Positions 1-64,000 of a stretch of 64,000 nt of DNA are shown here, piece after piece. Within the stretch, counting starts at the first letter, position 1, and every line of letters begins with the position of its first letter. A program made the position numbers and the translations under genes. The notes under the pieces were generated by a model that did not search any database, was not told where the DNA came from, and saw only the letters and a program-made list of their open reading frames with translations. The stretch is from Papaver somniferum (lineage: Eukaryota > Streptophyta > Magnoliopsida > Ranunculales > Papaveraceae), in contig NC_039362.1 of NCBI RefSeq assembly GCF_003573695.1, positions 172,431,690-172,495,689 of the forward strand, in the 5' to 3' direction.

Positions 1-2443
1 CGGTGAAGGTCAACTAACAGTCAACGGCCAAGGTCGGGTCAAATTCGAGGGTCAAATAGTCAAAGTCTAAATCGGTTAACTGAGTCAAACATGACTCAAC
101 TCTAGTTAATAAGGGTATCTCGACTCAGTCAGATAAACTGAGTCAGACAGAAATGAACTAAGTCAGACTGAATCTGTTCAGTCAGACAGGCATAAAGTTC
201 AGGCATGAGCCCTAATCACAAGCCAAAAATTCTACCACACCTGCAACTCTAAGTCCAGTTTCTATTTCACCAACCTAATTCTATCATTTGCTCAATATAC
301 AAATAATTCATTCATTCTAATAGAGAATTCAAAAGTAATTTACAACAACAATATAGCTTACCTGCAAAAATGCAGCTCTTAAGCAACACCCTTTAATTTT
401 TCTACTTCCTATATCTCTTCAACTCTGAGCAGTTCTAACTCCATCTACTATACAACAACATTAATATCATTTCCTATCATTCACCCTCCAACAGTGTCAC
501 ATGCAACATCATACGCACCCGACTGATTCAGCCACAGTTTCATAACTACCTCTAACTCCTGTTCTGCCATTCAACCACACAGAAAACACCACCATCTCCA
601 GCCACTCATATTCCTTGCAACTTCAACAGCATTACCACCTAACTGTCCAAACAATAACTATACCACCAGACTCCATTTGAAAGTTCCAAACAACTTCAAT
701 TACTCTTATAACTGAAACCAGTCTTGTATCATCCTAAGCGTTCATTCATTTTCTCATTTCATCTTCACAACAACCCTTATAACTTCACTACACCACAACA
801 ACCTCATACATCTCCAGAATTCCATTTTCTCCAATCTCAGCCACACATAACAACCCTCATTATAATAACCCTAGTCACCTTGTTTATCACAGCAGCATCC
901 AACTAACCATTTCACTAACACCAATTCCATGTTCAGATCATAACACTATTCTAAACTCTCAGATCTTTCTTCTTGACAGGAGCCACTAACAACTTCACCT
1001 GCAACAGCTCATACAGTTCAAATCCATAACCACCAACAAGCCACAAACGTAACAGTTCCATTTATTCACATCCAAACTTCAATAAACACCCATCTTAGAC
1101 CTTAGCTCAATCATCAACCACACATACTCAATCAATAACACTATTGTTCAATTCCATTACTAACTCCAGAAACTATACTTTTAATTTTCTTCTCAAATCT
1201 TCAATTAAAAAAACAACTAACAAAACAAGTACTCTGATTCTATAACCCACATCAATGGATATGATTCAATTCAATTAGAAATGAAAGGATTACCTGAGAC
1301 CCAAATCCATTCTCTGCCAATTAATCAATCTTTACTGCTAACTCAGTTAACACCAATCGACACCAAATACCCAACTGCTGCTTCTACAATCAACACACAC
1401 ACCCTCAACTGATCTTCCAATAAATTCCAACACCTTAACTTCACTGTTAATCATCACAACACCAAAACCCAACTCCAATCTATCTTCTAAACTTCCAATT
1501 TCATCCTTCAAGCTTCACTGAACATTCTACAAATCCCTAACCTTTCAATTCTTTATCAATTCAATTTCATAACCTCATGTAAACAACAAACCCTTCGTTC
1601 TTTAGCCATTAACCACTCGATTATCCATTCAATTCAGAATCAATATGAACCCTAAGTTAATCTCCCAAACCTTCTTTATAACTGTATCTTCATATCAACA
1701 TCACTAGTTTCTTCTTTATCTCATAATCTTCAAAACCCATCTTTTCTTTCATCTTATTCATCACCAATCGAACTTCTAGACAATTATCTGAGAATCCCTA
1801 ACTTACTTATTCAATCCTCAAGCAACCCACAGCTTCCATCAAACATCAATTAAGAACAAACCCATCTTCTAATTCTTCCTTATTCATCACCTAAATTGAA
1901 TCCCTTATTCATCACCTAACTTCTATCAGCACAAACCCTAAATCTGATTCATCTTTTCTTCTTCATCAACAACAACCTCAGTTCCTTCATCCTCTACACA
2001 ACCCCATCATTTAATTTCCTAAATCAGTTCTCACTCTAATCTGAAAAACCTCTCACCGGAGAAAACAGGAACAAGAGAAGAAGAACAGAGAAAGAAAAAG
2101 AAAAAAAAGAAAGAATAAGAGAAAACTGATTCTCTTCGATCGGTTTGAGGAGATAAGGCCCAAGGAACACTAGGACACGCACTTGATTTGATAAGGGAAG
2201 CCACAACGTGTCAGTGTTGCATCAATAGCGGTTTTTCCACAAAATGACGATTTTATCCTTCATACTAAATCAGTGATATCTTCTTCGTCCGATATCCGAT
2301 TGACACGTTCGAGTAGTCCATTCTGCATAACACGTTAGATTAATTTCTATTAATTAACGTTCGTTTTAAACTAATCGAGTTATTATCGGCTAATTCTTCA
2401 ATTGACCAGTCTAATAGCGTTGACGAGCTTGAGGATCTTTACA
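1..2443. other. G-poor repeat-like stretch, possibly part of an LTR element
   Basis: No convincing gene is seen. From about 220 to 2050 the plus strand is very poor in G and rich in C, A and T, with short CAAC, TTCA and CATC runs. From 2040 it turns purine-rich, with a GAGAAGAAG-type run to about 2130. The first 220 bases repeat GAGTCAGA-like words. Position 2443 ends in ...GATCTTTACA, which on the minus strand reads TGTAAAGATC..., a possible LTR start. The other end would lie outside the window, so the LTR reading is a guess. Confidence 0.3.
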
Positions 2444-3135
2444 ATTCCAATTCGGATATAAAATTTCGGTTTGGATAGCTATTGGAAATACGGTTTGGTT
2501 AATATGAAACATTCACAATGTCAACATAATATTTTAAACATGTGATAACTCTTATTACTTAATTAATGTTCAAGAAATTTTCTTGATACTCAAGGTGAGA
2601 TCCGAAACCGAAATATTCCATAATATCTTTTTTGATATCTACTTGTTGAGCCTTTACAGATTCTTTGCTAAAAAGAAATATGAAATCAGAAGGCCTAAAG
2701 CACACAGCTCGGAAAGTTCATAATATAAAGACGTGATTCAGTTCCTCCTGAAATGAGGAAGATTAGAAGCGTGAGGCTCTGGTATAATGAAGATTGCTCC
2801 AACTGCAAGATAAAAGATTGCTAACACCACCTCACTTTCGTTGTAAGCTAAAAAAACACTCCATTACTTTTTCTGTTGAAAGTTAAATCTATGTAGTGTC
2901 AACGTAAAGGATAGATATGGATGCATCATCTGTATATAAAAGATTATGCAGTATACGAATATTTTCATTATGAAGACGAGTTTTGCAATATGCTTTCTTA
3001 CTTTTCTTTTATTTACAATATTTTAAACCTTTTTCTTGTTACCGGCCCTTCCAACATGCAGCGAGGCCTTATCACCAAGAAATTGTCTGATTTTACTGGA
3101 GCAGTCTCAATGCTCTTCTTTCCTAGTTGTAACTT
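2444..3135. other. intergenic, no recognisable feature
   Basis: AT-rich sequence without a supported gene. The words GTCAATTTGTGTACTGA at its right end (about 3141-3158) recur at about 32204, upstream of the second tRNA-His, so this stretch probably begins the duplicated tRNA-His neighbourhood. Confidence 0.4.
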
Positions 3136-3158
3136 TGTATGTTGTCAATTTGTGTACT

Positions 3159-3558
3159 GAACACCAAGGCCCCTTCTGCAGACAACAAAATGGGATTTTT
3201 CAGGACCTCCGCTGCTGAAGAAGCAGAAGCTTTAACTCTTCTGCAGGCAACAAAATGGGCCACCATGAACAACTTACTAAATATAGTCATTGAAGGAGAC
3301 GATCAAGTAACAATCAAACTATCTACGAGTAAAATAAGCATTTGTCTAGTACCAAAGTGTGGCAACTCTAGAGGAAGTAAAGTCTATAACAGAAAATTTA
3401 GTTTCTTCTTTGGATTTTCAATATGTAGCCAAATAGAATTGCAGACGTATTAGCGGGAAAAGAAAAAAGCAAAGAAAATGTTGCAAACTGTTGGACAAAC
3501 TATGTACCTATGTTTTTAATTCCTTCAATAGCTTGTGACTATGTCAAAGCTTGAAATC
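3159..3558 (+). pseudogene. RNase H-like (RVT_3) fragment, LINE-derived
   Basis: A decayed piece of the RNase H-type domain found at the C-terminus of plant LINE ORF2 proteins and related RVT_3 proteins. Visible blocks are AAEEAEALTLLQATKWA, then VIEGDD, then in a shifted frame NRIADVLAGKE and a tail resembling IPSIACDYVKA. These match in order the better preserved domain at 31207-32103 (EEAEALGFLQAAKWA, SVEGDC, NKVADTLAKEA). A frameshift and stops separate the blocks, so it is not functional. It lies about 300 bases upstream of tRNA-His copy 1 in the same orientation. Confidence 0.6.
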
Positions 3559-3863
3559 TGTGTTATAATCAAAACAATTGTGTACTCCTTATAGAAGATG
3601 TTAATCCAGATGATTCAGTCATCGGAAGGATAATTCACTATGAATTAATTAGTTCCAAATGAGACTGAATCAAATGATTAACGCCTTTTGATTTTGGTAA
3701 TCTACTTACTTTCAATATTCCGGTGGCGGTATCACGATCCTGGGTTGTGGAAATCTGTTTCATCAGACAGACCTCAGTTGGAGTAGTAGAAGGCTGTATT
3801 TGAAAACGTTGGTAGTAATACAAATGATGTGACTGAAAAGATGTTTGGATTTCAATCACCAAT

Positions 3864-3935
3864 GTGGCTGTAGTTTAGTGGTAAGAATTCCACGTTGTGG
3901 CCGTGGAGACCTGGGCTCGAATCCCAGCAGCCATA
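3864..3935 (+). tRNA. tRNA-His (anticodon GTG), copy 1
   Basis: A 72-base tRNA that folds fully. The acceptor stem is GTGGCTG/CAGCCAT, with the last pair G-T. The anticodon stem is CCACG/CGTGG around loop TTGTGGC, with anticodon GTG at 3897-3899, and the T arm holds GGGCTCGAATCCC. There is no intron and CCA is not encoded. It is identical to copy 2 at 32355-32426 except for T instead of C at the end of the acceptor stem. The shared upstream words TTCARTCACCAAT show that the two loci are duplicates. The Mutator-like element lies 40 bases downstream. Confidence 0.95.
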
Positions 3936-3974
3936 TGAATTTTTTTTGCCCTTCCAGTTTTCTTGATTTTGTGA

Positions 3975-3982
3975 ATTCTTTA
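3975..3982 (+). repeat. left target-site duplication of the Mutator-like element
   Basis: ATTCTTTA directly precedes the left terminal inverted repeat and recurs exactly at 11120-11127 after the right one. It would extend to 9 bases with one mismatch (A versus G in front). The sequence occurs once, within GTGAATTCTTTAAGC, at the probable empty site near 32741. Confidence 0.85.
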
Positions 3983-4022
3983 CCTCGCGTTTTTAGGGGC
4001 CACTCAAAAAGATTTAGGGCCA
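3983..4022 (+). repeat. left terminal inverted repeat
   Basis: Begins CCTCGCGTTTTTAGGGGCC and ends GATTTAGGGCCA. It matches the reverse complement of 11079-11119 with one substitution (A/G) and a one-base G indel. Confidence 0.9.
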
Positions 4023-4307
4023 ACAATAAAACAAAAAAGGTCATCCAAAAGGAAAATGTAGCCAGCCCTTATCTCGCGTGATTCGTAATGGCAAAATTAC
4101 CCTTATATATTCGGAGGATATGATAACATTGTTATCCTCCGATTGTAATCGGAAGCCAAAATATTACCCAGACTCCCGATTGTAGTTGGTGCAGTATTAG
4201 AATGATTTCTGTTTCATTTTTTCCATTTCTTTTTCATTTTTGAGTTGTTAGAGTTATAGAGAAGAATGTGAAGGAAAAAAGGGAAAACCCATTTCATCAC
4301 TACAAAA

Positions 4308-5722
4308 ATGGATGGATATGAAGAAGAAGGTGAGAATCATGGCGAAGAAAAAAATGTTGAGGGTTCACGACCGTTTAGAGAAGACGATTTGGGGTATATG
4401 TTGAATGATCCAAACTTTTGTGGAGAGGAAAACCTAGACGACGCTTTCATGGAAGAAAATGGAGAATCGCCTGATATTAAAACACAGGTATTGTGTTAAG
4501 AAACTCAAATACTCGATTTTCATGCGTTTGTGTGCTTTTGTAAACAAGAAAAACCGATTATTGCATGCATTGAATGCCATGAACTATCCAGATTCGGTAG
4601 ATAATTTCTCGAATAAACTTACGAATATAACACACTGAGTACCAAATATGTATATTCGGTAGTTCCAAGATATTAGTTTACTGCCGAATATGAGAAAAAA
4701 CCCCAAACTGGTTTTCCAAAAAAATCTACATTCGGTAGTTATGTAAAGTTATTTACCCCCGAATGGCCCCAAAAACGAATTCCTCAAAAATTTTCAAAAC
4801 TCAGTATTCTTATCCTTTACAATCGGTAATAGTTTAACAATATTTGACTGCCGAATATAACAGTGGCCTCAAAATAAAATTTCCGAAAACTTGAAATTCG
4901 GATGTTTATCGATTAAAGTTATCTCCCGGTTATTTATATTCGGCTGTTTTACTATATATTTTAGCTTCCGATTATATCATTTTTTGCACACAGTAAACCG
5001 TGTACATTCATTTGCATAAATCGGGTGTTTTGGATAACCGATAGGATTCCAAATATAGTATATTCGGCAGTTTGACTTATTTAATAACCTCCGATTATTG
5101 TATAATAATTTGTTGCTTTCATATGCAGGCCATTGAAGAGTTTGTTGATGATTTCTATTTGAGGCCCGACACTTCCCTATACTATGCAAACGATTTGGTA
5201 TACTCATTACTACTTTTTTTTTCAAAATTTATATGTTAAATGGTTATGCTTATTAGATTTGTTTTGTTTTGTGCAAGTTTAGACATTTGGAAGTAAGAAG
5301 GAGGCAAAGGAATGGCTTATGAAAAAGGAAAAAGATAACATGTGCGTGGTATTTCAAAATAATCATGTTAGTGACACTCGATTTGAAATGATTTGCGAGC
5401 GAGGTGGGACGCGAAAGAGTCACGAGGGAAAGAATAGTAAGTACGTACGGAATACGAATAGGAAATACCGAAGCAATACCAAGAAGATGGGATGCCCATT
5501 TAAGATTGTCTTCTATAAGACCGAGGTATTAAAGGTAAAGAGTATAAAATGTATAAAGTTGATAACGGTTGTCAAAACCATGATGATCCGTTGGATTTAA
5601 TTGGACATGTAATGGTTGCCAAGTTAAAACCACATCAAATGCAGACGGTGAGGTCTATGCGGATCCAAAAAGCGAGTGCGATCTTAAGTAAAATAATCAG
5701 TAATCGGAATATTAATCAGTAA
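4308..5722 (+). pseudogene. FAR1-like DNA-binding protein of MULE origin, frameshifted
   Basis: Three exons can be read: 4308-4487 (60 aa, acidic, starts MDGYEEEGENHG), 5129-5197 (23 aa, EEFVDDFYLRP) and 5283-5722, with GT-AG introns. Exon 3 carries the zinc-binding FAR1-like domain found at the N-terminus of MULE transposases: TFGSKKEAKEWLMKKEKDN, then FEMICERGG, KKMGCPFKI, and finally NGCQNHDDP with ending LIGHVMVAKLKPHQ. The Cys, Cys, Cys and His positions are all visible. Between KTE and GKEYKMYKVDN, near 5526, the frame shifts by one base. The product would be about 230 aa and stops at 5720 without any DDE transposase domain. The first intron (640 bases) is packed with the inverted-pair motif. 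Confidence 0.7.
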
Positions 5723-5839
5723 TCGGAACAACAGTATTATAACACTTCAATCCGATTAATCATATTCGGGAATTCCATATTTTATCAAACCGCCGATTAA
5801 TATTAAAAATTTGAATTTACAGCACTCAAACATCACATG

Positions 5840-6359
5840 TTATTCTTTTTTCCCAGTCCGAGATGCAACAATCAATGCGGCTTCGAAATGTAGAAACGAC
5901 TCTCCTCTCCACTTGGAATAAGCATCTTGTGCCGCAAACATGTCGTCTCTGTGCCTAGCAAGAATACGGTTGTACTCGGTGCACCCTTGAAGAAACATGG
6001 GATGGTTCATAATTGTGGCGTGGCTTCTTGTACTTACCAACAAAAGGACCCAATGAAACGTTAATCCAAAATATACGATCGTCCTGCTGTTCTTTGGGTA
6101 GATCTTTCACAATGTAATAATTTTTTATCCATTCGGTCTCTTCCTCAACTTGTTTTAATCTTTCTCTATGATGGAATTGTTCTTCACCTCGCTTCTTAGC
6201 CTTGATTTCCTCTTCCTCCTCCTTCGTTGCCACTAACGATGGTTTAATTTTTTTGGGTTGTTTGTTCCTTTTTTGTATTTCTTCTTCCATTGTTGCAATT
6301 GATGTAGTTGTTCGCTTGCATCTTCGAAGTATGTTGTCGATTGATGATGAACTTGCCAT
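5840..6359 (-). pseudogene. unknown charged protein in the Mutator-like element, frameshifted
   Basis: The start ATG is at 6359, and a TATA-like CTATATAAG lies about 60 bases upstream (near 6417-6426). The N-terminal part is serine-rich, then strongly charged and coiled-coil-like (EEEIQKRNKQPKKIKPS, EEEEEIKAKKRGEEQ), followed by DRIFWINVSLGPFVG. The frame then shifts by one base near 6045 and continues HATIMNHPMFLQGCTEYNR and DDMFAAQDAYSKWRGE to a stop at 5840. I do not recognise the family; the C-terminal half resembles transposon-associated proteins with a short helical tail, but this is not secure. About 172 aa if the frame is treated as continuous. It is convergent with the FAR1-like gene, leaving about 120 bases between them. 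Confidence 0.5.
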
Positions 6360-6560
6360 TGAAAATGTTTTTCATTCTAATTTTTTACTCAATAATAACT
6401 GAGAGGGGTTACCCTCCTTATATAGATTAGAGTTCCAACGGCTCTAATTTTTGAAAATATGGCCGTTGAGGTTTCTGAAAATATGGCCGTTGAAGTTTCG
6501 TACCAATGATGCACTACAATCGGTTGTTAACGATACACGTATTCCCTCCGAATAAAACAT

Positions 6561-7320
6561 TCGGAGGATAATTTTTTTTCTAAAGTTCCGAATGAACGAT
6601 GGCCCAAAAATCAGAATTTGGGAAAAACTGATACTTTTCAAATTTTGAACTTCAAATAATCGGAAGGTAACTCAGTTACCAGAACTTCCGAATATGGGGT
6701 GTCTAACCTTCTATATTGGCCCTTGGAACCACCTAGAGCCATGGCATGGTTTGTTTTGAACTTGTAATATTCGGAGGATAATTTTTTTTGTAAAAATCTG
6801 AATGAACGATGGCCCAAAAATCAGAATTTGGGAAAAACTGATACTTTTCAAATTTTGAACTTCAAATAATCGGAAGGTAACTCAGTTACCAGAACTTCCG
6901 AATATGGGGTGTCTAACCTTCTATATTGGCCCTTGGAACCACCTAGAGCCATGGCATGGTTTGTTTTGAACTTGTAATATTCGAAGGATAATTTTTTTTG
7001 TAAAGTTCCGAATGAACGATGGCCCAAAAATCAGAATTTGGGAAAAACTGATACTTTTTAAATTTTGAACTTCAAATAATCGGAAGTTAACTCAGTTACC
7101 AGAACTTCCGAATATGGGGTGTTTAACCTTCTATATTGGCCCTTGGAACCACCTAGAGCCATGACATTGTTTGTTTTGAACTTGTAATATTCGGAGGATA
7201 ATTTTTTTTGTAAAGTTCCGAATGAACGATGGCCCAAAAATCAGAATTTGGGAAAAACTGATACTTTTTAAATTTTGAACTTCAAATAATCGGAAGTTAA
7301 CTCAGTTACCAAAATTTTCG
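6561..7320. repeat. 210-bp tandem repeat, 3.6 copies
   Basis: Units start TCGGAGGATAATTTTTTTT at 6561, 6771, 6981 (with TCGAAGG) and 7191, an exact 210-base period; the fourth copy is partial. Each unit contains GATGGCCCAAAAATCAG, an inverted-pair motif around GGTAACTCAGTTACC, and CCTAGAGCCATG. The first copy differs most at its left edge. It lies between the unknown gene and the 3' end of the PMD gene, inside the Mutator-like element. Confidence 0.9.
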
Positions 7321-7458
7321 AATACCACACAAATCATTGTCATTTGAACTTGTCTAACTTAGTTACCAAAATTTTCGAATGTACCACACAAATCACTGTC
7401 ATTTGAACTTGTCTAACTTAGTTACCAAAATTTTCGAATGTACCACACAAATCATTGT
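7306..7458. repeat. short tandem repeat of about 58 bp, three copies
   Basis: TTACCAAAATTTTCGAAT recurs at 7306, 7363 and 7422, followed by CCACACAAATCA and GTCATTTGAACTTGTCTAAC. It grows out of the last 210-bp unit and runs up to the PMD stop codon. Confidence 0.85.
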
Positions 7459-7461
7459 TAT

Positions 7462-10400
7462 TTATCTGCTCTTCTTTACTTTACGACCGTGACTACCTCC
7501 AAGTCCTGCACGACCACGGGTTTGAGCACCTTCAGTTGGAGCAGCTTCAGCGCTCGATGAAGCTCGAGTTCTTTTACCCGTCTTTGATACTGCCACCTTG
7601 GGCTGATGCCTCTTCGTGACTTTCTCCTCAAACTGGGCAGCATAATCTTCATTATCCATATTATCAACTAGATCTCTAGCCTCTTTGATCTTCTCAGGTG
7701 GCATGAGATCTCCGCTATTCAGGCATGCAGTTAACATTTTGGAAACACGCTTGATCTTATTCACCTGTTTTTTATACGTAATGACATAACATCAAACGGT
7801 AATTACCTAAGATTTATAGGAATAATATAAAATGAACAAAAATATAAGAACACGCACCAGTTTATCATAACCAGCTGGTTTGTCTTTGATGATACAATTA
7901 TAACTTGAACCCGCCGCAGTAGTGTTGGATTTGATTTCACGGATAACCAAAGGATGTGATACCTTGTTATACCAACTCATATAGTCTGGAGAATTTTCAT
8001 CACCTCGGGTGGTTCGTCTACCAGTGTCGATAATGAAGTCATTACTCTTATCCCAGTTATCAAGAACAGTAGGTGGGCCTGTGCGAACAATCGTGAGATT
8101 ATCACCACTAAAAGAGCACAACTCCAACTCCAATTTGTAGTAATCCCCCATTTTCTCCACAGGTTGCTGTTGTATAGAGGTGGATCATTTCCTAACGAAT
8201 ATGCGTCATTTGGAGTTCAGTAACCTATAGTTTTTCTGGCCTGTATATTCGGTTCTAATATCAAAAGAATAGTTCCGATTGTATATAATCGGAAAAAAAA
8301 AGTAAGTACCTAACCACCGAATACCAAACATTCGAAAATAGAGATGGATAATTTCCTACCGAATATGCGTCATTTGGAGTTCAGTAACCTATAGCTTTTC
8401 TGGCCTGTATATTCGGTTCTAATATCAAAAGAATATTTCCGATTGTATATAATCGGAAAACAAAGTAAGTACCTAACCACCGAATAACCAACATTCGGGA
8501 AAAGAGATGGATAATTCCTACCAAATATGCGTCATTTGGAGTTATGGATATGCATCATATGTATTGTCTACTGAATAACTATAGAGTGAGTTATAGAGTT
8601 AAAGAAAAAACCTGCAATAGAGCCACATTCCCGGCAACTTGGCAGGTTCCTAGCCTCGAAGCCTTTCTCAACTCTTCCATCAAGAATGCTAGGCATGTCG
8701 TTCCCCAAGAATAGTCACCGACTTCATGGAGAGGATCCAAAAGTTGTATAAGGTTGGCGTCGATCCGGTTGCCAGAAGTATTGGGGAATATGACACATCC
8801 CAATACACAAAGGAGATATGCGGTGGCGGCGTGGTTCACTTGCTCATCAGTTAACGTTCCATTCTTTTCCTTCTCCAAGGTGCCTCGAAACATATTCATC
8901 AAAGCTGTAATGTTGATCTGTCTTGTTCTGTAACTTGCATGCCTCCTAAACTCTGCTGTTGTTGTCTCTTCATCCCAACCTAAGCACTTTTTAGTTAGAG
9001 CATAAAGTTGTGCCCAACTTAACTGCTTTGTGTAGTTAAACTTCACAGCTGTGCCTTGGTCGGGAAGGTTAAGAATCTGCACAACATCATTCGGAGTAAT
9101 CGTCATCTCCCTAAACGGCATATGAAAAGTATCGGTCTCAGGATACATTCTCTCCATGAACGCCGATATGGCCACACGAGTTGGCAACAATTGACTTGAA
9201 CCTTTCACATTCACCGGATAAAGGCCACGCAAGCATTTTTGTTGGTGCGGCGGTAGGTTTGAGTAGACGGACCGCATCTTGATGATCCTATTAAAGTACA
9301 TAAAAAAATCCTTAATACAAATATTACGATATAACACATAGACAATACATTAATAAAAAATAGTAATTTTATTACCTCGGTTTCGTATATTTCTCTGGCC
9401 CATGAGTCTTTGTATCCAAATAGCAATTTTCCTCCATCCGTCGGTAGCCCAAGGATTGTGCCTGCATGAATACCCTTCTTCTTCAAGTGCTGAGGGACAA
9501 GATGTGATGCTTTCTTAGTAATATCCTTCTTTACATCATCTTTTCCTTTTTTGGCTTTTTGGGTACCACTTGGTTGTCCTTCTTCTTCTACTCTTGGCAC
9601 TGGATCAACTGGTTCAATTTCATGGTGGGGTGTAACTTGTGGAACAGTTGGTTCTGCACTTTGTTGAGCGGCTTGTTCAACACTTGGTTGCACCCCTTGT
9701 TCACTGCCTTGTTGTTCTACACTTTGTTCAGCACTTGGTTGCACTCCTTGTTGACTGCTTCGTTCTTGTAAGCTTTGTTGAGCACTTGAATTATCTTTGG
9801 CGCTCCTTTCCCTCCTAGCACTAGCTGTCACTTTCTTCCTCCTTTCTCGACTTTGTCTAAACAACAAAGAAAGGAACAATATTTACAAACTATACAATCG
9901 GAAGACAAAGTATGGAAATATAACCCGAATGAACACATTCGGAAGTAAAAAGACACATATTGTTCCCGAATACAAAACAATCGAAATATAACTAAACATG
10001 TTTACAACCGAATATGCATCAATTGGAGTTCAGAAGCTGTAAATTTTTCATCCTACACAATCGGAAGACAAAGTGCACATCTACAACCCGAATGTACAAA
10101 TTCACAAGTAAGAAGACACATATTTTTTCCGAATGAAAAACAATCGGAATATAACTAAACATGTTTACAACCGAATATTCATCAACTGGAGTTCAGAAAC
10201 TCTAAAATTTTATCCTACACAATCGGAGGTATAAAACATTATATTGTCTTCCGAATAAATACTGGCCCCAAAATGAGATTTTTCTTATATCAGAAATTTT
10301 GAGATTTTTTCAATATATACATTCGGTAGTGAGTGTTCTTCCGAATACTCTGTGTCTACTTATTCGGTAGCCAAAAAATTCATTAAACTACCGATTATTA

Positions 10401-10839
10401 GCAGTTTGTATCCAGGAAGATATGGCCACCAATATTCGGCAGATAATCATCAAATCTTTCTCCCGAATACTGTCGATGTTCTTGAGAAATGAAGAACACG
10501 ACTACATTCGGAAGTAAATGAGCATGAATATCGTCCGAATCTGGATAAATAACCGAAAACCCTAAAAAAAAAATTCTCGATTCGACGAATTAAAGCGAAA
10601 TAAACACCAAAAATGATAGATTCTTACCTAATTGGGGCCATTTGAAGTTGACGAAGTGTTTGACTATCGGAATCGCCACCACCGACTACATTGTCGGGTA
10701 CTTGTTCTTCGCGTTCTTCGCGTTCTTCTTCATTTGCAGCAAGAATTTCTTTATTTCTTGCTAAAATCCCAATCTTTGGATCGATACCCCGAGCAACATT
10801 TTTGGTTCTAGGTCTGTGGGTTTCATTTCCCTTATCCAT
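7462..10839 (-). CDS. plant mobile domain (PMD, aminotransferase-like) protein, 656 aa
   Basis: Five exons join in frame: 10839-10628, 9856-9376, 9277-8612, 8166-7858 and 7764-7462, all with GT-AG introns. Residues 1-70 are charged. Residues 71-190 are Q/S/E-rich with imperfect repeats (QQGVQPSAEQS, SEQGVQPSVEQA). Residues 215-231 hold LLFGYKDSWAREIYETE. The PMD core fills exon 3 (CLRGLYPVN, FHMPFREMTITPNDVVQIL, VGDYSWGTTCLAFLMEELR) and exon 4 (SPDYMSWYNKVSHPL). The C-terminus is basic (GRKVKKSR), a likely nuclear signal. PMD proteins include MAIN/MAIL-type factors in gene silencing and meristem maintenance, and many transposon-borne copies; which role applies here is unknown. A segment usual between exons 3 and 4 (the WA..R region) seems missing, and intron 3 holds tandem repeats instead. 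The exon 3 start at ATG 9277 was chosen because it keeps the frame. Confidence 0.75.
8181..8565. repeat. 164-bp tandem repeat in PMD intron 3
   Basis: Units start at TGGATMATTTCCTA: 8181, 8345 and 8508 (partial). Each contains ATATGCGTCATTTGGAGTTC, an inverted pair CGGTTC...TTCCGATT and ATAATCGGAAA. The sequence CGTCATTTGGAGTTCAGTAA resembles the intron 1 repeat at 9896-10260, so the two arrays share ancestry. Confidence 0.85.
9896..10260. repeat. about 165-bp tandem repeat in PMD intron 1
   Basis: AATCGGAAGACAAAGT starts at 9896 and 10061, and a third partial copy starts AATCGGAGG near 10220. Each unit holds two 35-base inverted pairs and the line ACATGTTTACAACCGAATAT. It overlaps the inverted-pair array. 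Confidence 0.85.
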
Positions 10840-11078
10840 TGTTTTATAAACGAATCGACGATGTTTTGATTTTACGATTCGCGGCGATGTTTCGGTTGAA
10901 CGAGGAAAGTTTTTTTTCTTCCACAATCGGAAGATATGAAGCTGGAAGAAGAAGAGTTGAAATGAGTAGAATTTTTTTTGATTTGGTTTTTCTACGGTTT
11001 TACCAGAAGGGCATTTATGTAACTTCAATATCATATAGGGTACCCCTTAACTAGAGTCTTTGGATGGGTATAAATTGA

Positions 11079-11119
11079 TGGCCCCTAAATCCTTTTGAGT
11101 GGCCCCTAAAAACGCGAGG
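11079..11119 (-). repeat. right terminal inverted repeat
   Basis: Reads TGGCCCCTAAATCC through to AAAAACGCGAGG, the reverse complement of the left end. Confidence 0.9.
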
Positions 11120-11127
11120 ATTCTTTA
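11120..11127 (+). repeat. right target-site duplication of the Mutator-like element
   Basis: ATTCTTTA, identical to 3975-3982. The next bases, AGCCAATGCAGC...TCTAGCCA, resemble AGCTACCAAAGC...TCTAGCCA at 32753 after the empty site. Confidence 0.85.
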
Positions 11128-11461
11128 AGCCAATGCAGCTATAATGTCTAGCCACTGTAAGGCATCGAATTGGCTAACTAAAGAGAAATTCAACCACCCC
11201 GCATCATAGATTTTAGATATGGAAGCAGAGACAAAAAATTATTGTAGCTAGAGGATACCATACTTCAGTGGACAAATACTTCGGTTAATTAGAATGGACT
11301 CGGATACGTATAACTCCATCTGGGTATCAACCCACTTCAATCGACGTGCCAACGCAATCTGAAACCATGGAGTGCATCAGCTAAAGAACCAATTCGCTTT
11401 AACTATTTATCTATAAAACTCTAGAGAAAATCATGGGAATGACTGTTATTTGTGAACGTAC
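11128..11461. other. region where the ATPase C-terminal exons would be expected
   Basis: On the minus strand, beyond the last recognisable ATPase exon, no match to the conserved C-terminal regulatory (R) domain is seen. A short open stretch after a possible acceptor at about 11366 (ALARRLKWVDTQ...) does not resemble it. The Mutator-like element end lies 342 bases from the last exon. Confidence 0.45.
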
Positions 11462-14400
11462 CAGAGCATAGCGAGTTATAATCTTAATGATATCAAGGTT
11501 TATGTAGATGACAACATTATAAAGCCAAATAACGCCCGCCCAACCCCATCCAATCCCCTGAATCGCTGCAAAGGTCCAGTTAGCATAGACTGCAATTAAG
11601 GTTGCAATCTACACACAACAAACAGGTGTAAGTGTATATTTTCCTGAATGTTTTTACAACAGTAATGAAAAAGAGAATGTAGTGCAGAAGAGAGCAGACC
11701 AGCTGAGCAACAATGAACGCTGCTACAAGTGATATTCCAGGAGACTCAACGAAAGACAATCTGTGAGACCGAGTCAAAAATAGTAGGGCTTGGCTGATAG
11801 TGCTCACTTGCAGGTATATTGCTGATGCAAGTTTTTCGACAGTATCCTGGCCTGTACCTTGTAGACTAGAAACCTTGAGTAATGTCTACAATTTGCAACA
11901 ACAGAAGGCAATGTCAACGAAACCTGATACAAAAATGCATACATATTTCTGAATCACAGGGAAAAGAAAGCACAAGGTTTCTTACAGGAAAAAAAATTCA
12001 GTTCTGAATGCGGCCCAAAAGAAAGTGATGGTCATCGCCACCAAGTAGCTTCCAAGAACAATACCCATAACCAATATTTCTGACAGTTTCCAGCTATCTG
12101 GTAGAGGAGATGGCTTCACATTATCCCTTGCCATTGTCATTATACTACCTGCGAAAACAGTAAGAAATACGCCAAAAAAGAACCTTAAAAATTAAGGGAA
12201 AATATAAAATTTATGAGACAGATACCAAAACAGCAGACAATATGTAAGATGCTATAAAATTTAGAATTTATGTAAGACAGAAAATATAGAATTTACGGAC
12301 CATTATTTAGGATGGCAATGATTAGCACCATGAAAGGTGGAAAGTTAAACCTCCATATAACGGCAAGCACCATGAACCCAAGCTGTTATAAGAACAGCTT
12401 GTAAGTGAATAACGAAAGCGTTGGAATAGAACTTGTATAAAATAAGCATAGCGATGAATAGCAAAAGTTAACAGATAACTTACCACAGTTTGGATTTTTA
12501 TGGAAACCGCATATATCTGCAATGCAATTTCAATGTTTTATCACGAATACTTTAACATGTAGTAAACGTTATACAAGAAAATAAGAAATGGGTTTCAGTT
12601 TTGTATGGTAAGCGCCTTACCATACAACTTTTCATACTATGAAAGATGGCTCTACTTGTCAATACTGCATTGATAATAACACTAAGACCCGGTTCGGTCA
12701 AGACAAGGTCCGAAGCTCTACGAGCTGCATCAGTGGAATCAGCAACGGCTATTCCAATGTCAGCCTGGTTGAGTGCAGGAACATCATTTACTCCATCACC
12801 AGTTATTCCACATATATGTTTCCTTGCTTGGAAGCACTCCACCATCTTATATTTGTCAACTAAAACAACAAACAAACATCACATCATATTGAGGCCATAA
12901 GTTCATTTTCCGCCAGGTCCATATAATAAGTCACTTACATGTTTTCAAATTATCAAGATACATAAAAGAAGTACCAGGAGAGACTCCGGCAAAACCATCA
13001 GCTTTTTCTCTTAGGAGTGCCATACGTATGTGAAGCTTGTTCTCGCCCAAGATAGAAGATAAGGTATGCATGTTTTTGGTACCCATTCCCAGAAGGCGTC
13101 CTGTTCCCTTGGCTATTGCCAATGGATCACCTGAGAAATTACAAGCGTTAATCAGTAAAAACACAAAACTATGCGCACTCATGTGCACTGCAATTTGAAT
13201 CAGAGATATCAAGCCATACTAAACATGCCGTGAAAGATACATTTATTTAAAAGGCCCCACCTGTGATCATTTTGACATTTACACCAACGTTAAGAGCCAT
13301 TGTTATAGTCTCAGCACTGTCATGTCGAGGAGGATCGAAAAGAGGCAAGAGACCCATGAACTGCCATGGACCTCCAAGGCTCTCCTTCATTCCTTCTGGA
13401 ACTTCCTGAAGATTAAAACATATATACGGTATAATGGCATAGAAGGTGAGTAAGATGCATCAGGCAAAAAGAGGCTGAGAGGGAGACATAGAGTGCATAT
13501 ATACCTGATATGCTACAGCAAGTGCCCTTAAACCTCTCTCTGCATATTTATCTATCGCAGCTTGAACCCGACGCTCGATGCTAGACTTGTTATGTGCAAG
13601 ACCCAGAATCTGAAGACCATTTCACAATCACGACTCAGGACAAGTGATGAAGAACCACTATGCAAGAGGCTTGTAACCAAAAAGTACCTGCTCTGGTGCA
13701 CCTTTGCTGACTCGGTGCGTTTTACCTTCATTGTCAATATAAGTCAGAGCTGTACGCCTATCGGTTGGATTGAATGGAAGGAAATGAACCTCTTGAATAC
13801 CAGCGCGTGCCTATCCATACAAGAAATCCAGAGAAAACGCCAAATAACACCAAATAATTAGTAACTACTAACCAATTTGTGTTGGATTGAAGTTATGGTC
13901 CATCAGCATTGCTTACCTCCTTTACATCACCTAGCATTCCAACTAAAGCAGCGTCTATAGCGTCCTGGTTTTCAATGCTGGAGGCTCGGGCTGCCATCAG
14001 AATAACGGTATGCGGAGATACTCCTTCCATCAAAACCTGAGTAACATATAAAATGCTCAAAGTACAAGAATAGAAGGATACGAACAAGATACAAAAATAA
14101 AAAATCATTCATCCCTCAGTAAAAAATCCAAACGGTTGAAGCACTTCCTAACCTCAATGAGATCTTTATCAACTGAGGGTTTGTTCAGGGTAAGAGTTCC
14201 AGTCTTGTCACTGAAAAGCACATCCATACCAGCCAATTCCTCGATCACCGTCATTCTCTTGGTGATAGCTCCCTGAAACAAATGTCCCAATAGCACAATT
14301 AACACCAATAAAATCTATCAATTAATAACATCGCTGAAACATAACTCCGAGCCAACCTACTGAGACAAGCGATGGGAGCCAATTGCCATTATCACTGAGA

Positions 14401-15942
14401 GGACCGTAGGCAAGGCTATGGGAATCCCTCCAATAAGAAGAACCAGAAGATTGTCAATCAAGGTACAGTAAGCACGGCTTTGAATTGGGTACATTACAAT
14501 GATCTCTATTACAACCCCAACAGCAATTGAGCATATGCAGAAATTCCGAATTGCAGCCAAAACCTGAGCATCAATTAACCAACATCAAACCCCAAGTTTC
14601 AACACAAGAATATGATAAACAGTTACAGCATGAATGACACCACAAATGTGAGAGTTCCTCGCCTTTTCATATTGACCAACTTGGTTCGTAGTATCTACTA
14701 GATGTGTATGTTCTCCATAGTCTGTACAGGCTCCAGTAGCAATCACCACTGCTTCGATTTCACCTTGTACACATGTCGATCCAGAGAAGGCAAAATTACC
14801 TGTCTCATCCGTTGATGTTAAACATTCACCAGTAAGAGCACTCTGCAATGACAGAAACGGAACAGAACACCCAACAATTTTAAACCAACATAATTCCATA
14901 AATTCAATTTCCTCCATTCATCAAATGCATAATTAAACTGCAATGATATCTAAACATACCCGATCGATCTCTACAGGGTCTCCTTCAAGAAGACGGACAT
15001 CAGCAGGGATTATATCACCAAGTTTGATTCTGATTATATCTCCAGGTACCAGAACAGCTGCATCTTCCTTGTTCCACCACCCATCACGAAGGACCTAATT
15101 AAACAAACAATGATCGGATTAACCATGATATATTCGCAACAATTACACTAGTACCATACAAAACCAATCACCATCACCACATCCCACTGTAAACACCCCC
15201 ACCCACTACCACCACCACCACCCACCGCAATCATCCATAAATTAGAAAATTCCATAGAACCCCAAGATGCTAAAGCAGTAACAAACACCCCCAACTTACC
15301 AAGTTCCACCACAATCATCCATTAATTAGAAAACAAAGGTGGGAAAAGTGGGTTTTTACCATAGCTTTAGGAGCAATACTAGCCCTTACACTAGCAACAG
15401 CCTTTCCAGCTTTATTATCTTCAATCAAACTGATAGCTGAATTGAACACAATCAGGGCGATATTCCCTAGAAACACTTGCCAATTCTGCAACAAACAAAA
15501 CCCAATTCATAGTTGAAATTAACAAATCCAAATTCTGTATTAAGAAATTAAGTAGTAGGAATGGAAAATCTACTTACTGCTCCATTAGCAAGAACTATTG
15601 CCATGACCGACGCAGCTCCCAAAACCCATGAAAATGGGTTCCACATAAACCCTAGCAATCTCAAGAACTTACTCTCCCCGACCTTCTTCTTCTCAATCTT
15701 GTTGGGAACAAAGATGGCTAGTCTTTTTCTAGCATCTTTCTCAGTAAGTCCGTCTCTGGTACAACTCAAAATCTCAAATACTTTCTTCATAGATAAGAAT
15801 CTCTGAAAATCCAAGAAACCAAAATCCTTAAAATCAAAAATAAACATCATAAATTAAGCAAAAAAATAAAATAAAAATGAAAATGTTTAGAAATCTGTAC
15901 CAAGTCGGCACGCATTGCCTTCAATAGCTGTTCTGAACTCAT
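11462..15942 (-). pseudogene. plasma-membrane P-type H+-ATPase, broken
   Basis: Plant P3A proton pumps export H+ across the plasma membrane. Eighteen exons read from 15942-15901, 15802-15578, 15485-15360, 15094-14960, 14842-14663, 14563-14357, 14272-14153, 14036-13917, 13810-13688, 13609-13505, 13405-13261, 13130-12975, 12859-12621, 12516-12484, 12382-12301, 12148-11986, 11885-11700 and 11608-11462. Present are SALTGEC (actuator, TGES in the family), [26 protein letters not shown] with the phosphorylated Asp, [23 protein letters not shown] and TGDGVND. Lesions: TAG at 14359-14357, where the family has Gln before GAITKR; intron 5 donor GC at 14662-14661; an eight-T run near 11990 that shifts exon 16 against exon 17; ILNNG (12304-12302) in place of the proton-binding ILNDG; and no R domain or C-terminal Thr. 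About 844 aa remain of roughly 950. Retained introns exclude a retrocopy. Confidence 0.85.
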
Positions 15943-17924
15943 GCTTTCAAAGAAACTGTGTGAGGAACGGAGCCCAAGAAAATGGAGAGGAAGTTGAGAG
16001 AAGGGGGAGGAAAACAGAGCAGAAGAAGTTGAAAAAAGCTGAGAGAAGGGGAGGAAAGGAAGAATAAAAATGATGAGAAAATAAAAACAAAAAACGTTTC
16101 GCTTTACCGTACACTTAGTGTGGATTTGTTAGTGTACTCCTCTTCTCCTTGGCCAAATAAGAGGGTTTTTTTTTTGCTGACTCGGCGTCGGAATCTGATT
16201 AGGTCCTTAATTCGGCTCACGTTAGATGTCACACTGTTTGTTTTTTATTTTAAGTCATATCTGATGTGTTCCGTGAGTCAGGTGATATGAGTCAGAGCCA
16301 TAAGACTCAGATGAGTCAGGAAAAAACAAACAAGATGTAAGAAACAACTATAATATAGATACGAACACGGGACATAACTACGAAACGACACGATTATGTT
16401 GAATCAGAGTGTAAGAGATACATCTAGTTGAACATCCCGTGATTATTTAAATTCCGAGATAAACATCTCATATGCATAAAATGGTAACACCTTGTTTGGA
16501 ACTGACTCGCGATCTAAAATCGGACTTCGACTGGAATCAGATGTCATATCGTTGCTTATATTTTATTTTATTTTTGATGTTTGATAGGAGCTTTGACTCG
16601 ACTCATATATCTGACTCAGAATTGTTTGAATCAGGCATTATTTTTTACCTGATTTGTTAGGCACATATCTAACTAGACTCAAAAAGAAAAAATTATAACT
16701 CGTCCAATTTATAATTTTTGAATTAAATGGAATGAGCTAAAGTCAAATATAAGTTAATTAGATCCAGAAGAGTCAGGTAAGTTAGAACCAGATGTCAAAT
16801 CATTGTCTTTGTCATTTTCCCAATGTCTAATTCCATATTTGACTCGGAACTATTTGAGTTTAATATCCCGATTCAAAATCAGCAGGGGAACTAGAGATGG
16901 AAGACATCTCGGGCTTGACCAATTTTCTACCCAGGGCCAAAACCTAAAATTAATACATAAAATTTTGGTCGATAGATATGCGGAATTAAAAAATTATTTT
17001 TGTTGGCTTTGGGAGTGGCTTCAGCCAGGATAAGCCAGGCTATAGCTTTGCCATTGTTCAAAAGTTTTCAATAATTCTAATGTTTAATAATTTTTGACTT
17101 AGGACGTAGTGAATTAGGTTCAGATGCAATGAGACATATTCTAAATCCAGACAAGTCATAAAAGAAAAAAAATATATTGTATACTTCGTGTTTAAACATG
17201 TGAAACATGATAAAATATCAATGTTGTATCACAATAACAAGTAAATTTTGGTACAATTGGTGTATCACGCGTAAATAGAAAAATTCATGATATTTGAGAG
17301 ATGTTATAGAAATAGGATTATATTGTTCTGATTTGATAATTTGTCTTCTTTACTACCTCATGCGCGAAATTAAATAGGCCCAAAAGAGAAGAATACGCGT
17401 ACAACATCATATTACCACGATAACTTCTTGACTGCTACTGAATTTCGTTGAAATGTAGAGTCATGTCACATCGAGGTAAGGAGTGACGGAACCAAGTTTC
17501 AAGATAGGAGAAAAATAAATAAATTTTGGAGTTCAACTCGCTATTGGATGAAAACATTAATTAATTTTCAAATTATCTTGCAAGACTAAAAACTTAATAA
17601 AGAACCTTCACAACCAAGGATGGACTCGTTCTTAAGGTTTTCTTCACCTCATAAATTTATAATTGTTCGGACTAGTAGCAATTTGTATAAAACAACACAA
17701 TACTAATAAAACTAGTGTCTGCTTTAGCAGTACCCGCCTCTAGCAATCGACATAGTTTTTAAAATCTTACGATTCGATTCAAAAATTTCCAAAACAATCT
17801 GAATCCCAACTATGAATAGATTCCATTGTGAATCTTACGGTTCACATTTTGACTCGTGTGATTTGCACCGATTCATAAGGCATACAAGTCTAAATATGTT
17901 TTTACCATGTGATTTTTATTAAAA
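15943..17924. other. upstream flank of the ATPase pseudogene, no gene seen
   Basis: 15943-16090 is purine-rich (GAGAAGGGGGAGG-type) and would be the 5' leader and promoter side. Between about 16350 and 16590 the sequence is duplicated, with changes, at 29830-30005 (words AACACGRGAYA, GACACGATTAT, GAGTGTAAGAGA, TAAACATCTCRTAT). GAGTCAG and GACTCA words are frequent at 16200-16870. The rest is AT-rich with nothing recognisable. Confidence 0.5.
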
Positions 17925-20209
17925 TTATTTTTTTTGAGGCATTTTTTTTGAAGGGAAGCCGGACATAAAAATCCTGAAACTTTATTAATTACCCCATTGA
18001 CACTGAGGTTAGAAGAGATACAATCTGTTGGGGAAGAAGCATTCCACCTAAATGTTACATTTTCATGCATAGAATATTAACATAAATTATGAGCCAGCTG
18101 ATTAACAGGTTTTGGAACATGAATAAACTTAATATTCGGGAAGGAATTAGCCTCATTACAAATATGTAGGATCACCGAACGAATACTCCATGGTATTTCT
18201 CTAGAATCTCCTAGAGTGGCAGATATCACATTCTTTGTGTCACCTTCAATGATAACATGTTGCAGAGATAGGATTTTCGCAAAAGAAACACCCAATTTAC
18301 GGACAATAGACTCTGCCAGCAGTGAAGAAGTAGCATCAAAAGTGGATGTTTCGCAACCTAAAAAGAGACCATCATGATCTTGCGCAATTTCACCGACAAC
18401 TCCTTTATTTGGAACAAAGGCCACGTCCACATTAATTTTAATAAAAGGCTCACCCAGAGATGACCATTGCAGAACATATGCACATTGGGCCAGATCAGGC
18501 GAATGAGACCGATGTTGCTGAATGCAAAGATTGGAGTCCAAGGCAGCTTTACGAAGAATCACCTCCGAAGAGTAAACATGGCCAAAAAAACACCATACCG
18601 TTTCTTAATTTCCATACATTCCAAAGAATACAAACCCTGTGAATGAAACTGTGCTCCATATTTTGCTTCATCCAGAATTCAATAATACTCAAAGGGTTTT
18701 CATTGAAACCAGAAGGATCATAATCTAGCGAAGCTTGTCTAAATGTCATAATGGTAAGAGGATCACACTCATCAAACAACAGATGAAAAACTGATTCTTC
18801 TTTTTGATTAAATAGGATACACATATTGTCATTATGATGCGAAAATCTGTTTATATTTTGTTTAACAGCGACGCCCCCATGTAATAATTTCCATATAAAA
18901 ATATGAATCTTTGGAAAGGATTTTAGTAAAAGACCAAATTTTTTTCCAAGAAAATTGACTGATGGCAGAAGAAATAGGAACTTCATTGGTCAATAGATGA
19001 TACCAGGATTTAGCAGAAAATTTACCTATTGTAGTGCATGACCAGGTTAGTATATCATCCTCTCCAAAACTTGTAACTATATCAGTTATCTTCTGCACAA
19101 TGTCTGGAGCAAATAATTCCTATAAAATATTAATTTTTCAATAATTATTCTCATGATCAATGAGATCCCAGATAGTATGAACATCAGTAGAAGATTCAAA
19201 ATTTCTACGTAACAGAGGCTCCATATGATTTGGTAACTAAGGATTTTCAAAAAATTTCACCTTTGCACCATTAGCCACTTGCCAAGAGACCCTATTCTCC
19301 ATAATATGTCTAACTTCCGACATGTTGTACCATATTGCTGATCACTTATTAGTCGGAGAAGCAGTCCAATCAGAAGAATCCCCTAAGTATTTTGCGACAT
19401 TATTTGAACCCACATAGTATCCTCCTCTTCCAAGAATCTTCACACCAACTTACAGATTAGAGATTTAGTCATCAGTACAGTATTTCAAATTCCCAAAACC
19501 ACCTGAATCTTAAAAAAAACCATTTCCCGCCAGTTAATAAAGTGCGTCTTTCTTTCCTCCAGAGAATGACCCCACCAAAAGCATCTCTGGGTCTTATCAA
19601 TATTGTTTGTAACCCCTTTTGGTAGTAGACAAATACCCATCGCATAAACAGGGATTGTTGATAACGTAGAGTTGCAAAGAACATTCCTACCATCCAAGTT
19701 GAAAAAATGTTATCTCCATCCTGATTGCTTAGCAACAAATATATCAGTTAGAATCTTGAAATACTGTAGTCTGATTTTAATGGGTATATACCCAAGTACT
19801 TCTCTTCTACTGATATTTCCTGAACACCCAAATCTTGAATAGTAGACTGCTTCCTAATGGCAGATACACCTCTACTAAAGTGAATAACAAAATTTTTGAA
19901 TTGATTTGTTGACCAGACATCAAAGCATATTCTTCCAAAATTTTCTTCAGATTAGGAACATTAACTCTTGAATGTTCACCAAAGAAAATAGATCATCTGC
20001 GAACATTAGGTGACTAAATGTTGGAGACAAACTATTTATTTTGAAAACTTGGTATAAACCTTGACTTTTAGAGAATGAGTCGTACTTTGAGTTCCCATTA
20101 AACGAAGCATATTACCCAAGAAGGACGAGTTAACTATGTCATACGCTTTTTCCATGTCCACATTCAAAGCAAAATGACCGTTCATAGCATAAGAATTGTT
20201 TCATTGAAT

Positions 20210-20214
20210 GTAGT
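20210..20214 (+). repeat. 5-bp target duplication of the solo LTR
   Basis: GTAGT, repeated at 21860-21864. Removing the LTR and one copy restores the LINE reading VAKELLHSMK across the junction. Confidence 0.9.
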
Positions 20215-20347
20215 TGTAACACCCCGTGTTTTTAGCATGGAGAACGCTAAAAGATGCGCCATTTTCTTGTGATGAAGCTTCATCCAAAGCTTCTGTTGTG
20301 TTGGAAAAGGAAGATTGTCCCTTGGCCAATGCGTTGACAATGTTCAG

Positions 20348-20522
20348 CCAACATGGCTGCACATCGGGTTGGCAGCGGACAGCCAACATGGAGGGACATC
20401 AGGTTGGCAGTGGACATCCCACATGGCTGCACATCGGGTTGGCAGCGGACAACCAACATGGATGGACATCGGGTTGGCAGCGGACATCCAACATGGCCGG
20501 GTACATGGCAACGACCATGAAT
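20348..20522 (+). repeat. 35-bp minisatellite in the solo LTR
   Basis: CCAACATGG...GGTTGGCAGCGGACA units start at 20348, 20383, 20418, 20453 and 20488 (partial), an exact 35-base period. The open frame across it is a consequence of the repeat, not a gene. Confidence 0.95.
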
Positions 20523-20535
20523 AGTAAAAGTGGGG

Positions 20536-20992
20536 AGTTGATGAATGATTTTTCCTCCCCTAATCAAAGTTGTAAAAATGTTAAGTTAACATATATAGGG
20601 AGGGTTACTTGGTTGAAGGTGCATATACGGACCATGCACCAAGTGAGATAGCCTTAGAGATGTACATTCATCACGGCTGGACATTGTAGTGGCCTATGGG
20701 CCAAAGACGGAAGTATAGCCATCACGACCCTTCACGGGACATGCCTCAGTAAATGTTCAGCCGTCATGGCCGGACATTGAAACTGGCATGTGAGCCAGAA
20801 CTGAATGTACAACCATTATTGCCATACATCGCAGTTATCCAGAATAGTAAGGTGCAGCCATCATGGCCTGGGGAGTCAATGAATGATTTTTTCTCCCCCA
20901 ATTTGAGTTCTAAAACTGTCAAATTAACATATATAGGGAGGGGTAGTTGGTTGATGGTGCATATGCGGACTATGCACCAAGTAAGCTTCATA
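20536..20992 (+). repeat. duplicated TATA-containing block in the solo LTR
   Basis: About 115 bases at 20536-20650 recur at 20876-20992. Both contain GAATGATTTTT, TAACATATATAGGGAGG and GGTGCATATRCGGAC...CATGCACCAAGT. ACATATATAGGG is a plausible TATA box, so the LTR carries two potential promoters about 340 bases apart. Confidence 0.7.
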
Positions 20993-22138
20993 GCTTAGCC
21001 GGAAGAGTATAAATGATGCCTAAGGCTCATTTATAGTTTTGTAGCCTCGCGAAGAGGGAATTTGATACTTAGGCATCCTTATGCCATATTGCGGACCAAA
21101 CATGCATCACTTCGATGCATTTTGACGGAACGGCCTATACGGACTAGGCCATTACCTTTATTGCTTGGCCACGGCCTCACAAACGAGTTGGGTTAAGTTT
21201 CTGTCCCTTCGATGATGAACTACGATCTTTGCTTAATCCCTTTCGAGTAGGGAAGGGTACGTAGGCAGCCACAATGAGTTAAAGCGTTGCCGGTCCAGCA
21301 CTCTGTCGCTCATATCATCTAATTGTGAGATGATTGCGACATTCTGGCCCCTCATATCATCTAAGCTCGGTAGCTCGACGCAAGAGATGATTGCAGCCAT
21401 AATTGATGAGGCTTAGTTGCATGCCAGCAAGTGGATGCTCATACTTCATATCAAGCTACAAAGAGCAAGTTATAGCCTATCTGGAGGCTAAAAACCCGAG
21501 TGTCGTAATTTATCTCAAGAGGAGTCCATTTTGATGGGAAACAAACCAAAGATCAAGACATGTGGATCTATATGGTCACTCGAATTTAGCCAAATTCCAT
21601 CGTTTAAGGCCTCAAAGGGTCGTTTTAGCCGTTTAAAGAAAGTCTTTATTTTCTTAATGAACCTTCTGCGGAAAGAGGGTAAGTTGGAAAGGTGTGGAAG
21701 CTAATTTTGCCGCATCATTCTCTACGAGCATACTTGCAAGAGAAAATGGAAGTGCATTTTCCTAGTCTTAAGGCCCGGATCGTATCTTCATCACGGCGCA
21801 CCGGGAAGTTGCGGCTTGCGGGGCAACGCGCCAAAGGCGTAATTTTGCGGTCCGTCACAGTAGTAGTTCCTTTGCCACAATTATATTATCCAGAATTCGC
21901 CTCCCCAGAACAAATGTATTCTGCAACCATCTAATGAATGTATCTAAGTATGGCTTAATTCTATTTTCTAGAATTTTTTCCACAACTTTATACACAACAT
22001 TACACAATGCTATAGGACGATAGTCAGACGCACACTCATGATTTTTGATCTTAGGAACAAGAGTAATGTTGGTGTAGTTTAAAAAATCAGGGAACAAAAC
22101 ATATTGAAACATCATTTTAATTGATTTTGTTAGAGCAC

Positions 22139-23640
22139 TGCGCGGTCGAACTCGCAAGCGTTGCTGTCTCAAGCTTGTTTTTCAATGTTAGTGATCAAAA
22201 CTATAAGCCTTGATTTCTATTCTACTTATGGTGATGTCTCGGAATATGATAGACTATGTAGTTGAGCATTAGACTTCACGGCGTTCATCAATTGAAGATG
22301 AAGAACTACTAAGGAGATCTTGCGTGAAAATTCATCAACAAAAGGTATATGGAGATTCAAACTCATATATCACTTGGAAAGTCTATTTCTACTCTATCTC
22401 CTATATTATATTGAGACATAAGTCGTATTACTATAGTTTTCGGTTATGCACATTTGAGATTTCGAGCTGAGTTTAACTCGCTTACATATTTCTCGAAATA
22501 TGTGTTGGCAAGCTTTCGCTTCTACCAAGTTCATCTTATATTCTTGACGAAAGTCAAAAGATGATCATGTGAAAATCGTCGAGTAACATCTTACATGGTT
22601 TGTGTGATACAATCATTTGGTTTAGACTTGGAATGTTTCGTTATGATTATTCCAATAACTTGAAAATTGTTTTGATGCTAATAGTGTGTGAAAACGGGTA
22701 TTGTCATCCTCTAAGAAAGTTTCAATAATTGAAATAAGAGTTTAGAACACTTAACCAACATTGGATTATAAAAATGTTGTGCACTCTTGCATATATGTGA
22801 TCCATGCACGGGAACCATAGTATGCATACCCGTATGCATACATGTGGGTTTGAGAAGTCCGGGAACCTAAGTGCGCGTACACGTACGCATACTGGTGTAG
22901 GTTTATGAGCGGAGTTTTCTGCTGGGTTTGGAGATATGCGTACACGTTCGCATACTGGAGAAAACCAAACTTGGTCCGGCTATTTCAAGTATGCGTACCT
23001 GTTTGCACACTGGAATGGTTAAAGTTCTAAAATCTGTTGTGACATGAATAAATACATTTATATAATAAGGAATGCATTCTTTGCAAACTGTGGCTATAAT
23101 GTTCATGAATTGATTCGAGTGAATCAAACCGATTTTTCTTCAATTGTGTTCTTGTATACTTCTATGAGAATATAGCAACTGAACAACTCTTTAACTAGTT
23201 TCATTTGAGTCATTTGAACTAGTTATGGTTAAGATGAATAAGGTTGATATGAGAGTGTTCATAATCTACAAAAAAGATTTAAATCTAAAATCTTTTACAT
23301 ATCTTTCATCAAACTTTTTGATGATCTCCATAGAAGAATGGAGAAAAGTGCAATTTAGGCCAAGGACACTCAAACATCTTAGTTAGATCAGAATGGAGAT
23401 AATAATTGTACCAATCCTACCTAGTAAATGTATGTATATGTTGCAATCCTTGCATGGCTTAAACTTCACTTTTTATATCATCAAATAACCTAGTTGGAAA
23501 GTTTCAATTAGAATAAAGTGTTTTAAGGTTTTAACTTGTATGTTGTTTATTAAACATAACCGCATATATCATCCAACTTAAAGAGTATGTTGCTTACATG
23601 AGTTAAACCCAAAATGTCAGAATTTGAAGACCACGTTATC
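22139..23640. other. unassigned sequence upstream of the LINE fragment
   Basis: LINE homology stops at 22138 and the sequence continues TGCGCGGTCGAACTCGC, which could be an LTR start, but I found no matching end or target duplication. It contains the palindromic GCGTACACGTACGC-type repeats near 22820-23013. No gene is seen. Confidence 0.35.
22820..23013. repeat. dispersed near-palindromes of the GCGTACACGTACGC type
   Basis: Four related words occur within 200 bases: GTATGCATACCCGTATGCAT (22820), GTGCGCGTACACGTACGCAT then ACTGG (22871), ATATGCGTACACGTTCGCAT then ACTGG (22934) and GTATGCGTACCTGTTTGCAC then ACTGG (22990). Three of the four end in ACTGG. Confidence 0.75.
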
Positions 23641-25990
23641 AGTTCTGTACTTCTTTAACCTCGAGAACAACATCTGGAGTTGTCGATGAGTTCATCCTAC
23701 GCATTCTGGAGTTTTTTTTCCTTCCATGGGACCCAAATTATTGCTTAAGGGACGAAACTCCATAATCTCTTCTTATTCGCTCATGATACAAGTTTTCGCA
23801 TATACAAGCTTCAAACTTCAAAGTTATGTATCATGGAATACACCAAGAAATTCTGTTGACTTTTTACGAGTGAACACGTAACTTTTGCAATGGTTGAATA
23901 TGGATGAAGTTCGTTGAAATCCATAAGATTTTTGATTGATTATTGAAGGGGTTAAAAATCCGTTAAACAATGTATACGTTATGGTAATGGTATTTTTGAA
24001 ACGTGCTAAAGTTATAGGTTTAGTTATAAGTTCAATATGTATTCATCTTATTAATTCTGGATTTACTTACATCAGTGTTATATTTAACTTATAGGTTAAA
24101 AAAAGGTGAGAACTAAAACCACTTTTTCATTAAAAATATTGAATAATTTAAGTGTTTAAAGATGTATTTTATCCTTGTTTATAAAAATACGTTGAGTGCA
24201 TCCACGTCCAATTCGTTCATCTGCACATCATTTAAACGCAAAACTGTTGGTTGTTGTAAGATGCAAATGTCAAACTTAAAGTACACCATGTGTTGGATTG
24301 GATGCAGATAAGATTATCAAACGTAAATAGAAAAGATCCTACAACAGTACTGAGTTAATGAATGATGTTACTACTCAATACCCGCTGCATTACTGAGTAC
24401 TATTATTATATTATACAAAAGCATGAGACTTGAATCTTGCTCTTTAACTTCTGTTTGTTGTTAATGAGTTTCATCTCATTTATCCACAGACTCCCTAAGA
24501 GCATGGTTAGATGGATCATTCATGTATTTGTCATTCAACAGAAATCAATTTCTGAAAAGTGACCATCTGAATCAAAAGTTCGTTCACCCTTCACATAGTT
24601 AACTAATTGATGTTCATATATAATATCCCAAGAAAAGAAATAGAGTAAACTTCTAAGGCCTAATCAACAAACAATATGCTTGCCAAAATCCTTGGCCAGT
24701 TCTCTTGCTAGGCCAAAGTTCCGGATAATATGTTTTGGTGCATGTAGGGTTGGGTCATAGACCAACATGAGTTTATTTTCTGTCAAAGGATATCAATGTG
24801 AAAAGGAGGTTTTGAATACCCTTCCTTCCTTTGATGTACAACGTTCCTATTTTTCTTTAGCGACTTCTTTTTAGAAACTTGCAACAATGAACAACACTTT
24901 ATATGTATCAAAAAAAATGTAAAGAACTGAATCAAAATAACTCTACCGAAACAACATGACAAGGGAAGAATCACAGGTTCAACAAGTTGTCCTTAACACA
25001 TTAGTTCGCGGGTATACTCGAGATGTACAATGCTAAACCCCTCACAGCGAAGATGTGTCCAGGATAAGACTGCCCGATATAACCTGAGTTAGTACAACGC
25101 AAGTTACCCACTCTTGAACTTACCAACATGGATTGGAAGTGAACACGCCGCGCAAAACAGAGCAAGAAGATGATGAAAAGAAAACTAGAAAGTAATTGCT
25201 TCTGGTGTGTTTTGTAAAATATTTTCGAGTTGTATTTATAGTAGATATTTGCTTGAAAATGAAGTTAGGTTTAGGTTTTCTTGTAAAACAATTAAAATCG
25301 TAAAAGGAATTCACACGTAAATAAAACACTTAAAGAAATTAATTTTGGAAATTTTTTTCTAAAGAAAAACCCGCAACATTAAATCCGAGTAGACATAGGG
25401 CTTGGTGCATGGTATACGCGCATATTCATGGGTTGGAACATGTATTGCTTGCCAAGATATCTATAAGAGAATGGTTATATAGTGGACATCCATCTCTAGT
25501 ATGCCCAATGTGGGATTAAAGAGATTCATTCACTCAATGAAAATGGGTTAGTATCCGTAGATTCCCGAGGTCCTAAGATCAAATCACACCAAGACCAAAA
25601 ATATTTTAAGTTAAAACTCATTTTTATCCAACAATACCCCACATGCATGAAATCTCGATAAAAATTGAAAATCAGAATACGGAAAATACCATTTAGGAAA
25701 GGTGTTTGTGAGGTCTAGAACCCTTGCTTAGTGAGAAGTTACCGAAACTACTTGCTAGAAACACTGAACGCGATGTCTTAAATTGATAGCATTTAATGCA
25801 ATTTGTGATAACAACCACGCATGATATCCTCCTGACGTTGCTAAGTTCGTGTCGTTTTGTCCATTTTTGCCCTGGACATGTCCTGTTTCTCAGAATGCTC
25901 TAGAGAATCGACTCCATTCCCATAATAAGCGGCCTCACTTTCTCATTTAGGTAGGTGAGTTCCATCAAGACTGTTTACTGTTACTCCCCA
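23641..25990. other. intergenic, no recognisable gene
   Basis: AT-rich sequence with only short, unconvincing open frames. 25480-25660 reads like transposon LTR-type sequence (CCAACAATACCCCACATGC), but I could not place ends. Confidence 0.35.
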
Positions 25991-26014
25991 CTCAATCTTA
26001 AATTGAAATTATAC

Positions 26015-26074
26015 AACTCATCAAGACTTTACCAAATTGGGAAAACATTCTTTCTTCAGTTGCTCTGAATCCAT
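26015..26074 (-). pseudogene. H+-ATPase fragment, copy C (exon 1 only)
   Basis: The minus strand from ATG at 26074 reads MDSEQLKKECFPNLV, the counterpart of the main locus exon 1 (MSSEQLLKAMRADL). No exon 2 or 3 follows. It is the third unit of a tandem series with a period of about 845 bases. Confidence 0.65.
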
Positions 26075-26274
26075 GGTGAGGAAAAAGAAAAACCAAAAAA
26101 AGTTTGAAAGAGAGAAAGTAGAAGGAAGAAGAAGAGCAAAGAAAGTCAGTCGTATAAGAATTAATTAGGCAGTAAACTGTCAGTACAAGAAAAATCAAAG
26201 AAGTTTGAAAAAGAGAAAGAAAAGGGAAGAAAAAAACATATAAATTAATGATATCTGGCTGCAGAAGTGGGTTT

Positions 26275-26912
26275 ACCTTAACTATAATCTGAGGAATTCG
26301 AGCCATTAAAGTAGCAGCTTCTCAACCGTAACTCTCTTCAATTAAACGATGAATATCATTGAAGACAATTTGTATAATACTACATAATGAAACTATCCAA
26401 CCTATAGTGTATGCTGCACAAAAAAAAAAAAGAAATAAAGAAAAAGAAAAACCAGGAGATTAAGACCTGCCTAATAACACGAGTCCAAAATAGAAGTAAG
26501 AAATCTATTAAAAAAAATACTTACTCCTTTTTCGTTAGCAATAACTGCAGCCATGATTATTGTAGCTCCCATTATCCAAGATAATGGATTAGATAAAAAA
26601 ATTTAAGAATTTTAATAGATTACACTTATCATTAAAGACCCAAATATGTAGAAACTTCTGCTTCTTCTTTGCAAACTTGTGGGGACCATACACTTCTAAT
26701 CTATCTTGGAAAGCAGCAAGACTAAATCCATTTTTAGGTAAACACTTAATTAAAAATCTCTAGCACTTCCTTAGTATACATATTTTCCTGCAAATCAAAA
26801 ATAAAAACACCAAAAATCAAAAAGAAAAACCACTGTTAAGAAAATAAAAACATATAACTGATGTTTTTACCAAATCGGCACAACATTCTTTCTTCAGTTG
26901 GTCTGAATCCAC
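26275..26912 (-). pseudogene. H+-ATPase fragment, copy B (exons 1-3)
   Basis: Exon 1 at about 26912-26868 reads DSDQLKKECCADL with the start codon changed to GTG. Exon 2, about 26765-26525, keeps LSNPLSWIMGAT-like transmembrane sequence ending in IAVIANEKGV-type residues, with frameshifts. Exon 3, at about 26400-26278, keeps TLMARIPQIIVKV, the counterpart of VRASIAPKAMV at the main locus. There is nothing of exons 4-18. Confidence 0.65.
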
Positions 26913-27144
26913 GGTGAGGAAAAAGAAAAAGCAAAGAAAGTTTGAAAAAGAGAAAGAAAAAGGAAGAAGAAGCGCAAAGAAAAGAGGAAAGAAGGTCAGT
27001 AGTATAAGAATTAATAAGGCAGTGTATTGTCAGTAGTATAAGAAAGAGTAAAGAAAGTTTGAAAGGAGAAAGAAGAAGGAAGAAGAAATAAGAAGGAAGA
27101 AAAGAAAAACATATGAATTAATGATATCCGGCTGTAGAAATGGG

Positions 27145-27766
27145 TTTACCTTAACTTTAATCGGAAAAAACCGAGCCATTAAAGTAGCAACATCTTCGAC
27201 GTAATTCTCTACACGATGAATAAAATTGAAGACAAGAAGTATAATAATATCTAATGAAACTAACCAACCTTGTGTATGCTGCAAAAAAGAAAAAAAAAAG
27301 AAATCAAAGAGATTAAGACATACTTAATAAATCAAGTCCAAAATAATATCAAGAAATCTAATAAAAAGAATACTTACTCCTTCTTTAGCAATCACTGCAG
27401 CCATGATTAGCACAGCTCCCATTATCCAAGATAATGGATTAGATAAAAAACTTAGGAACTTTAATAGATTACACTTATTATTCAAGACCCACATATGCAA
27501 AAACTTTTGCTTCTTCTTTGCAAACTTGTTGGGACCATACACTGCTAATCTATCTTGGAAAGAAACAACATTAAGTCCATCTTTAGGTGAATCGCTTAAA
27601 AATCTCTAGAACTTACTTAGTAGATACATTTTCCTGCAAATAAAATAAAATAAAATAAAACAATAAAGAATCAAAATGAAAAACCACCGTTAAAAAAACA
27701 AAAACATATAACTGATGTTTTTACTCAATCGGCAAAATATTCTTTCTTCAGTTGCTCTTAATCCAT
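27145..27766 (-). pseudogene. H+-ATPase fragment, copy A (exons 1-3)
   Basis: Exon 1 starts ATG at 27766 but has TAA as its third codon, then EQLKKEYFAD. Exon 2 (about 27600-27378) is the best preserved: KKKQKFLHMWVLNNK, LLKFLSFLSNPLSWIMGAV, MAAVIAKEGV, aligning with the first transmembrane segment region at 15578-15802. Exon 3, near 27260-27147, has EDVATLMARFFPIKVKV. Catalytic exons are absent. Copies A, B and C repeat at about 854 and 838 bases, so the 5' end of the gene was tandemly multiplied. Confidence 0.75.
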
Positions 27767-27885
27767 GGTGGAGAAAAAACAAAAGCAAAGAAAGATTGAA
27801 AAGGAGAAAGAAGAAGGAAGAAGAAGAGTAAAGAAAAATCGGACTACTAAATAACGAGACATTGAGTTATTTTACTTCCAAAAAA

Positions 27886-27994
27886 AAGTGTTAACATATA
27901 ACATATTTCCATTATGAGTTAATACTAATGCACAAAATAAAAGTGTTAACATATAACATATTTCCAGTATGAGTTAATACTAATGCACAAAAAT
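27886..27994. repeat. 55-bp tandem duplication
   Basis: AAGTGTTAACATATAACATA... occurs at 27886 and 27941 with one or two differences; each unit ends ACTAATGCACAAAA. Confidence 0.9.
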
Positions 27995-28193
27995 AATATA
28001 TACTAGCACAATACAAATATTTATTGAGTTTTCTCATTCATTAATAACTTTGATGATATGGAGTTTTAAGTCATAAACAAAAATATTTATACCCAAAAAA
28101 GATATATATCCATTTAGAAATATGGAAAAATTTAGAATACTTATTGGAGTAACATGTACACCCTTCGGTTTAGCCACTTGTATTAATCCCTAA

Positions 28194-29306
28194 GAGCAAA
28201 TACAGTGGTACGACCATAACCAAAAATCAAAGATCAAAAAGAACGATCAAATTTGAGTTTAGTCTGTAGTGTCACGCTACGGTAGTGGAGTATATTTAGT
28301 CGAGCGGATGTATAATCTATGTTTGCTTGTGGAGCGCAGTTATAAAGTTCGTCCCGTTGAGGCATAGATATAGTTTACGCTGGATGTGGGGCGTTGGTAA
28401 AGATTACGCGGGTTGTGGGGCGTACATATAGTTCACGCCGGGACAAGGAACGAAGGTATAATCCAAGCCTGTTGGGGCGAATGACTAAATGAACGCCTGA
28501 AGCCCGGCGTACATTAATGTCCGCTCAACTTCATACACGTAAACAACACGTGTGGCGTTAAAGCCACGCGAAAATTACACCTCCACGTAAATCAAGGAGA
28601 ACATTACAGACTACTAATCAAATGGGGCGCCACTTTATAAAATTCCCCCCCTGATATTTTATCCCCAAGCAATCTAGCACTAGTGTATCAGATTCGTAGA
28701 ATCGACCTTGTGGTGGACCAGCATATACACCAGGATGTAAGCATGTCGACTAATGGAAAAAGTGATGAAGAAAAAAATATGAAAAAGAAGAACTAGCAAA
28801 AATATGAAGAAAAAATATGAAAAGAAGAACTCAAAAAGATACAGTAGTTAGATTTCATTTGAAGTTTTCAACAACACATAACTTGACAAAAGTACAAAAG
28901 AAATAGCAAAGTTCATCGGTGTTGGGACGTGAACTTTATGAACGCCTGACTGAGACGTGCGTATAATGTTCGTCTGATTGGGGCGAATCTATAGTCCACG
29001 CTTGGTATGGGGCGTAAATTTCAGCAACTCCCGGACGGGCGCACATTTCATCACTGCTCCATTGAAGCTTAGTTTATATACAAGCCTGATCAAGGGACGA
29101 GGACTACACATGTGCTTCATGTGAAGCGTAATTTATATACACGTCTGATGACATACGTTCGCTCGACTATATATAATTTTGGTCTTGGTCCCAGACCAAA
29201 TATAGTATGGAATTTGGTTTTGATCCAGCTTTTAGTCTTTACTCCGTCCCGCTGTGTCCCGTCTCTGGACCATATTTATAGGTTTGATCGTCCAATTTGG
29301 TTGCTC
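28194..29306. mobile_element. non-autonomous PIF/Harbinger-like element (1113 bp)
   Basis: It lies between TAA trinucleotides (28191-28193 and 29307-29309), the target duplication typical of PIF/Harbinger. The termini are degenerate inverted repeats: GAGCAAATACAGTGG-TACGACC on the left against GAGCAACCAAATTGG-ACGATC read inward from the right. There is no coding capacity. The inside has two GC-rich blocks (about 28280-28560 and 28915-29160) of degenerate units like GGGGCGTACATATAGTTCAC. The repeat ends are only partly matched, so the superfamily call is moderate. It separates ATPase fragments A and D. Confidence 0.6.
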
Positions 29307-29430
29307 TAAAAACACTTGCCAATTTGGTGGTTTTTCAGCAACAATTGAGAAACCGAATTTAAAAGTATGTAAAAAAAAATAGAAGGTTGTAGTAATAAAA
29401 CTAATTAAGTAGTACCAAATAGAAAATACA

Positions 29431-29725
29431 TACATAGTATAACTTACTCCTCCATTAGAAAAATCTATATCTAGCTGAGATTGTTGTAACTTCGGTAACC
29501 CGTGACAATGGATTCCAATAAAATTCTAAGGAATTTCAACAGCTTTCTCTCCTTTGTCAAGACCCACAGATACATAAACTTGGTTTCTTTAAATGAATAA
29601 TTGAATTGAATACAAGGAGTATAATAATCTCTATAGAAACTTGGTAATATGGTGGTGTATTTCATACCAGGTTGGTACATTGTACCTTGAACAGTTGATC
29701 AGAATATAATTCATGGAGAAAGCTG
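29431..29725 (-). pseudogene. H+-ATPase fragment, copy D (exons 1-2)
   Basis: Minus strand: KFMYLWVLTKERKLLKFLR (near 29585-29530) matches exon 2 of copy A (KFLHMWVLNNKCNLLKFLS). Further on, in another frame, a piece near 29430-29470 corresponds to the end of exon 2. At about 29685-29720, TTGAACAGTTGATCAGAATA resembles exon 1, and the purine-rich leader GAGAAAGCTGAGAGAAGGG matches the main locus leader near 16020. Heavily decayed. Confidence 0.6.
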
Positions 29726-29829
29726 AGAGAAGGGTGGAAAAAATAGTGAAGACGAAGTGAACAGAAAGGGGGAGGGGGGGGGGGCTGTGTTGTACCTTCT
29801 TATTTCATACCAAATAAGAAGCAGTTGTG

Positions 29830-30005
29830 TTGCCCGGACACGAACACGAGATACAGTTACGAAATGACACGATTATATATGCAGACATAGAGTGTAAGAG
29901 AAACATCTCGTTGGCTGTTTAAATTTCGAGGTAAACATCTCGTATCCATGAATGAGATGAAAATTTTATTTTGTTTTTGATGTCTAACATGAGGTACACT
30001 ATGAC
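29830..30005. repeat. duplicate of the ATPase upstream flank
   Basis: Matches 16350-16590: CACGAACACGAGATA, ACGAAATGACACGATTAT, AGAGTGTAAGAGAAACATCT, GAGGTAAACATCTCGTAT and TTGTTTTTGATGTCTAACAT. It extends the segmental duplication beyond the coding fragments. Between here and 30380 nothing else is recognised. Confidence 0.7.
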
Positions 30006-30408
30006 CAATAATACTGATTCCGAATTATTCAACTCACTGAGTTACTTATTACTTAGAAAACCAACTGATGAAGAACAATAAAACCATATGCTTTATAATA
30101 CTTAAGGTAAACTTCTTTTCTCAAATCCGACACCTCTCAATAATGAAAATCACAATAAAACTTTCGAAGTACTATAGAAATTTTGTTATATTCTAAGTCT
30201 CAAAACCGGAGGATAAAAAGAACTCTTAAAACTTAATGAAAATCCAAACAAGAGATATGAAAATCAAATTTTCATGAAGAAAAGCTATCAAAACTAAATA
30301 GTAAAAAGTTTACCACGAAATCATAAGATATGAAGTAAAACCAATTTTCTTTTGTAGATTTCAGGTGGGGTGAACTATCTTACTCAATCCCTGTATCTAG
30401 CGCCAAAA

Positions 30409-31141
30409 TGTAACTGCAGGGAATCCTACAACACACCCAATTTATCTAAATAAAAACTAATTGAAGGTCGTTGTATTAAATCCAAAGACGAAGTGAAAGT
30501 TTATTGATGAACTTATTGATATTTTCTTAAGTTTACAGCCCAAACCCTAATATGAAAGTTAAGGAATAACTCTCATACATAGCCCTCCCCATAAAAAATT
30601 ACTCAACACCCTTAAATTGTCCTAAGGCTTCCTTTTATCGGCACTCAGTGAAGTGGAATACATCTCAAACTTACTTCGCTAATATTCACACAATTCACGT
30701 GATTTCACCTTTTACTTCGCTACTTCAAATTTCATTACAAATGTTACTAATATTTCGGCGATGACTCCGACCTTTTGTCTGTGCAGCTTTACACATTTCT
30801 TGCTCAACAATTTATCTTCGCTCGAGATCGTCTTTCTTCGGTTTGATACTATTCATCGGACGAATCATATTCTTCGTTAGGTTCTTTATTTACTTCGTTG
30901 TTATTAATTCGCAATCCACATTCGTTTAATCTTTATTTCGCCACTACTACTTCGTAACATCCATTTCCACAGAAGTTCCATTGTACTCTTTTGTCAATTT
31001 ATTAGACCTATGGGACATCTTAATAAATGCTTTATCTCGATGTTTGGTAATGGTATCTTCTGAAGAAATCTGACCATCGATTTCGTTTGTTCGTGGACTT
31101 ATACGTGGGGAAGATATTTTCTGTATCTACATGAGCCGAGT
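30409..31141 (-). mobile_element. LTR (733 bp) with primer-binding site, Tat-like remnant
   Basis: On the minus strand it starts TGTAGATACAGAAAATATC and ends GGATTCCCTGCAGTTACA, immediately followed by TTT and TGGCGCTAGATACAGGGA (primer-binding site, about 30389-30406). These ends parallel those of elements A and E (TGTAGG... and ...TTACA/ATACA), so it is the same family. The words ACTTCGCT and CTTCGT recur inside. Only a few hundred bases of possible internal DNA remain to the left, so the element is truncated. Confidence 0.75.
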
Positions 31142-31171
31142 GAGACTTGAGTCTTCTTGCTCTCTGATTCC

Positions 31172-31181
31172 TTTTTTTTTT
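31172..31181 (-). other. poly(A) tail of the LINE-type RNase H copy
   Basis: A ten-base T run on the plus strand, downstream on the minus strand of the RNase H reading frame, consistent with a LINE 3' tail. Confidence 0.5.
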
Positions 31182-31206
31182 ATAGGTTAAAATGCACTAA
31201 AAAAAA

Positions 31207-32103
31207 CTAACTTCGGGAGTTAGTAACCCTTACATCACAAAGAGTAAAGCCATCTAGTATTAGGCCTACATCAGAGGCCCTGACATTAGATTTATCTACT
31301 TCTAAAGCATAAAGAATACATGAAGGGAGAATGAAGCTCCAGTCAATATCAGTTCTGTAGTCCTTAGCCTCCTTAGCTAGAGTATCAGCTACCTTGTTCG
31401 CTGTTCTAGAGATAAAGTGAAAACCTTTGAAGTTGTTATAAAAAGAAAATTCATGCCGAGCTTCGTCCATAATGGTTTGGTTTTGCCAGGTAATTTGAGA
31501 TGGCTCTCCATTCAGGTAATCAAAAAGATTCTTGCAATCTCCTTCCACGCTAAAATCCGCCAGGTTCATTGCTCTAGCCCATTTTGCAGCTTGAAGAAAT
31601 CCTAGAGCTTCCGCTTCTTCTGGTTCATTTGCTGAGATTGGTCCTGCTCTTCCTTGCTTGAATTCACCTGCATCATTTCTAAAGATTATAGCATAACCCG
31701 ATGGGACACCACTTGAGATCCAAGCAGCATCCAAGTTTAGTTTATTATGCAGTATATCTGGAAGTTTCCAGCTACTATTTCCTCCGTTACCTATTACTAA
31801 GTCTTTTTTGTTGACTAGGTGTTTTTCCTTGTGACAGAAAGCCAAATGTCTCTGTATTTCTACGGCCACTTGCTGATGTGTTTGATGTTGACTATCAAAA
31901 GCTCTGTTACATCTTTCCTTCCATATAAACCAGATTTTGGTCAAGATGATTTCTATACTGATAAGATCGCTGTCATTATCTAACCATTCTTTAAAAACAT
32001 CCAAGAGTGTGGTATTACCATCAAAATGTATGTCTAAAGGGCAAGGATCAGTATCCCAAACTGCTTTTGCAAATGGTGATTTCCAACTAATTTTCCGAGG
32101 CAT
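31207..32103 (-). CDS. RNase H-like (RVT_3) domain protein, LINE-derived, 298 aa
   Basis: One uninterrupted frame from ATG at 32103. Residues 1-110 resemble the region before the RNase H domain in plant LINE ORF2 (IIWFIWKER-like: LTKIWFIWKERCNRAFDS). Residues 120-270 form the RNase H-type fold with the acidic positions KLNLDAAW (D), EEAEALGFL (E), VEGDC (D) and NKVADTLA (D). The poly(A) run downstream and the absence of reverse transcriptase upstream indicate a 5'-truncated LINE copy, or an RVT_3 gene derived from one. Expression is unknown. The divergent homologue at 3159-3558 lies near the other tRNA-His. Confidence 0.65.
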   Translation of the reverse strand: MPRKISWKSPFAKAVWDTDPCPLDIHFDGNTTLLDVFKEWLDNDSDLISIEIILTKIWFIWKERCNRAFDSQHQTHQQVAVEIQRHLAFCHKEKHLVNKKDLVIGNGGNSSWKLPDILHNKLNLDAAWISSGVPSGYAIIFRNDAGEFKQGRAGPISANEPEEAEALGFLQAAKWARAMNLADFSVEGDCKNLFDYLNGEPSQITWQNQTIMDEARHEFSFYNNFKGFHFISRTANKVADTLAKEAKDYRTDIDWSFILPSCILYALEVDKSNVRASDVGLILDGFTLCDVRVTNSRS

Positions 32104-32354
32104 AAGTTCAAAATAGGTTCATCCCTTACGTAGTAGAACGCTCAAGTCTGTATTTGAAAAGATTGATAGGGCTATTCTGTTCTAATCTTAACTTTTTATT
32201 TTGTCAATTTGTGTACTGAGCACTTTATACCCCAAAAACCACACCTTGGTGCGTCAGGTTAATTTGTTCTCCACTTCAAAAGATTTTGTGCAAGAGCGCA
32301 TCATTCCCGTCTAAACTCTAACTAAAAAGGTTTTTGGAGATTTCAGTCACCAAT

Positions 32355-32426
32355 GTGGCTGTAGTTTAGTGGTAAGAATTCCACGTTGTGGCCGTGGAGA
32401 CCTGGGCTCGAATCCCAGCAGCCACA
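32355..32426 (+). tRNA. tRNA-His (anticodon GTG), copy 2
   Basis: 72 bases, acceptor stem GTGGCTG/CAGCCAC fully paired, anticodon GTG at 32388-32390 in loop TTGTGGC, T arm GGGCTCGAATCCC. A T run follows at 32430-32442, suitable as a Pol III terminator. The upstream flank matches copy 1. Confidence 0.96.
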
Positions 32427-34020
32427 TTAATTTTTTTTTTTTTGCACTTCCATTTTTTGTTTTTTCCTCATTTCAGCTGCCAAAAGGAAGCTAATGGCAA
32501 ACTTTTCATCAGATAAAGATTTTGATCGGTATCAAAAAGATCGACCATAAAAAAAGAGAGAGGTGCGCAATCATGGTACATGGAGTGAACTCTCTGAACA
32601 ATGGATTTTTTTTTTTATCATGGTCATGGAACAACAAAACCATGAGACCTTTTGAAGTATGATGAGATCGAGCATTTAATGAAGTTGGCGTCCAAAATTA
32701 GAACTCCGGCAATAACATTACTCATGCATAATACTAATAGGTGAATTCTTTAAGCTACCAAAGCATAATACCGTCTAGCCATTTTTAGTCAGCATTTAAT
32801 GAAGTTGTATTCATTCAGTTAAAGATTACCAAAGGCTATTCATTCAGTTCTGAATCCATTCCAGTTTGTTTTGAGAGGAAATATCATCATGCTTCAAGCT
32901 TGAGTTGGCCTGCAAATGGTGGGAAGGCCAATACGTACCCTGGAATCCATGAAATTAGTTGAACAGCCTAAGAAATCTTCTCAAAAGCTTCTTCTTCTTC
33001 TTAGGAGTGTATGTCTGAAGTATTTCAGATTCTGTTGAGTTATGTTTTCGGATGTGTGAAGAAGAAGAAAAAGAAACACAAAGTTCGACCAGAAAAGAAG
33101 TGATGAAGAAGAAGAAAAAGAATCAGAGTAGAAAAGAAGTGACGAAGAAGAAGAGTAAGAACTAATAAATGAATCTCAATGGGCTGGACATCAATTAACT
33201 AATAAATGAATCTCAAAGAAACACCTCAATGTCGCGCACTTTTTTTTGGGGCACATAGACAAGTACAGTAGCTAGGTAGCCTAGTAGTATGGTGATTTTT
33301 CATCAATTAACCCGTCCATCATCCTTTATAACCCCCCCCCCCCCCCCCCCCCCAACCCCCCGATTCCCACCAATGAACTTTACATTCCTCCACATTTAAT
33401 TGACAAATAATTCTGCAAAAATGGTGTTAACCTTCTCTGACATGCTTGTGCTTAATTAGCGTATGACTAGCATGATCTGCTGCTATGTTGTGTATATGTT
33501 CAATGTTGTTGTGCTCCCAAGACATATGCTGCTAGTAGTTAGTGTTGTATGATATTATTGGACCAAATTCTTTAACCAATTAATACATAGCAGAACACAT
33601 CTCTGATCTCTGTAGTTTATATGATGCAACTTCATACTCTACTATAACTGCAAGGAGATTTCTCTCATAGGTCCAGTCAAACATCAAAAAGACAGATCGT
33701 ACCACCTACAATATCTAATTATGTCTAACCAAACACGCCTCCATCTTCTATAAAAAAAGAAAACACGCCTCCATCTAGTACCTAATAGGCTAATACTTAT
33801 CTTATTACATGCTCTACACAGTCACGGACTCCAAAACCTTAAAGAAAAGAGAAAAGAAAACCCCCCATTTAATGCCGGCTCATAAATTACAATGATATGT
33901 CAATGAGGTACACAGTAAAATCTTTGGGGATATGCCCTCCACAAGAGATGGAGACATGCAAACATACTTTCCACGGTTCCACTACCTTCTTTTTAACTCG
34001 TTTGAGAGATTACCAACAAT
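32427..34020. other. intergenic with poly(C) run and GAAGAA-rich patch
   Basis: No gene seen. 33050-33160 is GAAGAAGAAAAAG-rich with a partial internal duplication (AGAAAAGAAGTGATGAAG). 33332-33353 is a run of 22 C, followed by AA and more C. Confidence 0.5.
32741..32790 (+). other. probable empty insertion site of the Mutator-like element
   Basis: GTGAATTCTTTAAGC here equals GTGA-ATTCTTTA (3971-3982) joined to AAGCC... (from 11127), with a single ATTCTTTA. The continuation GTCTAGCCA also occurs after the element at about 11145. It lies 315 bases downstream of tRNA-His copy 2; extra sequence between tRNA and site at this locus must be assumed. Confidence 0.6.
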
Positions 34021-34025
34021 GTGAA

Positions 34026-34691
34026 TGTAACTACTGGAAATCCAGTAATACGCCCAACATAAAGTAACCAATATATAAGACATGTTTTATAATATAAACT
34101 CTAAAATCTTTATTGATGAATCTCATAAAATAATGAAAATACAAGTTTTTGAACACAAGGAAACACTAATCCCATTTTCTAGACTAAGCTCTCATACCCT
34201 TACAAAATTCGATCCCCCTACATTGTCCAAGGACCTCTATTTATAGGCCATCTAACCCTAATGGAGGACAACTCATTTTATCTCGTCACAATCTCGCGTA
34301 GGAGCTTTACACTTCGCCCAGACAGTTTTCCATAAAGTTTTTCCGCTCCTTTCGCTATCTTCACATGGGTCTGTCGGGACACCTGTCCCTTTACTTGCAC
34401 CCTAATTCACTTACTTCATGGCTTTGTCTTTTCATCCAAGTAACCTTACTTCGCCATCTATGACTTCGTCCTTGATATCTTGCTTGGCACCCCATCTTGA
34501 TCTTTTGTATCTTAAATTCTTCTTGTAGGTCTCTTCGTCTCTGTTCACATCTTCTTTTCACTTCGCGCAATTGTGATCGGTGACGAAGCAATTCTGACAT
34601 TCGTAATGACAAGTCCCTGACTGAGATCTTTAAGTGAGATTTTCTTTCCTTTTATGTCCGACACGTGGCGAACCTATTTCGTGTACCTACA
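34026..34691 (-). repeat. 3' LTR of element A
   Basis: Reads TGTAGGTACACG... to ...GGATTTCCAGTAGTTACA on the minus strand. The TATA box TATAAATAG on that strand lies at 34245-34237. Matches 57978-58606, including TCTTTATTGATGAAT, ATGGAGGACAACTCATTTTA and CATGGGTCTGTCGGGACACC. Confidence 0.9.
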
Positions 34692-36219
34692 TTTTGCCTT
34701 TTCCTATTCTATTCGAGCCACACGAGAATGAATAAGAACCGCTTCAGATTCCTAACTTCCACGTTCTCCACTTTCCTGCTCCCACGTGACCACGTTCTCA
34801 GGGTAATCGTTTATTGCCGGTTAGCATACCTCGAACGTGCCGTCAACCCACTTAACCGGTTATCTTTTCTGTGCTATTTATACCCAATTTTACTTAGATT
34901 TGGGATTTCTTTTCCTCTCCTTCTTTTTGTGTTCATCTGTCTTTGCGCTTTTTCCTTATTCTGCCATTATCGTTCCCTTGCTAAACTCTTCACCCTTTTC
35001 CCATTATTATGGATCCAAAGGAGGTATCAACTCTTACTTTACTCAGATCTTATGAAGATTTCCGAACAGACTTTCGGAAGGTGGGTTTGTCTTTATTCCC
35101 TGCTACTGATTCCTCAGTGGCTCTGGCTGTTCATGCGACTCCTGATATGGAGTTGAACTCGCGATGCATTCTCTCCGACTCGTGGTCTCCGGATAAGATG
35201 ATTGTTTCTCTTGGTCAGTTAAGAGCTAGGTTAACTTTTCCCCTCTACAACCCTTCTAACCCTACTTTCCTTGATATCTTGAATAAGCTCCAGTGTGGGG
35301 TTTTTCAATTTTTTGCTAATGCGATTTGCATCTCTAGCGAGTTTGTAATTCGCTAAGGAGGCGAGGCTTCGCAGGTTCATTCTTCGGCCGACGAGTTTAA
35401 TCCTCGTGATTATAATGCTGACTCCTTCGCCGCTAATTATTCTGCGAGGTTCACAAGCACTAAAAGGTTCCAGGAATGGGGCATTGAGCTTGTCCACAAG
35501 ACTACACTTTCTTTAAAGGTGGGTCTTCTCAAGATGGAGCAAGACGAAGATTGGGAGACTTTTCCCTTAGTGGAGGAGGGTCCCTTGATCTGGGGTGTCG
35601 ACGACAATGGGATTCCTAGAAAGGGTCTTCTTCCTCAGCATCGTCATCTCTTAGGCTGTAACCCTTGGAAGATTCACTGGTCCGTGCCCGACGAGGTAAC
35701 ATTTCTTCTCTTTAAACCTCTTTCATGCTTCAGGATTCGTCGGCTCTTATATCCCTGTTTTTTCCTATTTAGTATGAACTGCCTGCTGTGGGTCTTCTCA
35801 AAGATCACAAGGAAGCGGGTATTACTATTTGGTCTCCTACTCCCAAACAGGTATCCGCTCCGCAGGATACCATTCCCCTTGTTAAGCAACCCGCTTCGGG
35901 GTCAACAAAGGGGCGAAAAAGGCGTAATCACCCTACTCCGCCTCCTTCTTCTTCTCAGGTATGTTATTTATTATTACCTCGCTCATTTCGGCTTTTAGAT
36001 CCGTCCATACGGAACTAGTTATTTCGCAGATTGGTGTCCCTTCTTCTGGCGAACGTAAAAGTCAGCGGAAGGTTTTGGACCTAACTGGTCTGACTGCGGT
36101 TCCAAAATCTGCCATACTTACAAATATTTCCATTCCTCCAAAGCTCCAACCTCCTCAACCTCGCACGACTGCCTCTCCTAAAGTAGCTGATCCTCCTATT
36201 TATCCTAAGACTGAGCTCC

Positions 36220-36224
36220 CCAAG
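36220..36224 (+). repeat. 5-bp target duplication of element B
   Basis: CCAAG, repeated at 42431-42435 on the far side of element B. Confidence 0.95.
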
Positions 36225-37367
36225 TGATCGAATTTTAGATAGTGGTATATAGGTTGTCGTTTACTCGGAATTGATGAGATTGATTTTAAGAATTAATAAA
36301 CTAAAATGAAAGAAAAATATATACAAAATATTGTCACAGGATGAAGAGAGTTACTGGGACTAGGATTTCGTTGAATTCATAACATAGAGTTCAATTTATT
36401 TATTCTTAACAATTAAAGCTCAATAAATAAATTTAACATGGACTCTGATTTTTCCAAGATAGATTCTCAAAAGCTTAGTTGTAAATCCTAAGCATGATGT
36501 ATCAAAACATTTAAGCTAAGCATACCTCATCAAATTAAATGACTACCTATTAATTCAAATCATATTTCAATTAAAATTAACGCAAAAGTCTTAAAAAGAA
36601 TTAAATAATTTTACCCATGTATGAAATTCGTCTTCCTCTGTCATCCCAGTGCTGAGGTCTAGCTTTTCATGTTGTAGACACGCTCAAAATGGTTTTTCAT
36701 TGCTCAAAATGTGTTTACAAAGAAGAAAATATAATAAGAAGAATAAAATAGTGATTCTGCTCTTCCAAAACTCCCCTCTCTCCCCTGTTTGGTCCTACTA
36801 GCACCCTATTTATACAAAACAACCCATTACTCAAACATATTTTCAAAGTCTTCTTCCATGACTCCACCGGATCTTCTCTTTAGTGAAAGATATCTCATGA
36901 ATGATTTCTTTCTCCAATATCACAAATCTTCTATATTTGCTAGAATAAAATCCTAGGCATATTATCTTTTTTTTTTTTAAAATATAAAACCCCAGATTTT
37001 CTTTCTCCTTTTCAATAAAAACCAACTCATAAATATATTATCTCTTTTAACTTCAAGATATGGAAACTTCCTATATAATAGGCAAGAAGATATCTTTTCC
37101 TTAAATATTTAAAGTCTCCCATAAATTCCGTGAATATGTTTCAAAATGAAGAAGGAGAGGGTGCTCTATCCATTTGCTGGGTGCCTTTAACAAGAACGGT
37201 GCTCTTATCTGAATGAGGATGCCTTTAACACTTTTAAGCCAATTCTTCCAAAAATGTTTATTCCCCAAAAATACCTACAAACACAAAAACACTGTAAATA
37301 AATACGAAATCGAGTGCCAACAATATATAGTATTGAGATCAATTTAGACACAAAAATGTGTCTATCA
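36225..37367 (-). repeat. 3' LTR of element B (1143 bp)
   Basis: TGATAG...GATCA on the minus strand, with a TATA box TATAAATAG at 36814-36806. Near-identical to 40675-42430 minus the MITE. Confidence 0.95.
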
Positions 37368-38898
37368 AATGCCCCCAAACTTATTATTTGCCAGTATTCG
37401 AGCAAATTTATCTTAGAAAATAAAATCCTAACTCACTATCGCAGAAATCGCGATTGTACTTAGCATGTGCAATAAGCCTTTGAACCCCTAGGTGGCCCTA
37501 GTGGCCGAGTTATAGTCTCGGGAGGGTTTACAAGAGGTGTACCCACAAAAACTTTACTCCAGACCCTAGCTATCTACGCAGAACCTTGAAAGGCACTAAA
37601 GACTCTCCTTGGTTGGCATACAATCATTGACTATAGGAGGAAGTACCCTGATGCGAAATTCCAATTGTTGTACACGAGTTTGCAATCAAGCATACTAAAA
37701 TTCATATGTAAGTGACATAGCTCTGCTTAGATAGTTTCTGTACATCATAACCGGAGTCAACCAATCACATGGAAAGATTAAGAAGATGGATGTAGAGAAA
37801 AATGTAGATGGTTTTGATGTTGACTAAGGTGAACCTATCATAATGAACTGAGATACCGGTCTGACTAATATCAACACAACTGGCATATACAAGGGGACCA
37901 GTGGTCGATAATCTTAACTCTAGGTCAGTACAACTGGCATATACAAGGGAACCAACAGTCGACTTTATTGAATTTATTCCGGTTGGTCTGATGGCCTGGT
38001 CTCAATTATATATATATATATATATCTCAATCACTCTATTTCACCCAATCACTTATAAGAAAAGAAAAATAAAAACATAAGGTGAAAAGGATTCAACGAG
38101 ATATGGCGAAACAACATGTTTTTTTACCATGTTTTTTTCTAACACCTGAGCTCTGTGCTTTTATGAATAGACTCTATAGATGTTTCCATATAATCAGATT
38201 GGTTCCTCAACTCCTACAACCAAGATGTTCGCATCCACTTAGATTGGTTGGTGCTATCCTTAATAGGCATAAATTTCTAGGACCTGGAGTTTATTTGTCT
38301 ATACTGCAACTAAAAAGTTTATCCCATACCCCCAAACTTAAATCTAACATTGTCCTCAATGTTCTAAAGATAAAATTAAACGCATGAACAAGGAGAAACT
38401 GTTACCACTTGAAGAAAAGAGTTAAGGAAAGATATTACCGTATTGCATGAGCATGGGTTACCTCCCAAGAAGTGCTAAGTTTAAAGTCTTCAACCAGACT
38501 AAGAAAGTATTAGTCACCTTATAGAATCATAAAGTAATAGCCGGAATAACTGCGGATCACCAAAACCAAATAGAGCTATCACAAGTAAAAGGAATCTGCA
38601 ACATGCCAAGAAAGTTAACAAACAAAGCACACCTTTGTCTAGTTTCCTGTTTAAGACAACTACATCTAGCTGTGGTTCAGGTTCTGTAACTGGGTCTAGA
38701 TAACATATTTCATGGGTTTCATTTCCTCAAAAGTTAGATCCAAATGTTCAGGTTCTAGAGTCTGGAAAAACTGAAATAAAAACTTAGAAGCACATAATAA
38801 TAACCTAAATAATTACGGATCCTTAAAGTCAATCAAATTTGACTTACACAGTTGACCACAAAGAGAGTGGTGGTCTTCCTTAAACAAATACGTAGACC

Positions 38899-40181
38899 CT
38901 AATCTCCTAAAGTAATTAGGTTTAGTCTCGAAACTTCATATCTGACACATTTGAATTTCATAAGTTCCCACAATTGGAGAAAAAGTTTTTGGTGGGAAAA
39001 CAAAGTCAATCGAGGAATCGTAGCCTGGTTAACCACATCAACCAGAGGATGGGTTTCTAACAACTGAACTTTCTCATGGGCACAACCAGGTTCAGGAAAA
39101 AATGTATGAAGATAATCTTGTAAAATGGTTGAGGCACATATATCAAGTCCCAAGTGAGGGGACATTATGGGAGCTAAAGATAATTAGGCACTAGGAAAGT
39201 GATAATCACCCCCAAACTTAGAGTTTTCTGTGTCTCTAGATAGACTAGTCACAATCTCCCTAATTTCTAGATCATCAGATTCCTGAAAATAGTCAATTAA
39301 TTCTTCTAAGTTATTATCAGGTAATGCATCCTTACTCATCTCTACGAGTTTATCGTCTTCTAAGACTAGTGTTTCTAAATCGCTAGACTCTAAAATATTA
39401 TTCTCAAAAAAACATGTTCTTTATTGTCTTTGTAATCAAAAAGAAATACTATATCGTCTAAAACGGTGATATCCCTAGTCAAATCCTCGTCCTTTTCAAT
39501 AGGTGAAGAATCATTCAAATTATCGAGATTTGAACAAGAAATAGTACTATCATTATGAAGCTCAAGTGGAGTAACAATTTCCTGATCACTATGCCTAGAT
39601 ATGCATGATTCCTCATCAACACTATCATCATCATCATAGTAATATGAAGATTGTCGAACCTTATCTAAAGACCTCGTCATCATGATTATGTTAATAAATA
39701 TTTTCATCATTTTCAAGGGTGATTTTTGAAGCAATGTATTGGAAATTCAAAGTGATTCGAGCAATTCTTTCTTCCGTCTCTAACTCAAACCTACGTGTTG
39801 ACTTAGTTAACTTACATGTTGACTCAGCTAACTTCTTGAGGTTATATTCGAAAGAATTTTCACTCACCGTTACAGTTCTTTCGTCATAACTAAGTCATCT
39901 GCGTCCGCTAACTTATGTGCCGACTCAAGTAACTTAAGTATTGACTCAAGTATCTTACGTGCCTTATCTAGAGAAGAGGAATTGTAGGAATTTTGCTCGT
40001 ATGACCGGTGGGCATGTGAATAGTAATTGGGCTCACCATGGTATGAGCCATAACCTTCAAAATATTGGCGTTTCCAACCACTATTCACACCATGGTCAAA
40101 GTAATGTTCATTTTGAAAATCAGTCGTATATTTGTTGTATTGGTTTACCAGTTTGACATTCTCAACACAAAATAAACCCAC
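38899..40181 (-). pseudogene. acidic protein remnant of element B, related to element C protein
   Basis: Three blocks in order on the minus strand: 40181-39870 (YFEGYGSYHGEPNYYSHAHR), 39734-39390 (SSYYYDDDDSVDEESC, acidic) and 39165-38899 (HLGLDICASTILQDYLHTF). Counterparts in element C are SFEGCDQSFINPNDHAHMY, YHDDDYEDYDDNDD and NLGLELCASQVLLDYFASI, in the same order. Stops and frameshifts separate the blocks. The function is unknown, and no polymerase or protease motif is seen. Confidence 0.55.
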
Positions 40182-41665
40182 TAACAGGGGATTCGTGGGT
40201 GTTCAGAAAAACTTACCTCTCGTTCCAGACGGGGGATGAACCGTTGAACTCGACTCGGGCCACGACTCATATGTCGTGTACGAACCCGAGGGTCCGAAAC
40301 AGTATCGTGACTATCGTCCTTCCCTGCAACATTTTTATTTAAATTAACCCTTCCTTAGGGTTTTAAAAATAATAATGTCTAAAGTCCCAAAAATAAAAGA
40401 TTACAAAAATATAACCCTAATCACAGTTTCTAAAAAAAAATAATACAAATAAATTAACTATATACAAAAATCTTCTTCTTTACTCTTTTGGATTTCTCTT
40501 TTCTTTCCTTCTTTGGCTTCGCTTTACTTTTCAACAATTTCTCTTTTTCATAAGCTCCGCACCAAATATGAAAGCAAACAGAAAATACCAAAACCCGTAA
40601 AAAGGAACAAAAATAATAAAAATAAAACCTAAAAACAAATCTATATATAAGTCCGCGTCGGCGGCGCCAAAAATTGATCGAATTTTAGATAGTGGTAAAT
40701 AGGTTGCCGTTCACTCGAACTTGATGAGATTGATTTTAAGAATTAATAAACTAAAATGAACGAAAAATATATAAAAAATATTGTCACAGGATGAAGAGAG
40801 TTACTGGGACTAGGATTTCGTCGAATTCATAACATAGAGTTCAATTTATTTATTCTCAACAATTAAAGCTCAATAAATAAATTTAACATGGACTCTGATT
40901 TTGCCAAGGTAGATTCTCAAAAGCTTAGTTGTAAATCCTAAGCATGATGTATCAAAACATTTAAGCTAAGCATACCTCATCAAATTAAATGACAACCAAT
41001 TAATTCAAATCATATTTCAATTAAAATTAACGCAAAAGTCTTAAAAAGAATTAAATAATTTTACCCATGTATGAAATTCGTCTTCTTCCGTCATCCCAGT
41101 GCTGGGGTCTAGCTTTTCATGTTGTAGACACGCTCAAAATGGTTTTTCATTGCTCAAAATGTGTTTACAAAGAAGGAAATATAATAAGAAGAATAAAACA
41201 ATGATTTTGCTCTCCCAAAACTCCCCTTTCTCCCCTGTTTGGTCCTACTAGCACCCTATTTATACACGACAACCCATTACTCAAACATCTTTTCAAAATC
41301 TTCTTCCATAACTCCATCGGATCTTCTCTTTAGTGAAAGATATCTCATTAATAATTTATTTCTCCATTATCACAAATCTTCTTTATTTGCTAGAATAAAT
41401 TCCTAGGGATATTATCTTTTTTTTTTTTTTTAAATAAAACCCCATATTTTCTTTCTCCTTTTGAATAAAAACCAACTCATAAATATATTATCCCATTTAA
41501 CTTCAAGATATGGAAACTTCCTGTATAATAGGCAAGAAGATATCTTTGCCTTAAATCTTTAAAGTCTCCCATAAATTTCGTGAATCTGTTTCAAAATGAA
41601 GAAGGAGAGGGTGCCTCTATCCATTTGTTGGGTGCCTTTAACAAGATCGGTGCTCTTATCTGAAA

Positions 41666-42268
41666 GGGAATATTGATAAACTGCCCCACTCTCAATTTCG
41701 GTTTAATAAATTTCCCCCGTTTTTTTCAACTTTTCAAAACTGCCCCCACTGTTAACTTTTCCATCTAATTTAGTTTTCCATCCAATTTTTTACTTATTTA
41801 CCCTTTACTTGTCACGTTTATCTTCTACTTCATTTTTTCAGGTTCCTCGAGCTCGGTTCATGGATTTAGGGTTCAAGGTTCAGGGTTAGGGGTTTAAGGT
41901 TCAGGGTTCAAAGTTCATGGTTCAGGGTATATGGTTCACGATATAGTTCAGGGTTCAGGGTTAGGGGTTTAGGGTTCATAGTTCAGGCATCATTGTTCAT
42001 GGTTCATGGTTCATTGTTCACGATATAGTTCAGGGTTATGGGTTTAAGGTTCATGGTTCAGGGTTACGGTTCATGGTTAGGTTCATAGTTCACGACATAG
42101 TTCAGGGGTAAATATGACTTTTTAACAGGTGGGATAACTGCCACCTTGAATTTAACGGGATGGAAAGCGTTATTTGAAAAAAAAAACGGGGCAGTTTAGA
42201 AAAATGCAAAAAAGCGGGGGCACTTTATTTACCCTAATTCAAAATTGGGTCACTTTATCAAAATTCCC
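41666..42268. mobile_element. Mutator-like MITE (603 bp)
   Basis: Flanked by the 9-base duplication TATCTGAAA (41657-41665 and 42269-42277). Inverted ends are GGGAATATTGATAAACTGCC and GGGAATTTTGATAAAGTGAC. The other LTR of element B lacks it and reads TCTTATCTGAATGAGG there, which gives an empty site. There is no coding capacity; the interior is a telomere-like GGTTCAGGGTTTAGG array. Confidence 0.9.
41868..42115 (+). repeat. telomere-like GGTTCA/GGTTTAGG array
   Basis: Degenerate runs of GGTTCAGGGTT, GGGGTTTAGGGTTCA and GTTCATGGTTCA, with CACGATATAGTTCAGGG recurring at about 41938 and 42019. It resembles degenerate plant telomere repeat (TTTAGGG) but is internal to the MITE. Confidence 0.75.
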
Positions 42269-44244
42269 TATCTGAAATGAGGATGCCTTTAACACTTTTA
42301 AGCCAATTCTTCCAAAAATGTTTATTCCCCAAAATACCTACAAACACAAAAACACTATAAATAAATACGAAATCGAGTGCCAACAATATATAGTATTGAG
42401 ATCAATTTAGACACAAAAATGTGTCTATCACCAAGAAACTCACAGAGGCTCCTTTTGCTAGCGAGAATGAGAAACAGTCAGCTCTGTCAGTTCTATCCAA
42501 CCCTCTTTATGATCCGGATATGAAGTTTCTTCAAGAGGTCTACGAAAAAGCTCACGAAGACCCAGCCATGAGGTCCCGTGCCTTGAATCTCTGGTGACAT
42601 TTAGCTCTGATGATTTCCTTTCTCGAGAACCATGTGTACTGCTGAATGCCTCCATGAACTTGTCTCTTCAACAACATGCGGCTTTGATGAACCAGGTTAT
42701 CCTTTATGATTTTTCTGTCTCCTTCCTGTTCTGAGACTTATTTTCTGAGCTTTTATCCTTTATTTCGCAGGAAGTCAACATCACATGGCCATCCTTGTGG
42801 AAATCAGGCTTGGTCGCGAGAAAACATGGAAGGGCGAGGATCAAATCAAATCTCTGACAGAGGAGCTTAAAAAGGAGAAGGAGCACTCTGTCAAGCAGGG
42901 TCAGAAGATTGAGAAACTTCTAAGTAAGTTTTCTCTCCTCATTATTTCTTATTCTTTGCCTTTGCTTTTACTTCTGTTATTTTATTATTTCGTATTTCGT
43001 CAAGCTCGCTGCATGCAACGTCAAATGAGTGCCTCCGAAGCATCCACCTCGTTAGAAGATCTTCGTGCCGAGAACATGAAACTCGTGACTCTAAATGACT
43101 GTTATGTGTCTGAAAACACAATTTTAAATGAGAAGGTTGAAACTCTTTTTTCGCAAGTGGATCGTATGACCGTTGACTGTTCTCGTAACGAGGAGTTGAA
43201 TCACCATATTCATGATGATAACGAGCGTCTCAAGATGGAGTTTCAACGAGTCAACAATTCTATCCTTACTTCAAGAAATATCCATCTCTCGTCGATGAAT
43301 AACTACAAGAGACTGGAGGAAGATTACGAGCGCGTGATCAACAGTAAAAGTAAGGTTGTGGATGATCTCCGCAAATCTCGTAATTAAGTAACCGGTTTGA
43401 GCGAGGAGGTTGACTGTTTGAAGAAGAAAGTGGAACTCCTTCAGGCTCAGCTGGACAACTCCTCTCACCCGGAGTCCGTCAAACCTTCCTCTCAAGTTGC
43501 GCCCACAAGTTATCGCAGAAACAAGGGTGCTCTTTCGTCCAGTCTGATAAAGATACTTCGAAGTATGGCCATGGTAAAGGCTGGGACAATCTGTATCATG
43601 AGTTGTGTGTCTAACTGCAAGAGTCGTATTTAGCGATTTCCAAGATGGATCATTTGTATACTGACGTCCAAGAAACCTTGAATACCACTATTTTGCAGAC
43701 AGAAGGTAGCCTTAGGTGCAGTGAAAAATGCTATTAACTATATCAAACTTCTAGTTTCTGACGAATCTTATTTTGTCTTTTGCAGAGTCCGAAGAACGTC
43801 ACAAGAACCAAGTCCTTCGTCTCTCCCAGGATAGAAATGAATCTCGCATGGAGGTTACTCACCTTCAAAATGAAGTCACTGGTCTGAACGAAGATATGGA
43901 CGAAATGATTAAGACTTCTGCTAAGGTGGCAAAGTTAGCTCGCAAGAACACCCAGGACTATCTGGTCTCTCTTTTCGGAAACTTTTGCGACGAGCAAGGC
44001 CTTCCTCATCCTTCTATGATCCTTTGGAGGTTTTTCTGATGATGAGCAGCCACAGGATGATAAAGTCGTCTCTGATGACGAAGACAGATTCTCTAAGGAT
44101 GGTGAGGCACCGAAGGTTGGTGACACGAAGGTCACGGAAGAAGAGTCCAATGGATCCTCTGCTAGTACTGACGCTGGTCTTGATGGAGTGCGTGATGAGA
44201 TTCCTGAGGCAACCATTACTGATGACACCCTCCATCAACAATAG

Positions 44245-44989
44245 TCTTTTAATTGGTTGTCTACTTCTGATTTTAAGCTTAACCACTTTAGGAACAATTT
44301 ATCTATCTGGGCGCTCCCAAGGTTGGGGGGCAAACACTTTAACTTCTTTGGATATTATTTTGGTTAACTTTTATCATAGATTTCCATTTTTCTCGAGTAC
44401 ATATTTATTTTATATTATGACTTTCTAGTTTTCCAAGTATATACTTACCGAGGAAATGCTCAAAAGTATAATAAAATTTAAAGTATATACTTTCCTCTTA
44501 TTCTTTTGTGCGTTTTCGAGGCAAAGTTAATTTGATACCTTACCAGCTTTGTCTTAACCTTGCTACATCCTTCCCTTCCCTTTGGTTCACGAATTACCTC
44601 GCCGTATCTTATTTTGTATCTTGTTTGTATCTCTCACATTTCCTTCATCTTCTGCTTTCATATTTCGTTTGCTCTTGCCTTTTCCTTTGATCTTTGCCTT
44701 TCGCATCTTTCCTTTGCCTTTCTCGTCGAGGATAATTCTAAAGAATAATATTTTCCTCGGACACTTTACCTTTGTTACCTTTTTGCCTTTATCTTCTTTC
44801 CTCATGAAATCCAAGAATTTTCTTATTTAGTTCTTATTCACTCTCAGATTGTTATGTGTTATTTTATACAAGGTCTTAATGTGCCTCCTAACTAAGGTAT
44901 AATTGTGCCTCATCCTTTTTGAAGGATATTTATTCGAAGAAGTCTCATGCGCTTATTATTCTTTCAAATAATAATCCATCAACCTTTCC
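44245..44989. other. element A spacer, no gene
   Basis: T- and C-rich on the plus strand. Open frames here are low-complexity shadows. Nothing recognisable. Confidence 0.5.
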
Positions 44990-45540
44990 TTAATATTTGC
45001 CTCTTTCCCCATCTCGCGACAATGCGATAGGTCTATCCATTCCCATGAATGTTAGTCCCATGAAATTTCCGTCTTTTTTGGTCACATAGCTCCCTAATCT
45101 GGAGGGTGCCATCCCTTTATATTTCCCCTGATTTCCCCTTCGAGGAGGTTAACCCTAACATCCATGTTGGTCTCCTCCCATCCAGTTATTACGACATTCA
45201 GTTGTTTTCGTGACTTCTTATAACCTTCGACGATATGGCTTGGGGTTACGAAGTGACACCCTAAGTGAGGTTTCTTTGGGATCGAGTGCATCGTAGCCAA
45301 GAATTTCCATACAGACATGGCCGGTAACGCTCCATACATCACAGGCACCCGCAGCTCAACTGAATACGTCGGCGCCTTGGTTATATTTCTGCACTCCTTA
45401 CCGAAGGCCATCATAAAAGGGACCCTCGGCGGATAGGTCTTATCATTGCCCCTAGCTTTCTGTCTGATAGTTCTTCACGGCATGCGTTAGGTCTTGCCTC
45501 TTGCACTTTCATGCGAACTAGGGTGCAAGTCGTGGATTCC
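44990..45540 (-). other. conserved block shared with element E
   Basis: On the minus strand the words CACCCTAGTTCGC, GCAAGAGGCAA, CACTTAGGGTG, TCGTAACC, AACAACTG, ACTGGATGGGAGGAG, CCTC-GAAGGGG, GGCACCCTCCA and ATTAGGGAGCT occur in the same order as at 63215-63755 in element E. The frames in the two copies are not conserved, so it is probably non-coding. It lies between protease and the opposite-strand frame. Confidence 0.7.
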
Positions 45541-45784
45541 CAACCTTCCCAGGCGAAGGTTTTAAGTTTCCATAGAAACTGCTTATTTCATGAATCTTAT
45601 TCGCCTCCTAATGTGAGGTCTTATTTTCTTTTGGTTATTGTGTAGGTTTGAAATATTCATATTCATAATACGATTCAACAAAATTCATCAAAATTTCATT
45701 GTTATCTTTTTGAAAATTTGATACATTATTAATTGATATTAAAATAAGTATATCCATCTAGCTTCCAAGACCCTTCTCCGGTTA

Positions 45785-46530
45785 TCAGTGTTCCTCTTCC
45801 ATGTGAATGTTCTCAAATTGATATATTTTTAGCTCTTCCATCTTCACTTCGTTCCTGATTTTGAACATTGTTGAGAATAACGGTTGTTGAGTTGACAGTG
45901 CGTAGATGAATGAGCGAACCAGATCTTCCTCGGAAATCCTTCCTTTTAGTTCTCTATAAATTGCATCCCATCTCGCTACTAGACCTCGCAAACTTTCATT
46001 TTCCCTTTGTTTTAACGATAACACTGCCGCTATCTCGGGCATGCATGGTTCACCTTTTGCACATTTGTTTATCACCTTTGGATGCGACCCGATTTCCCCT
46101 TTTGCCACTGGAATACTGCTCCTTTTCCTTCCGATCATCACGACTGTTGCATTAGATACTCCCTTTCTCTGGATTCTTTCCGGCTTTTCTCTATGGCTTT
46201 CTTGAGGTCTTCTCGTTCAGTTTGCTCTCCTCGCCCCTTGACTCCTCGTTGGTGTTCGCGATGTTTCTCGGCTATTATTTATTTTTCAGGAGCATACTTT
46301 CCTCTTCGATTATTATCCTCCGTTTGTTTTCTTTTTAATTGGTTATTTTTAATTACAAGCTTCTCGTTTTGGCTTTCCAACCTTATGCGTTCCCTCACCA
46401 AGTCTTTTTTCTTTCGGCTCTCTTGATAGAGTTCCTTCTTCAATTGTTCCATCTCTTCTTCTTCGCAAGCCTTTTTTCCTTTGCCTAGTGAATCATGCGG
46501 TTCAATGCTCTCATCTGAATCTTGTATCAC
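45785..46530 (-). pseudogene. second gag-like segment of element A
   Basis: 46530-46279 is a coiled-coil with RLESQNEKLVIKNNQLKR, comparable to RLTRQNARLALQKRQLNEE of the first gag (49188-49024). 46141-45785 has LKQRENESLRGLVARWDAI and LVRSFIYALSTQQPLFS, matching LRKKPSESLRGLVTRWRTV and FILALVNALIPTDLLYT of the first gag (about 48370-48190). It lies downstream of protease, where reverse transcriptase is expected. The origin could be partial duplication, recombination with a relative, or an old insertion. Confidence 0.55.
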
Positions 46531-46851
46531 TACCTCTTTGCGCTTAGAGGTATTGGTCTTTACTCCTCCTCGCGGGGTTCATTTTTCTTTGATGGCCGGG
46601 ATTTCTCTTTCACTCATAATCATCTCGCTTCCTTCAGCCGTTTTTCCCTTCATCGCCTTTCCACTTTGCTTTATTTCTTCCCTTTTCTGGAGTCATTTCG
46701 CGTTCTTTTTCACCATCAATCACTGTTTTTTCCGCCTCTTCTACGTCTTTCTGCGTTGCCACCAGCTCTTCGCCCATCCCAATTGTGAATACCATCAGCT
46801 GCTCTTCTCTTATTTCTTCGCATGCCTTCTTCTTTTGCTCAATTTTATTTT

Positions 46852-49188
46852 TCAACTTTTCCTCATAGTTATGGACATCTTTTTGATACAATCTTGAGCA
46901 TCCTTTATATCTCCCCTTATCTCTCCAATTGCACTTGGCATAGGAAACCGTATGTAATGATGGTATGTGGATGCAATCCCTTTTATGCCTTGTATCCATG
47001 GTCTTCCTATTAGAGCATTATAAGGTGAGTCTATATCTATCACACAGACTGTGACTTTGGTTTCTAACTCACCAGTGAAAATTTTCACAACGAGTTCTCC
47101 TTTTGGCTTTGATGCAACACCGTTAAACCCATATATGTTGTATGTTGACGGCACGAGGTCCGAATATTAGTATCCCATGTTTCTAAATGTTGGGTAAAAA
47201 AGTATGTCAACTGAGCTCCCCGTATCCACTAAGATTCTGTCAATTGCCCAGATATTCCTCCTTTCATACTGATCTTATTCCCACTTTGAATATTTTCAAA
47301 ACTTTAGGGTTACAACCAAAGAATTTGTATGTGAACTTCCTCCTTCAGGTGCATCCTTCGCTGAGAACGTTATTTCTCTCTTTTGCCATTCCTCTAATGG
47401 TTCCTTCGTCGTGACGCTGAATATTTCATTTCCCTCAAAGTCTCTTTTATGTACTCTCTTGAGTACATTATCATGGAAATTTTGGATGTTCTTCGCTGCA
47501 TGTATGCTCGTATTGCAATTTGGCCTTTGTGCACCCCGATCTATTTCAATTCGATATACTGAATGATTGTCATGTGGTGGTGGTGGTACATAATTCTCTA
47601 GGAAATGTGCGAGTTTTCCCTGCTCTATTAGATGAAGTATGATTCGTCGAATATTCCGACAATCACTTGTGTGGTGCCCATGAAAACGATGATATTTGCA
47701 GAACTTGTGACTCATAGTTCCCGGAGGTGGTTCCCTTCCCAAATTGGGTGGTGGCGGAATCTCCTCTGTTAATACTATTGCCACCCATACCTTCTCCACA
47801 GTTGTGTTAAGTCTAGGGAGTTTTACGTCTTCAAAAGGTTGTGCACCCGGCCTCCGCTCTCCAAAGCTAGGACCTTGATTGTTTGTTTATTGATATCCCG
47901 GGTTGTAACTTCGTGGCTCATAATTCCTTCGTCTTGATTGTTCATACCTTTGTTGATTGATCCATTCTTGATCTCCACTTGAAACGGCCACAAGTTTTGC
48001 CGGCAGGCTCTCCCTTTTCATTTTTAGGTTCATTCACAACGACGTGTACTGCCCTTGGTAATAGTCTCAAATTTCCTTCCTTTGCTGGAATCGGCGTTAC
48101 TTTGCTGCCTTGCCTCTGCTTTTCTTCCAACGCCATGTATTCCTCTTGGTATTCTCTCAATTCATTCATCGTCAAAGAGTTTCAGATGATAAATATTTGA
48201 GTGTACAACAGGTCAGTTGGGATCAACGCGTTTACTAAAGCTAAGATGAAATTATTCTGTTCGACTCTCCCTGAAAGCTCGCTGCATACCGTTCTCCACC
48301 TCGTTACCAATCCTCGCAGGCTTTCCGAAGGTTTCTTTCGCAAGTTAAATAGAGTATCAATACCCGACCTTAGCATGTTGTTAGTTATGAAAGTGGTCAG
48401 GAATATTCTCTGCAAGTCTTTAAACGATGAAATCGACCTTTCCGGCAGCCCGTCAAACCAAGCTAGTGCTTCCCCGGCCAAGCTCGCGGGGAACTATCGA
48501 CAAAGCACCGCATCGTTTCGTCCCCATTGCATCAATGAAAGAGTGTATTGTTTCAAGTGATGAAAAACGATTTCAGATCCTCTAAATATGCTCGGGACTG
48601 TCAGTAGCACACATTTCTCTCGGATGTCCGCATACATTATCTCATAAGTAAATGGAGAGTTATCGGCCTCTTCTATTTCCTCCGACAGCTGCACTCTACC
48701 GCCTCTTTGCGAATTTTTTATCAACATCCTCATATCTCGCAGATCATCCAAAACTTCGTGGTTCAGATTCCCTTCGTTTTCTTCTCTATGGACTCCTCTC
48801 ATTACATTAATCCTTCCTTCTCCATATCTCCTTTCTTCCTCATTCCTCCGGTTGAATTCGCGCCGTCTTTCATCCTCTTGTCTCCTTTCATTTTCCTCAA
48901 GCCTTCATTCTTCTTCGTATCTCCGCCTTTGATCTTCCAGGTTGATATCTCCAAGGCTCTTCTCAGTTCTCTTTCTTCACTGCTTTCTCTTCGTCGCCCC
49001 CTTCTTTGCTCTCCACCGTCATCCTAGCGGGCGTATCTTCCTCGTGGTAACTCTTCTTCTCCCGATGACATCGTGTTTACCTCTGAATCCGTGGCTTCAG
49101 CCGCCGCTTCCTCGTTCAATTGGCGTTTCTGCAACGCCAACCTAGCGTTTTGCCTCGTCAACCGGGCATGCTTCTCCACTAAATCCAT
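46852..49188 (-). pseudogene. gag and protease of element A, main part
   Basis: In order on the minus strand: RLTRQNARLALQKRQLNEE (49150), MYADIREKCVLLTVPS (48650), the capsid-like GEALAWFDGLPERSISSFK (48475) and SESLRGLVTRWRTVC, LREYQEEYMALEEKQ (48150), the zinc-knuckle-like FCKYHRFHGHHTSDCRNI (about 47690), and protease with VDTGSSVDILFYPTFRN (about 47240) and DIDSPYNALIGRPWIQG (about 47030). The catalytic DTG is intact. A TAA interrupts after RNMGY, and frames change several times. The 5' part of gag continues at 57545-57837 beyond element C. Homologue: 61025-62875 of element E. Confidence 0.75.
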
Positions 49189-49193
49189 GTCTT
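49189..49193 (+). repeat. 5-bp target duplication of element C
   Basis: GTCTT, repeated at 57540-57544. Confidence 0.95.
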
Positions 49194-51024
49194 TGATAGG
49201 TGCCAAATATTGCATTATTTATCATCATTTTATTGGCACTTATCCCTTTTTGCATACCATAATTTCCCCTTTTGTAATGAATTCTGTATTTTACTCTCCT
49301 CAAGGATAAATATTTTATTTTACTTAATTTTGCATTTTTAGGTACCAAATAAAGTCTAGATGAGTTGCGGAGGGAAAAGAGCAAAAACACGGGAAAAAGT
49401 CGAAGGAAACTCTAGCGGAAAAGAAGTGAAGAATGTGGTATGGAAGACTAAAGGATGAAAATGGGATTAACAAGGAAAAATTTGATCTTAAATAAGAAGT
49501 GGGCTCAGAATGGTCCAAGCCCAAACCCATTTCCCAAACTCAAACCCATTTCCATATCCTAAAATCCAAGCCAAAACCCGCTTCTCTCTTTAGCCGTCAG
49601 ATTGGATCCATTCCATCATCCAACGGTCGCTTCATCAGAGCACATCGAACTCTGAAGTCCCTGTCTAACATCATAGCACCTAACCCCGATCTTCGCCGTC
49701 AATTTTGATGTATCTCATCATCCAACGGTCGCTCCACATCCATTCAATCGCGCCGTTGGATCACTCCATCACCTTTTCATCCTACGCTTTTCATCACCGA
49801 TCATCAAATTTTAATACACCCGCTCAACACCCTAGCACCAAATATCTTCTCCCAAAACCATCGACTTCTCCTCTTCTTCCCAAATTTCTCCTTCTTCCCC
49901 GACCAACAGAACTGCAACGCTATTCTTCCCCTTCTTATCGAGCTTCACCATCACTACCTTCACCCGACACCACATCAGACTAACCCTAAACCCTAGACTC
50001 TCTCTAGCTTAGTTTTAGCTTCTCGCAAAGACGCTACAACCAAGAAAGAGAGAACTAGGGTTTGTAGCAGAGGCGATGTAAGAGACAATTGGAGCAGGAG
50101 GAGTAGCAGAGAAGGAAGACAAGACATAGGTCGAGGGGGAGACAACAAAAGCAGAGACGGGTGAGCTTTAATTTTAATTTTCAATGTAAACCCTAAATTG
50201 GGAATTTTGGGGAAAACTGTTAAGAACCCTAATTTTGGGTATAAATAGAACATGGTATTGTGTGTGTGCGGGTATGCCCGGATTAGCCGGTGCACCAAGA
50301 TGTAGTAATTTATGTTTGTTTTCAGTAGTGTTATTATGTTCTAATTCAATAACTAGGGTTTAGATGAAACCTTAGCTTTCTGCTGTGTTATTCATACTAA
50401 TTGTGTTGCTCTTGAATGCTTAAACTGTTAGGATAGTTTCAATCTTAGTACGTCAATGCTTTGCTTTCACAGTGTATGCCATGTATCCATTGTAGTCAGG
50501 ATAAAACTCTGTTGATTATGCTGCAGCTCATGCTTGAGAGACTATTGTTAATCCCTTGACTAGTTGTGCTTAATTAGACAGTTAGTGCTCCGGATTGATA
50601 TTTTAGTTGTGATTGAATCATCCATTGGTGAAACACCTTAGGTAAGTAATAGACTTGACACCTCTACCTTATCTGTTAAAAGGACAAGAGTATCATAATC
50701 AGTTGAATACATAGTATGAGTTAATGGTGGATTCTACAATCCTAGTACCTTCATTCTCAGTGTTTACTCCCTGTGTTATTTGCATCTTTTACTTTTATTT
50801 ATTTTCTGTTGTAATCCTCACCAATACCTTGTCGTATCGACACATCAAAACAACCCCCATTTTGGTTACTCTTTCTTGTTTAGAATCAATTTAAGTGAGA
50901 CCATTAGAAGCAACTTTAGCACCCACCTTGTCCCTGAGGATCGACCTGTTCTTGCCCTGTGTTGCATATCGACACTGTGCACTTGCAGTTAGATATAGTC
51001 GTAGGCTTCTTTCAAGTCCTACCA
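49194..51024 (+). repeat. 5' LTR of element C (1831 bp)
   Basis: TGATAGGTGCC... to ...AAGTCCTACCA; TATA box TATAAATAG at 50240-50248. Differs from the 3' LTR only by scattered substitutions. Confidence 0.97.
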
Positions 51025-51030
51025 AGTTTT

Positions 51031-51048
51031 TGGCGCCGCTGCCGGGGA
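51031..51048 (+). other. primer-binding site of element C (tRNA-Asp type)
   Basis: TGGCGCCGCTGCCGGGGA, six bases after the LTR end. Confidence 0.9.
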
Positions 51049-52564
51049 CTCGGTAGCGCTGTGATTGTTTCTTTTATTAAACTTTACTGATTTTTAATAT
51101 ACTGCTTGTATATATGTGTTAGATTTTTGGTTTTTCTGTTGTTAATAGTGTTATATGAAACTAGTTTATTTGATCTGCCATTTTGTAATAGTTTAATAAC
51201 ATCATCATTCGACTTCATCTTAGCTGTAGTTTATCTACCATTTTGTAGTTGTTAACTTAGCATCACTGCACTTTCATTTTCACTGCACTTTCATTTTCCC
51301 TGCATTCCACTTCATCTTGGCTTACTGTTTGTATATATATGTTATCTTAGCCTGCCATGTGTTAGCTTAGTCTGCCATGTAACATAGTCTGCCTCATTTG
51401 CATACTTAGCAAACAGTAACCTTGTGTATATATGTGTTAGCTTTCTCTTTGTTCTGTCACCTGCATACCTGAAGAGCATCACTGCATCTGTGGCTTTGCT
51501 CATTATCTGTGGCTTTGCTCATTTTGTCATTGTCTGTAGCTTTGCCCTGCCCTGTAACTGCCTGCTTCCCAGTCTTGGCCTTGCCACAACTGCATCTGTT
51601 ACTGCATTTTCTTGGAGTACTTGAGCATTAAGTCTGCATATTGACCATTGGGTCATTTTTGGTTCTATAACAAGTGCAACTGTGAAGTTTAACATACTGT
51701 GAATGCTTGAATGTGCTGCTGTCATCTTGAATGCCTGAAATCTGTTGCTGTGAATGTTGTGCGGTGCTGTCAACTGTGAAATTTGCTGAAATTTGATGAT
51801 GTGAATGCCTGAGTTGTATGCTGAGTTAGCAGTGTCATCTTGAATGCATGAAATTTGCTGCTGTGAGAACTAATTCTCTCTTCTGAAAACCACTAGGTAC
51901 CTGCAACTGTTGTGCAAAACAAGGAGAAGGAGAAGCAGAACAAAACTGTTCTAGTGCCTCAAACAGGTGGTGTGGTGCTGTGAAGAAAAGAGCTGAAGAA
52001 ATTCTGAAATGTGGTGCTGCATTGGTTTGCCAAAGACAAAGACCCAACTGGTTTGTGCAATGGCTAAAAAGGGGTAAGCCTAAACTTTGGGCTCAACTTC
52101 AGCCAAACTAAAGTGTAAACCCAACTGAATTGTAAACTGTGGGCTTGTTTAAATTGTATCATGGGCTTGTAATTTTGATTTAAACTGAACTGTGGGCTCT
52201 AAAACTGTATTTTGGGCCTAGCCTAAACTGAATTGTGGGCCTCAAAACCCAACTAAAACTTCTCTGCTGGGCTTCGTCCAAACTGCCTAGTGGGTTGTGC
52301 ATTCTCCCACCAATGTGGGCTTGCTCCTAATTTTAAAACCAAAGTTTTTCTCCCAATATTTTTAAAAAACCAAGTTTTCTCCCTCTTTAAAACCAAAAAT
52401 TGCTTCCATTTAAACCAAAATTTTGCTCCCATTTTGAAACCAAATTTTAAAACCCAGTTAAACCAAAAATTCCCAAATAGGCTTTACCTTTAAAGTCTAA
52501 AACCAAAATTTTGAAACCCATAACTAAAAAGTGTGGGCCTTATTTCTCTTTTTGAATTGTGTGA
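51049..52564. other. leader of element C, no gene
   Basis: T-rich sequence with simple words (TGCTGTGAATG, AACTGTGGGC, AAACCAAA) and no credible coding frame. Confidence 0.6.
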
Positions 52565-53008
52565 TTGTTTGATAAACATAACATGTCTGGATTTTGGTCT
52601 GCCACTGGGAAAAATCTTAGAGAAGCTTACGGGCAAGATTCACATTATGAGCCTCCCACAGACCATGATGTCAATAGTTATAGGGATTATTATTATGGAC
52701 CTTCTGTAGGTCATGAACCTCAATATGCAAACCCTAATGACTATTCACACATGTATCATCCACCATTGAGTGAAAATGAACATCTAGACAATATCCAACT
52801 CACACATTCGTCACTTGTGAATCAGTTAGAGGCTCGGATCACTGCTTTAGAAATGCAAACACATGAGAAATCTGTAGCATCTAGTTCACATAGACGACCT
52901 GAAATCTATGCATGTACCTTATGTGGTGGTTTAGACCACCCTGATAAATATTGCTATATTTTGCATGATTATAGGCAATTTAGAGAATCCCATGAAAATC
53001 CAAATTAA
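52565..53008 (+). CDS. zinc-knuckle protein of element C (147 aa)
   Basis: Tyr/His/Asp-rich N-terminus with NPNDYSHMYHPPLSENEH, a short helix (LVNQLEARITALEMQ), then CTLCGGLDHPDKYC, a C-X2-C-X4-H-X4-C knuckle as in retroviral-type nucleocapsid. It ends with a stop at 53006. Beyond the stop the frame shifts and continues GGSHWDHNQSFEGCDQSFINPNDHAHMYHSPQ into the next reading frame. The original protein was therefore probably longer, with the NPND..HMYH motif twice. A gag-like RNA-binding role is inferred from the knuckle only. Confidence 0.6.
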   Translation: MFDKHNMSGFWSATGKNLREAYGQDSHYEPPTDHDVNSYRDYYYGPSVGHEPQYANPNDYSHMYHPPLSENEHLDNIQLTHSSLVNQLEARITALEMQTHEKSVASSSHRRPEIYACTLCGGLDHPDKYCYILHDYRQFRESHENPN

Positions 53009-53103
53009 ATGCCCACAAATTGTGAGGTGGTAGTCATTGGGACCATAATCAATCCTTTGAGGGTTGCGATCAATCTTTTATAAACCCTAATGACCATGCA
53101 CAC

Positions 53104-54327
53104 ATGTACCATTCACCACAATTTGAACATGAAGAATTTTGTACTCCCATGAATTTAGACTCCACCACAGAAGCTTTCAGACTCAGTGAGCAAAACTTTG
53201 CTAGATCTACATCACGAATTCAGGCATATTTAGATCAGATTTTGCTTCACCTACAAAAGGAGGAAATTCATGAGGAAATGTATGTTGTCCCTAATGAAGT
53301 GTCTAGTCCCATTCATGTAAATGATGTTGAATATGAACCTAATTTAGAGGAACATGAATCGACTAATGACACCACCACTGTTAATGAGGACCAATATGCA
53401 TGTTACCATGATGATGATTATGAAGATTATGATGATAATGATGATATGTTAGAAGAACATGAAAATATTGTGGAACCTTTTGGTTCAATAACATATGGCT
53501 TCTCGCCCTCGACCTTCATGAATGTTGTTTCTTCTAATACTCATAGCAAATCATATGATTTTGATATTGATATGGTACTTGTACAATTGTTCTTCGAAGA
53601 TGAGCATGAAATAGGAATAGTTGAATCTTCTGTAGACACTAATGTTAATATGCATGAAAACAAATTTGATGTGTCTGATTCCTTGCCTAAGTCACAAAAT
53701 GTTATTTCTTCCGATGTTGATTTGAGTACTACGGACAATCATGATACCGATTTAGGTCTTGATGTTTTGTTCGATGAATGTGAGCATGATTTACCAATTT
53801 CTGATTTAGGGGAAGTATGTGTTGGTACTATTGATATTATCCATGAAAATAACTTAGAAGTACCAACTTTCTTACCTAAATCGCATATTGAGATTATTCC
53901 ACCCAACCTAGATTTGGTTTGTAACAAAACTTTTAAACCAACTTTTCTGAAAATTCCCAACCTAGGATTGGAACTGTGTGCCTCCCAAGTCCTTTTGGAC
54001 TATTTTGCATCAATATACAACATTTTTAAAGAGCCACAATTGGAATTAATTTCTCTGACCATCCCGCAAAAAGTCCATTTTGAGTTAGACCTTGTGAATC
54101 CTGAACCCCTAAAATCAAAAGATTTTGTGCTTAAAAGTAAACCTGTTGAAAAATATAGGTTTAGGGGTGGTTCATTTGGTTTTTCACTCTCACTCTCATT
54201 TCAGTCTAATTTTAGTGTTTTGAAACTGTCTATGTTTCAACACTTTGTCTTTTGGGTTGATCCTCAACTCTTTAGACTTTATGTATATAGTGAATTTTTT
54301 GTATATAATCCGGTAGGTAGTTTTTAG
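53104..54327 (+). CDS. large acidic protein of element C (407 aa), unknown family
   Basis: A single open frame whose homology extends upstream to about 53032 in the same frame. Residues 80-120 are very acidic (CYHDDDYEDYDDNDDMLEE). Repeated segments of the type SYDFDIDMVLVQLFFEDEHE and DLGLDVLFDECEHDLPISD occur at about 150-245, each followed by a PKS motif (DSLPKSQ, FLPKSH). NLGLELCASQVLLDYFASI (about 290) is shared with element B. No enzyme motif is visible. The position, where gag-pol should be, and its presence in two elements suggest a family-specific transposon protein; the function is unknown. Confidence 0.6.
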   Translation: MYHSPQFEHEEFCTPMNLDSTTEAFRLSEQNFARSTSRIQAYLDQILLHLQKEEIHEEMYVVPNEVSSPIHVNDVEYEPNLEEHESTNDTTTVNEDQYACYHDDDYEDYDDNDDMLEEHENIVEPFGSITYGFSPSTFMNVVSSNTHSKSYDFDIDMVLVQLFFEDEHEIGIVESSVDTNVNMHENKFDVSDSLPKSQNVISSDVDLSTTDNHDTDLGLDVLFDECEHDLPISDLGEVCVGTIDIIHENNLEVPTFLPKSHIEIIPPNLDLVCNKTFKPTFLKIPNLGLELCASQVLLDYFASIYNIFKEPQLELISLTIPQKVHFELDLVNPEPLKSKDFVLKSKPVEKYRFRGGSFGFSLSLSFQSNFSVLKLSMFQHFVFWVDPQLFRLYVYSEFFVYNPVGSF

Positions 54328-55708
54328 TGAAATTTTATGTTTCTTTATATTTTGCTACTCCATGGTGATCGCGGCTGAAATACGTTGGATTCTAACCATG
54401 ATAATGGAGTTCGTTTCTTTCTTTCGTCAAATCGGGTATTCTCTTTCCTTTCTCTCAAAACTCAACATGTTCTTCTGATATGTCCAAGTTATAAATATGT
54501 TTATCTTTGGAAACATTGAGGACAATGTTTAGTTTAGGTTTAGGGGTGAAAAGTAGATACCGTGATATCATGCTATAATTGAAAACAAAACTCCTCCCTC
54601 TTTTTGAAAAACAAAAAATCAAAATAAAAAATTAAAAAATTGAAAAAACATAAAAATTGAGCTCATTTACCTTGAAATGTTGACTCTTGTGCATGTATGT
54701 AAACATAAGGATTCTTAGTCTAGATATTTAGGCACCCTGATTCTAGCACAATTCACATAGTGATAAGAAACTTGCACGCGCACGATCTACCAATACATGT
54801 ATAGCCTAATCCTTGAGGTGTTCTATCGGAAGTCACGATTGCCAATCACTTTAGAATATTGAACGAAACTTGACTAGCTTGTTCTTTGGTTGGTTGGGAT
54901 AGAAGGTGGAGGTTACATTAAGAAAGACAACCATCGAATTTAACTGGGTGCATCAAAAAGGGCTACCTCTTGCAAAGTGTCATGTAATTTTTGTTTCTTT
55001 TTGCTTATGTATCAAAAGAGTTACCATGTTGTAAATAATTTTTTTTTAAAAAAAAAAATAAAAATAAAAAATAAAAAATAAAATCAAGTATTTATCAATT
55101 CCATCCTCTCTTGTTCCAAAAATAAAAGAGAGTAGTCAATGTAAATAAGAGTCATGTAAAGAGTCATCTTTTGTGTTTTTGTGTTATAAGCAAGGAAGGG
55201 TGTATGCCATTGATGTACAACGCGAGTGATTGTGAAATACCTCCAACTCATTCACAATTCTCGTAAAGTCCGGACAGCTGGCTAGATTTCGACCTCGGTT
55301 CTTAGCATGAGAAACTATCTCTTGGTGATTAGTAGTCATAACATCCGATATTTATTTACACATGTGTAGATACACTTTACACTCTTATCACATGTCTTTA
55401 TTTGTTATCAGTGCTAGGATTGTGCCTTTGATAGCTAGATTGACATCTCCATTTTGCTGTGAGCTTCTACTGTCTTGCACATGTCACATTTCATGGAATC
55501 TGAGATTATATTTTGTCCTAGAACTTTGTAGGTACGTTCTAAGCAAACCTTCACGAGACTTCAACTCGTCCACTATGGACACTTAGTGGTTTAAAAGGCT
55601 TATTGCATTCGCTAAATGCAATTGAGAAACCATCGACAGTGGTATAGGTAGGATTTCCTTAGTTTCTGTTTTACTTGAGGACAAGTAAAATTCAGGTTTA
55701 GGGGTATT
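54328..55708 (+). other. 3' non-coding interior of element C with polypurine tract
   Basis: No gene. An A-rich low-complexity patch lies at 55028-55085. A final segment, CTTGAGGACAAGTAAAATTC then GGTTTAGGGGTATT, directly precedes the 3' LTR. Confidence 0.7.
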
Positions 55709-57539
55709 TGATAGGTGCCAAATATTGCATTATTTATCATCATTTTATTGGCACTTATCCCTTTTTGCATACCATAATTTCCCCTTTTGTAATGAATTCT
55801 GTATTTTACTCTCCTCAAGGATAAATATTTTATTTTACTTAATTTTGCATTTTTAGGTACCAAATAAAGTCTAGATGAGTTGCGGAGCGAAAAGAGCAAA
55901 GACACGGGAAAAAGCCGAAGGAAACTCTAACGGAAAAGAAGTGAAGAATGTGGTATGGAAGACTAAAGGATGAAAATGGGCTTAACAAGGAAGAATTTGT
56001 TCTTAAAGAAGAAGTGGGCTCAGAATTGTCCAAGCCCAAACCCATTTCCCAAACTCAAACCCATTTCCATATCCTAAAATCCAAGCCCAAACCCTCCTCT
56101 CTCTTTAGCCGTCAGATTGGATCCATTCCATCATCCAACGGTCGCTTCATCAGAGTACATCGAACTCTGAAGTCCCTGTCTAACATCATAGCACCTAACC
56201 CCGATTTTCGCCGTCAATTTTGATGTATCTCATCATCCAACGGTCGCTCCACATCTATTCCATCGCGCCGTTGGATCACTCCATCACCTTTTCATCCTAC
56301 GCTTTTCATCACCGATCATCAAATTTTGATACACCCACTCAACACCCTAGCACCAAATATCTTCTCCCAAAACCATCGACTTCTCCTCTTCTTCCCAAAT
56401 TTCTCCTTCTTCCCCGACCAACATACCTGCAACGCCATTCTTCCCCTTCTTCTCGAGCTTCACCATCACTACCTTCACCCGACACCACAACAAACTAAAC
56501 CTAAACCCTAGACTCTCTCTAGCTTAGTTTTAGATTCTCGCAAAGACGCTACAACCAAGAAAGAGAGAACTAGGGTTTGTAGCAGAGGCGATGTAAGAGA
56601 CAATTGGAGCAGGAGGAGTAGCAGAGAAGGAAGACAAGACATGGGTCGAGGGGGAGACAACAAAAGCAGAGACGGGTGAGCTTTAATTTTAATTTTCAAT
56701 GTAAACCCTAAATTGGGAATTTTGGGGGAAACTGTTAAGAACCCTAATTTTGGGTATAAATAGAACATGGTATTGTGTGTGTGCGGGTATGCCCGGATTA
56801 GCCGGTGCACCAAGCTGTAGTAATTTATGTTTGTTTTCAGTAGTGTTATTATGTTCTAATTCAATAACTAGGGTTTAGATGAAACCTTATCTTTCTGTTA
56901 TGTTATTCATACTAATTGTGTTTCTCTTGAATGCTTAAACTGTTAGGATAATTTCAATATTAGTACGTCAATGCTTTGCTTTCACAGTGTATGCCATATA
57001 TCCATTGTAGTCAGGATAAAACTGTGTTGATTATGCTGCAGCTCATGCTTTAGAGACTATTGTTAATCCCTTGACTAGTTGTGCTTAATTAGACAGTTAG
57101 TGCTCCGGATTGATATTTTAGTTGTGATTGAATCATCCATTGGTGAAACACCTTAGGTAAGTAATAGACTTGACACCTCTACCTTATCTATTAAAAGGAC
57201 AAGAGTATCATAATCAGTTGAATACATAGTATGAGTTAATGGTGGATTCTACAATCCTAGTACCTTCATTCTCAGTGTTTACTCCCTGTGTTATTTGCAT
57301 ATTTTACTTTTATTTATTTTCTGTTGTAATCCTCACCAACAGCTTGTCGTATCGACACATCAAAACAACCCCCATTTTGGTTACTCTTTATTGTTTAGAA
57401 TCAGTTTAAATGAGACCATTAGAAGCAACTTTAGCACCCACCTTGTCCCTGAAGATCGACCTGTGCTTGCCCTGTGTTGCATATCGACACTATGCACTTG
57501 CAGTTAGATATAGTCGTAGGCTTCTTTCAAGTCCTACCA
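55709..57539 (+). repeat. 3' LTR of element C (1831 bp)
   Basis: Same ends and length as the 5' LTR; TATA box at 56755-56763. Confidence 0.97.
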
Positions 57540-57544
57540 GTCTT

Positions 57545-57837
57545 GTTATCTTTCAAGAAGAAGCGTTTCTCTCAGCTGATCCAACGTCATGTCTTCTTCC
57601 CCGATATTCTCCTCCAAATCCTCTCGAGTCATCTCCTCTCCCGCGATGGTTTCCATGTCGGAAGTGTGTACAGATCCCTCTCTAAAGTTATCTTCGTTGG
57701 CCTCCTCAGTCCGTCGCTGTTTCACGCCTTGTCTTTCTTCTGCAGCCGATGTTCCTCCTATTTCCATTCTTCTTCCTCTCCTCGTCGCTATCATGTGTGT
57801 CGCTCGATCTGGTGCTCTAGTCATCAACTTATCCTAG
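57545..57837 (-). pseudogene. 5' part of element A gag
   Basis: Charged, helical sequence (RRTEEANEDNFREGSVHTS, EDMTLDQLRETLLLER). Removing element C and one GTCTT joins ...LLLER-stop-QD to MDLVEKHARLTRQNARL in a single frame, with one TAA at the join. Confidence 0.7.
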
Positions 57838-57977
57838 TTTCAATACCGATTCTCCTTTAAATCCTGATCTTAAAAGGGGTGTCTCGCTAAGACCTCTCAC
57901 TCATATAACCCTATCTTCTCTCTACTCCTTAGATGAGGATAAATACCCAATCTAAGTATCATGTTTATGGACGCCAC

Positions 57978-58606
57978 CCAAAGTAAAGTAACCAAGGTCT
58001 AAGACATGTTGTATAATATAAACCCTAAAATCTTTATTGATGAATATCATAAAGTAATGAAAATACAAGTTCTTGAACACAAGGAAATCCTAATCCCACT
58101 TTCTAGACTAACCTCTCCTACCCTTACAAAATTCGATCCCCCTTACATTTCCCTAGGACCTCTATTTATAGGCCATCTAACCCTAATGGAGGACAACTCA
58201 TTTTATCTCGTCACAATCTCGCGGAGGAGCTTTACACTTCTCCCAGACCCTTTTCCATAAAGTTTTCCCCCTCCTTTCGCTACCTTCACATGGGTCTGTC
58301 GGGACACCTGTCCCTTTACTTTCCCCCTAATTCACTTACTTCGTGGCTTTATCTTTTCATCCAAGTAACCTTACTTCGCCATCTATGACTTCGTCCCCGA
58401 TATCTTGCTTGGAACCCCATCTTTATCTTTTGTATCTTAAATTCTTCTTGTGGGTCTCTTCGTCTCTGTTCGCATCTTCTTTACACTTCGCGCAATTGTG
58501 ATCTGTGACGAAGCAATTCTGACATTCGAATTGACAAGTCCCTGACTGAGATCTTTAAGTGAGATTTTCTTTCCTTTTATGTCCGACACTATTTGGTATA
58601 CCTACA
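57978..58606 (-). repeat. 5' LTR of element A
   Basis: Homologous to 34026-34691; TATA box at 58170-58162. It lacks the last 20-25 bases present in the other LTR; the adjoining TGGCGTCCATAAACATG (minus strand, near 57980-57964) may be a degenerate primer-binding site. The inner boundary is approximate. Confidence 0.8.
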
Positions 58607-58611
58607 GTGAA

Positions 58612-59095
58612 ACTGCATCCTAACAGCGAGCAGCAAAAGATCCTAGCGATCTACATTACTTTTTAGAAAACAAAGTCTAAAAAGGCTATTTCAAAACCTA
58701 GGACATCCTTTGGAAAACAAATCATGAAAATAATCTCACATTCTCAACTATTGTCGCTATCTAAAACAAGAAAACAATTAATAAGCAAACAAATACAAGC
58801 ATTTGTCCTTATCACTATCAGAATACTAACAACATCAAACAAGCATCAAATTCAAATCTATAATATAACACAAAATTATTTGTTTGGTGTCTATGGGTGG
58901 TCTCTTTTTTAGGCCAAAAACATTTTCTTTCCTTACCTTACGTATCAGCCGGAATTTAGTAATTCTGGAGAACTGCAGGGGCAAATAAGAATCGCCTGTT
59001 TTGTCTTCACAAAAACACCGATTAATTCTTCCATCACCAAAACCATGGAAACATAAACCAGATCTCCATCATCTTATCTAAGGATCATAATTGCC
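58612..59095. other. spacer between elements A and E, nothing recognised
   Basis: A- and C-rich sequence without a credible gene. Confidence 0.5.
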
Positions 59096-59565
59096 TGTAG
59101 GATCAGAATTTCGCAATGACAACGTTTCAGCGAAGTTATCAATGACATAGCATAACAGCTTCGCAGAACAGTTTAAGAAATGATAGAATAAATGACGTCA
59201 TCTAAGGTCACGAGAAAGATGTGATAGTCTTGCGAAGATTAGAGAGTTTGCGAAATTAACATCTGTAAGGTTGCGAGAATGTCGCAAACCATATCCGAAA
59301 ATAAAGGACATATTAGCTGTTATCCACTATGTATTTCCTTATAAATAGTCATTCGAGTTGTAAAGAAGAGAGAGATCTTTTTTGAGTAAGAAACAAGTAA
59401 ATAAGAGAGAGAAAGTCTAGAACAGAGATCATTCTTGATTTCTTTATCTTTTCTTGTAAGAATATTCTAAGATTGTTCAATAAAATAAAGAGTTTAAAAT
59501 CTAAAATGAGTTGATTAATAATAAAATCATATGAAGGGTGTAGTGTAGGATTTCCTGCAAATACA
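59096..59565 (+). repeat. 5' LTR of element E (470 bp)
   Basis: TGTAGGATCAGAATTTCGC... to ...GGATTTCCTGCAAATACA. TATA box TATAAATAG at 59340-59348. Rich in TTCGCA/TGCGAA words. The left end is inferred from the parallel TGTAGG ends of A and E. Confidence 0.75.
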
Positions 59566-59568
59566 TAA

Positions 59569-59586
59569 TGGCGCTAGAAACAGGGA
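59569..59586 (+). other. primer-binding site of element E
   Basis: TGGCGCTAGAAACAGGGA, three bases after the LTR; the same site type as TGGCGCTAGATACAGGGA at 30389-30406. Confidence 0.8.
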
Positions 59587-59702
59587 CGAGTTGAAGATTA
59601 TTCTAGAAAAAAGCTAAAGATTGATATTGAGATTTGTGAAAATTTAAAGTGATTGATTAAGAATTTTTCATAATTTCTTGCAATACTGTTAGCATTGAAC
59701 AA

Positions 59703-61864
59703 ATGGATAGAAGAAGAAATATATCCGAACAACCGACTACTATTAGAAGAAGCAAAAGAATTGCCGGAAGAGAAAGAAGTGAAATGGGAGAATCTACTAG
59801 AATGAGAAATAATAGAGAAAATCAAATTCAACCGCCAATTCAACAAACACTAGTTCATGAGAGGAATACAGATTTTGACAGGGTGAGCATATACACTTGA
59901 CGATCTAATTCAGCAGAAGAAATAGAAGAAGAGCAACAAAACAAAAATTATAGACATGAATAGAGAAATCAAGAAGCAGATGAAGGAATAATTCATGGAG
60001 GTGAGGAAATTGGAGCGTTAGAAACATTGAGACGAAGAATACATGAAGAAAGAAGATCTGAAGCAGAAGAGCGTGCAAATTTAACAAGGCAAATCACGAA
60101 TTAAGGATGGAGAATATAAGACTGCAGAATAGAAGATCGAGAAGTATTACAAAATCATATTCAAGATCGACTAGAAGAGAAATGAGGCGAAATTCACCCA
60201 TAATCAATGCTGGAAACAATATTCAAGAAGAAATATCAAATCCTAATGAAGAATATCGCGAAAATAGAGAAAGAATTGATGATCGTTACATTCCACAAAA
60301 TGAAACTTTTGATGATGGGCAAATTGGAGGAAATTAAGAGAACGGGCAAAATCAGAGACAAAATAACCAAGATGGTGAAGGAAATCAAGAGGAAGGAAGA
60401 AGAATTTTACATGTGAGAGAAACTCAAAGAAATCAACAGATAATTGAAGAACAAATTGAAAGACATAATGCTGAACAAGCACGTTTAATCTGCGAACGTG
60501 AAAGATTGAGAGCGGAAATGGAAGAACAAGAGCTTCAGAAGACAATTCGCCAGAACAATCATGACAATCGAGAAAGAATTCGTATACAAAACCGGAATAA
60601 CGATAATCTCAATGAGGAGTATGATAGAGTAAAGAGAATGGCTGAAAGACAGCGAATTGAATTGATAAGAAATGAACAAAATTACGGAGGGGAAAATGAA
60701 CGACATCATCATTTGCGAACTCAAGATAGGGATGAGGAAGAGAATCGCAGAAGAAGACGAGATGAGGATAATGAAGAAGAGATACAAAATTTCGCAAGAG
60801 AAGATAGACGTGAACGCAGAAGAAGAGAAGAAAAATTAAAGAGACCAATAGGTCAAGATTCAGGTGTAAATAAACAAATCTTGAAATAATTAGAAGAAAT
60901 GAGAGGAATGCTAAATAATATAGGAGGAGTGGGTAGAAGACAATTGGATGAAGCAATATAAGAAGCTGCGAAAATTCCATTTACAAGGGAAGTACAATTA
61001 GGAGGAATACCACCGAAATGCAATTTGCCCGCATTAACCAGCATTTTTGATGAAACATCTTGTGCAATTCAGCACATTAAAGCTTATGTGAGGTGCATGT
61101 TACAATGGGAAAATCATGATGCGATATTGTGCAAATATTTCGCATTCATCTTAACAGGAGAAGCGTTAAAATGGTTTGAAGGTTTACCAAAGAATACAAT
61201 AACCTCCTTCAATCATCTGCAGACCACATTCTTGGGAGCATATATAAGTAATAATTCCTCACGACCTGGTATAGAAGATGTGTTTGGATTAAAACAAAGG
61301 TTTGGCGAAAGTTTGAAATACTTGACTAAAAGATGGAGAACTATATGTAGCAAAATGGCTGGCCGTGTAGATGAGAGATATCTCATATTATCATTTATCA
61401 ATGCTATGTTTGCAACAAACCTGTTGTATGTCCAAATTTTCAGAGTCAATAATACGATTACAATGACTGAATTGCGAGAACTTCAAGAAGAATACATTGA
61501 TCTAGAGGAAAGACAAAATGAAATGGAATCATATCCAGTTGCGAACACCAACTCACAAACACCGAATGCAAGCTTATTACCCAAGCTAATAAACACAGTG
61601 GCGAATACTTCGCAAGTACAACAAGAAAAGGTGACAAGTAACAATCAGCAGAAATTGGTAGCTATGGGGAGCCGAGATCAAGAAGAATATGAAAGAGAAA
61701 GAAATTTCTACAATCGTGGAGGAAATAACAAGATTCAAAGACTCGATCAACCGCAAGAAACTTATGGAGGTCAAAGACCAAACTTTAATAAAGGACAAGG
61801 AGGTCACAAGGTAATATGGGAAGAAATCAAGATGCCACCTCTAAATGCAAGTGTGAAAATATAG
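59703..61864 (+). pseudogene. gag of element E
   Basis: Starts MDRRRNISEQPTTIRRSKR. The N-terminal half is extremely charged and helical (Arg/Glu/Asn-rich). The capsid-like part at 61025-61864 is open: TSIFDETSCAIQHIKAYVR, LTGEALKWFEGLPKNTITS, RFGESLKYLTKRWRTICSK, LRELQEEYIDLEERQ. It is interrupted by stops, for example after VSIYT (TGA), at ILK*LEEMRG (60887) and at LDEAI*EAAKIPF (about 60958), and by frame changes near 60100-60410. Homologous to the element A gag. Not functional as it stands. Confidence 0.8.
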
Positions 61865-62875
61865 GAAGCTATAATTTGATGGATAATATACCAACACCAT
61901 GGAACATGGGAACGGAACCACCTCCAAACCACAGAAGTCATGAATTTTGTTCTTATAATCATTTTCATGGACATACTACAAACGATTGCAGAAATGTAAA
62001 GAGAATTATTTTGAGAATGATATATCAAGGAAAACTAAATGACTTTCTGGTAGAGCATCCGCAATCTCAACCATTACCACCACCGCAGAACATCACAAAG
62101 TGAATACGATGAAAAAGAAAGAAACATTCTTCATAGAAGTTGGTGCAAAAGCAAAAAATCTATTTTGTCACTCTATCGTACATTCATATAAGACAATTGA
62201 AGATTTTCATGATAATGTTTTGAGTATAGTGTTCGCAAGAGATAATAATGGAAGAGAAATTCTGAATATTGCGAAAATCTCGCCACTAGAGGAATGGCAG
62301 AAACTGATCATTTTTTTTACTGCAGAAGAAATTCCCGAAGGAGAAGAGGTGCATGACAATCCATTGGTAATAAAATTAGAAATTAATCCAAAACCGAAAG
62401 AAGATGAGGATGATGAAGCTGAAGATTCATGGGCAATCAATAGAATTCTAGTCGATACTGGAAGCTCTGTGAACATCTTATTTTATCATACTTATAAAAC
62501 CATGGGTGGAAGAGATGATGATCTTATACCATCAACATATAAGATATATGGTTTTAATGGTACTGCTAACAAGCCTAAAGGGGAGGTTACTATGCAATTC
62601 CATTGAAGGGAATATCTTCTGAAATCTCATTCTGTGTCGTTGATGTAGAATCACCCTACAATGCGTTAATTGGTCGACCTTGGCTACATGGGATTCTAGG
62701 TGTAGCTTCAACTTTCCACCAATGCATCAAATTCCCTCACCCCAATGGTGTAGGAATCATAAAGGGAGATTGGGTTGAAGGAAAGAGATGTTACGAAACT
62801 GAGATAGAATCTTGCGAAGGAAGAGCAAACAAGAAGGAAAACTGGCGACACAAAATCAAATGTACAAAGAAGTGA
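61816..62875 (+). pseudogene. nucleocapsid knuckle and protease of element E
   Basis: 61816-62103 holds FCSYNHFHGHTTNDCRNVKR, the Tat-type knuckle also seen in element A. 62100-62606 ends in the aspartic protease: ILVDTGSSVNILFYHTYKT, catalytic Asp at 62454-62456, then STYKIYGFNGTANKPKGE. A one-base shift near 62595 moves the continuation to 62603-62875: KGISSEISFCVVDVESPYN and ALIGRPWLHGILGVASTFH. Protease would cleave the polyprotein, but the frame is broken. No reverse transcriptase follows. Confidence 0.8.
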
Positions 62876-63214
62876 GAGGTTGATGGTGGATACAATCGAA
62901 AGGAAAGAGAAGGATGTTGCGAAATTAATGCTAGCTCAGAATAAAAAGATGAACATACCACTACCAAGGAAGCAGTAGCAAGAAAATAATAAAGAAGCAG
63001 AGGATGGCAAAGTAATAAAAACAAGAAATGTATGAATGATTAAGTTGTTGCGATAATCTCGCAATAAGTAAAATTCTCAAAAATACATTTGATTGAACAA
63101 AAAATTGAGATTGCGAAATTCAGATACATATAATGATTTGCGAGACTCTCGCAGAGATAATGAATTTTACAGAAAATAATCAGAGAAGAATGACAAAAGA
63201 AAAGAGAACCTTTA
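62876..63214 (+). other. element E, region after protease
   Basis: A short tail (KDVAKLMLAQNKKMNIPLP) and non-coding sequence with several TTGCGA and CTCGCA words. No polymerase motif. Confidence 0.5.
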
Positions 63215-63755
63215 TGGCGTACACCCTAGTTCGCGAATACAATTTCGCAAGAGGCAAATGTAAGACCTAAAGTACGTCATATAAGGGGGTACCTGTTGCA
63301 TGGCTCAGGGAAAGGCTACACCGCCACCGGAACCTGAGTCATGGAGATTTGGGGTCAATAAGCCCATCCGGGAGAGGCACCTTGGATTCTCAACTTAAGC
63401 ATATGACTTAGGTTGGGCGACTAAGGTAATAAGGACTCTCCCAAGGAGTGCAGATCTGATCAAGGCGCCGAGGTACACGGTTGAGTCAAGAGTGCCGGGG
63501 GGTTTGAAGCGTCCTTGCCATTCTTGACAAGTCTTGGCTTATACTGCACTCGGCCTGAAGAAAACCCCACTTAGGGTGCAGTCTCGTAACCATAAGCCCT
63601 ATAGGTAAAAGGGATAAGAGGCTGCGAAAACAACTGGTTGTTGTTAAGACTGGATGGGAGGAGCTAACCTTGTATGGTAGAAGTACGCCTCCTTGAAGGG
63701 GCAACCAGGGGGAGATAAGGGCGGCACCCTCCATTAGGGAGCTGATAAGTGTCTT
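63215..63755 (+). other. conserved block shared with element A
   Basis: ACACCCTAGTTCGCG, GCAAGAGGCAA, CCACTTAGGGTG, CTCGTAACCATAAGCC, GAAAACAACTGG, ACTGGATGGGAGGAG, CCTCCTTGAAGGGGC, GGCACCCTCCATTAGGGAGC in order; counterpart on the minus strand of 44990-45540. Confidence 0.75.
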
Positions 63756-63756
63756 A

Positions 63757-64000
63757 AGACGCAAATGTCATGAGGCTTTTTATTCGCAAGGATATTAAGG
63801 CTTGTCATATTTGTGCAACAATCCTGAAGAGGCAATAATACAAAAGAAAAGATAAGACGAGATCAATGGGTTTTCGCATGAAAGTGCGAAGACGTCCTGC
63901 GATTTCGTCGCAAGACAATGTCATGGGGCTTTATTTTCGCAAGAATATTTAGGCCTGTCATATTGTCGCAACATTCCTGAAGAGGCCATAATACAAAAGA
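63757..64000 (+). repeat. direct repeat at the window end
   Basis: AATGTCATGAGGCTTT...ATTCGCAAGGATATT...CCTGAAGAGGCAATAATAC at about 63764-63842 recurs as AATGTCATGGGGCTTT...TTCGCAAGAATATT...CCTGAAGAGGCCATAATAC at about 63918-63996. Confidence 0.85.

Follow-up and report, generated by a model that had tools for sequence, protein, structure and literature searches.

VANDAL elements are Mutator-like elements (MULEs), to our knowledge without clear TIRs, and the Arabidopsis VANDALs are the only elements known to us to counteract silencing through a DNA reader that they encode themselves. In CACTA En/Spm, the element-encoded protein TnpA has many short subterminal sites, some of them inverted and with a CG within the site. 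In VANDAL21, the motifs bound by VANC21 are described as occurring at high density in the non-coding DNA, in one orientation and with no paired geometry reported (PMC5735166). The plant mobile domain (PMD) has itself been described in MULEs, first in rice and also, as transposase fusions, in several grasses and in Amborella; the reason for its presence there is addressed by speculation only, in which the authors suggest that it serves TE anti-silencing (PMC5418596), and a 2021 review presents the PMD as a domain without assigned function (PMC8616336).

The host element and its genes

The window analyzed here, a 64,000-nucleotide stretch of opium poppy DNA, contains an array of short inverted motif pairs carried by a Mutator-like element (positions 3983 to 11119). 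This element is bounded by a 37-bp TIR (3983 to 4019, + strand) and its partner (11083 to 11119, - strand; 36/37 identity) and by an 8-bp TSD, ATTCTTTA, which reads from the sequence at 3975 to 3982 and at 11120 to 11127; 8 bp is at the low end of the MULE range. The earlier note's assignment to the Mutator-like elements is confirmed by a sibling copy, C11, which is 87-95% similar to the window element across the main aligned segments and codes for a transposase with the MULE domain (PF10551, E 6e-27; 94.4 bits versus a cut-off of 27.6).

Three genes are found inside the element. The first is a transposase gene remnant (4308 to 5695, + strand), consisting of two short 5' exons, placed by eye, and ~138 residues in two frames that look FAR1-like by eye. 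These ~138 residues are what the window copy retains of the 969-aa frame of the C11 sibling; they lack the catalytic domain, and the FAR1-like fragment corresponds to the beginning of the MULE transposase frame. The second gene (5840 to 6371, - strand) encodes a small protein without an assigned family, in two frames here and open over 183 aa in the C11 sibling. The third is a PMD gene (7462 to 10839, - strand) with five exons (10839-10628, 9856-9376, ~9310-8612, 8166-7858, and 7764-7462), which matches the PF10536 profile at E 5.8e-25 with 88.6 bits versus a curated cut-off of 34.9. In the profile searches, the best DUF1985 score stayed below its cut-off (21.3 versus 35.1 bits), and DUF287 was not among the matches at E<=0.1. 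The PMD protein features tandem peptide repeats close to its N terminus (51-bp DNA tandem repeat at 9673 to 9788), and its gene is disrupted by a frameshift near 9180-9200, with ~100 aa missing. The window copy is defective, with transposase, gene 2 and PMD gene all broken.

Geometry, placement and abundance of the inverted pairs

An exact scan for AWTCGG/CCGAWT detected 27 inverted pairs in the element, spanning 4109 to 10540. The earlier note had reported at least fourteen, which were real but an undercount, and had given their outer length as 35 +/- 1 bp with one pair at 37 bp, which holds for the full set. Fourteen pairs measure 35 bp (4147-4181, 4730-4764, 5062-5096, 5764-5798, 6559-6593, 7189-7223, 8451-8485, 9896-9930, 9937-9971, 10059-10093, 10142-10176, 10362-10396, 10434-10468, and 10506-10540), ten measure 36 bp (4109-4144, 4654-4689, 4821-4856, 4938-4973, 6518-6553, 6658-6693, 6868-6903, 7078-7113, 8287-8322, and 10221-10256), two measure 34 bp (8247-8280 and 8411-8444), and one measures 37 bp (5721-5757). 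Part of this count stems from tandem units, as repeat analysis assigned the pairs between 6559 and 7223 to copies of a 210-bp repeat, those between 8247 and 8485 to a 164-bp repeat, and those between 9896 and 10176 to a 163-bp repeat. Copying of a longer repeat thus explains some of the pairs, yet 20 independent ones (<75% alike) remain after collapsing duplicates, in line with the proposed free spacer within a fixed geometry.

These numbers far exceed those in shuffled sequence. The element holds 71 half-sites versus a mean of 8.4 in dinucleotide shuffles (maximum 18 in 500 shuffles), and its 27 pairs compare with a mean of 0.012 pairs of 34-37 bp in such shuffles and, when the number of half-sites was fixed and their positions were randomized, with a mean of 0.70 (maximum 5 in 20,000 trials). 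The density is not shared by the surroundings, since the exact scan found no pair in the remaining ~56.9 kb of the window. All 27 pairs and 69 of the 71 half-sites lie outside the coding segments of our own drawn exon model (binomial P 2e-14), which agrees with the earlier statement that exons are spared; the description of the array as "filling" the non-coding DNA was too strong, because the pairs make up ~23% of the element's non-coding bases.

The same geometry stands out across the opium poppy genome (2.7 Gb), which we scanned with a reversed-pattern search as the control. Rather than being flat, the spacing distribution peaks sharply at N22-24 (outer length 34-36 bp), with 64,994 pairs versus 1,075 in the control, compared with 2,743 versus 1,331 at N16-21 and 3,970 versus 1,628 at N25-30. 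Per spacing, this corresponds to ~21,700 pairs at N22-24 and 460-660 just outside that range.

As an addition to the earlier description, pairs also form doublets with a ~41-bp period, in which the gap from one pair to the next is likewise fixed, at 5-7 bp. This gap was present in 19 of the 20 dereplicated gaps below 15 bp in 13 array sequences.

The PMD protein as candidate reader

That no such tiling existed in a MULE, as had been assumed, was wrong in kind: VANDAL21 offers a precedent, albeit with unpaired motifs in one orientation (PMC5735166). According to that source, the short VANDAL21 motif is packed densely into the introns, the spacers and the non-coding ends of the element but not into exons, and this trait recurs in the 69 of 71 non-coding half-sites found here. 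Further likenesses to the published description are the expansion of the motif through tandem repeats, the presence of three genes, the tandem peptide repeats in variable regions of the protein, and a plan that is kept between related families while the motif changes (PMC5735166); in poppy, a diverged second PMD family keeps the core and the spacing and has changed flanking bases, the extension being WAG in family 1 and TTTAC in family 2. The single standout fold match of the predicted PMD model is DNA-bound VANC21 (9lnj), which makes a shared fold a tentative prediction. The two systems differ in that the poppy motif, with its AWTCGG core, occurs as inverted pairs at fixed spacing, whereas VANDAL21 carries same-orientation YAGTATTAY (PMC5735166), and in that the poppy protein is a PMD by Pfam, DUF1985 being sub-threshold, with an anti-silencing role that is predicted. 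The poppy element has TIRs, which VANDALs are not known to show clearly. It also departs from the MULE-captured PMDs of PMC5418596, for which no cis target is described: its host is a eudicot, its PMD is encoded by a gene of its own, and there is a candidate target in cis.

In small, hand-picked samples, the arrays track the PMD protein gene. All six sampled loci with the window's PMD type had arrays, and neither of two loci with another PMD type did. At MULE transposase loci, pairs were absent from five of five samples (3 kb each); these five all belong to other families, so that this negative is weak evidence.

We consider the odds somewhat in favor of the pairs being bound by the PMD protein of these Mutator-like elements, as a dimer that acts as a VANC-like anti-silencer. 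The data are best read as anti-silencing of the VANC kind, exerted by a PMD protein through dimeric operators, in which both binding and function of the PMD are inferred. PMD dimers would dock on the inverted pairs along the element's non-coding DNA, the ~41-bp period could stack them along one DNA face, and their binding might keep silent chromatin off the element and prevent methylation. With its own three genes broken, the window copy would depend on sibling copies for the PMD protein and would itself be only a passive target.

It is tempting to go further, although we hold this to be somewhat short of an even chance: the PMD, an angiosperm domain, would be a homologue of VANC that binds DNA in a sequence-specific manner, PMD-coding Mutator elements of poppy would have built a dimeric operator system (~65,000 paired sites, 41-bp lattice) that strips silencing from their kin, and the host silencers MAIN/MAIL would be the counterparts of these DNA readers, domesticated or captured. 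A cis target of rigid geometry together with a predicted VANC21-like fold turns the PMD question into a binding experiment with the probe ready. If the reading is true, anti-silencing by an element-encoded DNA reader extends to a distant eudicot lineage, dimer geometry adds a second layer of specificity, and there is a hint at how MAIN/MAIL1 may locate DNA.

Alternative readings of the pairs

Alternatively, though we think this rather unlikely, the pairs may be internal sites of the MULE transposase, bound through its FAR1-like N-terminal domain for transposition or self-regulation, like the TnpA sites of CACTA. The sibling transposase indeed combines a FAR1-like start (by eye) with the MULE catalytic domain, and the C11 copy holds this transposase and 19 pairs without a PMD gene. 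The resemblance to En/Spm lies in an element-encoded protein and many short sites, some inverted and with CG inside; however, CACTA sites are subterminal, whereas the poppy pairs run from 4109 to 10540 over introns and spacers. The motif was not found in the TIRs, the left end is 126 bp away from the start of the first pair and the right end 189 bp away from the close of the last half-site, and the sampled transposase loci, though of other families, had no pairs. The FAR1-like protein, which the earlier note had put forward as an obvious candidate ligand, is thus not favored: its fragment is a transposase start, and the arrays accompany the PMD gene.

With still lower probability, the pairs might be read by the host, for example by a protein of a silencing complex of the MAIN/MAIL1 type, which would make the arrays silencing targets or decoys instead of operators of the element. 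The host PMD proteins MAIN and MAIL1 are reported to function in TE silencing (PMC5418596, PMC7156037), and the annotation of many PMD homologues in poppy reads MAIN-like. A gain for the element is nevertheless suggested by the spread to tens of thousands of sites in two families, each with its own extension, and the sole DNA motif that the cited literature connects with MAIN/MAIL1, the DOWN motif CATGCAGTTT in the MORC1 promoter (PMC9899485), is unlike AWTCGG.

It is quite improbable that the pairs are a neutral by-product, a single ancestral pair having multiplied through tandem duplication and transposition with its spacing inherited. The 163-210 bp tandem repeats did multiply pairs, and collapsing reduces the 213 pairs of 14 sequences of the family-1 type to 35. 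Yet these 35 have a constant core and length although they are <75% alike, the geometry is common to two families with different extensions, and coding segments are free of pairs.

Least probable of all are foldbacks maintained because they form DNA cruciforms or hairpin RNA, for instance as small-RNA sources, an alternative that the earlier note had left beside a dimeric DNA-binding protein. The motif definition itself makes the arms complementary, but the variable W base, mismatches of which disrupt the stem, is equal in both arms in 17 of the 35 collapsed pairs versus 17.3 expected (joint test P 0.13). Agreement at arm positions 9 and 10 is slightly more frequent than by chance. When 39 dereplicated pairs were compared with versions whose spacers had been shuffled, their folding energy was slightly lower (z averaging -0.63, s.e.m. 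0.29; 11 of 39 below -1), a minor excess that a single half-site consensus (WAG) common to both arms would produce. Variation in one arm is largely independent of that in the other, and the pairs look like paired half-sites and not selected foldbacks; this independence favors binding, probably by a dimeric protein, over a foldback.

Geometry and distribution of the inverted pairs

The arrays occupy a defective Mutator-like element (MULE) at 3983-11119, bounded by 37-bp terminal inverted repeats (TIRs) that agree at 36 of 37 positions and flanked by the 8-bp target-site duplication ATTCTTTA. An exact pattern scan of the window found 27 inverted AWTCGG..CCGAWT pairs with outer lengths of 34 to 37. 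They are confined to positions 4109-10540, the other ~56.9 kb being free of them. This bears out the fixed outer length of 35 ± 1 that the earlier note had described from at least fourteen pairs and speaks against an equal density outside the element. The element holds 71 half-sites (single AWTCGG or CCGAWT motifs), whereas dinucleotide shuffles (n = 500) averaged 8.4 (maximum, 18) and yielded a mean of 0.012 pairs at 34-37; half-sites placed at random formed 0.70 such pairs on average (maximum, 5; 20,000 runs). Copying of a longer repeat explains part of the count, which is raised by tandem units of 210, 164, and 163 bp, but 20 pairs remain once those more than 75% alike are dropped. With exon limits that we drew from splice sites and homology, none of the 27 pairs touches a coding segment and 69/71 half-sites are noncoding, confirming that the pairs avoid exons; they occupy 955 bp, or ~23% of the element’s noncoding part.

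Across the opium poppy genome (2.715 Gb, the window being part of contig C5), pairs with N22-24 spacers gave 64,994 matches (1,075 for the reversed-pattern control), while the six spacings N16-21 gave 2,743 (control, 1,331) and the six spacings N25-30 gave 3,970 (control, 1,628). The spacing distribution is therefore not flat, with ~21,665 matches per spacing in the peak versus ~457 and ~662, respectively, in the flanks. A separate repeat, ATTCGGCTTATTCGA...GCGCCGAAT or near variants, is seen repeatedly in the first off-peak matches listed for N25 (C1:487875, 13207881, 14095294, and others). The 213 pairs of the window element’s type (family 1) in 14 array-bearing sequences (the window, the genomic stretches L009-L013, L015, and L029-L034, and a related copy on contig C11) collapse to 35, with spacers of 22 (2 pairs), 23 (19), 24 (13), and 25 (1). 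Consecutive pairs follow one another at a second set distance: in 13 array sequences, 20 dereplicated CCGAWT-to-AWTCGG gaps are shorter than 15 bp, and 19 of these measure 5 to 7 bp. Pair and gap together span ~41 bp, which would be near four turns of B-DNA.

Binding half-sites versus foldbacks

Either a dimeric DNA-binding protein or a selected foldback had been proposed to underlie this geometry. Selected hairpins would make the variable second base match between arms, but it agrees in only 8/20 window pairs (10.4 expected) and 17/35 family-1-type pairs (17.3 expected), which argues for binding sites and against the foldback. In the 35 pairs, a joint test of arm matching over positions 2 and 7 to 10 gave a P value of 0.13 (position 9, P = 0.019; position 10, P = 0.057). 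Folding energy is in slight excess (mean z, -0.63), as two copies of one half-site consensus, here extending to AWTCGGWAGWWA in window and family-1-type pairs, would produce. The pairs are thus very probably the two half-sites of a dimeric DNA-binding protein.

Plant mobile domain genes as candidate readers

A minus-strand gene of the window element encodes a plant mobile domain (PMD; Pfam E = 5.8e-25); a search for homologues of its protein found nine, all from Papaver somniferum. A genome search for this domain (PF10536), in which 109 of 22,762 candidates were scored, gave at least 149 matches. Among 10 hand-picked 3-kb loci, pairs were present in 6/6 split-exon PMD loci (7 to 14 each), in 2/2 MAIN-like single-exon loci (2 each), and in 0/2 other single-exon loci; they were absent from five other MULE transposase loci, taken from 150 listed, and from ten arbitrary 10-kb stretches. 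In this small sample the arrays follow PMD genes, which tells against the FAR1-like protein that the earlier note had named as a candidate ligand. Ten C1 stretches (L009-L018) were picked for listed pairs, of which L009-L015 were translated: PMD-type frames of at least 110 amino acids (aa) were seen by eye in L010, L011, L013, L014, and L015, and none in L009 or L012. The pairs of L014 lie ~3 kb from its PMD and resemble the L009 repeat, which belongs to another family without a PMD frame. L016-L018 have one pair each, L016 overlapping, by eye, a copia-like region (L001). The short tandem-repeated stretches L012:3887-5713, which carries the family’s TIRs, and L009:4749-6159, with only a weak terminal match, are likely noncoding derivatives that could respond in trans.

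A second, diverged element (family 2; C13283:1778136-1783298) encodes a MAIN-like PMD 36% identical to protein P0004. By eye, it has 41-bp TIRs starting ATCCTGG and, if its first bases are taken to be CCTGG, is flanked at either end by the duplication ATAATGAT. Its 10 pairs have N22 (8) or N23 (2) spacers, and its half-site reads AATCGG followed by NTT. When the two pairs in L038 are included and duplicates removed, 6 pairs remain; arm positions 8 and 9 read TT in 11/12 arms (2/70 in family 1) and AG in 0/12 (33/70 in family 1; Fisher P = 0.0012). Core and geometry are kept while the extension has changed, which fits coevolution of reader and sites and parallels VANC21, the anti-silencer of Arabidopsis VANDAL21, versus VANC6.

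We consider the element-encoded PMD the probable ligand. It would dock as a dimer on paired half-sites and work as an anti-silencer, a proposal that, taken as a whole, we hold to be somewhat better than even. Ikeda and colleagues have already raised the speculation that PMDs captured by MULEs act in anti-silencing (PMC5418596); a search of titles and abstract openings found no target given for such PMDs. The earlier note’s remark that it knew of no such genome-wide tiling in a MULE does not hold as to kind, since an element-encoded reader with motif-rich noncoding DNA is already known from VANDAL. Within the literature searched, the novel features are the inverted fixed-spacing pairs, the lattice in which they stack, a candidate target for a PMD protein, a carrier element that has TIRs, and the scale of the arrays.

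Genes and setting of the element

The C11 sibling (C11:29107462-29114179; 87 to 95% alike in the main aligned segments) has 19 pairs with N22-24 spacers and lacks a PMD gene. Its 969-aa transposase frame (L041:1908-4814, +) has a MULE transposase domain (PF10551, E = 6e-27) and a ZSWIM1-3 RNaseH-like domain in Pfam. We take it, by eye, to have a FAR1-like start and possibly SWIM and OTU-like parts, none of them listed by Pfam, and presumably it runs on into the OTU-like protease motif DGNCGFH. Adjoining it is gene 2, a 183-aa open frame (L041:4984-5532, -; window 5840-6371, -) with no Pfam match near the cutoff and no known family, possibly, by position, a VANB counterpart. In the window, ~138 residues of the transposase are left, spread over two frames; gene 2 is split between two frames; and the PMD gene has a frameshift and is missing ~100 residues retained in L010 and L029-L034. 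No copy examined had all three genes intact. Many of 150 scored copies share an open transposase frame of 969 to 970 aa (C11:29108907, C7:75767894, C2:184448229, and others), which suggests that the family may have been active recently.

CpG observed/expected in the window element’s noncoding DNA is 1.18, and 0.72 with motifs excluded, so that the motifs hold about half of its noncoding CpG. Positions 1-2000 show a strong C-over-G skew (-0.58) on the plus strand; no simple repeats were seen by eye in the first 1,500 bases. Two tRNA-His(gtg) genes lie ~28 kb apart (3863-3936 and 32354-32427), and the element’s left target-site duplication begins 38 bp beyond the end of the first.
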